NCBI GenBank assembly: GCA_937960435.1 | Contig: CALGPN010000020.1 | Coordinates: 1 to 38,134, forward strand | Reading direction: 5' to 3' | DNA from: an uncultured Desulfosoma sp. | Lineage (GTDB): Bacteria; Desulfobacterota; Syntrophobacteria; Syntrophobacterales; DSM-9756 | DNA: 38,134 nucleotides | Shown here: piece after piece, positions 1 to 38,134 of the stretch | Position numbering within the stretch: position 1 is the stretch's first letter | How the letters are laid out: every line of letters starts with the position of its first letter | Made by a program: the position numbers and the translations under genes | Notes under the pieces: generated by a model | What the model was told of the DNA's origin: nothing | What the model saw: the letters and a program-made list of their open reading frames with translations, nothing else | Database searches by the model: none

Positions 1-104
1 CCAATTCCCGCCATGCATTGTAGGGGCACCCCTTGTGGGTGCCCGCATCGGGCGGGGGCGTATCGGGCGGGGGCGTATCGGGCGGGCACAAGGCCCGCCC
101 CGAC
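1..104. repeat. 104-base intergenic direct repeat, copy 1
   Basis: This stretch recurs at 262-365 with the same length and only a few differences, mostly between positions 58 and 80. It carries two hairpins. The first is GGGCACCC (24-31) pairing with GGGTGCCC (37-44) across a CTTGT loop. The second is a GC-rich hairpin at about 79-100, where GGGCGGGC pairs with GCCCGCCC around ACAAG. No protein-coding signal is apparent. It looks like a mobile or amplified intergenic repeat element, not a gene. Confidence 0.8.
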
Positions 105-133
105 AAGGGGATGCGCCCACCCGCCTTACGAAT

Positions 134-275
134 CCCGGCCATCCACCATGGGGGATAATCCGATCCGTCCTACCCATTCCGGCCATGCACCATGGGGAAT
201 ACGCCCCATCTGCCGTACCAATTTCGGCCATGCACCATGGGACATACCCCGATCCGTCCTACCAATTCCCACCAT
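134..275. repeat. Tandem repeats of about 45 bases
   Basis: The core GGCCATGCACCATGGG, with small changes, starts at 137, 181 and 226, and a diverged relative starts at 271. The spacing is 44-45 bases. The units join the two 104-base repeat copies. No gene is evident here. Confidence 0.7.
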
Positions 276-365
276 GCATTGTAGGGGCACCCCTTGTGGG
301 TGCCCGCATCGGGCGGGGCCATATCAGGCGGGCCCATATTGAGCGGGCACAAGGCCCGCCCCGAC
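262..365. repeat. 104-base intergenic direct repeat, copy 2
   Basis: This is the second copy of the element at 1-104. Both hairpins are kept: GGGCACCC/GGGTGCCC and the CGGGC-rich hairpin that ends the copy. The middle section between the hairpins differs most from copy 1. Confidence 0.8.
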
Positions 366-400
366 GTGAGGCCTCCAGCTGGCCGTGACCTGCCAGGCGC

Positions 401-436
401 CCATAAGAAAGGGGCTGCGGAAAAAACCACAGCCCC
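401..436 (-). terminator. Rho-independent terminator after secF
   Basis: GGGGCTG (411-417) pairs with CAGCCCC (430-436); an inner GG/CC pair encloses an A/T loop. On the minus strand the stem is followed by TTTCTTAT (403-410). It lies about 60 bases past the secF stop and closes the secDF transcript. Confidence 0.8.
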
Positions 437-494
437 TCCTCCCGGCACCCGATGGATTGCCCGGCGCCTCCGGTCCTTGAAGTTTCCTGTAGGC

Positions 495-1553
495 CTAGGC
501 GCGCCGCTTGACACCGCTTTTGGACCATTCCTCAAAGACGATCAAAAGCGGGCTGGCGACAAAAATGGACGAATACGTCCCCACGACAATGCCCACAAGC
601 AAAGCGAAGGCAAAATCGTGGATCACCGTCCCGCCCAAAACGAAAAGAAAGATCACCACCACGAGCGTCGTGCCCGAAGTGAGCAGGGTGCGGCTCAAGG
701 TCTGGTTGATACTTCGGTTGATGAGCTCTTTCAGGTCGCTTTTCCTGGAAGCCCGCAGATTTTCCCGGATCCGGTCGTAGACGATGATCGTATCGTTCAA
801 GGAATAGCCCACGATGGTCAGAAGAGCCGCCACGATGGTCAGGTTGAATTCCTTATTCAAGAGGGCAAAAAGGCCCACGGTGATGAACACGTCGTGGATC
901 AAGGCCACCACGGCGCCCAAGGCATAGGGGAGTTTCAAGATCCAGCAGAGTACCAAAGTGATCGCCAAAGCGGCGATGATGAGATAGGTCATGGAAAGGC
1001 CCGTCAGGCCAAGGAGATAGACGCCCAGGAGCAGCGCCGCCGCCATGACGCCGCTTGTCCCCCATTTCAGCTCAAAGCGGCCGGAAATGTAGAGGGCGAT
1101 GAAGAGCAAAGCGTAATAGATAGCCAGGAGAGCCTTCTGGCGCAAATCATGCCCCACCTTGGGACCCACCATTTCCACGCGCAAGATCGTGGATTTGCCG
1201 GGTCCAAAGGCCTGGTCCAACCGAGCTTGAATGTCGTCGCTGACGCGTTTGGCCTTTTCCTCGCTGATGTCGGAACGAATGATGTACTCATTGTCCGAAG
1301 CCGCCCCCACCTGCTGGATGGCGCTCCGGCCGATGCCTAGCTCCTTCAGGGCGTCTCGGATGGCGTCCGGCGTCGTTGTTTCGGAAAACTTGACTTGGAT
1401 CAAGGTGCCTCCCGAAAAATCCACGCCCATATTGAGGCCCCCGCGCCAGATAATGGCCACAATCCCCAAAAGGATCAGCAGGCCGGACAAGGCGATGGCC
1501 TTCATCCGCATGCCCACGAAATTGATGTTGATGTCCGGTCTGATGAATTCCAT
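495..1553 (-). CDS. secF: Protein translocase subunit SecF
   Basis: SecF is an inner-membrane partner of SecD. The pair uses the proton motive force to pull secreted proteins through SecYEG. The 352-residue protein has the SecF order: a short cytoplasmic N-terminus, TM1 (about 20-38), the VDFSGGT motif near 45, a periplasmic domain (about 50-130), then five membrane segments. The fourth-segment signature around LTIVGYSLNDTIIVYDRIRE is intact. It starts 18 bases after the secD stop, so the two genes are surely cotranscribed. The ribosome site is weak (a G-rich run then AACCGCCT before ATG), which fits translational coupling to secD. A terminator follows at 401-436. Confidence 0.96.
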   Translation of the reverse strand: MEFIRPDININFVGMRMKAIALSGLLILLGIVAIIWRGGLNMGVDFSGGTLIQVKFSETTTPDAIRDALKELGIGRSAIQQVGAASDNEYIIRSDISEEKAKRVSDDIQARLDQAFGPGKSTILRVEMVGPKVGHDLRQKALLAIYYALLFIALYISGRFELKWGTSGVMAAALLLGVYLLGLTGLSMTYLIIAALAITLVLCWILKLPYALGAVVALIHDVFITVGLFALLNKEFNLTIVAALLTIVGYSLNDTIIVYDRIRENLRASRKSDLKELINRSINQTLSRTLLTSGTTLVVVIFLFVLGGTVIHDFAFALLVGIVVGTYSSIFVASPLLIVFEEWSKSGVKRRA

Positions 1554-1571
1554 AGGCGGTTCCGCCCCCCA

Positions 1572-3167
1572 CTAGATGCTCAGTGTCCTCATGCGCCTTT
1601 CAATGAACAGGTAGTCGAAAATCAGCCGCGTCACCACGATGGCAGTAAAAAGGCTGGCGACGATGCCGATGCTCAGCGTCACGGCAAAGCCCTTGACCGG
1701 CCCGGTGCCGAACTGGAACATGACCAAAGCCGCGATCAAGGTGGTGATGTTGGCGTCCAAGATGGTCAATGTCGCTCGACTGTATCCCGCATCCAAAGCT
1801 GCTTTCGGAGTTTTTCCCGCACGCATCTCTTCTCGGATGCGCTCAAAGATCAAAACGTTGGCGTCCACCGCCATGCCGATGGTCAGGATGATGCCGGCGA
1901 TCCCGGGCAGGGTGAGCGTGGCCTGAAAGGCCGCAAGCCCCGCCATGATCAGGAGGACGTTCAAGATCAGAGCCACATCGGCCACAATGCCGGAGAAACG
2001 ATAATACAAGACCATGAAAAGGACGACGGCCACCGACCCGACGACCATGGACAGAAAGCCTTTTCGGATGGAATCCGCCCCAAGGGACGGGCCCACCGTC
2101 CGCTCTTCCAGGATGACCACAGGGGCTGGGAGCGCACCGGCCCGCAGCACAATGGCCAGATCCCGCGCTTCCTCCATGGTGAACGAGCCGGTGATGCTGG
2201 CCCTCCCGCCGGAAATCTTCTCCTGGATCACAGGCGCCGAATACACCACGCCGTCCAGAACGATGGCCAACTGCTTCTTCACGTTTTCGCCCGTGATGCG
2301 CTCGAAGATCCGCGCCCCTTGCGGATCGAATTCCAAGGCCACATAGGGGGTGTTGTATTGGCTGTCGATGCGCACATTGGCGTTGGTGATGTACTCACCC
2401 GTGAGCAAGGTCCGATCCTTCAGCGCGATCTTGGCCTCGATGGTCCGGCCCGTGTTGGGATCGAAGCGCCGCATGGGATAGATTTTCACCCCGGCCGGCA
2501 ACGCGGCGGCATCCGTACGCGGATCCACCCCTTCGGCCACCAGCCGAAATTCCAGCACGGCGGTTTTGCCGATGAGATCCAAAGCGCGTTTGGGATCCTT
2601 GATGCCCGGCAGCTGGATGAGAATGCGGTTTTCACCCTGAGGGCGAATGTCCGGCTCACTGACGCCGAACTGGTCAATCCGGTTGCGGATGGTTTCCAAA
2701 GCCTGGCTGACGGCCAACTGACGAATGTGGGCGGCCTCCTTTTCCTTCATTCGGCACACGACACGGAACCCGTCCGGCGTCTCCATGGCTTCGGCCCATT
2801 CCAAAATGGGAAATTCCTTGTCCAAAACCTCGCGAAGCCGATCCCGGCGGCTGCCGTCGGGAAGCTGGATCACCAGATGCCCCGCCGGGTTTCGTTCCAC
2901 GACGCGAAAGCCGATTTTTTCCTTGCGCAGGGTCTCTTTCAACTCGTCGATCAGGCGGTCCAACGTCGTCTTGACCGCCTCTTCGGCTTGAACTTCCAGC
3001 ACGAGGTGCATGCCGCCCTGCAGGTCCAAACCGAGATGGATCTTCTCGTCCGGTAAGGTGCCATGCCACCATGCGGGGAGAGAAACCCCCAGAGACGGCA
3101 GAAGATAAACGACGGCCGCCAAAAGCACTACAGCGACAAGGATGGCTCGCCATTTCAGGCCCTTCAA
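1572..3167 (-). CDS. secD: Protein translocase subunit SecD
   Basis: SecD forms the SecDF complex in the inner membrane and its periplasmic domains handle the emerging preprotein. The protein has an N-terminal membrane segment (about 6-26), the GLDLQGGMHL motif, the large P1 periplasmic region and five C-terminal membrane segments. The TIGMAVDANVLIFERIREE motif in the fourth of these is complete. The chosen start is TTG at 3165-3167, because GGGAGGATAC sits 7 bases upstream and the protein then begins MKGLKWRA; this gives about 531 residues. An ATG at 3188 would add seven residues but has a poorer ribosome site. A terminator hairpin lies just upstream (3201-3233), separating it from yajC. Confidence 0.95.
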   Translation of the reverse strand: MKGLKWRAILVAVVLLAAVVYLLPSLGVSLPAWWHGTLPDEKIHLGLDLQGGMHLVLEVQAEEAVKTTLDRLIDELKETLRKEKIGFRVVERNPAGHLVIQLPDGSRRDRLREVLDKEFPILEWAEAMETPDGFRVVCRMKEKEAAHIRQLAVSQALETIRNRIDQFGVSEPDIRPQGENRILIQLPGIKDPKRALDLIGKTAVLEFRLVAEGVDPRTDAAALPAGVKIYPMRRFDPNTGRTIEAKIALKDRTLLTGEYITNANVRIDSQYNTPYVALEFDPQGARIFERITGENVKKQLAIVLDGVVYSAPVIQEKISGGRASITGSFTMEEARDLAIVLRAGALPAPVVILEERTVGPSLGADSIRKGFLSMVVGSVAVVLFMVLYYRFSGIVADVALILNVLLIMAGLAAFQATLTLPGIAGIILTIGMAVDANVLIFERIREEMRAGKTPKAALDAGYSRATLTILDANITTLIAALVMFQFGTGPVKGFAVTLSIGIVASLFTAIVVTRLIFDYLFIERRMRTLSI

Positions 3168-3200
3168 CCCGTATCCTCCCCCATCCAAAAAATTCTCTTG

Positions 3201-3233
3201 AAAAAAGCGGGATCAACCTTGCGCCGATCCCGC
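3201..3233 (-). terminator. Intrinsic terminator between yajC and secD
   Basis: On the minus strand GCGGGATC (3226-3233) pairs with GATCCCGC (3207-3214) across an 11-base loop and is followed at once by six T (3201-3206). It sits after yajC and about 35 bases before the secD start. It should therefore end or attenuate yajC transcripts before secDF. Confidence 0.85.
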
Positions 3234-3363
3234 CTCGAAAGCCTTTTCCACTTCATTTGGGCCGGGGTCCGAAGCACTCCGCAGACTGCCCGACCCATGA
3301 GCACCGCCCTTCCGGCGGCATGCCGCACCTTTCTTCACCGGTAACCCGGCGATGGACGTGCTT

Positions 3364-3723
3364 CTAGGCCTCTTCTTCCTTTTCCTCTTTCGCTTCACCG
3401 CGGGACACCAAACCGGCGATATAGCCCCGCTGCACCTTGACCCGAACCTTATCGGCGATTTCCAATGTGACCACGGAATCCGTCAGCCCCGTAATGCGGC
3501 CGTGGATCCCTCCCTGGGTCAAAACGACGTCGCCTTTGCGCAGATTCTGAAGCATCATCCGATGCTCTTTCTGGCGTTTTTGCTGGGGACGAATGAGAAG
3601 GAAATAAAAAATCACCACCATCAAGATCAAAGGCAGAAAAGCCGCCAGGCCGCCTCCAGCCGCCTGGCCGCCCCCGCTTTGCCCGGCCGTTCCCATCGCA
3701 TGGGCCATGGTCACCCAGTCCAT
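3364..3723 (-). CDS. yajC: Preprotein translocase accessory subunit YajC
   Basis: YajC is a small inner-membrane protein that associates with SecDF. It has a Gly/Ala-rich N-terminus, one membrane segment (about 20-40: LPLILMVVIFYFLLIRP), the RPQQKRQKEH motif, the GDVVLTQGGIHGRI motif and an acidic/basic tail. ATG at 3721-3723 is preferred, because GGAGG lies 5 bases before it and the protein begins MDWVTMAH (119 residues). The upstream ATG at 3735 overlaps that ribosome site. Its order before secD-secF is the common bacterial arrangement. It has its own promoter (3785-3813) and is followed by a terminator (3201-3233). Confidence 0.95.
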   Translation of the reverse strand: MDWVTMAHAMGTAGQSGGGQAAGGGLAAFLPLILMVVIFYFLLIRPQQKRQKEHRMMLQNLRKGDVVLTQGGIHGRITGLTDSVVTLEIADKVRVKVQRGYIAGLVSRGEAKEEKEEEA

Positions 3724-3784
3724 CGATTCCTCCATTTCGGTTTTCTGGTCTTTCGATCACAATTCCCCTAAGGACAATCGAGCC

Positions 3785-3813
3785 TTTAAACGATATTTTC
3801 CAGTCCTTGTCAA
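3785..3813 (-). promoter_or_regulatory. Sigma-70 type promoter for yajC
   Basis: On the minus strand TTGACA (3808-3813) is followed after 17 bases by TTTAAA (3785-3790). The -35 box is perfect and overlaps the tgt stop codon, so yajC can be transcribed apart from queA-tgt. Confidence 0.65.
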
Positions 3814-4934
3814 TCATCTATCGGCTCGCCTTCCCGCCGGCGCCGATAAAAATCCTCGCGAAATGCTTCAAAACGCCCCTGTTCGACGGCCTCCCGGACC
3901 GCCTCCATGAGCCGCAGAAAGTAATGAAGGTTGTGGATGGAATTGAGCCGATACGCCAGGAGCTCCCTGGCCATGAACAGGTGCCGGAGGTAGGCCCGGG
4001 AAAATTTTCTGCAGGTGTAGCACGAACAGCCCGGTTCAATGGGTCTCGGATCGTCGGTGTAGCGGCTGTTTTTGATCTGCACGGCCCCCCAGGAGGTGAA
4101 GAGCATGCCGTTGCGGGCGTTTCGAGTGGGAACGACGCAGTCGAACATGTCGATGCCGCGCCGCACCCCTTCAATGAGGTCTTCCGGCATCCCCACCCCC
4201 ATGAGGTAGCGCGGCTTGTCCACAGGCAGTTCCGGAACCACGGTGTCCAGGACCTCCAATAGAATTTCCTTGGGTTCCCCCACCGCAAGGCTCCCCACCG
4301 CATAGCCGGGAAAATCCATGGCCTTCAGGGCCTCGGCGCATTCCAGTCGAAGATCCGCAAAGACGCCCCCCTGGACAATGGCAAAAAGCGCCTGGTCCCT
4401 CCGTTTCCAAGCGTTTCGGCAGCGCTGCGCCCACCGGATGGTTCGCTCCATGGAAGCCCTCGCGTATTCCCGGGTGACGGGATACGGGGTGCACTCGTCA
4501 AAGCACATGGCGATGTCGGATCCCAGGAGTTCTTGGATCTCCATGCATCGTTCCGGCGTGATCCGATGACGGGAGCCGTCGATATGGGACTGAAAGGTCA
4601 CACCGTCCTCGTCGATCCGGCGGATGGTGGCCAAGCTGAAGACCTGAAAGCCGCCGCTGTCGGTCAGGATGGGACCGGGCCAGGCCATGAAGGCGTGCAA
4701 CCCTCCCAACCGGGCGATTCTTTCGGCGCCCGGGCGCAAAGACAGATGATACGTGTTTCCAAGGATGATTTGGGCGCCCAGGGAACGCACTTCGTCAGGG
4801 GACAGACTCTTGATCGTCCCTTGGGTCCCCACGGGCATGAACACCGGGGTTTCCACTACACCGTGCGCCGTCTGAATCCGGCCGCGACGGGCTCGGCTTT
4901 TGCCGTCTTGTGCCAACAGTTCAAAGCGCCACAT
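3810..4934 (-). CDS. tgt: Queuine tRNA-guanine transglycosylase
   Basis: The bacterial enzyme swaps guanine 34 for preQ1 in tRNAs with GUN anticodons, the step before QueA. Visible motifs are TPVFMPVGTQGT near the N-terminus, ILTDSGGFQVFSL around the substrate pocket, FDECTPYP, and the C-terminal zinc site CSCYTCRKF followed by RHL. The nucleophilic Asp lies in the VVPTRNARNG region. The ATG at 4934 is chosen because AGAGG stands 7 bases upstream and the product begins MWRFELLAQDG (374 residues, the usual family length). It starts 10 bases after the queA stop, so the two queuosine genes form one operon. Confidence 0.97.
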   Translation of the reverse strand: MWRFELLAQDGKSRARRGRIQTAHGVVETPVFMPVGTQGTIKSLSPDEVRSLGAQIILGNTYHLSLRPGAERIARLGGLHAFMAWPGPILTDSGGFQVFSLATIRRIDEDGVTFQSHIDGSRHRITPERCMEIQELLGSDIAMCFDECTPYPVTREYARASMERTIRWAQRCRNAWKRRDQALFAIVQGGVFADLRLECAEALKAMDFPGYAVGSLAVGEPKEILLEVLDTVVPELPVDKPRYLMGVGMPEDLIEGVRRGIDMFDCVVPTRNARNGMLFTSWGAVQIKNSRYTDDPRPIEPGCSCYTCRKFSRAYLRHLFMARELLAYRLNSIHNLHYFLRLMEAVREAVEQGRFEAFREDFYRRRREGEPIDD

Positions 4935-4944
4935 GATGATGCCT

Positions 4945-6000
4945 CTACAGGATGAGCATGGCATCCCCGTAGCTGAAGAACCGATATTGGTGTCGCACGG
5001 CCTCTCGGTAGGCGGAAAGAATCTTTTCCCGTCCCGCAAAGGCGGAAACCAACAGCAAAAGAGAGGTCCTCGGAAGATGGAAGTTAGTGATCATGGCATC
5101 CACGACGCGAAAGGCGTATCCGGGGTAAATGTAGTGATCGCACAGACCCGTGACGGCGCTGACTTCCCCGAAACGACACGCCGCCCATTCCAGCGTGCGA
5201 ACCACGGTCGTCCCCACGGCGATCACCCGGCGCCCTTCCCTCTTCGCCTCCTGAATGATTCGCGCCGCTTCATCGGACACCTGCACGGATTCCGAGTGCA
5301 TGACATGCTCCCGAATGTCTTCCGCCCGCACGGGCGCGAAGGTGCCGAAGCCCACGTGCAGGGTGATCCGCACCTGGTGCACACCCATGCGCTCCAGGGT
5401 CTCGAGCAGCTCGCGCGTAAAATGCAAACCTGCCGTCGGAGCCGCCACGGCGCCGGGTTCCCGGGCATAAACCGTTTGGTAATCGGACCGGTCCTCTTCC
5501 CTTTCCCGCACTGGATCCCGTCGGATGTAGGGCGGCAAAGGCACTCGGCCTTTGCGTTCCAAAACCTGAAGGAGGTCGTCAGCATCGAAAACAATCAGGG
5601 CCTGGCCGTCTGCGAGCCTTTCAACCACGGTCGCCATGACGTCGCCTTCCAGGATCAAGCGGGTGCCTTCCCGAGGCCGTTTGGACGATTTGACAAGGCA
5701 TCGATAGCCGGCCCTTTTCCCTTCACCGGGCGGTTTGTAGGGATCGAGGACGAGCACTTCCGCGCGGCCGCCCGTCTCTTTGACGCCCTCCAGGCGGGCG
5801 GGAACCACACGGGTGTCGTTGAGCACGAGGACGTCGCCCGAGCGAAGATAGAAGGGCAGATCCCGAAACCGACGGTGCTCTACCCGCCCCGAAAGGCGAT
5901 GGAGGACCATCAGAGCGCACTGATCCCGAACGGCGGCGGGCGCCTGCGCCACGAGATGTTCGGGAAGTTCGTAATCGTAGTCTTCCAAGCGATAGCTCAT
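4945..6000 (-). CDS. queA: S-adenosylmethionine:tRNA ribosyltransferase-isomerase
   Basis: QueA transfers and isomerises the ribosyl part of SAM onto preQ1-tRNA to give epoxyqueuosine. The 351-residue protein has the family signatures: YDYELPEHLVAQ at the start, VLNDTRVVPARL, the PTAGLHFTRELL motif with HVGFGTF, and the C-terminal NFHLPRTSLLLLVSAFAG. The ATG directly abuts the TAA of the upstream DUF2065 gene, so translation is probably coupled. Downstream tgt follows after 10 bases. Confidence 0.97.
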   Translation of the reverse strand: MSYRLEDYDYELPEHLVAQAPAAVRDQCALMVLHRLSGRVEHRRFRDLPFYLRSGDVLVLNDTRVVPARLEGVKETGGRAEVLVLDPYKPPGEGKRAGYRCLVKSSKRPREGTRLILEGDVMATVVERLADGQALIVFDADDLLQVLERKGRVPLPPYIRRDPVREREEDRSDYQTVYAREPGAVAAPTAGLHFTRELLETLERMGVHQVRITLHVGFGTFAPVRAEDIREHVMHSESVQVSDEAARIIQEAKREGRRVIAVGTTVVRTLEWAACRFGEVSAVTGLCDHYIYPGYAFRVVDAMITNFHLPRTSLLLLVSAFAGREKILSAYREAVRHQYRFFSYGDAMLIL

Positions 6001-6198
6001 TTACCGAGTTCCGTATCGACGCCCGAAAAACACCAGGAGAAGACCGAGGACCATGAGGACGGCGCCGAGAACCCGCAGCTGCGCCGAAGGGAGCCGCAGG
6101 ATCTCTTCCAGCCATTTCTTCATGCGTTCGGGGAAAGCCAAATACGGCAATCCTTCGAGGAAGAAAAGAAGGCCCACGGCCGTGAGAAAAAATTCCAT
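6001..6198 (-). CDS. DUF2065 family small membrane protein
   Basis: This 65-residue protein has two hydrophobic segments (about 4-22 and 43-58) separated by a basic, amphipathic stretch with the PERMKKWLEEIL pattern typical of DUF2065/YjeT proteins. It should sit in the inner membrane with a short basic tail (GRRYGTR). No biochemical function is established for the family. The stop codon touches the queA start, so it is the first gene of the queA-tgt transcript. GGAG lies 8 bases before the ATG. It is divergent from alr. Confidence 0.85.
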   Translation of the reverse strand: MEFFLTAVGLLFFLEGLPYLAFPERMKKWLEEILRLPSAQLRVLGAVLMVLGLLLVFFGRRYGTR

Positions 6199-6241
6199 GC
6201 CCTAAGCTCCATGGGATCGGGCCTGTATGTCAGGGAAAATC

Positions 6242-6270
6242 TTGGCACCAAAGCCGGGATCGCCTATCAT
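6242..6270 (+). promoter_or_regulatory. Sigma-70 type promoter for alr
   Basis: TTGGCA (6242-6247) and TATCAT (6265-6270) are 17 bases apart; each box has five of six consensus bases. About 100 bases separate the -10 box from the alr start. Confidence 0.65.
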
Positions 6271-6370
6271 GATCCGCCGGGTTCTGTAAAGGGGCTGCCC
6301 GATGAATGAGTGGACTCCAGGGCAGGCTTCCCAACGGGGGCACAGAGATCTTCGCAGGGCGGAGCAGCAC

Positions 6371-7501
6371 ATGGCGCTCAACTGGGTGGAAATCGATTTG
6401 TCGGCGCTTCGGCACAATTTTCTTCAGGTCCGCGCCCGCGTCGGCTCTCAGGCCGGGATCCTGGCCGTGGTCAAATCGGACGCCTACGGCCACGGCATGA
6501 TCCCCGTGGCCAGGGAATTGGCTTCGGCGGGAGTCGATTTTTTCGGGGTGAGCAAGTGCTGGGAGGCCCTCAAGCTGCGCTCGGCCGGCATCGTCCAACC
6601 CATTTTGATCCTCGCCGGGATCGAAGCCGATGACATCCCCGAGGTCCTCGAGAAGGATCTGCGCCCCGCCGTCTATCGGACGGATCACTGCCGGCTGCTC
6701 AACGAAGCCTCCCGCGGTGCCGGAAAGGGCGCACGGATCCACCTGAAAATCGACACCGGGATGGGGCGCCTGGGCATTCCGGACCGGGACTTGGAACCGT
6801 TCCTCGACGAACTGGCCGGGCTGCGCCACCTGGAAATCGAAGGCGTCTTTTCCCATTTGGCCACATCCGACGAAGCCGACAAGACGTTCAGCCAAGAACA
6901 GCTTGATCGGTTTCGACGCGTCCTGCGCCGGTTCCATGACCGAGGCATCCCTGTCAGGTACGCGCACATCGCCAACAGTGGCGGCGTGTTGGATCTTCCC
7001 GAAGCACACCACCAGCTGGTCCGCCCCGGCATCATGCTCTACGGGTCCCCGCCCTCTGACGAGATTCTCTGTCCGGCTCCCCTTCGGCCGGTCATGACAT
7101 TGAAGACCAAGATCCTCCAGATCAAAGAAGTCCCCGCGGGTCAAAGCATCGGGTACGGGCGAACCTTCACGTGCCCGCGGCCCATGCGGATCGCCACGGT
7201 CGCCGTCGGGTATGACGACGGGTATCCCCGAGTGCTCTCCAATCGCGGCGAGGCTCTGGTTCGTGGCCTTCGCGCTCCCATCGTGGGACGGGTCTCCATG
7301 AATCTCATCACCCTGGATGTGACTCACGTGCCCGATGCGGCCGAAGACGACGAGGTCGTCCTCCTGGGGGCCCAAGGCTCCGAAAGAATCACGGCCGAAG
7401 AAATCGCCGCGAAGGCCGGGACCATCAGCTATGAAATCTATTGCGCCATCGGCAAGAACCCTCAGCGCTTTTTTCGTAACGGATCCGACGGTCTTGCATG
7501 A
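6371..7501 (+). CDS. alr: Alanine racemase
   Basis: This PLP enzyme converts L- to D-alanine for peptidoglycan. The 376-residue product has the PLP lysine in VVKSDAYGHG (K35), a TIM-barrel N-domain with KIDTGMGRLG and HIANSGG, the catalytic tyrosine region QSIGYGRTF, and the C-terminal GRVSMNLITLDVT motif. The ATG at 6371 is preferred over one at 6302, because GGAG lies 6 bases upstream and the product begins MALNWVEIDLSAL, as in the family. The cytosolic enzyme is the first plus-strand gene here; argS follows after about 75 bases. Confidence 0.96.
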   Translation: MALNWVEIDLSALRHNFLQVRARVGSQAGILAVVKSDAYGHGMIPVARELASAGVDFFGVSKCWEALKLRSAGIVQPILILAGIEADDIPEVLEKDLRPAVYRTDHCRLLNEASRGAGKGARIHLKIDTGMGRLGIPDRDLEPFLDELAGLRHLEIEGVFSHLATSDEADKTFSQEQLDRFRRVLRRFHDRGIPVRYAHIANSGGVLDLPEAHHQLVRPGIMLYGSPPSDEILCPAPLRPVMTLKTKILQIKEVPAGQSIGYGRTFTCPRPMRIATVAVGYDDGYPRVLSNRGEALVRGLRAPIVGRVSMNLITLDVTHVPDAAEDDEVVLLGAQGSERITAEEIAAKAGTISYEIYCAIGKNPQRFFRNGSDGLA

Positions 7502-7522
7502 GGCGGCGCGGCGCATTATAAA
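7494..7522 (+). promoter_or_regulatory. Possible promoter for argS
   Basis: TTGCAT (7494-7499), 17 bases, then TATAAA (7517-7522). The -10 box is strong and the -35 box weak. It overlaps the end of alr, so argS may have its own start as well as read-through. Confidence 0.45.
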
Positions 7523-7575
7523 GGCACGCTTTACGGCAGAAGCGCCACCTTTTCCCTACGAGGAGGATATCTGTG

Positions 7576-9249
7576 ATGAGTCTCGTTCGATCCCGATTGC
7601 ACGCCATGATTCACCGGGCTGCGCGATCGCTTTTGCAGGACCAAGGCATCCACAACGAAGAAGATCTTGTATTGGAGTTGGAAATCCCCAAAATCGCCGA
7701 ACACGGCGATTATGCCACCAACGCGGCCATGACCCTCACTCGGCTTTTGCGCAAGCACCCCAGAGCCATCGCTCAGGATCTGGTGGAGCGGATGGAGGGC
7801 CGAGACGACCTTTTGGCGAAAACGGAAATCGCCGGACCCGGGTTCATCAATTTCTTTGTCCGCCCTGAACGCTGGAGCGATGTTCTCCAGGCCATTCACG
7901 CGCAAAGGGACGCTTTCGGCAGACAGGACTTCGGGAAAGGCACGCGGGTACAAGTGGAATTCGTCAGCGCCAACCCCACGGGACCGCTCCACATCGGTCA
8001 CGGCCGAGGAGCCGCCGTCGGGGATGTGCTCGCCAATATCCTGAAAACGTGCGGCTACACGGTGGACAAAGAATACTATATCAACGACACGGGCAAACAA
8101 ATGGACACTCTGGGCCGCAGTCTTTACCTGCGGTATTTGGAATGCCTGGGCCGACCTGTGGATTTCCCCGACGACCACTACAAGGGCGAGTATATGAAGG
8201 ATTTGGCGCGGGAAGTGGTGGATCGGTTCGGGGACCGATACTTGGCCGTCTCGGAACAGGAGGCTCTGCCCTTTTTCACTCAGTACGCCGGGGATCGGAT
8301 TCTGGAGGGCATTCGAGAGGATTTGGCGGTCTTCGGTGTTTTTCACGACATTTGGTTCAGCGAACGGTCGCTCCATGAAAACGGAGCGCTCCAAAGGACT
8401 ATGGAGGCCCTGGAACGAAGCGGCATGATCTACGAGCACGACGGGGCCAAGTGGTTTCGCAGCACGGCTTACGGGGACGAAAAAGACCGGGTGGTGGTGC
8501 GGGCCAACGGAGCGACGACCTATTTCGCGGCCGATTTGGCCTATCACAAGAACAAATACGAACGGCACTACGACATGGTCATCGACATTTGGGGAGCGGA
8601 CCATCATGGATATGTCCCGCGGATGATGGCGGGCATCCAGGCCTTGGGCCGCCACCCGTCGGATCTGCGCATCATCCTCGTGCAGCTCGTGAACCTCCTT
8701 CGGGGCGGCAAACCCGTGGCCATGTCCACACGGGCCGGTGAATTCGTCACGCTGCGGGAAGTTGTGGACGAAGTGGGCAAAGACGCCGCCCGGTTCATTT
8801 TCCTCACCCGACGCTCCGACAGCCCCCTGGATTTCGATCTGGAAACAGCCAAAAAGCACAGCAACGACAACCCCGTGTACTATGTCCAATATGCCCACGC
8901 GCGCTTGTGCAGCGTCTTCGAAGTGGCCGAAGAACGAGGCGTTCCCACCTCTTGGGCCACCCCGCCCGACCTTCGGGTGCTCACCGAACCGGCCGAGTGG
9001 GACCTCATGAAGCAGCTGGGCGAATTTCCCTACGTTCTGGAAACCGCGGCCCGCAATCTGGAGCCGCACCGCGTGCCGTATTATCTGACGGATCTGGTTT
9101 CGGCTTTTCACAGCTATTACAATCACAACCGGATTCTCAGCGAGGACCCGGCGTTGACGCAGGCTCGGCTATACCTTGCCGATGCCCTCAGAACGGTCAT
9201 CCGAAACGGGCTCGCCGTGCTCGGTGTATCGGCTCCTCAAAAGATGTGA
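7576..9249 (+). CDS. argS: Arginyl-tRNA synthetase
   Basis: This is a class I synthetase charging tRNA-Arg. It shows the N-terminal Add-1 domain (about 1-90), the HIGH motif in SANPTGPLHIGHGRG (about residue 140), the conserved YYINDTGKQ, the GADHHGYVPRM segment, the KMSK-equivalent AMSTR (about 383-387) and the C-terminal DALR anticodon-binding domain beginning near YVQYAHARL. At about 557 residues it has full length. Start choice is between GTG 7573 and ATG 7576; AGGAGG lies at 7561-7566, 6 and 9 bases upstream of them. The lack of a canonical second lysine in the AMSTR motif is common in ArgRS. Confidence 0.97.
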   Translation: MSLVRSRLHAMIHRAARSLLQDQGIHNEEDLVLELEIPKIAEHGDYATNAAMTLTRLLRKHPRAIAQDLVERMEGRDDLLAKTEIAGPGFINFFVRPERWSDVLQAIHAQRDAFGRQDFGKGTRVQVEFVSANPTGPLHIGHGRGAAVGDVLANILKTCGYTVDKEYYINDTGKQMDTLGRSLYLRYLECLGRPVDFPDDHYKGEYMKDLAREVVDRFGDRYLAVSEQEALPFFTQYAGDRILEGIREDLAVFGVFHDIWFSERSLHENGALQRTMEALERSGMIYEHDGAKWFRSTAYGDEKDRVVVRANGATTYFAADLAYHKNKYERHYDMVIDIWGADHHGYVPRMMAGIQALGRHPSDLRIILVQLVNLLRGGKPVAMSTRAGEFVTLREVVDEVGKDAARFIFLTRRSDSPLDFDLETAKKHSNDNPVYYVQYAHARLCSVFEVAEERGVPTSWATPPDLRVLTEPAEWDLMKQLGEFPYVLETAARNLEPHRVPYYLTDLVSAFHSYYNHNRILSEDPALTQARLYLADALRTVIRNGLAVLGVSAPQKM

Positions 9250-9299
9250 CGGAGCGAAAGCGGCGGGCGGCGGGCGCCGCATCTTCAGGAGTACCGATC

Positions 9300-10049
9300 A
9301 TGAGCCGCCTCAAGGATCGCATTCAGCAATACGAGGAAGAAAACGAGCCGCACCGTATTCGGGTGCAGTTGACCGGGACGCAAGCCTTTCTATGCGTCCT
9401 TGTTTTCTTCTTTTCCTTGACGTGTGTGTTTGTGGCCGGTGTCTTGACGGGACGCGGCGTTTCGAGGGAAGCTCGAGAATCCCCGACGCTACAGGGTGCT
9501 GTGTATCGGCTTCTGGGGTTGCGCCCTGCCGAAGAGGAACCCGTGGACAACGCCTCCGAGACCTGGATCCCCGCAGAAAAGATTCTCGCGACCTTGGAGT
9601 CGGAAAAGGAACTGGCGGCCGTTCAGAAGCCGGGGCAGCCTAAGGCCCCGCACATGGCCCCTCCGGCCGCCAAGCCTCCGTCTCCCTCTTCCTCCGTCGC
9701 CGAAAGCCCAAACGTTGTGGAACAACCTCCTCCCGCCCTTTCGGGGCAAGATGAAACGCCGGAGCCGGCCGTGGCGGCCCCGTCGGCTTCAGGTTCTTAC
9801 GCGCTCATGGTGGCTTCCATGCGTCGTCAGGAAAATGCCGTCGCTTTACTGGAGCGCCTCAAGAAAAAGGGCCACAAGGCAGTCATGGAACGGGTCGCCG
9901 TGAGCGATCAGGACGTGTGGTATCGGGTCATCCTCGGCGGGTTCGAAACGCGGCAGAAGGCTTTGGAATACGCCGCCCGCCTCAACAAGGAAGAACAGCT
10001 CCAAGCCATCGTCATCCGTCGAGAAAGCTCAGGCCCCACGGACAATTAG
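9300..10049 (+). CDS. Membrane-anchored SPOR-domain protein
   Basis: This 249-residue protein has a charged cytoplasmic N-terminus (1-25), one membrane segment (about 28-50: AFLCVLVFFFSLTCVFVAGVL), a Pro/Ala-rich periplasmic linker (about 105-160) and a C-terminal SPOR domain (about 165-245; SYALMVASMRRQENAVALLERL and WYRVILGGFETRQKALEYA). SPOR domains bind denuded septal peptidoglycan, so a role in cell division or the cell envelope like DedD or FtsN is likely, but the exact role is unknown. The ATG at 9300 gives the proper short N-terminus. It follows argS by about 50 bases and probably shares its transcript. Confidence 0.85.
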   Translation: MSRLKDRIQQYEEENEPHRIRVQLTGTQAFLCVLVFFFSLTCVFVAGVLTGRGVSREARESPTLQGAVYRLLGLRPAEEEPVDNASETWIPAEKILATLESEKELAAVQKPGQPKAPHMAPPAAKPPSPSSSVAESPNVVEQPPPALSGQDETPEPAVAAPSASGSYALMVASMRRQENAVALLERLKKKGHKAVMERVAVSDQDVWYRVILGGFETRQKALEYAARLNKEEQLQAIVIRRESSGPTDN

Positions 10050-10061
10050 ATCCGGGAACCG

Positions 10062-11198
10062 TCAGCGCACGAACCGCCCCCCCACTTCTTCGGGCGGCCC
10101 GCCGTATCGGCCCAGAATGGAATGGGCCGTGCGCGTTTCTTCATCGCCGTAGAATTTGATGTAGTGCTGTACCAGGGTGCTTTCAAAACCTCGGAAGGTC
10201 TTGTGTTCCCCCCCGAAACCGGGGTCGAGGACGCGTATGCCCTGGGCGATGGCATAGCGGATGGGCTGGTAATAACAAACGGCGAAGTGGAGAAAAGGCA
10301 CTTGATCGTAGCTTCCCCAGTAGCGGCCGTAGAGGTGATCCCCTTTGTGATAAAACAGCGCGAGGGCTAAAAGATGCCGCCCCTTCCAGGCCACGGAAAA
10401 AAGGAGCCGATGCCGGAATAGGCGGCCGAGCATGTGGAAAAACCGCCCGTTGAGAAACGGGCGGACTTCTTCGCCCATGTATTTTTTCCATGTCAGGATG
10501 TAGAGCTCGTGCATGATGTCGAAAAAATCTTGAGGGGCGTCATCCCCGCGCACCATGGTCAAACGAATCCCTTCGGCTTCGATGTCTCTCATCTCCCGCC
10601 TGATTTTGTGCCGCCGAGGAGATCTGAAATCCATCAAGAAATCCTCAAACGTTGCGTAGCCTTTGTTCCGCCACAGACAATAGTCGCTGCGCAGGCCGAC
10701 GAACCCTCTGCGCAGCAGAACTTCGTGGAGTCCAGGCGCAGAATCGCCGAAGTAATAGATCCGGCATGTGGCAAAGCCTCGGGTCTCGCACACAAAATCC
10801 ACGTATTCGCCCACAACCTTATAGACTTTCACGGGGTCGTGTTCGGCGTCGTACAGAAATTGATAGGCGGGCACCGGGGTTAAGGGCACCGTGGCCATGA
10901 GTCCCACGTAGTAGGGATACCCCGTCAGTTCCCCTAGAAAGCGCAACAGGCCGCCGTCGCCGAATTCCACCCATGGGCGCGTTCGTTCATAGAGCGGGGC
11001 AATGGCCATGATCCTGCCGTCTTCGTAGGCCATAATATGCCTCGGCACAAAGCCCCGTTCCGGCGTGAGCACGCCGGAGCGTTCCAAGCAGTACAGGTAT
11101 TCCCACTCCATCATGGGAGCGGCACTTCGGCTCAGTCGGTTCCACACCTCCGGGTCCACCCTCTCGACGCCGGAAACCATTTCAAAACGCACGGCCAT
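10062..11198 (-). CDS. COG3146-type GNAT-fold N-acyltransferase
   Basis: About 378 residues, related to FemAB/GNAT-fold proteins of COG3146 (often called DUF482 or peptidogalycan-biosynthesis proteins). Features seen are SPRRHKIRREMRDIEAEGI in the middle, the ALALFYHKGDHLYGRYWG segment and the near-C-terminal DPGFGGEHKTFRGFE signature. No signal peptide or membrane segment is visible. The substrate is not established for the family; aminoacyl or N-acyl transfer in envelope or amino-acid chemistry is only inferred. An in-frame GTG at 11204 is an alternative start; AAGGA lies upstream. It is divergent from the M20 peptidase and convergent with the SPOR gene. Confidence 0.8.
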   Translation of the reverse strand: MAVRFEMVSGVERVDPEVWNRLSRSAAPMMEWEYLYCLERSGVLTPERGFVPRHIMAYEDGRIMAIAPLYERTRPWVEFGDGGLLRFLGELTGYPYYVGLMATVPLTPVPAYQFLYDAEHDPVKVYKVVGEYVDFVCETRGFATCRIYYFGDSAPGLHEVLLRRGFVGLRSDYCLWRNKGYATFEDFLMDFRSPRRHKIRREMRDIEAEGIRLTMVRGDDAPQDFFDIMHELYILTWKKYMGEEVRPFLNGRFFHMLGRLFRHRLLFSVAWKGRHLLALALFYHKGDHLYGRYWGSYDQVPFLHFAVCYYQPIRYAIAQGIRVLDPGFGGEHKTFRGFESTLVQHYIKFYGDEETRTAHSILGRYGGPPEEVGGRFVR

Positions 11199-11235
11199 CG
11201 TCACGAGATCCTTTCTTTCGCTTCGTGGTGCGGCG

Positions 11236-11264
11236 ATCCTAGACCAGGCGCTCTTTCAGGTCAA
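11236..11264 (-). promoter_or_regulatory. Promoter for the COG3146 acyltransferase
   Basis: On the minus strand TTGACC (11259-11264), 17 bases, then TAGGAT (11236-11241). The -10 box is about 40 bases upstream of the gene. Confidence 0.55.
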
Positions 11265-11280
11265 CGCACAGGAAGGTCCT

Positions 11281-11308
11281 TTGCGAAGCCGGCAAAAGGT
11301 TGTATGGT
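11281..11308 (+). promoter_or_regulatory. Possible promoter for the M20 peptidase
   Basis: TTGCGA (11281-11286), 16 bases, then TATGGT (11303-11308), about 55 bases upstream of the peptidase start. Each box has four of six consensus bases. Confidence 0.4.
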
Positions 11309-11364
11309 GCGTCCCAGCCGATTTCGGAACGTGAAAAAGAACGTGACCACAAGGAGCTACCCCG

Positions 11365-12747
11365 ATGCGTTTGACGGACATCTTCCAAAAGATCGATTCC
11401 AACCACGACCGCTATGTGAGGGAACTCAAGGAGCTCTTGGCCATTCCCAGCGTCAGCACGTATTCCCATCACCGCGGCGATGTGCGCCGCGCCGCCGAGT
11501 GGGTGCTCAACCACTGCAAGAGGATCGGACTCGAGGCTCGGCTGGAGGACACCGGTGGCCACCCCGTGGTCATTGCGTCCCGGTGCCCCCACCAGAACCG
11601 ACCCACGCTGCTCGTCTACGGGCATTACGACGTGCAGCCCGCGGAACCCGAAGAAGAATGGAACACCGCCCCGTTTCAACCGACCGTGCGGGACGGCTTT
11701 CTTTACGCCCGAGGCGCCAGTGACGACAAAGGGCAGTTTTTCACCTATCTCAAAGCCTTGGAGGTCATCCTGGCCGTGACCGGGGATCTGCCCATCAATG
11801 TGAAGATCCTCGTGGAGGGGGAAGAGGAAATCGGCAGTCCGCATCTGGGCGCCTTCTTGAAAAAGAACCGGGAGCTTTTGCGCGCCGACGCCATTGCCAT
11901 CTCCGACGGTTCTCAATTCTCCGAGGACGTTCCGGCCATCACGTACGGCCTTCGGGGCCTATCCTACATGCAGATCACCGTGCAGGGTCCGCGTACCGAT
12001 CTCCATTCCGGAAGTTTCGGCGGCATCGCCCCCAATCCCATCAACGCGCTGGTCTCCATCCTGGCTCAGCTGAAAAACCCCGACGGGACCATCGCCATCC
12101 CAGGGTTCTACGACACCGTAGCCCCCTTGGAACCGTGGGAGCGGGAGGCGATGGGGGCCCTGCCTTTCAGCGAAGAGAAGCTCAAAGCTTATCTCGGGCT
12201 GGAACGGCTCTGCGAAGAACCGGGCTATAGCGCTCTGGAATCCAAAACAGCCCGCCCGACTCTGGACATCAACGGCATTTGGGGAGGTTTTTCCGGCGAA
12301 GGGGCCAAAACGGTCATCCCGGCCAAGGCGGGGGCCAAGGTGAGCATGCGGCTGGTGCCCCATCAGAAACCTCGAGACATCGCCGCCTTGTTTACGCAAT
12401 ACGTCACCCGCCTCTGCCCCAAGGAAGTGAGCCTTCAGGTGAACGCCCTGCACGGGGCAGAACCCGTGCTCGTCTCCCGCGACCTGCCTCAGGTTCAGGC
12501 TGCCGTTCGCGCAATCCATGCAGGCTTCGGCGTCGCCCCTGTTTTTATCCGCGAAGGGGGGTCGATTCCCATCGTGAATCTTTTGAAGGAGGTTCTGGAA
12601 CTGGAGGCGATCCTGCTGTTAGGTTGGGGACGCCCGGACGACGGGGCTCATGCCCCGAATGAGCGGTTTTCTCTCAGCGACTTTAAAAAAGGAATCCGAT
12701 CCGCCGCCGCCTTGTTCTTCGAACTGCACTCGTGCTGCTGCGCCTAG
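11365..12747 (+). CDS. M20 family metallopeptidase (dipeptidase type)
   Basis: This 460-residue cytosolic metallohydrolase has the two-zinc M20 ligand set: VYGHYDVQP (His), GASDDKGQ (Asp), the catalytic EGEEEIGSP (Glu pair), ISDGSQF (Asp) and the C-terminal GRPDDGAHAPNERF (His). The inserted dimerisation domain spans about 190-350 (TDLHSGSFGG). It resembles the PepV/CNDP-like dipeptidase branch and not ArgE or DapE, but the substrate cannot be read from sequence. AAGGAG lies 8 bases before the ATG. It stands alone: divergent from the acyltransferase and convergent with the next small gene. Confidence 0.9.
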   Translation: MRLTDIFQKIDSNHDRYVRELKELLAIPSVSTYSHHRGDVRRAAEWVLNHCKRIGLEARLEDTGGHPVVIASRCPHQNRPTLLVYGHYDVQPAEPEEEWNTAPFQPTVRDGFLYARGASDDKGQFFTYLKALEVILAVTGDLPINVKILVEGEEEIGSPHLGAFLKKNRELLRADAIAISDGSQFSEDVPAITYGLRGLSYMQITVQGPRTDLHSGSFGGIAPNPINALVSILAQLKNPDGTIAIPGFYDTVAPLEPWEREAMGALPFSEEKLKAYLGLERLCEEPGYSALESKTARPTLDINGIWGGFSGEGAKTVIPAKAGAKVSMRLVPHQKPRDIAALFTQYVTRLCPKEVSLQVNALHGAEPVLVSRDLPQVQAAVRAIHAGFGVAPVFIREGGSIPIVNLLKEVLELEAILLLGWGRPDDGAHAPNERFSLSDFKKGIRSAAALFFELHSCCCA

Positions 12748-12750
12748 AGC

Positions 12751-13044
12751 CTAGTGGCGATCGCCCTCGTAGAGCACCAAAGGCTTCTGATCGCCATAGG
12801 CGGCACGGATTTCTTCCAAGAGCTGGTTCGTCGCCTGCTCGATGCGGGAGACGTCCTGCTCGCTGACGTTTTCATCGGAGACATGCTGGAGCGATTCTTT
12901 GAGGCGAAGGAACTGCTTGATGATCTCCGGGCGGATTTTTCCTTCCCCCAGGTGGTTGTTGAGTTCCAGGATGGTGTTGACACAACTTTCCACCCGCGCT
13001 CGAAAATGCCTCGAGCGCTGGGAATCCCTCCCGCGACGGAACAT
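12751..13044 (-). CDS. Small helical protein of unknown function
   Basis: This 97-residue protein has no recognised family. It is rich in charged residues and probably helical (NTILELNNHLGEGKIRPEIIKQFLRLKES, broken by a short loop, then DVSRIEQATNQLLEEIRAAYG). It starts 20 bases after the stop of the zinc-ribbon gene, so the two are likely cotranscribed. There is no signal peptide or membrane segment. Its ribosome site is weak (GTGGACTCGA before ATG). The coding call rests on operon position, codon-like base periodicity and lack of a better frame. Confidence 0.6.
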   Translation of the reverse strand: MFRRGRDSQRSRHFRARVESCVNTILELNNHLGEGKIRPEIIKQFLRLKESLQHVSDENVSEQDVSRIEQATNQLLEEIRAAYGDQKPLVLYEGDRH

Positions 13045-13064
13045 TCGAGTCCACGATTTTCGGA

Positions 13065-13721
13065 TCAGAGTTGCCCCCTTTCTTCCAAGGCCTCCTTAAG
13101 CAGACGATAAAAGCTGCGGGCGCTCTTCATCTCTTTGTGCAGTACGGGCTGCATCTTTCCTAAATCATCCGTATGGATGACCAGATCCACTTCTTTGCGG
13201 AACGCGGCCAAAGAGTCCATGGTGCGGTCTCGAGGGCTGACCAAGCAGGTGAAAAGAGTTCGGCGTTGCGCCATGGGCAGGGCCTTCAAGAAGTCGATCA
13301 GCACATGGCGCCGGTCCCTGTCGTCGGGGGGTTCCTCAAGGACCAGAACCTCATAACCCCCTTGACGCAGTCTTCGGACCGCTCGATCGGGATCGTCTTC
13401 CACATAGGGATGAAAGCCCATATCCTTGAGTTCCTGAACGACCGTCGCTTGCCGCCGGGCGTCGGCAAAACACACCAAAGCGGCTTTCGCCCCGTGCTCC
13501 AAAAGGTCCAGAAAGGCGTCGTCGTCTGCGTTTCCTTCCGCCATGAGCAACTCTTCGTGCGGCGCCAATCCGGAACCGGGCTCCTCCGATGCGGGACTCT
13601 GCACGAGAATCGCGTGACGGCAACGGGGACATTGGACCCGAAAAGACTTGCCCTGAGGGACTTTTTCATCGGGCAGACTCAAAGACGCTCGGCATTGCTC
13701 ACACGTCACCTTCACGGGCAT
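13065..13721 (-). CDS. Zinc-ribbon protein with degenerate receiver-like domain
   Basis: The 218-residue product starts with an MJ0042-type zinc ribbon (C7-x2-C10 and C31-x2-C34) and a linker (about 41-75). A domain follows (about 78-205) whose alternating strands and helices look like a CheY receiver. The usual acidic pair is missing after strand 1 (ALVCFADARR), and the strand-3 phospho-Asp position reads LVLEEPPDD. It is therefore probably a pseudo-receiver. The ATG at 13721 is preceded by AAAGGA. Function is unknown; a protein-binding or regulatory role is inferred. It has its own promoter at 13775-13804. Confidence 0.7.
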   Translation of the reverse strand: MPVKVTCEQCRASLSLPDEKVPQGKSFRVQCPRCRHAILVQSPASEEPGSGLAPHEELLMAEGNADDDAFLDLLEHGAKAALVCFADARRQATVVQELKDMGFHPYVEDDPDRAVRRLRQGGYEVLVLEEPPDDRDRRHVLIDFLKALPMAQRRTLFTCLVSPRDRTMDSLAAFRKEVDLVIHTDDLGKMQPVLHKEMKSARSFYRLLKEALEERGQL

Positions 13722-13774
13722 CAATCCTTTGATTGTGAATGGAAGGCCCCTCAAAACCCTGCACTTCTAAAGTG

Positions 13775-13804
13775 TTTTTATGCGAAGTGCCGCTCCAAGG
13801 TCAA
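13775..13804 (-). promoter_or_regulatory. Promoter for the zinc-ribbon gene
   Basis: On the minus strand TTGACC (13799-13804), 18 bases, then TAAAAA (13775-13780). It lies in the 240-base gap between hisD and the zinc-ribbon gene, which otherwise shows no gene or clear terminator. Confidence 0.5.
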
Positions 13805-13962
13805 CCCGCTATCCTTCGCCGGACTTGTCGGCGAGGCGCCATGTCCGCAAGCTGGAACGCGAGACCCGCGGGTCCTTTTCTCCCGAGCGAACCGGCTCAG
13901 CCCATGCCTCTCCCCAAAAGGGTTTCGCTCATGCCACCCCCGATTCCTTCCATGGGCCGCCG

Positions 13963-15285
13963 TTAGGCTGATGCGGAAGTCTTTTCGTCCATGCGGATCT
14001 TGACGGACCTGGCGTGGGCATCCAGCCGTTCCAAAGTCGCCAAAGACACCACGGCTGTGGCATCCCGTTGGAACGCCTCCAGGCTATAGGCGAGAACGGT
14101 CGTTTTTTTCAGAAACGTTTCCACCCCCAAGGCCGAAGCAAACCGCGCCGTGCCGCTTGTGGGCAGCACGTGGTTGGGACCCGCAAAGTAATCTCCGAGC
14201 GCTTCCGGCGTGTGGGTCCCCATAAAAACCGCCCCGGCGTTTTGCACCCGGGGAAGCAGCGCCCAAGGGTCACGGACGACCAGTTCCAAGTGTTCCGGAG
14301 CGAGGCGGTTGGCCAGGTCCACCGCTTCTTCCAAGCTTCGCGTTCGGATGACGGCCCCATAGCGGGAAAGCGCCTGCCGCGCGATCTCTTGCCGAGGAAG
14401 TTCCGCCGTTTGCGCTTCCAGAGCCGCCACGACCTCTTGGGCAAATCCGGCGTTATCGGTCAGGCATACCGCGCTGGCCATGGGATCGTGTTCCGCCTGG
14501 CTCAAGAGATCCGCCGCCACAAAGCGCGCATCGGCCGTCTTGTCGGCGATGACCACCACTTCGCTGGGACCGGCCAACCCGTCGATTCCCACTCGGCCGG
14601 AAACCATCTTTTTGGCCAGCGAAACATAGATGTTTCCCGGCCCCACAACCACATCCACCGGCGGGATGCTTGCCGTGCCGTAGGCCAGGGCGGCCACGGC
14701 CCAGGCGCCCCCCACCTTGTGGATCCGATGAACCCCCGCTTCTCGGGCGGCCACGAGCAGGTAGGGGTTGAGCGTGCCGTCCCGGCGAGGGGGCGTCACC
14801 ATGGCGATGTCCGGCACCCCGGCGACCCGGGCGGGCACGGCGGTCATGAGCACCGTGGACACCAAAGGCGTCTCGCCGCCTTGTCCTCCGGGCACATATA
14901 ACCCGGCCGCCGATACGGGCCGCACCATTTGCCCCATGTAACACCCGTCGGGACGGGTCATGAACCAGGAAGACGCCTTTTGATTCTCGTGAAAACGATA
15001 AATGTTGTCTCGGGCCCTGCGAATGACGTCCACCAGATCGGGGTCGGCCTCTTCGTAGGCTCGATCCATTTCCTCGGGACCCACCCCAATGTGCGCCGCC
15101 GAAAATTCCGGCGCGTCGAACTGCCGCGTGAAATGCACCAGGGCTTCGTCCCCGTCGCGCCGAACCGCCTCGAGGATCTCACGGACCCGTCTTTCCAACT
15201 CCGGGTCCACGGCAACCTGCCGCCCCGTCACCGCACTCAAAAACCGTTCGACTTCCGCCGACGGATAATTCAACACCGCCACCAT
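13963..15285 (-). CDS. hisD: Histidinol dehydrogenase
   Basis: HisD catalyses the last two oxidations of histidine biosynthesis, from L-histidinol to L-histidine, with NAD and zinc. The 440-residue product carries the family motifs: PGGQGGETPLVSTVLM, VGPGNIYVSLAKKMV, GLAGPSEVVVIAD, LLSQAEHDPMASA, and the C-terminal GPNHVLPTSGTARF. ATG at 15283-15285 is used: GGAGGGG stands 8 bases upstream, and one base separates it from the rlpA stop. It is cotranscribed with rlpA and no other his gene is in the window. Confidence 0.96.
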   Translation of the reverse strand: MVAVLNYPSAEVERFLSAVTGRQVAVDPELERRVREILEAVRRDGDEALVHFTRQFDAPEFSAAHIGVGPEEMDRAYEEADPDLVDVIRRARDNIYRFHENQKASSWFMTRPDGCYMGQMVRPVSAAGLYVPGGQGGETPLVSTVLMTAVPARVAGVPDIAMVTPPRRDGTLNPYLLVAAREAGVHRIHKVGGAWAVAALAYGTASIPPVDVVVGPGNIYVSLAKKMVSGRVGIDGLAGPSEVVVIADKTADARFVAADLLSQAEHDPMASAVCLTDNAGFAQEVVAALEAQTAELPRQEIARQALSRYGAVIRTRSLEEAVDLANRLAPEHLELVVRDPWALLPRVQNAGAVFMGTHTPEALGDYFAGPNHVLPTSGTARFASALGVETFLKKTTVLAYSLEAFQRDATAVVSLATLERLDAHARSVKIRMDEKTSASA

Positions 15286-15286
15286 C

Positions 15287-16096
15287 TCACTGCCCCTCCA
15301 AGGCGATGACAAACGCGTCACGATAGCCGCTTCGCTGCAAAGTCTCCATGGACTGCATCGCTCGATCCAAATCGGGGAAAACCCCCACCTGCACTCTGTA
15401 AAAGGCCGTCCCGTTGATGGAGGCTGTCCGCACGGCCGCGGACCCGTACCGCCGATCCATCTCCTTTTTGAGACGCTGGGCGTTTTCCGCATTCTGGAAG
15501 GACCCCACCTGGATGACAAAGGGCCCTTGCCGGTAAGGACGCACCGGTTCCACCTGCCACGACGGCCCCGACCCGGCGACCATCACGGGGGTGGTCACGC
15601 GAACGGCTTCCACGACGACCGGAGCCAACCCGTCGTTATGGATCCCCAGAGCCCGGGCCGCTTCATAGGACAGGTCGATGATCCGACCCGGCACGAACGG
15701 GCCGCGGTCGTTGACCCGGACGATGATCGATCGCCCCGTCCTTTTGTCCGTCACTTTCACGTGCGTCCCAATGGGCAGAATCTTGTGGGCGGCCGTCATG
15801 GCATACATGTCGAACGGCTCCCCACAGGCCGTGGGGCGACCGTGAAAATCCCGGCCGTACCAACTGGCATAGCCTTCCTCCCGAAACCCTTCGGCACTGG
15901 GAATGGGGTAATACCACACACCGTTGATTTGATAAGGTTTTTGGGTTCCCAGGGGCGGAGGAGACCCCGGAGGGAGGGCGGTGGGTGACGGAGGCTTTTT
16001 GGGCGCACACCCCGCAACCAGCAACGCAACGGCCACAAAGACCACCATGGCCGGCACCGAAGCCGATCCGCTCCGTGCTGTGCTCCGTCGCTCCAT
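15287..16096 (-). CDS. rlpA: RlpA-type septal lytic lipoprotein with SPOR domain
   Basis: A lipoprotein signal ends in the lipobox LVAGC (lipid-bearing C30 when starting at ATG 16096). A Pro-rich linker is followed by the double-psi beta-barrel (about 75-165) with the RlpA motifs EEGYASWYGRDFHGRPTACG, NPIG-like LPIGTHVKVTD, VRVNDRGPF and the catalytic Asp in RIIDLSYEAARALG. A SPOR domain occupies the C-terminus (about 190-265; GPFVIQVGSFQNAENAQRLK). Characterised RlpA cuts glycan strands lacking stem peptides at the septum. The GGGGCGGGG just before ATG 16096 favours it over ATG 16111. It lies between the LeuA-like gene and hisD. Confidence 0.92.
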   Translation of the reverse strand: MERRSTARSGSASVPAMVVFVAVALLVAGCAPKKPPSPTALPPGSPPPLGTQKPYQINGVWYYPIPSAEGFREEGYASWYGRDFHGRPTACGEPFDMYAMTAAHKILPIGTHVKVTDKRTGRSIIVRVNDRGPFVPGRIIDLSYEAARALGIHNDGLAPVVVEAVRVTTPVMVAGSGPSWQVEPVRPYRQGPFVIQVGSFQNAENAQRLKKEMDRRYGSAAVRTASINGTAFYRVQVGVFPDLDRAMQSMETLQRSGYRDAFVIALEGQ

Positions 16097-16117
16097 GCCC
16101 CGCCCCGCCATGCGGCT

Positions 16118-17956
16118 TTAGACTCGACCGTTCTTTTCCATTTCTTCCATCTTGGCCAGGTCTTCAAAGCGGATGTCGATGCCCAAGATGCCGACGATTT
16201 CTTCCAAATCGTTACGGATGGGCGCCGACACCGTGATGCACAAAGCGCCCGTGTACCGAGACGTATAAAAATCGGTGACGTGCACCTTGCCGTCCCTCAT
16301 GGGTTCGATAAACCATGGGCGGTCGGAAAGGTCTTCTCCCACCTGGGCCGATTCGTATTTGGCCCGATCGGTGATATGGGTGATGTTGCGGGTGATTTTG
16401 CGGCCTTCCGCGTCCGTGACGTAGACGTACTGGATGAACGGGTTGAGTTCCAAAAGGGTCTGCAGGACGGGTTCCTGCAGGGACGGATCCATACTCTTGA
16501 TGGCCGCGTTTTCCACCACTTCGGCCACCAAGTGGGCCGCCAGGGATCGGGCGCGTTCCTTGAGCCGATCGAATTCACTGACGAAGTACTCGGGCAGGTA
16601 CCGTCTCGCCCATCGTTCCAATTCCTCGTTGGAAATGGAGGTCGTGCGCCCGGCTGCATATTCTTCCATGACGCGCTTGTGAATCTTCACAATGCCCGGA
16701 TGGCGCTTGTCGAGCCTCCGGTCTCCGGTCAAACGCAGGCGGTTGTTCACCCAGTAGGCGATGCCGGCCACACCGGATTTGTCCGTAATAATGACGCTCA
16801 CGGGTCGTTTCAGGAGCCGCCTCGTATCGAAGATGTTGTAGATTTCTTCATCCTTCACGAGACCGTCGGCGTGAATCCCCGCTTTGGTCGCGTTGAAGTC
16901 CTCGCCCACAAAAGGATAGTTGGGCGGGATGCGATAGCCCAGCTCCTTTTGGAAATATTCCGCGGCATCGGTGATGGCCGTTGTGTCGATCCCGTCCATG
17001 GAACCTCGAAGGCCGATGTATTCCATGATGAGGCCTTCGATGGGGGCATTGCCGGTGCGTTCCCCGAAGCCGAGGAGCGTCCCGTTGGCTCCGCTGCAGC
17101 CGTAGAGCCACGCCGTGGCGGCACAGACAAGCACCTTGTGGAAATCGTTGTGGCCGTGCCATTCCAGCAGATGCCCCGGAACACCCGCCTCATCGATGAA
17201 CGCTCGCACCAGCTTCGGGACGCTTCGAGGCAGGGCGGCGCCGGGATAGGTCACCCCGAAGCCCATGGTGTCGCAGAGGCGGATCTTGATGTCGATGCCG
17301 CTGTCCTCCCGAAGTTTCATGAGTTCGATGGCGAACGGAATGCAGAACCCGTAGGTGTCGGCCCGGGTCACGTCTTCGAAGTGGCAGCGCGGGACAATGC
17401 CCTTTTCCAAGGCGGCTTTCACGATGGCGAGATATTTTTCGAGCGCCTCCCGACGGGACATCTTCATCTTGAGGAAAATGTGGTAGTCAGAAACCGACGT
17501 CAGGATTCCCGTTTCCTTTAAGCCGGCATCCAGTACCAGCTGGAGGTCGGCGGCCACGGCCCGCACCCAGCCCGTGATCTCCGGATACCGATAGCCCTTG
17601 GCGAGGCACGCCTCCAGAGCCCGCCGATCCTTATCCGTGTAGAGAAAAAACTCGCTCTGACGAATGACGCCCTTGGGCCCCGACAACCGATGGAGGAACT
17701 CGAAGATTTTCTCAATCTGTTCCACCGTGTAGGGCGGTCGCGCCTGCTGGCCGTCGCGGAACGTCGTGTCCGTAATAAAGATGTCTTCCGCAGGGTCAAT
17801 GGGAAGCAGCTTGTGATCGAAATCGATCCTGGGAACCTCCACATACGGGAAGACGTTGCGCATGAGGTTGGGTTCCGGAACGTCCACCAGGCGGTGGTGC
17901 CAAAACCCCGAATGCTCGTGGTCCAAGACACGTTTCTTCTCGTTCCATCGGGCCAT
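16118..17956 (-). CDS. LeuA/homocitrate-synthase-type enzyme fused to a Cache-like sensor domain; candidate Re-citrate synthase
   Basis: The 612-residue protein has an N-terminal HMGL-like TIM barrel: metal and catalytic motif DTTFRDG (63-69), HGHND (267-271) and GFGERTGN (296-303), followed by the linker domain (about 350-460). This is the acetyl-CoA-dependent acyltransferase family of isopropylmalate, homocitrate and Re-citrate synthases. It has no LeuA-type allosteric domain. Residues about 470-602 resemble a PDC/Cache ligand-binding domain (DRPWFIEPM, TDFYTSRYTGALCITVS, VGILGIDIRFEDL), usually found outside the cell in sensors. No signal or membrane segment precedes it, so it would be cytosolic. 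GGGGAGG precedes the ATG. It starts 6 bases after aspS. The Re-citrate role is inference. Confidence 0.75.
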   Translation of the reverse strand: MARWNEKKRVLDHEHSGFWHHRLVDVPEPNLMRNVFPYVEVPRIDFDHKLLPIDPAEDIFITDTTFRDGQQARPPYTVEQIEKIFEFLHRLSGPKGVIRQSEFFLYTDKDRRALEACLAKGYRYPEITGWVRAVAADLQLVLDAGLKETGILTSVSDYHIFLKMKMSRREALEKYLAIVKAALEKGIVPRCHFEDVTRADTYGFCIPFAIELMKLREDSGIDIKIRLCDTMGFGVTYPGAALPRSVPKLVRAFIDEAGVPGHLLEWHGHNDFHKVLVCAATAWLYGCSGANGTLLGFGERTGNAPIEGLIMEYIGLRGSMDGIDTTAITDAAEYFQKELGYRIPPNYPFVGEDFNATKAGIHADGLVKDEEIYNIFDTRRLLKRPVSVIITDKSGVAGIAYWVNNRLRLTGDRRLDKRHPGIVKIHKRVMEEYAAGRTTSISNEELERWARRYLPEYFVSEFDRLKERARSLAAHLVAEVVENAAIKSMDPSLQEPVLQTLLELNPFIQYVYVTDAEGRKITRNITHITDRAKYESAQVGEDLSDRPWFIEPMRDGKVHVTDFYTSRYTGALCITVSAPIRNDLEEIVGILGIDIRFEDLAKMEEMEKNGRV

Positions 17957-17962
17957 GGAGGG

Positions 17963-19789
17963 TTACCTCCCCTCTTTTTCCACCTTGATGCACAGTTCCA
18001 AGAGCTGGCTCACATCCGGTTCTGACGGCGCCCCGCTCATGAGGCATGTGGCTTTTTGCGTCTTCGGAAACGCAATGACGTCCCGGATGGAAGAAGCGCC
18101 GGCCATGAGCATGACCAGCCGGTCGAAACCGAACGCGATCCCGCCGTGGGGCGGTGCGCCGTACTGCAACGCATCCAGCAGAAACCCGAACTTTTCGCGG
18201 GCTTCCCGTTCGCCGATGCCCAGGGCCCCGAAGATCCTCTTTTGAACGTCTTCACGATGGATCCGGATGCTTCCCCCGCCGATTTCCGTCCCGTTGAGCA
18301 CGAGGTCATAGGCTCGGCTGCGCACCTTAAGCGGGTCCGTTTCCAGAAGATCCATATCCTCTTCCAGCGGGGATGTGAAGGGATGGTGCACCGCCACATA
18401 GCGTTTTTCATCGGGATCCCACTCCAACAGCGGGAAATGGGTGACCCAGCAGAACCGATACTCACCCGAGGGGATAAGGCCGAGCTGTTGGGCCAGCCGT
18501 GTGCGCACATTGCCCAGGGTTTCGTGGACCACGGCGGGCTGATCCGCCACAAAGAAAAGGATATCCCCGGGTCGGCCTTCCATTTTGTCGGTGATGGCCT
18601 GGCGCACCGATTCGGAAAGAAATTTAGCGATGGGCGACTGCCACCCATCGGGCTGCAGCTTGGCCCACGCCATCCCTTTGGCACCGAATTCTTGAGCATA
18701 TTGGACCAAATCGTCCAAGTCTTTTCGGGAAAGCCGCCCGCCGTCGGGAAGTCGGAGGCTCTTCACCACCCCGCCCCGATCCGCTGCGTCCCGAAACACC
18801 CGAAAGTCGCAGCCCTTGACCACCTGGGTCAGATCGGTGAGTTCCAGCCCGAAGCGCAGGTCCGGCCGATCCGTGCCGTAGCGTTCCATGGCCTCCCGGT
18901 ACGGCAGCCGAGGAAACGGCACGGGGACGTCCCGCCCCAAAAGCTCTTTGAACAAAACGCCCATCCACCCTTCGATCAGCGGATAGACGTCCTCTTCCTC
19001 GATAAAGCTCATCTCCAAGTCCAGCTGCGTGAATTCCGGCTGCCGGTCCGCCCTCAGGTCCTCGTCTCGAAAGCACTTGACGATCTGCATGTAGCGCTCG
19101 AAGCCGGCTACCATGAGCAATTGCTTGAAAAGCTGGGGCGATTGGGGCAGGGCGTAAAACTTGCCGGGATTCACACGGCTCGGCACCAAATAGTCTCGCG
19201 CGCCTTCCGGAGTGCTTTTGGTCAGCACGGGGGTTTCCACCTCGATGAAGCCCCGCTCGGCAAAATAATTGCGTGTGAGGAAAGCCGCCCGGTGTCGCAG
19301 CCGCAAGTTGGCCTGCATGGAAGGCCGCCGCAGATCTAGGTATCGGTACTTCAGGCGCACGCTTTCGCTGGCCTCCGTTTCCTCTTCGATGAGGAAAGGC
19401 GGAGTCTTGGAGATGTTGAGGATTTTGAGGGCGTCGACGAGAACTTCAATTTCGCCCGTGCGCAATTTGGGGTTGGCCATGCCTTCAGGCCGCTTGCGCA
19501 CCACCCCTTTGACGGCGATGACATATTCGCTGCGCAAGTCGTGGGCCGTCTCATGAGCGGCCGCATCGGCTTGCGGATCGAAAACGATCTGGGTGATCCC
19601 TTCCCGATCTCTCAAGTCCACGAAGATAAGCCCGCCGTGGTCGCGGCGCCTTTGAACCCAGCCCATCAAGACGACCTCCCGGCCAACGTGGTCGAGCCGA
19701 AGGCTGCCGCAGTCATGGCTGCGGCGCCAGCCGTCGAGGGATTCCAGAACGATCGATGGCGATTCTATCTGCTTGGCTTCTTGATCCAC
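17963..19789 (-). CDS. aspS: Aspartyl-tRNA synthetase
   Basis: A bacterial-type class II synthetase of about 608 residues. It has an N-terminal OB anticodon-binding domain (about 25-125; [19 protein letters not shown]), class II motif 2 in [20 protein letters not shown], an inserted GAD domain (about 300-420) and motif 3 in [15 protein letters not shown]. The C-terminal [17 protein letters not shown] signature is typical. GTG at 19789 is the start, with AGGAG upstream. It follows hisS after a 130-base gap and precedes the LeuA-like gene by 6 bases. Whether it is discriminating or also makes Asp-tRNA(Asn) cannot be decided here. Confidence 0.97.
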
Positions 19790-19919
19790 TCCGCGCTCCT
19801 ATTCGTTCAACGTCTCCATGCCCCGTGTCGTTTTCCAGGGGTGTCGGCCCAACCCCGGAGCCTCGCCCCGAGAGTCGACTGCCTGTACCGTGCCGGGGCG
19901 TTCATAAGCTCTCTCGGCC

Positions 19920-21221
19920 TCACACAGGCTCTTGTGCTCTATCCGGCGCCCCTCCCGAAGAGCCGTCCCGTCGGCTGAAAAATTCCACCAGGCCCGAGAG
20001 GGGGACTTCCTTCTGGGATTTCTCCTTCATGTTTCGCACGACGGCAACGCCCCTTTGGAGCTCCTCCTCTCCGAGGATGACCACGTAGGCCGCCGCCAGT
20101 TTGTCGGCCCGACGCATTTGGCTTTTCAAGCTTCCGCCGCCGTAGGCCATCTCCACGCCCAGGCCGGAGCGCCTGAGCGCCTGAGCCGTGCGAAACGCTT
20201 CGGAAACGGCCTTTTCCCCGAGGACCGCCATGAACACCTCAGGCGCCGGACCTTGGAGGCTTCGCCCTTGTTGTAATAGCAGAATCAGCCGTTCCATCCC
20301 GATGGCAAAACCGATCCCCGGAAGATCGGGCCCGCCGAGATCGCGCATGAGCCCGTCGTATCGTCCGCCGCCGCCGACGGCATTTTGCGCCCCCAGCCGA
20401 TCCGTGATCACTTCAAAAGTGGTGCGCATATAGTAGTCGAGCCCGCGCACCATGCGCGGGTCCACCATAAAGGGCACGCCAAGCCCGCCCAGGTAACTTT
20501 GCACTTTTTCAAAATGGCGGGCGCAGTCCTCGCACAGGTGATCGAGCAGTTGCGGGGCGCCCGTCAGCGCCTCGCGGCAGCGGTCCACCTTGCAGTCAAA
20601 GACTCGCAAAGGATTCACATGACGACGTCGGTCGCAATCAGGACAAAGGGATGGGGCCCGATGGTGCAGAAACCGTTTGAGATCTTCTCGAAACGAGGGC
20701 CGGCACGCGGGGCAGCCCAGGGAATTGATATGAAGAGCCACGTCGGCAAGCCCGATCCGCTCAAGAAAATCACACAACATGACCATGAGTTCGGCGTCCA
20801 GCAACGGGTCGTCGATACCGAACACTTCGGCGTCGATCTGGTGGAACTGACGGTATCGGCCCTTCTGGGGCCGCTCATGGCGGAACATGGGACCGATGGT
20901 GTAAAACTTGCGCGCCAGGGGATCCGCTTGAAGGTTATGCTCGATAAAAGCACGGACGACGGACGCCGTCGCTTCCGGCCGCAACGCCAGCCATTGACCT
21001 TTGCGATCGGCAAAAGCGTACATTTCCTTTTCCACAATGTCCGTGCTTTCGCCGATGCTCCGGGCGAAAAGCTCCAGTTTTTCCACCAGAGGGGTTCGAA
21101 TCTCCCGATACCCGTAGAGCTCCAGCACCTCCCGAGCCGTCGCCTCCACCATCTGCCACCACGGGACAGCTTCGGGCAAAATGTCGTTCATCCCCCGTAC
21201 CGCTTGCACGCGTTCCACCAC
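19920..21221 (-). CDS. hisS: Histidyl-tRNA synthetase
   Basis: A class II synthetase of about 433 residues for tRNA-His. Seen are the typical N-terminus VQAVRGMNDILP, motif 2 in PMFRHERPQKGRYRQFHQ, histidine-binding RGLDYYMRTTFEV and GGGGRYDGL, and the C-terminal anticodon domain from about 325. GTG codons at 21227, 21221 and 21218 compete as starts; GAGAGG stands 6 bases before 21221, so that one is used. It opens the row hisS-aspS-LeuA-like-rlpA-hisD and is divergent from the NtrC-type regulator. Confidence 0.96.
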   Translation of the reverse strand: MVERVQAVRGMNDILPEAVPWWQMVEATAREVLELYGYREIRTPLVEKLELFARSIGESTDIVEKEMYAFADRKGQWLALRPEATASVVRAFIEHNLQADPLARKFYTIGPMFRHERPQKGRYRQFHQIDAEVFGIDDPLLDAELMVMLCDFLERIGLADVALHINSLGCPACRPSFREDLKRFLHHRAPSLCPDCDRRRHVNPLRVFDCKVDRCREALTGAPQLLDHLCEDCARHFEKVQSYLGGLGVPFMVDPRMVRGLDYYMRTTFEVITDRLGAQNAVGGGGRYDGLMRDLGGPDLPGIGFAIGMERLILLLQQGRSLQGPAPEVFMAVLGEKAVSEAFRTAQALRRSGLGVEMAYGGGSLKSQMRRADKLAAAYVVILGEEELQRGVAVVRNMKEKSQKEVPLSGLVEFFSRRDGSSGGAPDRAQEPV

Positions 21222-21321
21222 CGACACCCTCTCGTCCCGTTTTCCTCAGCCCGGCGGCCTTGCAAAACAGGAAAATTTTTCTTGAAAATCCTCACCATGC
21301 ATCCCAAGTCATAAACGGTTT

Positions 21322-21350
21322 CTAGTAGAAAACGGCCATGGCAAAGTCAA
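21322..21350 (-). promoter_or_regulatory. Possible promoter for hisS
   Basis: On the minus strand TTGACT (21345-21350), 17 bases, then TACTAG (21322-21327). The -35 box is good and the -10 box weak. The -10 region lies in a short inverted repeat (GGTTTCTAGTAGAAAACGG on the plus strand, 21317-21335). Confidence 0.4.
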
Positions 21351-21427
21351 GGAAAACCTCGGCCGGTCCGACGGGCGCCGAAGGCCCTTCACCGCCCGCA
21401 CGTCAAAGTCTTGACTGGACAACAAAA

Positions 21428-21436
21428 TGCTATACA
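21428..21436 (+). promoter_or_regulatory. Extended -10 promoter for the NtrC-type regulator
   Basis: TGCTATACA at 21428-21436 has the TG-N-TATAnn pattern of an extended -10. A TTGACT at 21411-21416 is only 14 bases upstream of the hexamer, too close for a normal -35. The regulator starts about 60 bases downstream. Confidence 0.5.
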
Positions 21437-21494
21437 CTGCGGCACAGCAGTCGCGCGGCAACCCGGAAAGGTTTCCTACGGCAGGGAGCGACGG

Positions 21495-22889
21495 ATGGAT
21501 GCACGGGTACCTCTCGGCGAGATTCTGGTGGTGGATGACACTCCCGAAACCCTTCAGGTGATCGTGGAAGGGCTGCGAGAGGAAGGCTATCGCGTGGACA
21601 TGGCCTCCAGCGGCATGGAGGCCGTCCAGAAGGCGTCCCAAAATTTCTATGACGTGGTTTTGACGGATCTGGTCATGCCGGGCGTCGACGGCATGCAGGT
21701 GCTGGCCCATTTCGCGGAACACCATCCCGAAACGGTCGTCATCGTTCTTACGGGGTATGCAACCATCGAAACGGCCGTTGAGGCCATGAAACGGGGCGCT
21801 TTCGATTATCTCACGAAACCGGCCAAATTGGACGAAATCCTCGTAGTTCTCGAAAGAGCCAGGGAACTCATCGCCCTGCGTTCCGAAAACGACCTCCTGA
21901 AATCTCAACTCCAAGCCCGATACGGGTTCGACAAGATCATCGGCCAAAGCTCCGTGATGCAGTCCATCTATCGCGTGATCGAACGGGTCGCCCGAACGGA
22001 AACCACTGTTCTGATCACGGGGGAGAGCGGCACGGGCAAGGAACTCATCGCCAACGCCATCCATTACAACAGCGAACGAAAAGACAAGCCCTTGGTGCCC
22101 ATCAATTGCGGGGCCATTCCCGAAGAGCTGCTGGAGAGCGAACTTTTCGGCCACGAAAAGGGTGCCTTTACCGGGGCCTTGCGGGACCGCAAGGGGCGTT
22201 TCGAACTGGCCCATCAGGGAACCGTTTTTCTGGATGAAATCGGTGACATGAGCCCTAAGCTTCAGGTGAAGCTACTGCGGTTTCTGCAGGAACGCAAATT
22301 CGAGCGAGTCGGTGGGTCTCGCACCATCGAAGTGGATGTGCGCATCATCGCCGCAACCAACAAGGACCTAGAAAGCGCCGTCAGAAACGGCTCCTTTCGT
22401 GAAGACCTTTACTTCCGGCTCAACGTCATCCCCATTCACGTGCCGCCATTGCGGGCGCGGGAAGGGGATATCCCGTTGCTTGTCCAACATTTTCTACGGT
22501 TGCACTGCCACAAAAAAGGCCTCCCTTTGAAGAAAATGTCCAAGGAAGCCCTCTCGTGCATGGAAGCCTACGAATGGCCCGGAAATGTCCGAGAGCTGGA
22601 AAACCTCATCGAACGCCTGGTCATCCTCACCGAGGGCGACGTCATCCAGATCCAGGATCTGCCGGACCGAGTCCGCAAGGCCGCTCCCAAGCCCGCCGTG
22701 CCGGCCGTTGAGATCGGCGAGGAAGGCATCGACCTCAAACAGATCCTGGAGGATCTCGAAAACAGGCTCATTATGGATGCCCTGCGCAAGGCTGGGGGCG
22801 TCAAAAACCAAGCGGCCAAACTCTTGGGCCTCAACCGCACCACCCTCATCGAAAAGCTCAAGAAAAAACAGCTGCACATCCCCATCTGA
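21495..22889 (+). CDS. Sigma-54-dependent response regulator, NtrC family
   Basis: The 464-residue product has three domains. A receiver (about 8-120) has the acidic pair D14-D15, phospho-acceptor D58 (LTDLVMPG) and the lysine in YLTKPAKLDE. An AAA+ sigma-54 activation domain (about 145-375) has Walker A GESGTGKE, the GAFTGA loop that contacts sigma-54 and Walker B FLDEIGDM. A Fis-type helix-turn-helix ends it (about 415-460; NQAAKLLGLNRTTLIEKLK). It should bind enhancer sites and activate RpoN promoters when phosphorylated. No histidine kinase is adjacent, so partner and regulon are unknown. The ATG at 21495 has GGGAG 6 bases upstream. Confidence 0.93.
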   Translation: MDARVPLGEILVVDDTPETLQVIVEGLREEGYRVDMASSGMEAVQKASQNFYDVVLTDLVMPGVDGMQVLAHFAEHHPETVVIVLTGYATIETAVEAMKRGAFDYLTKPAKLDEILVVLERARELIALRSENDLLKSQLQARYGFDKIIGQSSVMQSIYRVIERVARTETTVLITGESGTGKELIANAIHYNSERKDKPLVPINCGAIPEELLESELFGHEKGAFTGALRDRKGRFELAHQGTVFLDEIGDMSPKLQVKLLRFLQERKFERVGGSRTIEVDVRIIAATNKDLESAVRNGSFREDLYFRLNVIPIHVPPLRAREGDIPLLVQHFLRLHCHKKGLPLKKMSKEALSCMEAYEWPGNVRELENLIERLVILTEGDVIQIQDLPDRVRKAAPKPAVPAVEIGEEGIDLKQILEDLENRLIMDALRKAGGVKNQAAKLLGLNRTTLIEKLKKKQLHIPI

Positions 22890-23219
22890 CCGCCAGAAGC
22901 CTGCCTCCCCCCTCAGCTCGCCTTCTTCTCCGTCAAAAGGGTCTGCGTCGCCTTCTGTCCTTTCACGGCTTGTTCCGCCCGGACCGAGGTCGGCCGAGCG
23001 AGGCTTACCTTTACACGCACGGCCCATGCCGGCCCTTCCCTACCGCACCCTGCAAAACGCCATGAAACGCCGACGCACAGGCTTCCCCGCTTGAAGCTCG
23101 AGCGTTTTTTCCGTTCTTGGTTTGCCGAACCTTTAGGTGTATAGATCGCTTTTCCCGGAAAGGCCGAGATCCGATGCGGTACGCTCGCCGGAGGTCTTTT
23201 ACGTCGGTGGAAAGGGGGA
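22890..23219. other. Intergenic region before the permease gene
   Basis: About 330 bases without a convincing gene. A short reading frame on the minus strand (22913-23242) is rich in Arg and Lys, has no ribosome site or recognisable motif, and looks like a by-product of GC-rich sequence. The only signal I see is the promoter at 23117-23145. Confidence 0.5.
23117..23145 (+). promoter_or_regulatory. Possible promoter for the SLC13/ArsB-type permease
   Basis: TTGGTT (23117-23122), 17 bases, then TATAGA (23140-23145), about 75 bases before the permease start. Confidence 0.4.
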
Positions 23220-24452
23220 GTGCGTTTGGAGACAACGATCATCGCCGTGTTCGTCGTCGCTTACCTCGGGGTCGCTCTCGGCCGCATTCCGGGTCTCGCC
23301 TTAGACCGTACGGGGATCGCCCTCCTTGGGGCCATGACCATGGTGGCCGTCGGCGCCATGAACACCAAGGAAGCCCTGGAGGCCATCGACATCCCGACAA
23401 TTCTCCTCCTTTACGGGCTCATGGTCCTTTCCGCCCAATTTCGACTGGCCGGCTTTTACACATGGACGGCACTCAGAATCATGCGGTGGCTCGACCATCC
23501 CTGGAAGTTCCTCTTTCTCCTCATGATCACCACCGCCCTCCTTTCCGCCGTGCTGGCCAACGACATTGTCTGTCTCGCCTTCACCCCCGTGCTCACGGTC
23601 ACCTTGATTCGCCGCTCTCTCAATCCCGTCCCCTTTCTCATTGCCGTGGCCGTGGCCAGCAACATCGGCTCGGCGGCGACCATCATCGGCAACCCCCAAA
23701 ACATGCTCATCGGCCAAGTGGGCAAGCTGGATTTCTTACGTTTTTTCCTGTGGAACCTTCCTCCCGTGTCGGTATCCCTCGCAGCAGCTTTCGCCCTAAT
23801 CGTCGGGCTTTCCCGCAACAGGCTGACTCTGGACGCTGTGCGGATCGGCAAGGTCGTCGAAAGCCCATGGCCGTCGTTCGACGCTCACCAGGCCCGCAAG
23901 GGACTGTTTTACACCGCCGTTTTGATCATCCTCTTCTTTTCACCCGTCCCCAGGCACGTGACCGCCTTGGCCGTGGCGGGATGCCTGCTGTGCAGCCGAC
24001 GAATGAAAACGCGCTCCATCCTCGGCCTGGTGGATTGGCATCTGATCACCCTGTTTTGCAGCCTGTTCATCTTGGTCGGTGCCGTGGAAAAAGCCGGACT
24101 GCCTCGAATGATCATGGGCGGGCTAAATCATCATGCGGTCCATGTCACCGACCCTTACGTCCTGACTGCGGTGTCGGTGATTCTGTCCAACGTGACGAGC
24201 AATGTCCCGGCCGCGATGCTCCTGTCCAAATTCCTCCCTCCGCGTCATGAGACGCTTTGGTACGTCTTGGCCGCTTCCAGCACCTTTGCGGGAAACCTGG
24301 TCACCATCGGCAGCATCGCCAACCTCATCGTCATCGAAGAAGCCGCCGCCCACGGCGTCGGCATCTCCTTCCGCGAACATGCCCGCTACGGCGTGCCCAT
24401 CACCGTGGCCTCCCTGGCCGTCTTATGCCTCTGGATTTTCCTGAGCACATAA
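23220..24452 (+). CDS. SLC13/ArsB-superfamily anion permease
   Basis: A 410-residue inner-membrane protein with about ten hydrophobic segments in the two-repeat fold of the ion-transporter superfamily. Repeat signatures are ALLSAVLANDIVCLAFTPVL with ASNIGSAATIIGNPQNMLIG, and in the second half VILSNVTSNVPAAMLLSKF with GNLVTIGSIANLIV. The Asn-Pro and Ser-Asn-x-Thr segments are substrate-site elements in this superfamily. Substrates range from dicarboxylates and sulfate to arsenite, so none is assigned. GTG 23220 is one start; TTG 23226 has GGGGGAG 5 bases upstream and may be the true one. It is convergent with the isochorismatase gene. Confidence 0.85.
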   Translation: MRLETTIIAVFVVAYLGVALGRIPGLALDRTGIALLGAMTMVAVGAMNTKEALEAIDIPTILLLYGLMVLSAQFRLAGFYTWTALRIMRWLDHPWKFLFLLMITTALLSAVLANDIVCLAFTPVLTVTLIRRSLNPVPFLIAVAVASNIGSAATIIGNPQNMLIGQVGKLDFLRFFLWNLPPVSVSLAAAFALIVGLSRNRLTLDAVRIGKVVESPWPSFDAHQARKGLFYTAVLIILFFSPVPRHVTALAVAGCLLCSRRMKTRSILGLVDWHLITLFCSLFILVGAVEKAGLPRMIMGGLNHHAVHVTDPYVLTAVSVILSNVTSNVPAAMLLSKFLPPRHETLWYVLAASSTFAGNLVTIGSIANLIVIEEAAAHGVGISFREHARYGVPITVASLAVLCLWIFLST

Positions 24453-24457
24453 GACTC

Positions 24458-25027
24458 TTAAAATCTTTTCAAAATGGGCAAGGCCTTCCGGAATTCCGCC
24501 GTTCCGGCACGGTTGAGCCACTCAAAGGTGACCATCTCTGTGGACGTGATCACGGCGCCGGCCCGATCGAGCCTCTGAAGGCCGATCTGCCAATTGTGTT
24601 CGCTTCGGCTTGTCACGGCATCGCTCACCACATGCACCGTGTAGCCCAAACGGACCGCATGCGCTCCGGTATGGAAGATGCACACATGGGTTTCAATCCC
24701 GGCCAAGACGAGGGTTTTGCGCCCCGAAGCGGCAACGGCGCGGGCCATGGCCTCGTTTTCGAAGCAGCTGAATTCCACTTTGTTCAAGACGACGGGGTCG
24801 GCGACTTTCGCTGTGAGTTCGGGCAGGAAGCCCCCCAGTTTTTCGGCGTTGTGCTGGGAAAACAAGACGGGAATGTTCAGCACCGCGGCCATGTCCAAGA
24901 GGGCCGTGACATTGCTGACGACTCGGTCCTTGTGAACGCACAGATCCAACATGACGCTCTGCAGATCCACGAGAAAAAGCAGGCTCTCTTCCGGGCGAAT
25001 GAAACGACCGTGCAGGATTTGGCTCAT
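24458..25027 (-). CDS. Isochorismatase-family cysteine hydrolase
   Basis: A 189-residue cytosolic hydrolase with the family triad: D21 (LFLVDLQ), K83 (LNKVEFSCF) and nucleophile C116 (GIETHVCIFHT). The cis-peptide Ile-Glu-Thr-His before the cysteine is typical of the nicotinamidase/isochorismatase superfamily. Members hydrolyse amides, N-carbamoyl compounds or isochorismate; nothing here decides the substrate. GGAGGAG lies 5 bases before the ATG. It stands alone, with the porin terminator directly upstream. Confidence 0.9.
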   Translation of the reverse strand: MSQILHGRFIRPEESLLFLVDLQSVMLDLCVHKDRVVSNVTALLDMAAVLNIPVLFSQHNAEKLGGFLPELTAKVADPVVLNKVEFSCFENEAMARAVAASGRKTLVLAGIETHVCIFHTGAHAVRLGYTVHVVSDAVTSRSEHNWQIGLQRLDRAGAVITSTEMVTFEWLNRAGTAEFRKALPILKRF

Positions 25028-25110
25028 GGGTTCTCCTCCGGCGTGTTGTGAAGCCTCCCGACCCCGGTGTGCGAACCGCCCTTCCTTTCTCGACGCCGAG
25101 GCGCGGGGAG

Positions 25111-25149
25111 GAAAAGAGAAAGCCCGGAGAGGCTTCTCCAGGCTTTCTC
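25111..25149 (-). terminator. Rho-independent terminator after the FadL-type porin
   Basis: GAGAAAGCC (25116-25124) pairs perfectly with GGCTTTCTC (25141-25149); inside, GGAGA (25126-25130) pairs with TCTCC (25135-25139) around a GGCT loop. On the minus strand TTTTC follows (25111-25115). It is about 22 bases past the porin stop. Confidence 0.85.
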
Positions 25150-25171
25150 CGTGAGGTTCACAGCTATTTTC

Positions 25172-26530
25172 TTAGAATTTATAAGAGGCACTGATCCCGA
25201 TAAGGTGAGCGTCCCCGTTTTCAAATTTCGATTGGTAGACGCCGTCGGCAAGTCGAGGCTCCACCGTGCGCTCTTCGATCACGAGGTACGTATAGGAAAG
25301 ATCCAGCGTCCAAGCGTTCCAACGAAACCCGGTCCCGACGCCGAACATGTGACGGTCGTTGGCCGGCACCAGGTAATCCGCCGTGGAGTCTGGGATGGGC
25401 GATTCGTCGAAAACGTAACTGGCCCGCAGATCCACCCAATCGGTCAGTTTATATTCCGCCCCGATGCTCAGGCGCCACACGTCCATCCAGTTTTTGGGTT
25501 TGGTCACGCTTGTGACGCCCGGCAAAATGGCCTCGTCGTACTGGATGGTCAGCTCTTTGTAACTGCTCCACCCGGTCCAGATGGCTCCGAGCTCGATCAG
25601 CAGCCGGTCCATGGGGCGGATACCTGCGCCCAAGAAGAGCATATCCGGGAGGGTGACACTTCCTTGGGCTCCGGTGTCGTTAAACCACGTGGCCGCAGCG
25701 GGCGCGAGCGGGCCGGAGGTGAGGGCCGCCGGCTTGGTGAAATCGGCATCCCCGTCCAGATGTTGTTTCACGTTGCTGTGGTAGGAAGCGCCCAGGGAAA
25801 GCCAGTCCAAGGGTTTCACATGGAGGCCCAGAGTGAAGCCGTAGCCGAAGGTATCGCCCGTGAGTTTGCTCTTCACATCGAGAGCGGAGGTTGTGGGGTC
25901 GTTGATCTTAGTGGAATACCCCAAGGCGGCCAACGTCGCCCCGGCCCCTCCTTTTACGAACGGCGCCGTGGCATCGATTTTCTGTTCCAACGTAAGATCG
26001 AACCACATGACCTCCACCCCGGCGGCTATGGATACCCTATCGCTAAGCTTCACGGCCACATTGGGGTTAAAGGACAGGGTCTGGATGACGGCGTTGTAAT
26101 TGTTGTAGCGGCCCCACCAGTTTTTGTCGAATTCCGTGCCCAGGCCGAAACGGGAATAGAAACCCGCCCCAAACCACAGAGCGTCCGAAAACTGGTAGCT
26201 GGCATACACGTGGGGCGGAATCCACACGTTGCTTTCCGCCGACGTGGTTTTGCTCTGACCCGAATAGGGGTTGACGGTGATCACATCGGTCATGGGCGAA
26301 ATAAACGTGGCCCCGGCCATCACTTGCATGCCGGGAAGCTGTGTGATACCCGCCGGGTTATAAAACAAGGCCGACACGTCATCGGCACTTCCCGCCAGGT
26401 TTGCACCCAAAGCATTGCCGCGGGCACTGCCTTCATAAAGGGCGAAACCCGCCGCACCGGCCTGAGGAGCCACCATGAGGAGCAGCGCCCCAAGCCCCAG
26501 CCATGTCACCCACCAACGGTTTCCTCTCAT
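25172..26530 (-). CDS. FadL-family outer-membrane channel
   Basis: FadL-type proteins pass long-chain fatty acids or aromatic hydrocarbons across the outer membrane. The 452-residue precursor has a signal peptide cut near APQAGA-AGFALYE (about residue 26), the N-terminal hatch region with GNALGANLAGSADDVSALFYNPAG (motif NPAG), many amphipathic beta strands and a C-terminal aromatic end (SASYKF). GGAGGAAGAG precedes the ATG. A half-copy of the acyl-CoA island operator lies just upstream (26553-26562), hinting at joint control. The substrate is not determined; hydrophobic acids are the natural guess from the island at 28.3-37.8 kb. Confidence 0.93.
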   Translation of the reverse strand: MRGNRWWVTWLGLGALLLMVAPQAGAAGFALYEGSARGNALGANLAGSADDVSALFYNPAGITQLPGMQVMAGATFISPMTDVITVNPYSGQSKTTSAESNVWIPPHVYASYQFSDALWFGAGFYSRFGLGTEFDKNWWGRYNNYNAVIQTLSFNPNVAVKLSDRVSIAAGVEVMWFDLTLEQKIDATAPFVKGGAGATLAALGYSTKINDPTTSALDVKSKLTGDTFGYGFTLGLHVKPLDWLSLGASYHSNVKQHLDGDADFTKPAALTSGPLAPAAATWFNDTGAQGSVTLPDMLFLGAGIRPMDRLLIELGAIWTGWSSYKELTIQYDEAILPGVTSVTKPKNWMDVWRLSIGAEYKLTDWVDLRASYVFDESPIPDSTADYLVPANDRHMFGVGTGFRWNAWTLDLSYTYLVIEERTVEPRLADGVYQSKFENGDAHLIGISASYKF

Positions 26531-26964
26531 CTCTTCCTCCTCGAATGGCGATGACGTTCGTTAAAAAACTCCCTGTCTTCCGTCCTCGAGCTCGCCCGGC
26601 TCCGCCCCTGGAGTGTCGGACAAGCCCTTGCCCGTGCATCGCGCGCGCTCACCCCCTTTCGTTTCGGGTAATCCTCCTCCCGCAATTTCGCGAACTCCCT
26701 TGGGAAGATCCCCGACTCTCCAATCCGGTCGAACCCATCGTGCCCATCTTTCTCGTCGGGGTTGTCAAAGGATGCGTTTTTGATCACATTGAAAGCCTCC
26801 AGCCCGGAGCGGGAAACGGGCGGCACGAGCGAGGGATGGGAGGGGATTTTTCAGATTCCGGGCACGGTTACCCTATCGAAGCCCCCAAAAACGGTCAATG
26901 GGAAAGTGAAGAAAAGAACGCAAAAAACCCGCCTTGGTGCACCGAGGGTCTAGGGGAGGTCACG
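26531..26964. other. Intergenic region between the porin and manA
   Basis: About 430 bases between divergent genes. It holds the operator-like half-site at 26553-26562 and a weak possible manA promoter (TTGTCA 26762-26767, 17 bases, CACATT 26785-26790). Short reading frames here are Arg/Pro/Ser-rich without ribosome sites and I do not call them. Confidence 0.45.
26553..26562 (-). promoter_or_regulatory. Operator-like half-site upstream of fadL
   Basis: On the minus strand AACGAACGTC differs by one base from AACGAGCGTC, the left half of the operator at 31317-31332. The right half is not conserved. It lies 23 bases upstream of the porin start codon. Confidence 0.3.
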
Positions 26965-28356
26965 ATGAAAACGGCCGGGCCGCTCGCGCGACCTTATCGC
27001 CTGCAAAACCCCATCCGCCATTACGAATGGGGAGAACGGGGTCCAGGGGCTTTTATCGCCAAATTGTTGAACATTTCGAATCCGAATCCGATCCCCTACG
27101 CGGAACTGTGGGTCGGAGCCCATCCGTCGGCCCCTTCGCGGATCCTCAACCTGAGGAACGAGACGGATGTGATCCCCTTGGACGATGCGGTCCGGTTGTG
27201 GCCGCTGCCCATCTTGGGGCCTCGGGTCCATGGCGCCTTCGGCGGCCGGTGGCCTTTTTTGCTGAAAATTCTCTCTGCCGCCGAAGCCCTGTCCATTCAG
27301 GTCCACCCGGACCAAAGCCTTGCCCCCGTCCTGCATGCCCAAGACCCGGATCACTACCCCGATCCCAACCACAAGCCCGAACTTGCCGTGGCTTTGGATC
27401 GATTCTACGCCCTTGCGGGATTCAAGTCCCTGGACGGCTGGCGGGCCGTCTTCCACACCTTTTCGGAAATCGCCGCTTTCATCGGAAAGGGCGCGGAGGC
27501 GCTCGGGCGAACACAGCTCGGAGACCCGCAAGGGGCTCCCGCACCGGGTGCCCACTCGGTCTCCCTCCGGCCCCAAGAGCCCCACGGACGGACCGAGAGC
27601 CCCACCGTGCCGAACATCGACGGCATGGGACAGGATCCCGGCTCAGCCTCCTTCGCCGAGTGGATCCGGGCCGCCTTGACCCGACTGCTGCACAGAGCCC
27701 GGCAAGAGCCTAAAGCTCTTGCCGCCGTCGTCCATGCCACGGCACGCCGCATGGACAGCGCTCCCGAACCCTTTGCGTCCATGGCCGCTCTTTTCCATGA
27801 ACTCCTGGCGAAATACGGCCCTGAAGACGTGGGGCTTCTCGTGTTGCTGTTCCTCAACCCCGTGGAACTCCTCCCCGGACAGGCCCTTTTTCTTCCCCCC
27901 GGCCTTCCCCATGCTTATCTGCGGGGAAACATCGTGGAATGCATGGCCAACTCCGATAACGTCATCCGTCTGGGCCTGACCTTAAAGCCAAAGGATCTCC
28001 AAAAGATTCCCCAAGTTCTGAAGTTCGATCCCACGAGCCCTTCGCCCATCACCCCGCCGGACGAAGCCTCCACGGCCTATCCCGCGCCGTGTGACGAATT
28101 CGAGGTCCACCGTTGGATCGTCAGAGCTGGCCAAAACGTATCCATCTCCCGGCCGGACGGGCCGGAAGTAATCCTGGTGATCGAAGGTCGGGGGCGGATC
28201 TTTTGGCGGGAAAACGAGCGGCTTCAGATGGCGCCTTACGACAAAGGGCAGAGCTTTCTTGTTCCGGCCCTGCTTACGGACTACGGTCTGGAGGCGGAGA
28301 CGCGCACTGTGGCCTTTGCGGTGCGCGTTCCCGAAAGAGGCCTAGCTAAGCCTTGA
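26965..28356 (+). CDS. manA: Mannose-6-phosphate isomerase, type I
   Basis: This zinc enzyme interconverts fructose-6-P and mannose-6-P for polysaccharide precursors. The 463-residue product has YRLQNPIRHYEWG near the start and the metal-binding residues Q112 and H114 (LSIQVHPDQS), E139 (HKPELAVAL) and a later His in GLPHAYLRGNIVECMANSDNV. It is longer than the usual 390 or so, mainly from a Pro/Gly/Ser-rich insert at about 181-227. GGGGAGGTCACG precedes the ATG. Its last 11 bases overlap the convergent TetR gene. Confidence 0.93.
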   Translation: MKTAGPLARPYRLQNPIRHYEWGERGPGAFIAKLLNISNPNPIPYAELWVGAHPSAPSRILNLRNETDVIPLDDAVRLWPLPILGPRVHGAFGGRWPFLLKILSAAEALSIQVHPDQSLAPVLHAQDPDHYPDPNHKPELAVALDRFYALAGFKSLDGWRAVFHTFSEIAAFIGKGAEALGRTQLGDPQGAPAPGAHSVSLRPQEPHGRTESPTVPNIDGMGQDPGSASFAEWIRAALTRLLHRARQEPKALAAVVHATARRMDSAPEPFASMAALFHELLAKYGPEDVGLLVLLFLNPVELLPGQALFLPPGLPHAYLRGNIVECMANSDNVIRLGLTLKPKDLQKIPQVLKFDPTSPSPITPPDEASTAYPAPCDEFEVHRWIVRAGQNVSISRPDGPEVILVIEGRGRIFWRENERLQMAPYDKGQSFLVPALLTDYGLEAETRTVAFAVRVPERGLAKP

Positions 28357-28939
28357 ACATGCCGTAGAGGAACAGGTCGGCGATTTCCTGTGCAACTTCT
28401 TCCAAGGATAAAGCCCCCTGGGGTTTGAACCAGAAGTAGAGCCAGTGCAAAGAACTGATGAGAGAAAACGTCATCACGGTGGGATTGACGCGCCGGATGA
28501 CTCCCTGATCCATTAGGGAGACGAGAAACGCCCGCAGCTGATGAACATTTTCTTTTTCCTTGTCCAAGATGACGCGCTTTTTGTCTTCCGGCAGATATTC
28601 CATGTCGTGAAACAGGATCTTGTTGAAATTTTCGTTCTTGAGATAAGTACGCAGGTATTCGATGAGAATATCCGTGAGCTGTTCCTTGAGCGGTTTGCCG
28701 GATTCCACGTTTCGGGCAATGGCACGGCGCATGTTGTCCACCAGTTCGTCGGCCGCCTCCACACAGATGCGAAAGAGGATTTCTTCCTTGTTCTTGAAGT
28801 GATGGTACAAGGCGGCCTTGCTGATCCCGACCCGCGCGGAGATTTCCCGGGTGCTGGCCGCCTCGTAGCCTTTTTCGTAAAAAAGTTGACGGGCGGCCCT
28901 GAGAATCTCGGCCGCCGTTCCCTTCCTTTCGTCCTTCAC
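28346..28939 (-). CDS. TetR-family regulator of the acyl-CoA island
   Basis: A 197-residue regulator starting at GTG 28939 (MKDERKGTAAEILRAARQLF). The N-terminal helix-turn-helix (about 8-55) reads AASTREISARVGISKAALYHHFKNKEEI, as in TetR repressors. The C-terminal part is an all-helical ligand domain, of a type that in fatty-acid regulators binds acyl-CoA. It starts 25 bases after the upstream dehydrogenase stop, so it is the last gene of that transcript. Repeated palindromes at 31317-31332 and 37770-37785 are its likely targets, giving autorepression and control of both blocks. Ligand and targets are inferred. Confidence 0.9.
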   Translation of the reverse strand: MKDERKGTAAEILRAARQLFYEKGYEAASTREISARVGISKAALYHHFKNKEEILFRICVEAADELVDNMRRAIARNVESGKPLKEQLTDILIEYLRTYLKNENFNKILFHDMEYLPEDKKRVILDKEKENVHQLRAFLVSLMDQGVIRRVNPTVMTFSLISSLHWLYFWFKPQGALSLEEVAQEIADLFLYGMFKA

Positions 28940-28964
28940 CAGACGCCTGCCTTGCCCTGTGGGT

Positions 28965-30116
28965 TTAGCCTTTGGTGTGTTCCTTGAGGACGATTTTGGC
29001 AATGGTAAGCTTTTCCGCTTCTTTAGTCCCTTCATAAATTTCCAGAATCTTGGCGTCCCGATAATAACGCTGCACGTCGTATTCGTCGATATAGCCGTAG
29101 CCGCCGTGGAGCTGCAAGGCTTTGTCTGCAACCCATACGGCCGTTTCCCCGGCGTATAATTTGGCCATGGCGCTCAGCTTGGGATCGATCCGACCTTGGT
29201 CCGCCAACCATGCGGCTTTGTAGGTGAGCTGTCGGGCGAGTTCGATGCGGGTGGCCATTTCCGCAAGCTGGAACTGGACACCTTGGAAGTTGGCCAACGG
29301 CTGGCCGAAAGCGGTACGCTCTTGCACATACTGGGCGGCCTTGTCCAAGGCCCCTTGGGCCAATCCGACACCCTGGCCCGCCACCATGGCCCGGGTGGTG
29401 TTGAAAAAGTCCATGAGCTGATAAAAACCGTTGCCTTCCTGGCCCACCAGGTTCTCCGCCGGGACTTTGACGTCTTCAAAGCTGATTTCCGCCGTGTCGC
29501 TGGCGCGGATCCCCATTTTGCCGTGAATCTTGTTTCGGGTGATCCCGGGGGATGTGGCGTCCACGATGAGCAGACTGAAACGCTTATGGCGCGGCGCGTC
29601 GGGGTTCGTGATGCACAAAACACAAAAGTAGTCGCAAATGGTCCCGTTGGTGATGAACATCTTTTGGCCATTTAGGATGTAATGGTCGCCGTCTCGGACC
29701 GCCCGAGTGCGAATGCCGGCCACGTCCGTTCCCGCATTGGGTTCCGTGTAGGCGCCGGCAAAGATGATTTCGCCGTTGACGATCTTCGGCAAGTAAGTCT
29801 TTTTTTGTTCTTCCGAACCGTAGAGGTAGATGTTTTCCGATCCGAAACCGGCGGCGGTGATGAGCCCGATGCCCATGTCGATCCGGCTGAACTGTTCCGT
29901 GATGATGGTGTTGCCCAAAAAGCCGGCGCCCGGTCCGCCGTATTCCTCAGGGATCCATGCTCCGATGAAACCGTACTCGCAAGCTTTTTTCCATACCTTT
30001 CGAGGGTATTTCTCCTCCCGGTCGCATTCCTTGGACACGGGCGTGAATTCCCGGACGGCGAACTTGTAGGCTTCTTCTTTCAAAATTTTCAGTTCCTCAG
30101 GCAGATCGAAATTCAT
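28965..30116 (-). CDS. Acyl-CoA dehydrogenase, canonical type
   Basis: An FAD flavoenzyme that introduces the alpha-beta double bond into acyl-CoA and passes electrons to ETF. The 383-residue protein has FAD-contact motifs AYTEPNAGTDVAGI and MFITNGTICDYF, the RTAFGQPLANFQ helix, LHGGYGYIDEYDVQRYYRDAK and the catalytic base E362 in IYEGT, as in short-chain acyl-CoA dehydrogenases. AAGGAGG stands 7 bases before the ATG. It follows the other dehydrogenase by 19 bases. The acyl substrate is unknown. Confidence 0.95.
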   Translation of the reverse strand: MNFDLPEELKILKEEAYKFAVREFTPVSKECDREEKYPRKVWKKACEYGFIGAWIPEEYGGPGAGFLGNTIITEQFSRIDMGIGLITAAGFGSENIYLYGSEEQKKTYLPKIVNGEIIFAGAYTEPNAGTDVAGIRTRAVRDGDHYILNGQKMFITNGTICDYFCVLCITNPDAPRHKRFSLLIVDATSPGITRNKIHGKMGIRASDTAEISFEDVKVPAENLVGQEGNGFYQLMDFFNTTRAMVAGQGVGLAQGALDKAAQYVQERTAFGQPLANFQGVQFQLAEMATRIELARQLTYKAAWLADQGRIDPKLSAMAKLYAGETAVWVADKALQLHGGYGYIDEYDVQRYYRDAKILEIYEGTKEAEKLTIAKIVLKEHTKG

Positions 30117-30135
30117 GGAGTCCTCCTTGAAAGGT

Positions 30136-31278
30136 TCAAATGAGCTGTAAGCGTTTGGCGACGATGAGCTTCATGATTTCGGTCGTCCCCGCAAAAATCG
30201 GGATGGGCCGCACATCCCGGTAGAAACGGCTGATGGGGTATTCCTCCATATAGCCGTAGCCCCCGTGGAGTTGCACACACTGATAGGCCACCCGGTTGGC
30301 CATTTCCGCGATCCACGCCTTTCCCATGGACACCTCCGTGACGATGTCCTTCCCCGCCATGTGATCCGCAACGAGCCGATCGAGAAAGGTCCGTCCCAGG
30401 GTCACTTCCGTGGCCATATCCACGATCTTGAAGGCATTGTGTTGGAAGGAGGCGATGGGTTGGCCGAAAGCGGTCCGGCCCCGGGCGTAACCGATGGTCA
30501 TGGCGAGCATGGCTTCGGCCATGGCCTGGGCCATGATGCAGGCCATGAGCCGTTCCTGCTGCAGGTGATCCATCATGTGGTAAAAACCGCGGTTCAGTTG
30601 ACCAAGGAGGTTTTCGGCGGGGACCCGGCACTCGTCGAAAATGAGTTCCGCCGTATCTTGGGCGTGCAGACCCATTTTTTTCAGATTCCGGCCTCTGTGA
30701 AAACCCGGCGCTCCCCGCTCGACACAAATCAGGCTGATCCCTTTCGCTCCGGAATCAGGGGACCCCGTGCGGCAGGCCACAATGACCAGGTCCGCCAGGA
30801 TCCCGTTGGAAATAAATGTTTTTTGGCCGTTGATGACCCAGAAGTCGCCGTCCTTTTCCGCCCTTGTGCGGATGGCGGCCAAATCGGATCCCGTGTTGGG
30901 TTCCGTCATGGCCACCGCCAAGATGATCTCCCCGCGCGCCGCCCCGGGGAGCCATCGTCGTTTTTGCTCTTCCGTCCCCAAAGCGGCGAGATAAGGAGCC
31001 ACAATGTCGCTGTGCAGCGGCGCCATGAGGCTCACCGCGCCCGCTTTGGCCAGTTCCTCAGCAATAATCACCGAATAGAGAAAGTCCGCGCCGCTTCCGC
31101 CGTATTCCTCGGGAAGCCACGGGCACAAGAACCCTGCTTCCCCCATGGCCCGCCATGCAACCCGGGACACGATCCCTTTTTCTTCCCAGCTGTCGATGTG
31201 AGGCACCACTTCACGGTCCACAAACCGCCGGAAGGATTCCCGAAAGATGTGGTGCTCTTCCTTATACAAACCCGCCAT
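30136..31278 (-). CDS. Acyl-CoA dehydrogenase lacking the canonical catalytic Glu
   Basis: The 380-residue protein keeps FAD and substrate signatures (AMTEPNTGSDLAAI, FISNGILADLV, GRTAFGQPIASFQ, LHGGYGYMEEYPISRFYRD). At the usual catalytic-base position it reads IFAGTTEIMK, with A363 in place of Glu. The alternative Glu site of long-chain and isovaleryl enzymes also seems absent (LAMTIGYARGRTAFG). The base is either elsewhere or the chemistry differs. ATG 31278 has GGGGGG upstream; an ATG at 31338 lies inside the promoter and is rejected. It is the first gene of its block, directly downstream of the operator. Confidence 0.9.
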   Translation of the reverse strand: MAGLYKEEHHIFRESFRRFVDREVVPHIDSWEEKGIVSRVAWRAMGEAGFLCPWLPEEYGGSGADFLYSVIIAEELAKAGAVSLMAPLHSDIVAPYLAALGTEEQKRRWLPGAARGEIILAVAMTEPNTGSDLAAIRTRAEKDGDFWVINGQKTFISNGILADLVIVACRTGSPDSGAKGISLICVERGAPGFHRGRNLKKMGLHAQDTAELIFDECRVPAENLLGQLNRGFYHMMDHLQQERLMACIMAQAMAEAMLAMTIGYARGRTAFGQPIASFQHNAFKIVDMATEVTLGRTFLDRLVADHMAGKDIVTEVSMGKAWIAEMANRVAYQCVQLHGGYGYMEEYPISRFYRDVRPIPIFAGTTEIMKLIVAKRLQLI

Positions 31279-31308
31279 AATTCCCCCCTTGGCCTGCACG
31301 GCCCGCTC

Positions 31309-31338
31309 CTTATGCCTTACCGGACGCTCGTTCGTCAA
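31309..31338 (-). promoter_or_regulatory. Promoter of the dehydrogenase-TetR block
   Basis: On the minus strand TTGACG (31333-31338), 18 bases, then CATAAG (31309-31314). The spacer is occupied by the palindromic operator 31317-31332, the classical place for a repressor. Confidence 0.6.
31317..31332 (-). promoter_or_regulatory. TetR operator candidate, site 1
   Basis: The minus strand reads AACGAGCGTCCGGTAA, matching 14 of 16 positions of the site at 37770-37785. Together they give AACGAGCGnnCGGTnA. Similar ACCGAnCGnnCGTT palindromes are bound by acyl-CoA-responsive TetR proteins. Confidence 0.6.
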
Positions 31339-31515
31339 TGTGCCGATTCCATTCGCTGGCCATGGAACGTCAAACCGCGTCCCATCACCCTCCCTTCTCC
31401 CTCTGCGAAGGCACTTAGGGCGGGGACCCGTCCATGTCTTTTGCTCACGTCTGCGCGACGCAATCCATAATTTCGCCGGCGACGGAGACAGCCGGGGATT
31501 TCCTGTCCGGGAAAA

Positions 31516-32352
31516 TCAGGCGACCTCCGCCACGGCGTGCGAAAGGACGACGGAGCGTTCCGTCGACGCTTCGATGGCGTATCGGCCGTTTCCCAAGAGC
31601 CAACCCCGTGTGGTGATGGTTTCTCCGGGATAGACCACATCGGCGAAACGCACCTGAAACGCCTTGAATCGCGACACCTCCCCGCCGCATGCTCCTTGCA
31701 AAATGGCCCGGGTGGCAAACCCAAAAGTGCAGAGCCCATGGAGGATCGGCTTGGGAAATCCCGCCGCCTCGGCCGCCTTGGGGTCGATGTGCAAGGGATT
31801 GACATCGCCGGACAAACGATAAAGGGCCGCCTGGTCTTCCATAGTCTTGAAAGCCACCTCGAAGTCCGGATTCTTGTCCTTGGGCACCGAAACCGCCTCT
31901 GCCTTGGGACCGGGGTCCCCTCCCCATCCCCCAAGCCCCCTGCAGAAAAGGCTCATGCGCGTCTCACAAATCTTTGCCCCCTTTTCGTCCGTGCTTTCCG
32001 TTTCCAACACCACCAAGGCGGCTTTCTTCTTGTCGTAAATCCCCGCCACTTTTACGGTGCTCAAAAGCTTTCCCTTGGAAGGAATGAGGCCGTGAAGGCG
32101 GATGGCTTGTTCTCCATGCAGCACCGTTTTGAGATCGATCTTGAGCTTTTCCAGGACTTCAAAAAACGGCTGAAACACCGGAATCACGGCATAGGAGGGG
32201 CAGACCTTGAGGCCTCCTTCCGCGCGTTCGTACACATAGTCCAGGTCCGAAGCCCCGAAACCGATGCCGAGGTGATAGAGAATGATCTCGCGCCAATGCA
32301 GCCGATGTTCGAAAGGGCCGATGGTCAGTCCCACCTGGTTGATGTCGATCAT
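31516..32352 (-). CDS. MaoC-family (R)-specific enoyl-CoA hydratase, double hot-dog
   Basis: A 278-residue protein with an N-terminal hot-dog domain (about 10-135) and a C-terminal MaoC domain holding the hydratase-2 motif YRLSGDVNPLHI (catalytic D183 and H188), the arrangement of peroxisomal MFE-2 hydratase. It would add water to a trans-2-enoyl-CoA to give the (R)-3-hydroxyacyl-CoA. AAGGGGG precedes the ATG. It ends the first block of the island, about 130 bases after the SDR gene, and is followed by the promoter and operator of the second. Confidence 0.92.
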   Translation of the reverse strand: MIDINQVGLTIGPFEHRLHWREIILYHLGIGFGASDLDYVYERAEGGLKVCPSYAVIPVFQPFFEVLEKLKIDLKTVLHGEQAIRLHGLIPSKGKLLSTVKVAGIYDKKKAALVVLETESTDEKGAKICETRMSLFCRGLGGWGGDPGPKAEAVSVPKDKNPDFEVAFKTMEDQAALYRLSGDVNPLHIDPKAAEAAGFPKPILHGLCTFGFATRAILQGACGGEVSRFKAFQVRFADVVYPGETITTRGWLLGNGRYAIEASTERSVVLSHAVAEVA

Positions 32353-32484
32353 GAAGCACCCCCTTTCTTTTTTTACAGCACCGAAACTCAGAGAACCCAG
32401 AGTCCCCCACCCCTTTCCCCAAGGCCACCCAGGACGGGGGACTCCAGGACGTCGTGACGCTTTGGCAAAGCGGCGTCTTTTCCC

Positions 32485-33309
32485 TTACCAACCCCCGGTC
32501 ACCTTGATGACCTGGCCGGAGACATAATCCGAAAGGGGAGAAGCGAGAAACAACATGACCCGGGCGGCTTCGTCGGGCGTCCCCGGCCGTCCCAAGGGGA
32601 TCATCATGCGGAAGGCTTCCAGTTGGTTCTTGGGCACCCCGATGGCGATCTTTTTGCCGTCCTTTTCCAGGACCGTGTCATCCGCCTTGGGCTGGGTGAG
32701 CCGCGTTTCGATCCAGCCGTAGGCCACGGCGTTCACGTTGACGTTCAAACGCCCCCACTCCTTGGCCAATGTCTTGGTAAAGCCCAAGATGCCGGATTTG
32801 GCCGTGGAATAATTGGCTTGCCCGGCGTTGCCGTCGGTCCCGGCCACCGAACTCACATTGATGATCTTGCGCATGACCACCCGGCCTTCTTCCGCCTCCT
32901 TCTTGGCGTTTTCCCGGATGTACGGCGCGGCGGCCCGAACGATTCGAAACGGCGCCGTGCAATGCACCTTGAGCATGGCTTCCCACTGTTCGTCGGTCAT
33001 CTTGTGCACCACGCCGTCCCACGTGTAGCCTGCGTTGTTGACGATGACGTGAATATCCGGGCCGAAGGCGTCGACGGCCTTCTCAACGAATTTTTCCGCA
33101 AAGCCGTCGGCCGTCACATCCCCCACCACGGCCACCGCCTCACCGCCCCGACTCCGAATTTCCTCCACCACCTCCTGGACGGGCCCGGGATCCAAATCGC
33201 TCAAAACCAACTTGGCCCCTTCCGACGCAAAAAGCAACGCCGCCGCACGGCCGATCCCCCGGCCCGCTCCCGTGATGAGACACACTCTTCCTTGCAGCAT
33301 CTTCTCCAT
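32485..33309 (-). CDS. SDR-family 3-hydroxyacyl-CoA dehydrogenase (FabG-like)
   Basis: A 274-residue short-chain dehydrogenase with the cofactor motif TGAGRGIG (13-20), an acidic residue after strand 2 (LVLSDLD, favouring NAD), NNAG (91-94), the catalytic serine region NVSSVAG and YxxxK (Y167, K171), and a C-terminal VTGGW. It resembles FabG, but the context next to a MaoC hydratase and thiolase points to oxidation of (R)-3-hydroxyacyl-CoA. An insert of about 25 residues follows NAVAYGWIETRL. GGAGGG precedes the ATG. Confidence 0.9.
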   Translation of the reverse strand: MEKMLQGRVCLITGAGRGIGRAAALLFASEGAKLVLSDLDPGPVQEVVEEIRSRGGEAVAVVGDVTADGFAEKFVEKAVDAFGPDIHVIVNNAGYTWDGVVHKMTDEQWEAMLKVHCTAPFRIVRAAAPYIRENAKKEAEEGRVVMRKIINVSSVAGTDGNAGQANYSTAKSGILGFTKTLAKEWGRLNVNVNAVAYGWIETRLTQPKADDTVLEKDGKKIAIGVPKNQLEAFRMMIPLGRPGTPDEAARVMLFLASPLSDYVSGQVIKVTGGW

Positions 33310-33370
33310 GGCTTTTCCCTCCGTTTTCGCTTCGACACCACATCGGCAGCACGCATATTCCGTAGAAGTC

Positions 33371-35026
33371 CTAGGCCCCGATTTTCTCTCGGATGTCCCG
33401 ACGCAGTTCCTTCTTGAGAATCTTCCCCACGGGGTTTCTCGGAATGACCTCCACCACTTCCAACCGTTCGGGCAGTTTGTAAGTGGCCACCCCTTGCTCT
33501 CTCATGAAAGCCGTGAGGCTTTCCAACGTGACCGTTTGGCCGGGCTTGGGGACGACGTAGACGCAGGTGCGCTCTCCCAGGTTTTCGTCGGGCATCCCCA
33601 CGGCCGCCACGTCCTGCACGGCCGGGTGAGCCAGCAGGACGTTTTCCACTTCCTGGGCGCTGATGTTGTAGCCGCCTCGAATGATGATGTCCTTGGCCCG
33701 CTCGAAGAACTTGAGGTAACGATCGCCGGCGATTTGGAAAAGATCGCCGGTGCGAAAATAGCCTTCCGAATCGAAGGCCTGGGCGTTCAGATCCGGTCTC
33801 TTGAAGTAGCCGGGGATGACGTTGGGGCCGCGATAGAGGAGCTCCCCGACCGCGCCGTCCTCGCTCAGTTCCGTCCCGTCGGGCGCGACCACCTTGGTCT
33901 GAATGTGCCGGGCCATGGGGGTGGACCATTCTACGCCGGGAGCGCCGTAGCGCGGCAGATGGTCCACGCGGATTGTCATGTCCGGCACTTCCTGAACCCC
34001 GGAAACCAAGGCGGTGCCTTCGTTTTGCCCCCAGATGTTTCCGATATCCACATTCCAGCGCCTTTTGAACTCCTCCATGGACCACAGGGACGGCGGCGCG
34101 GATCCTACGGTGATGACGCGCACGGAACTCAAATCCACCCCTTGAGCGGCCGGGTGTTTGAGGATGAGGTTCACCACGGCGGGCACAAGCAGGGTGTACT
34201 GGATGCGTTCCTGCACCATTTGCTTCAAAAGGAGCTGGGGATCGAACGGGTGGTGCAGGATCACCGTGCCGCCGTAGCGCAACCACGGCACATAGACCGT
34301 CCCGACGGAAGCCATGTTGACCAGAGGCCCGGCGGTGAGCATGATGTCGCCGGGCTGCATGCCGCTGGCCAAAGCGACGGCCGCCTGGCATCGCCAGTTG
34401 TTGTGGCTTAACGGACATCCTTTGGGCTGGGCTTCCGTGCCCGACGTCCAGCAGATGGTGAAGATGTCGTCCGCATCGACCTGAATGACATTGAGGGCGG
34501 GATCGGGCTTTTCCTGGATCATGCGGCGCACGTCTTCGTAAGTGTAGATTTTTTTAAGGGTGGGGACCTTCCGCGCAGCCTCTTCGGCCATGGCCCGGTG
34601 ACCGAAACCGTGAAACTCGTTTATGGTGATCATGGCCTTGGCCTGGGTCAGTTCGGCGACGTAGGTCACTTCCTTGGCGCGCCATTGCATGGGCATGGGG
34701 GAAATCACCCCGCCGGCCCGAGCGACGGCGAGATACAACATGGCCAGCTCCCAACAGTTGGGGAGTTGCACGAGGACGATGTCATCTTTGTCGATGCCTT
34801 CGGCGTGCAACGCCGAAGCCGTCGCTTCCACGGCCCGGTCAAAATCGGTGTAGCTTACCCGTTCCGGGGCTGTCCCCAAGAGGGCTTCCTTATTGAGCGG
34901 GTCGACCATGGCGGTGCGCTCCGGCATGGAGCGAGCGTGGTGCTTGAAATCGTCCAAGAGGGTCCGGGCGCCCCAGCATCCCTTGGAAGTATATTCCGAA
35001 ATCCTTTCGGGCGAGGCGAGAATCAT
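33371..35026 (-). CDS. Acyl-CoA synthetase, AMP-forming
   Basis: A 551-residue class I adenylate-forming enzyme that would activate a carboxylic acid with ATP and CoA. Seen are the P-loop-like ICWTSGTEAQPKGCPLSH (about residue 190), GQNEGTALVSG, the motif YFRTGDLFQI, the hinge FERAKDIIIRGGYNISAQEVE and the catalytic lysine near the end (RNPVGKILKKELRR). The acid-binding pocket does not identify the substrate. AAGGAG lies upstream of the ATG. It stands 24 bases after the thiolase and 61 before the SDR gene, so it likely feeds the island with its substrate. Confidence 0.93.
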   Translation of the reverse strand: MILASPERISEYTSKGCWGARTLLDDFKHHARSMPERTAMVDPLNKEALLGTAPERVSYTDFDRAVEATASALHAEGIDKDDIVLVQLPNCWELAMLYLAVARAGGVISPMPMQWRAKEVTYVAELTQAKAMITINEFHGFGHRAMAEEAARKVPTLKKIYTYEDVRRMIQEKPDPALNVIQVDADDIFTICWTSGTEAQPKGCPLSHNNWRCQAAVALASGMQPGDIMLTAGPLVNMASVGTVYVPWLRYGGTVILHHPFDPQLLLKQMVQERIQYTLLVPAVVNLILKHPAAQGVDLSSVRVITVGSAPPSLWSMEEFKRRWNVDIGNIWGQNEGTALVSGVQEVPDMTIRVDHLPRYGAPGVEWSTPMARHIQTKVVAPDGTELSEDGAVGELLYRGPNVIPGYFKRPDLNAQAFDSEGYFRTGDLFQIAGDRYLKFFERAKDIIIRGGYNISAQEVENVLLAHPAVQDVAAVGMPDENLGERTCVYVVPKPGQTVTLESLTAFMREQGVATYKLPERLEVVEVIPRNPVGKILKKELRRDIREKIGA

Positions 35027-35050
35027 GGCGTGCTCCTTTTCGGGAGGGAG

Positions 35051-36247
35051 TTAAAGGCCGAAAATGCCCACACTGCACACGCTGAAAGACGGGATGCCAC
35101 CCAAGTTGTGGGTGAGGCCCAGTCTCGGATCCGGGATCTGACGGGGCCCGGCCCGATGCAGCAGCTGGTTGTAGACCTCGTAAATCATGCGAATGCCGGA
35201 AGCGCCGATGGGATGGCCGAAACACTTGAGGCCCCCGTCGGATTGGCACGGGATCTTCCCTTCCAAATTGAAGAAACCGTCGTTGATGTCTCGGATGGCC
35301 CGACCCCGCTCGGAAATTTGAAGATCCTCGTAAGTGACGAGTTCCGTGATGGAAAAACAATCGTGGACTTCCAAGACGCTCAGTTCCTCCCGCGGCCGGG
35401 TGATGCCGGCTTCCGCATACGCCCTTTTGGCCGCCTCCGTCGTGGTCTTGAGATAGGTCCCGTCCCATCGGGTGGTGACCATCTCCTCACCGGACGTGGC
35501 GGCGATTTGCAACGCCTTTACCAGCACGGGAGTCTTTCCCAAACCTCGAGCGACATCCGGCGTCGTCACGATGGCGGCGGCCGCGCCGTCGCTGACGCCG
35601 CAGCAGTCAAAGAGTCCCAAAGGCCAGGCGATGATAGGGGCTTTGAGGACTTGTTCCGGGGTGATCTCCTTGCGCAGATGCGCCTTGGGGTTCATGGCCC
35701 CGCAGTGGTGGCTCTTGGCGGAGATTTTCGCCAAAGCCATTTTGCCTTCCTCAGGGGAAATCCCGTATTTGGCGAAATAGCGCGTCGCCATGAGGGCGAA
35801 GCCGCCCGGGGCTGTGAAGTTGGGCAGGATAAACCGATTGAGGGTTCCCATGGCGGTGTCGAAACCCGGAAGGCCGCCGTAGCCCGTATCCTTGAGCTTT
35901 TCCACACCCAAGGCCAGGGCGATCCGGCAGGCCCCCGAAGCCACGGCGTAACAGGCGCCGCGGAAGGCTTCCGTCCCCGTGGCGCAGAAATTTTCCACAC
36001 GCGTCACCGGAATATTGGGAAGTTTTAAGGCCTGTGCCAAAGGAATGGCGCTTTTGCCGATATTGACTTCATCAAAGCATGTGCCCAGCCACGCCCCTTC
36101 GATCTCTTCCTTTTCGATCCCCGCATCCTGCAGGGCTTCCACAAAAGCTTCCACCATGAGGTCCTCGGCGCCGTCGTTCCACCGCTCCCCGAATCGGGTG
36201 CAGCCCATCCCGATGATCGCCACCTTGTCCTTGATTCCCATCGCCAT
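35051..36247 (-). CDS. SCP2/archaeal-type thiolase
   Basis: A 398-residue thiolase-fold enzyme with nucleophilic C88 (VENFCATGTEAFRG), the HDCF motif of SCP2-type thiolases (295-298), GHPIGASG (344-351) and a C-terminal THNLGG segment with C391. This branch includes archaeal acetoacetyl-CoA thiolases and BbsB, which act together with a separate DUF35 (OB-fold) subunit. Here a DUF35 domain is in the fused neighbour that ends 13 bases upstream, so the two likely form a complex. It would cleave a 3-oxoacyl-CoA or make the reverse bond. GGAGGG precedes the ATG. Confidence 0.93.
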   Translation of the reverse strand: MAMGIKDKVAIIGMGCTRFGERWNDGAEDLMVEAFVEALQDAGIEKEEIEGAWLGTCFDEVNIGKSAIPLAQALKLPNIPVTRVENFCATGTEAFRGACYAVASGACRIALALGVEKLKDTGYGGLPGFDTAMGTLNRFILPNFTAPGGFALMATRYFAKYGISPEEGKMALAKISAKSHHCGAMNPKAHLRKEITPEQVLKAPIIAWPLGLFDCCGVSDGAAAAIVTTPDVARGLGKTPVLVKALQIAATSGEEMVTTRWDGTYLKTTTEAAKRAYAEAGITRPREELSVLEVHDCFSITELVTYEDLQISERGRAIRDINDGFFNLEGKIPCQSDGGLKCFGHPIGASGIRMIYEVYNQLLHRAGPRQIPDPRLGLTHNLGGIPSFSVCSVGIFGL

Positions 36248-36260
36248 GATCGTTCCCTCC

Positions 36261-37721
36261 TTAGTGCTGCGCCGCTTCCACGGGCACGGCCTTCCAGAAA
36301 TACGTGTGCACGCCCCGCTGCGAATCGTGGTACTTTCGCCGAAAATGCAGCTCCACCGGTTGATCCACCCGGACGGCCTCCAAGGCGCAGTCGGTAAAAT
36401 CCAACATCATGCGCCCTCCCCCTTCAAAATCCACGATGCCGTAGATCTGCGGGGGATCCAGGGAAAAGGCCAGGTTGTCTCCGGTGTAGCTGAAGACCCG
36501 CGCCGATTTATCGGAAAACAGATACGGTTCCGTTTCGTCCACGGCCTGGCATTCGGCGACGGCACAGACCCTTTGCGGCGGAAACTGCGGAGTGCCGCAC
36601 CGACGGCACCGTGTGCCTTCCAAGCCCAAAATCGCCCGCCGATACCGCCACTGGACCGAAAGAGGCGTCTCCGCTTGGAATTCGCCGCGAAGCCCTGTTT
36701 CTACGGGAAGCAGCTCCCGAAAGGCCGCCGCTTTTTCATATGGCGCCAGCGCGGCTTTGCGCGCGGCAAGGGCTTCGAAGGTCCAGGCGGGTTTGAAAGA
36801 CGCCACGGCGTCGCTCACACGAAAGTGAAGCACATCCACGCCGCTGCCGTAACCCACCACGAGAATGTGATCGCCGGCGGAAGCCGATTCCAGGGCACGG
36901 CAGAGCATCAGCACGGGGTGGGCCGCCCCGGTGTCGCCCACCTGGGCCGCCAGTGGATCGGCGATCCGCTCCGGCGGAAAACCCAGCTTGGCGCCGATGA
37001 CGGCGTGCTCCCGAGGGTACGGGCAGGGATAAATCACCGTGGAGAAGACGTCCGGGGCAACTTGGGCTTGAGCCAAGTAGGCCTTGACGGCTTTCGGAAT
37101 AAGAGAGACATAGCCTTCGTCACGGATCCAGCGTTCTTCCCACGATCGCGCGATTTTCTTTTCGTTTTCCCGAATGGGGCCCGGAAAATCGGCGCTCAGG
37201 GAAGACCAGCCCACGAGCTCTGCGAGTACGCCTTCCCGGCCCACCATGACGGCCGCACCCGCGTCCCCGTAAAGGAGCTCTTCGGCGCTGCCCATTTTGG
37301 CGCGCCGCGCGTCCGAGGCCACGGCCAAGGCTTGGGGTGAGGCACCCGAAGCCACCTGGGCGGCCGCCGCCAGCACGGCCGACGTGCCCGCGCGCGTCGA
37401 TCCCGTAACGTCCACAGCCAACGCCCCTTCGGGGAGACTCAACGCTTCCCGAAGGATCGCCGCGTTTTGGCGTTCCGCATATGGAAATGTGGACGATCCG
37501 GCAAAAAGCGCCGTGCAGGTAGGCTCGATTCGAAAGCGACACGCGTTTCGCGCCGCCGCCGCCGCCAAAGTGACGGCGTCTTCGTCCGCACCGGCCACGG
37601 CCTTTTCTCCGCCCGCGAGACCCCACGCGGCAGGGTTGATCCAGGCCATGGCTTTGACCACCGTTTTTCTTTCCAGCCGGTATCGCGGCAGATAAGCCCC
37701 ATAGGCAGTGATGCCGACCAT
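36261..37721 (-). CDS. HMG-CoA-synthase-like protein fused to a DUF35 zinc-ribbon/OB-fold domain
   Basis: A 486-residue fusion. Residues 1-340 follow the HMG-CoA synthase fold (MVGITAYGAYLPRYRL at the start, YGDAGAAVMVG, LVVGYGSGVDVLHFRV). Residues 365-480 are DUF35: a zinc ribbon (C372, C375, C386, C391) and an OB fold ending KYHDSQRGVHTYFWKAVP. Compared with archaeal HMG-CoA synthase, the nucleophilic Cys site reads STRAGT (T109), the His site reads VIYPCPYP (Y231) and the Glu site GSSTFPYA (S77), so the triad appears lost. In archaea a DUF35 protein bridges thiolase and synthase. AAGGAGG precedes ATG 37721. It is first in the block and its promoter region holds an operator. Confidence 0.88.
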   Translation of the reverse strand: MVGITAYGAYLPRYRLERKTVVKAMAWINPAAWGLAGGEKAVAGADEDAVTLAAAAARNACRFRIEPTCTALFAGSSTFPYAERQNAAILREALSLPEGALAVDVTGSTRAGTSAVLAAAAQVASGASPQALAVASDARRAKMGSAEELLYGDAGAAVMVGREGVLAELVGWSSLSADFPGPIRENEKKIARSWEERWIRDEGYVSLIPKAVKAYLAQAQVAPDVFSTVIYPCPYPREHAVIGAKLGFPPERIADPLAAQVGDTGAAHPVLMLCRALESASAGDHILVVGYGSGVDVLHFRVSDAVASFKPAWTFEALAARKAALAPYEKAAAFRELLPVETGLRGEFQAETPLSVQWRYRRAILGLEGTRCRRCGTPQFPPQRVCAVAECQAVDETEPYLFSDKSARVFSYTGDNLAFSLDPPQIYGIVDFEGGGRMMLDFTDCALEAVRVDQPVELHFRRKYHDSQRGVHTYFWKAVPVEAAQH

Positions 37722-37769
37722 GAAAACCTCCTTGTGTTGAGGGGAACAGGGCGTTTGGGAAACTGAATC

Positions 37770-37785
37770 TAACCGAGCGCTCGTT
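37770..37785 (-). promoter_or_regulatory. TetR operator candidate, site 2
   Basis: The minus strand reads AACGAGCGCTCGGTTA, centred on the perfect core GAGCGCTC. It lies about 50 bases upstream of the fusion gene. No clear -10/-35 pair could be assigned around it. Confidence 0.6.
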
Positions 37786-37792
37786 AAGTTCC

Positions 37793-37816
37793 TGACAGAG
37801 CCGAGGGCTCCTGTCA
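37793..37816. repeat. Inverted repeat upstream of the operator
   Basis: TGACAGAGCC (37793-37802) pairs with GGCT (37806-37809) and CTGTCA (37811-37816), with one unpaired C at 37810. No T-run follows on either strand, so it is not an intrinsic terminator; a second protein-binding site is possible. Confidence 0.5.
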
Positions 37817-38000
37817 AGGAAAAGATGACCCCCCAGGGTGTGAAGGCCCTTGTGTCGGCCCTCACGAGCCGTTGGGGGGAGTGCCCATGTTGAGGGAAAA
37901 GAGGACCCTTAAAAGTCAAGGCCCTTGAGTCCCCCCCGTCCTAGCCCTTTAAGGCTTCGCCCATGTCCAGCGAAAAGATGACCCTTGGGTGTCAGGGCCG
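37813..38000. repeat. Degenerate repeat, three copies 76-77 bases apart
   Basis: The core GAAAAGATGACCC lies at 37819-37831 and 37972-37984, and a variant (GAAAAGAGGACCC) at about 37895-37907. Each is followed after a few bases by a GTCAAGGCC-like tail. The intervening sequence is not conserved as a gene. Confidence 0.55.
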
Positions 38001-38047
38001 AACCGGCTACAATCAAAAAATTCGTAAGCGGGGTGTCCGGGAAGGTT

Positions 38048-38074
38048 GTTGGGGTTCGCTTCGCTCACCCCAAC
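38048..38074. repeat. REP-like palindrome
   Basis: GTTGGGGT (38048-38055) pairs with ACCCCAAC (38067-38074) across an 11-base loop. A further GTTGGGGTTCG begins at 38120 and runs to the window end, suggesting another copy beyond it. Confidence 0.6.
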
Positions 38075-38134
38075 CTACGGGATGGAGAGGAGACGACGGC
38101 ACCATACTCGCCGGGCAATGTTGGGGTTCGATTC

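Follow-up and report, generated by a model that had tools for sequence, protein, structure and literature searches.

PhlABC, the Friedel-Crafts acylase of Pseudomonas protegens, is built from a subunit with an HMG-CoA synthase (HMGCS) fold that has neither the catalytic Cys nor the catalytic Glu (PhlA), a DUF35 subunit (PhlB), and a thiolase subunit with a catalytic Cys88 (PhlC) (PMC6392133, PMC12955522). Acyl transfer by this enzyme uses residues of PhlC only, and activity requires joint expression of the whole operon (PMC6392133). The C. sphagni ATase and, judging by its PDB titles, the S. macacae MucABC are enzymes of the same kind. The same three folds are found in the archaeal acetoacetyl-CoA thiolase/HMGCS/DUF35 complex (6ESQ, 6ET9), in which DUF35 ties the thiolase to HMGCS and a shared CoA site tethers the intermediate (PMC12329534). 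A 2010 paper already drew attention to fusions of DUF35 to thiolase-superfamily, short-chain dehydrogenase (SDR) and SCP2 domains, as well as to a PhlA described as 'inactive' (PMC2954200).

The window (the whole stretch of DNA analysed, 38,134 nucleotides from an uncultured Desulfosoma sp.) encodes a protein of 486 aa that joins an HMGCS-like domain to a DUF35 domain in a single chain. Its gene occupies 36261..37721, the coordinates assigned to it in an earlier note made from the letters alone, and lies on the minus strand, with an ATG start at 37721, a TAA stop at 36263-36261 and a Shine-Dalgarno-like AAGGAGG upstream; the plus-strand reading of the same interval is interrupted by an internal stop, and 413 bases of contig remain in front of the start codon. 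The assignment draws on the reading frame, Pfam, phmmer and an AlphaFold2 model. Residues 1-340 (36702..37721, minus strand) form the HMGCS-fold domain, as delimited by VIA-align to 6et9_I, and residues 357-481 (36279..36653, minus strand) the DUF35 domain, i.e., a zinc ribbon plus OB fold (PF12172, PF01796; phmmer match to 6esq_E, 1.9e-13). The two-domain make-up proposed in the earlier note was recovered by Pfam, with ACP_syn_III_C (9.9e-7), zf-ChsH2 (3.8e-6) and OB_ChsH2_C (8.8e-11) each passing its cut-off, and by phmmer, which matched PhlA (9skh, 4e-38), archaeal HMGCS (8e-26) and the DUF35 chain of the same archaeal complex (2e-13). The four zinc-ribbon cysteines, C372, C375, C386 and C391 (36549..36608, minus strand, from the alignment), do not vary in any of the 40 sequences aligned, and a zinc-ribbon pattern was present in all 115 fusion rows described below (three of them duplicates); the region thus has both marks of the zf-ChsH2 plus OB_ChsH2_C family, a four-Cys zinc ribbon and an OB fold.

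The AlphaFold2 model, computed with 40 sequences, had a mean pLDDT of 86.3 and a pTM of 0.89, with parts of residues 343-356 below 50, and is predicted to have the HMGCS/KAS III fold. Its top VIA-align match was the archaeal HMGCS chain 6et9_I (Z 47.5, 335 residues, rmsd 1.7 A), then 6esq_I (47.4), followed by the PhlA chains 9skh_A (Z 45.6), 5mg5_A (44.6) and 5m3k_A (44.4) and the HMGCS-fold chains of MucABC, 9vbo_B (41.7) and 9vbt_B (41.5), with MvaS at 39.2 and below; each of the best seven matches belongs to a multi-subunit assembly in which the partner is a thiolase or an acyltransferase. As the HMGCS domain fills the VIA-align list, the DUF35 assignment rests on Pfam and phmmer.

The earlier note had also concluded, from the motifs GSSTFPYA, STRAGT and VIYPCPYP, that the Cys, Glu and His of HMG-CoA synthases appear to have been lost, and proposed an alignment with characterised synthases as a check. 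All three motifs are in the protein (residues 75-82, 108-113 and 229-236, respectively), and in a MAFFT alignment with catalytic HMGCS the Glu column is occupied by Ser77 (codon 37491..37493), the Cys column by Thr109 (37395..37397) and the His column by Pro232 (37026..37028), all on the minus strand; the three controls in this alignment, the archaeal HMGCS segment of 6ESQ (MtHMGCS) and the MvaS proteins of Melissococcus and Enterococcus, read E, C, H in every case. To this we added loci collected through their similarity to the Desulfosoma fusion, giving 115 fusion rows (30 from genomes of the phylum, 80 from a scan of species genomes and five picked for long frames), which came down to 112 distinct fusions, that of Desulfosoma included, when three duplicates were removed. 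At the respective triad columns, Glu, Cys and His are absent from all 112. Up to two columns away from the triad positions a Cys turns up in nine and a His in five; none of the 112 has a Glu or Asp that close to the Glu column. Ten plasmid-borne bacterial fusions and three haloarchaeal fusions gave the same picture, each group having no Glu, no Cys and one His at these columns. Twelve more fusions, picked with the archaeal HMGCS model, likewise lacked all three residues, four of them having Asp where the Glu would be; eight of these twelve are closer by tblastn to archaeal HMGCS than to the Desulfosoma fusion.

Three relatives from the same phylum (L158, L159 and L160) carry the thiolase, the HMGCS-like protein and DUF35 as split genes, an arrangement from which the fused one may have arisen, and the triad is lost in all three, the columns reading T/P/P, T/P/Q and T/P/P. 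Two PhlA sequences read C/G/Q. Because both the split relatives and PhlA are without the triad, its loss is not tied to the fusion. On the aligned sequences, absence of the triad is a trait of the family and not a sign of decay.

The family is widespread. It was found in 92 of 297 sampled genomes of the phylum and in at least 582 confirmed stretches in the scan of species genomes, with named hosts that include Thermodesulfobacteriota, Actinomycetota, Bacillota, Chloroflexota, Nitrospirota, Spirochaetota, Myxococcota, Pseudomonadota and haloarchaea; viral contigs gave one weak partial match. A tree of 63 rows unites the 52 bacterial fusions in a single clade (100/100), separate from a clade of PhlA, 9vbo and a Priestia protein, from the haloarchaeal fusions and from catalytic HMGCS; it leaves the branching order among these groups unsettled, and several of its branches are long. 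Nine genomes of about 2-3 Mb (G039, G075, G108, G137, G164, G182, G189, G212 and G234) have four to six family matches each, and some of these matches are closer to archaeal HMGCS and yet without its triad.

Directly after the fusion gene, starting 13 bases downstream of its end, is a gene for an SCP2-type thiolase (35051..36247, minus strand; NCBIfam PRK06157, NF004810, 635 bits against a cut-off of 403), which also matches SCP2-thiolases and the 6esq_A, BbsB (7pxp) and Ltp2 (6ok1) chains. Its catalytic residues C88, H295, C297 and H345 are all intact, i.e., it has the nucleophilic Cys and the HDCF and GHP motifs, and across the 112 thiolase segments (not deduplicated) C88 is kept in 111, the exception being a gap, and H295, C297 and H345 in 112. 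A gene for a relative of this thiolase lies on the same strand within 400 bases downstream of the fusion at 109 of the 112 loci, abutting or overlapping it at 25; at two of the other three it is about 1.8 kb away (at one of these, L106, the intervening frame looks by eye like a sugar-nucleotide epimerase) and at the third the contig ends. Median identity to the Desulfosoma proteins is 66% for the thiolase versus 45% for the fusion.

Co-occurrence was scored in the same 297 genomes, with the fusion counted at an E-value of 1e-20 or better and the thiolase at 1e-80 or better: the fusion was found in 92, the thiolase in 91 and both in 87. In all four matches to the thiolase only (G082, G200, G251 and G157) the contig runs out in the direction of the expected fusion, after 1-78 bases in the first three and after 367 bases in G157; these 367 bases gave no fusion match and look like the tail of an SDR that lacks SCP2, like those of L113 and L115, so that G157 is likely an SDR-bearing form, of the kind described below, cut off by the contig end. 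Three of the five genomes with only the fusion hold the split thiolase/HMGCS-like/DUF35 set, in which the thiolase is more distant (37-39% identical). On plasmids, 35 records were found and eleven inspected; ten carry the fusion, directly followed in all ten by a gene annotated as acetyl-CoA acetyltransferase, and the fusions themselves are labelled as OB-fold domain-containing protein, 3-oxoacyl-ACP synthase III C-terminal domain protein or hydroxymethylglutaryl-CoA synthase. The eleventh (L127, from Priestia) has an unfused HMGCS-like/thiolase/zinc-ribbon trio, which adjoins NRPS genes. In the three haloarchaeal fusions the thiolase is directly upstream, not downstream. No single-chain fusion with the thiolase was found among nine loci whose long frames were followed: those of L112-L116 turned out to be HMGCS-DUF35-SDR(-SCP2) proteins, and those of L163-L166 to be upstream, antisense or out-of-frame extensions.

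Beyond the thiolase the minus strand of the window continues with an AMP-binding acyl-CoA ligase (33371..35026), an SDR that is probably a 3-hydroxyacyl-CoA dehydrogenase (32485..33309), a MaoC/MFE-2 hydratase-2 type enoyl-CoA hydratase (31516..32352; PF01575, PF22622), two acyl-CoA dehydrogenases (30136..31338 and 28965..30116) and a TetR-family regulator (28346..29131, its true start probably downstream of 29131), all assigned by Pfam. Further on, on the same strand, there is a FadL/TodX-type outer-membrane transporter (25172..26530; PF03349), which is possibly the route of substrate entry for the operon. Between the TetR gene and FadL is a frame of 211 aa (26950-27585) that had no Pfam match and may not be a gene. 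Elsewhere in the window, 16118-17956 joins an HMGL-like domain (PF00682) to a Cache/PDC sensor domain, an unusual-looking combination.

The genome itself has one PF01796 match, the fusion gene, and no further DUF35, and four strong Thiolase_N matches elsewhere (203-365 bits), from which we reason that the thiolase and fusion pair probably serves a special substrate. No HMGCS above the archaeal-type cut-off was found in this genome or in the 297 genomes of the phylum, and none above the prokaryotic-type cut-off in this genome. As for the surroundings of the pair in other genomes, tblastn picked up at least one of ligase, acyl-CoA dehydrogenase, hydratase and SDR at 20 of 41 loci viewed with 5 kb on either side, although at three of the 20 the SDR is possibly the one on the fusion chain. 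At the remaining 21 it picked up the pair only, so the further beta-oxidation genes are not universal, which counts against the beta-oxidation role proposed below and against a fixed metabolon. At two of these pair-only loci (L036 and L107) ten neighbouring frames were scanned with Pfam and were mostly unrelated or not telling, one at L107, about 4.4 kb from the thiolase, being a CoA-transferase.

The fold, with its matches to HMGCS, could be taken to mean that the protein is a true HMG-CoA synthase whose active-site residues have shifted or been misaligned, and the occasional Cys or His close to the triad columns would fit this; however, there is no acidic residue near the Glu column in any of the 112, and the NCBIfam HMGCS models scored the protein below cut-off in every case (199 versus 244, 138 versus 353 and 42 versus 360 bits). 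The alignment with its controls and the family scores largely refute this reading, which we regard as very improbable, and the absent triad and missed cut-offs agree with the earlier view that the usual route to HMG-CoA is closed to the protein. In favour of a former synthase now in decay is that the fusion evolves faster than its partner: against four relatives its dN/dS is 0.10-0.13 (dS 1.2-1.4, near saturation), versus 0.015-0.025 for the thiolase in the same four pairs, and in a closer pair of relatives (dS 0.19) it is about 0.11 versus 0.04. By these ratios the fusion is nonetheless under purifying selection, its frame stays open and is conserved in Desulfacinum as well as in much more distant hosts, and it has invariant motifs, so that conservation and dN/dS refute decay and leave it hardly credible. 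Desulfacinum is of the same family as the Desulfosoma genome, and the pair of D. infernum is 76% and 95% identical to the two Desulfosoma proteins. An almost invariant motif, W-E-E-R-W-x-R-D-x-G (residues 194-203; 37113..37142, minus strand, from the alignment of 112), keeps positions 194, 195, 197, 198, 200, 201 and 203 in 109-112 of the 112 fusions; an archaeal HMGCS, a PhlA and an MvaS, one of each being compared, mostly differ at these positions. Together with Cys233 (37023-37025, the codon right after Pro232 and so one residue past the lost His), which is Cys in 101 of 112, this near-invariant stretch, under purifying selection, raises the prospect that the HMGCS-fold domain is an enzyme with a different chemistry. 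Going by its conservation, Cys233 could be an alternative functional residue, and this is a point that speaks against a pure scaffold; it is not kept, however, in 11 of the 112 (gaps in three), in the three split relatives the His column is followed by D, Q and D, and the known catalytic columns keep no Glu, Cys or His, so we consider a different chemistry unlikely.

A further reading is a stronger form of the scaffold interpretation and compatible with it: beyond acting as a structural clamp, the fusion may be a CoA- or acyl-CoA-binding or channelling subunit of a metabolon, handing 3-oxoacyl-CoA on from the dehydrogenase to the thiolase. In 11 of the 112 chains (L072, L085, L089, L092, L094, L104 and L112-L116; 788-912 aa) the DUF35 domain is followed by an SDR domain, and in nine of these by SCP2 as well, although five of the eleven (L112-L116) had been fetched on account of their long frames. 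The neighbouring frame in L112 is a MaoC-SDR-SCP2 protein, with similar neighbours, by eye, in L113 and L115, and the tethering of an intermediate in the shared CoA site of the archaeal complex (PMC12329534) offers a precedent. An SDR on the fusion chain connects the dehydrogenase step with the scaffold and hints at an assembly of more parts. The remaining 101 chains have no SDR, however, and many loci show none nearby by tblastn. We therefore hold channelling to be possible but doubtful, and we offer with equal reserve the wider speculation that a dead HMG-CoA synthase is the hub of a widespread beta-oxidation assembly. It would bind the thiolase through its fused DUF35 domain and in some lineages carry the dehydrogenase (SDR) and SCP2 on its own chain, so that 3-oxoacyl-CoA would go from dehydrogenase to thiolase without release.

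We think it probable that the fusion has no catalytic activity of its own and is the scaffold of a heteromeric SCP2-type thiolase, equivalent in one chain to PhlA plus PhlB or to archaeal HMGCS plus its DUF35 clamp. The predicted fold and its structural matches, the family-wide absence of the triad, the intact thiolase site, the near-obligate pairing of the genes and their co-occurrence all point this way, and a role as scaffold or CoA-handling partner of the neighbouring thiolase, which the earlier note had suggested, is the best supported of the readings. By analogy with PhlABC and the archaeal complex, the fusion and the thiolase would form a physical complex, in which the DUF35 domain would clamp the thiolase, the HMGCS-fold domain would dimerise and wall off a CoA/acyl cavity shared by the two proteins, and the chemistry, thiolysis of a 3-oxoacyl-CoA at Cys88, would be left entirely to the thiolase. 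Thiolysis is more likely than condensation because the operon is a nearly complete beta-oxidation set; the pair may thus serve the last beta-oxidation step of an imported acid, which we would guess to be branched, aromatic or otherwise bulky.

If the scaffold reading is right, HMG-CoA synthase labels on the fusions are wrong, the partner thiolases are obligate heteromers that would seem dead when expressed alone, and the SDR-bearing forms allow one to test directly whether bacterial beta-oxidation channels its substrates. The earlier note had thought the combination of fusion, residue loss and catabolic linkage little described, and this holds in part. Loss of the residues in partnership with DUF35 and a thiolase has been described (PMC6392133, PMC2954200), and the principle of a dead HMGCS-like subunit completing a thiolase is already known from PhlABC. 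Among the matches listed in the open-licence PMC literature, judged from titles and the starts of abstracts, we recognised no paper describing a fused HMGCS-like/DUF35 protein, and the single-chain family, its breadth and its setting in a beta-oxidation operon were not found described in the literature searched.

Compared with PhlABC, the Desulfosoma pair has the same HMGCS fold without Cys and Glu and the same adjoining thiolase with an intact Cys. It differs in that PhlA and PhlB are separate chains, whereas here they correspond to one (split only in the three unfused relatives), in that the lost residues are replaced by S/T/P rather than the C/G/Q of PhlA, and in that PhlABC belongs to antibiotic biosynthesis and the fusion to a catabolic setting. 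The Pseudomonas enzyme (PpATase) also works without CoA, and for this reason our analogy of a shared CoA site rests on the archaeal complex. In catabolism, DUF35 docked on a thiolase-fold enzyme is known from BbsAB (benzoylsuccinyl-CoA thiolase) and from ChsH2/Shy with Ltp2/Sal, which differ from the Desulfosoma pair in that the available portion of the source mentions no HMGCS-fold partner for them (PMC12329534). The archaeal complex, the nearest structure to our model, differs in that its HMGCS keeps E, C and H and its DUF35 is a separate chain. The peroxisomal MFE-2 plus SCPx pathway has hydratase-2, SDR, SCP2 and SCP2-thiolase parts for bulky acyl-CoAs; we know of no HMGCS-like scaffold in it, and the likeness of the operon to it is one of resemblance only. 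Were the tentative hub reading to hold, the assembly would be a soluble prokaryotic counterpart of the trifunctional and MFE-2/SCPx systems, with another scaffold at its core.
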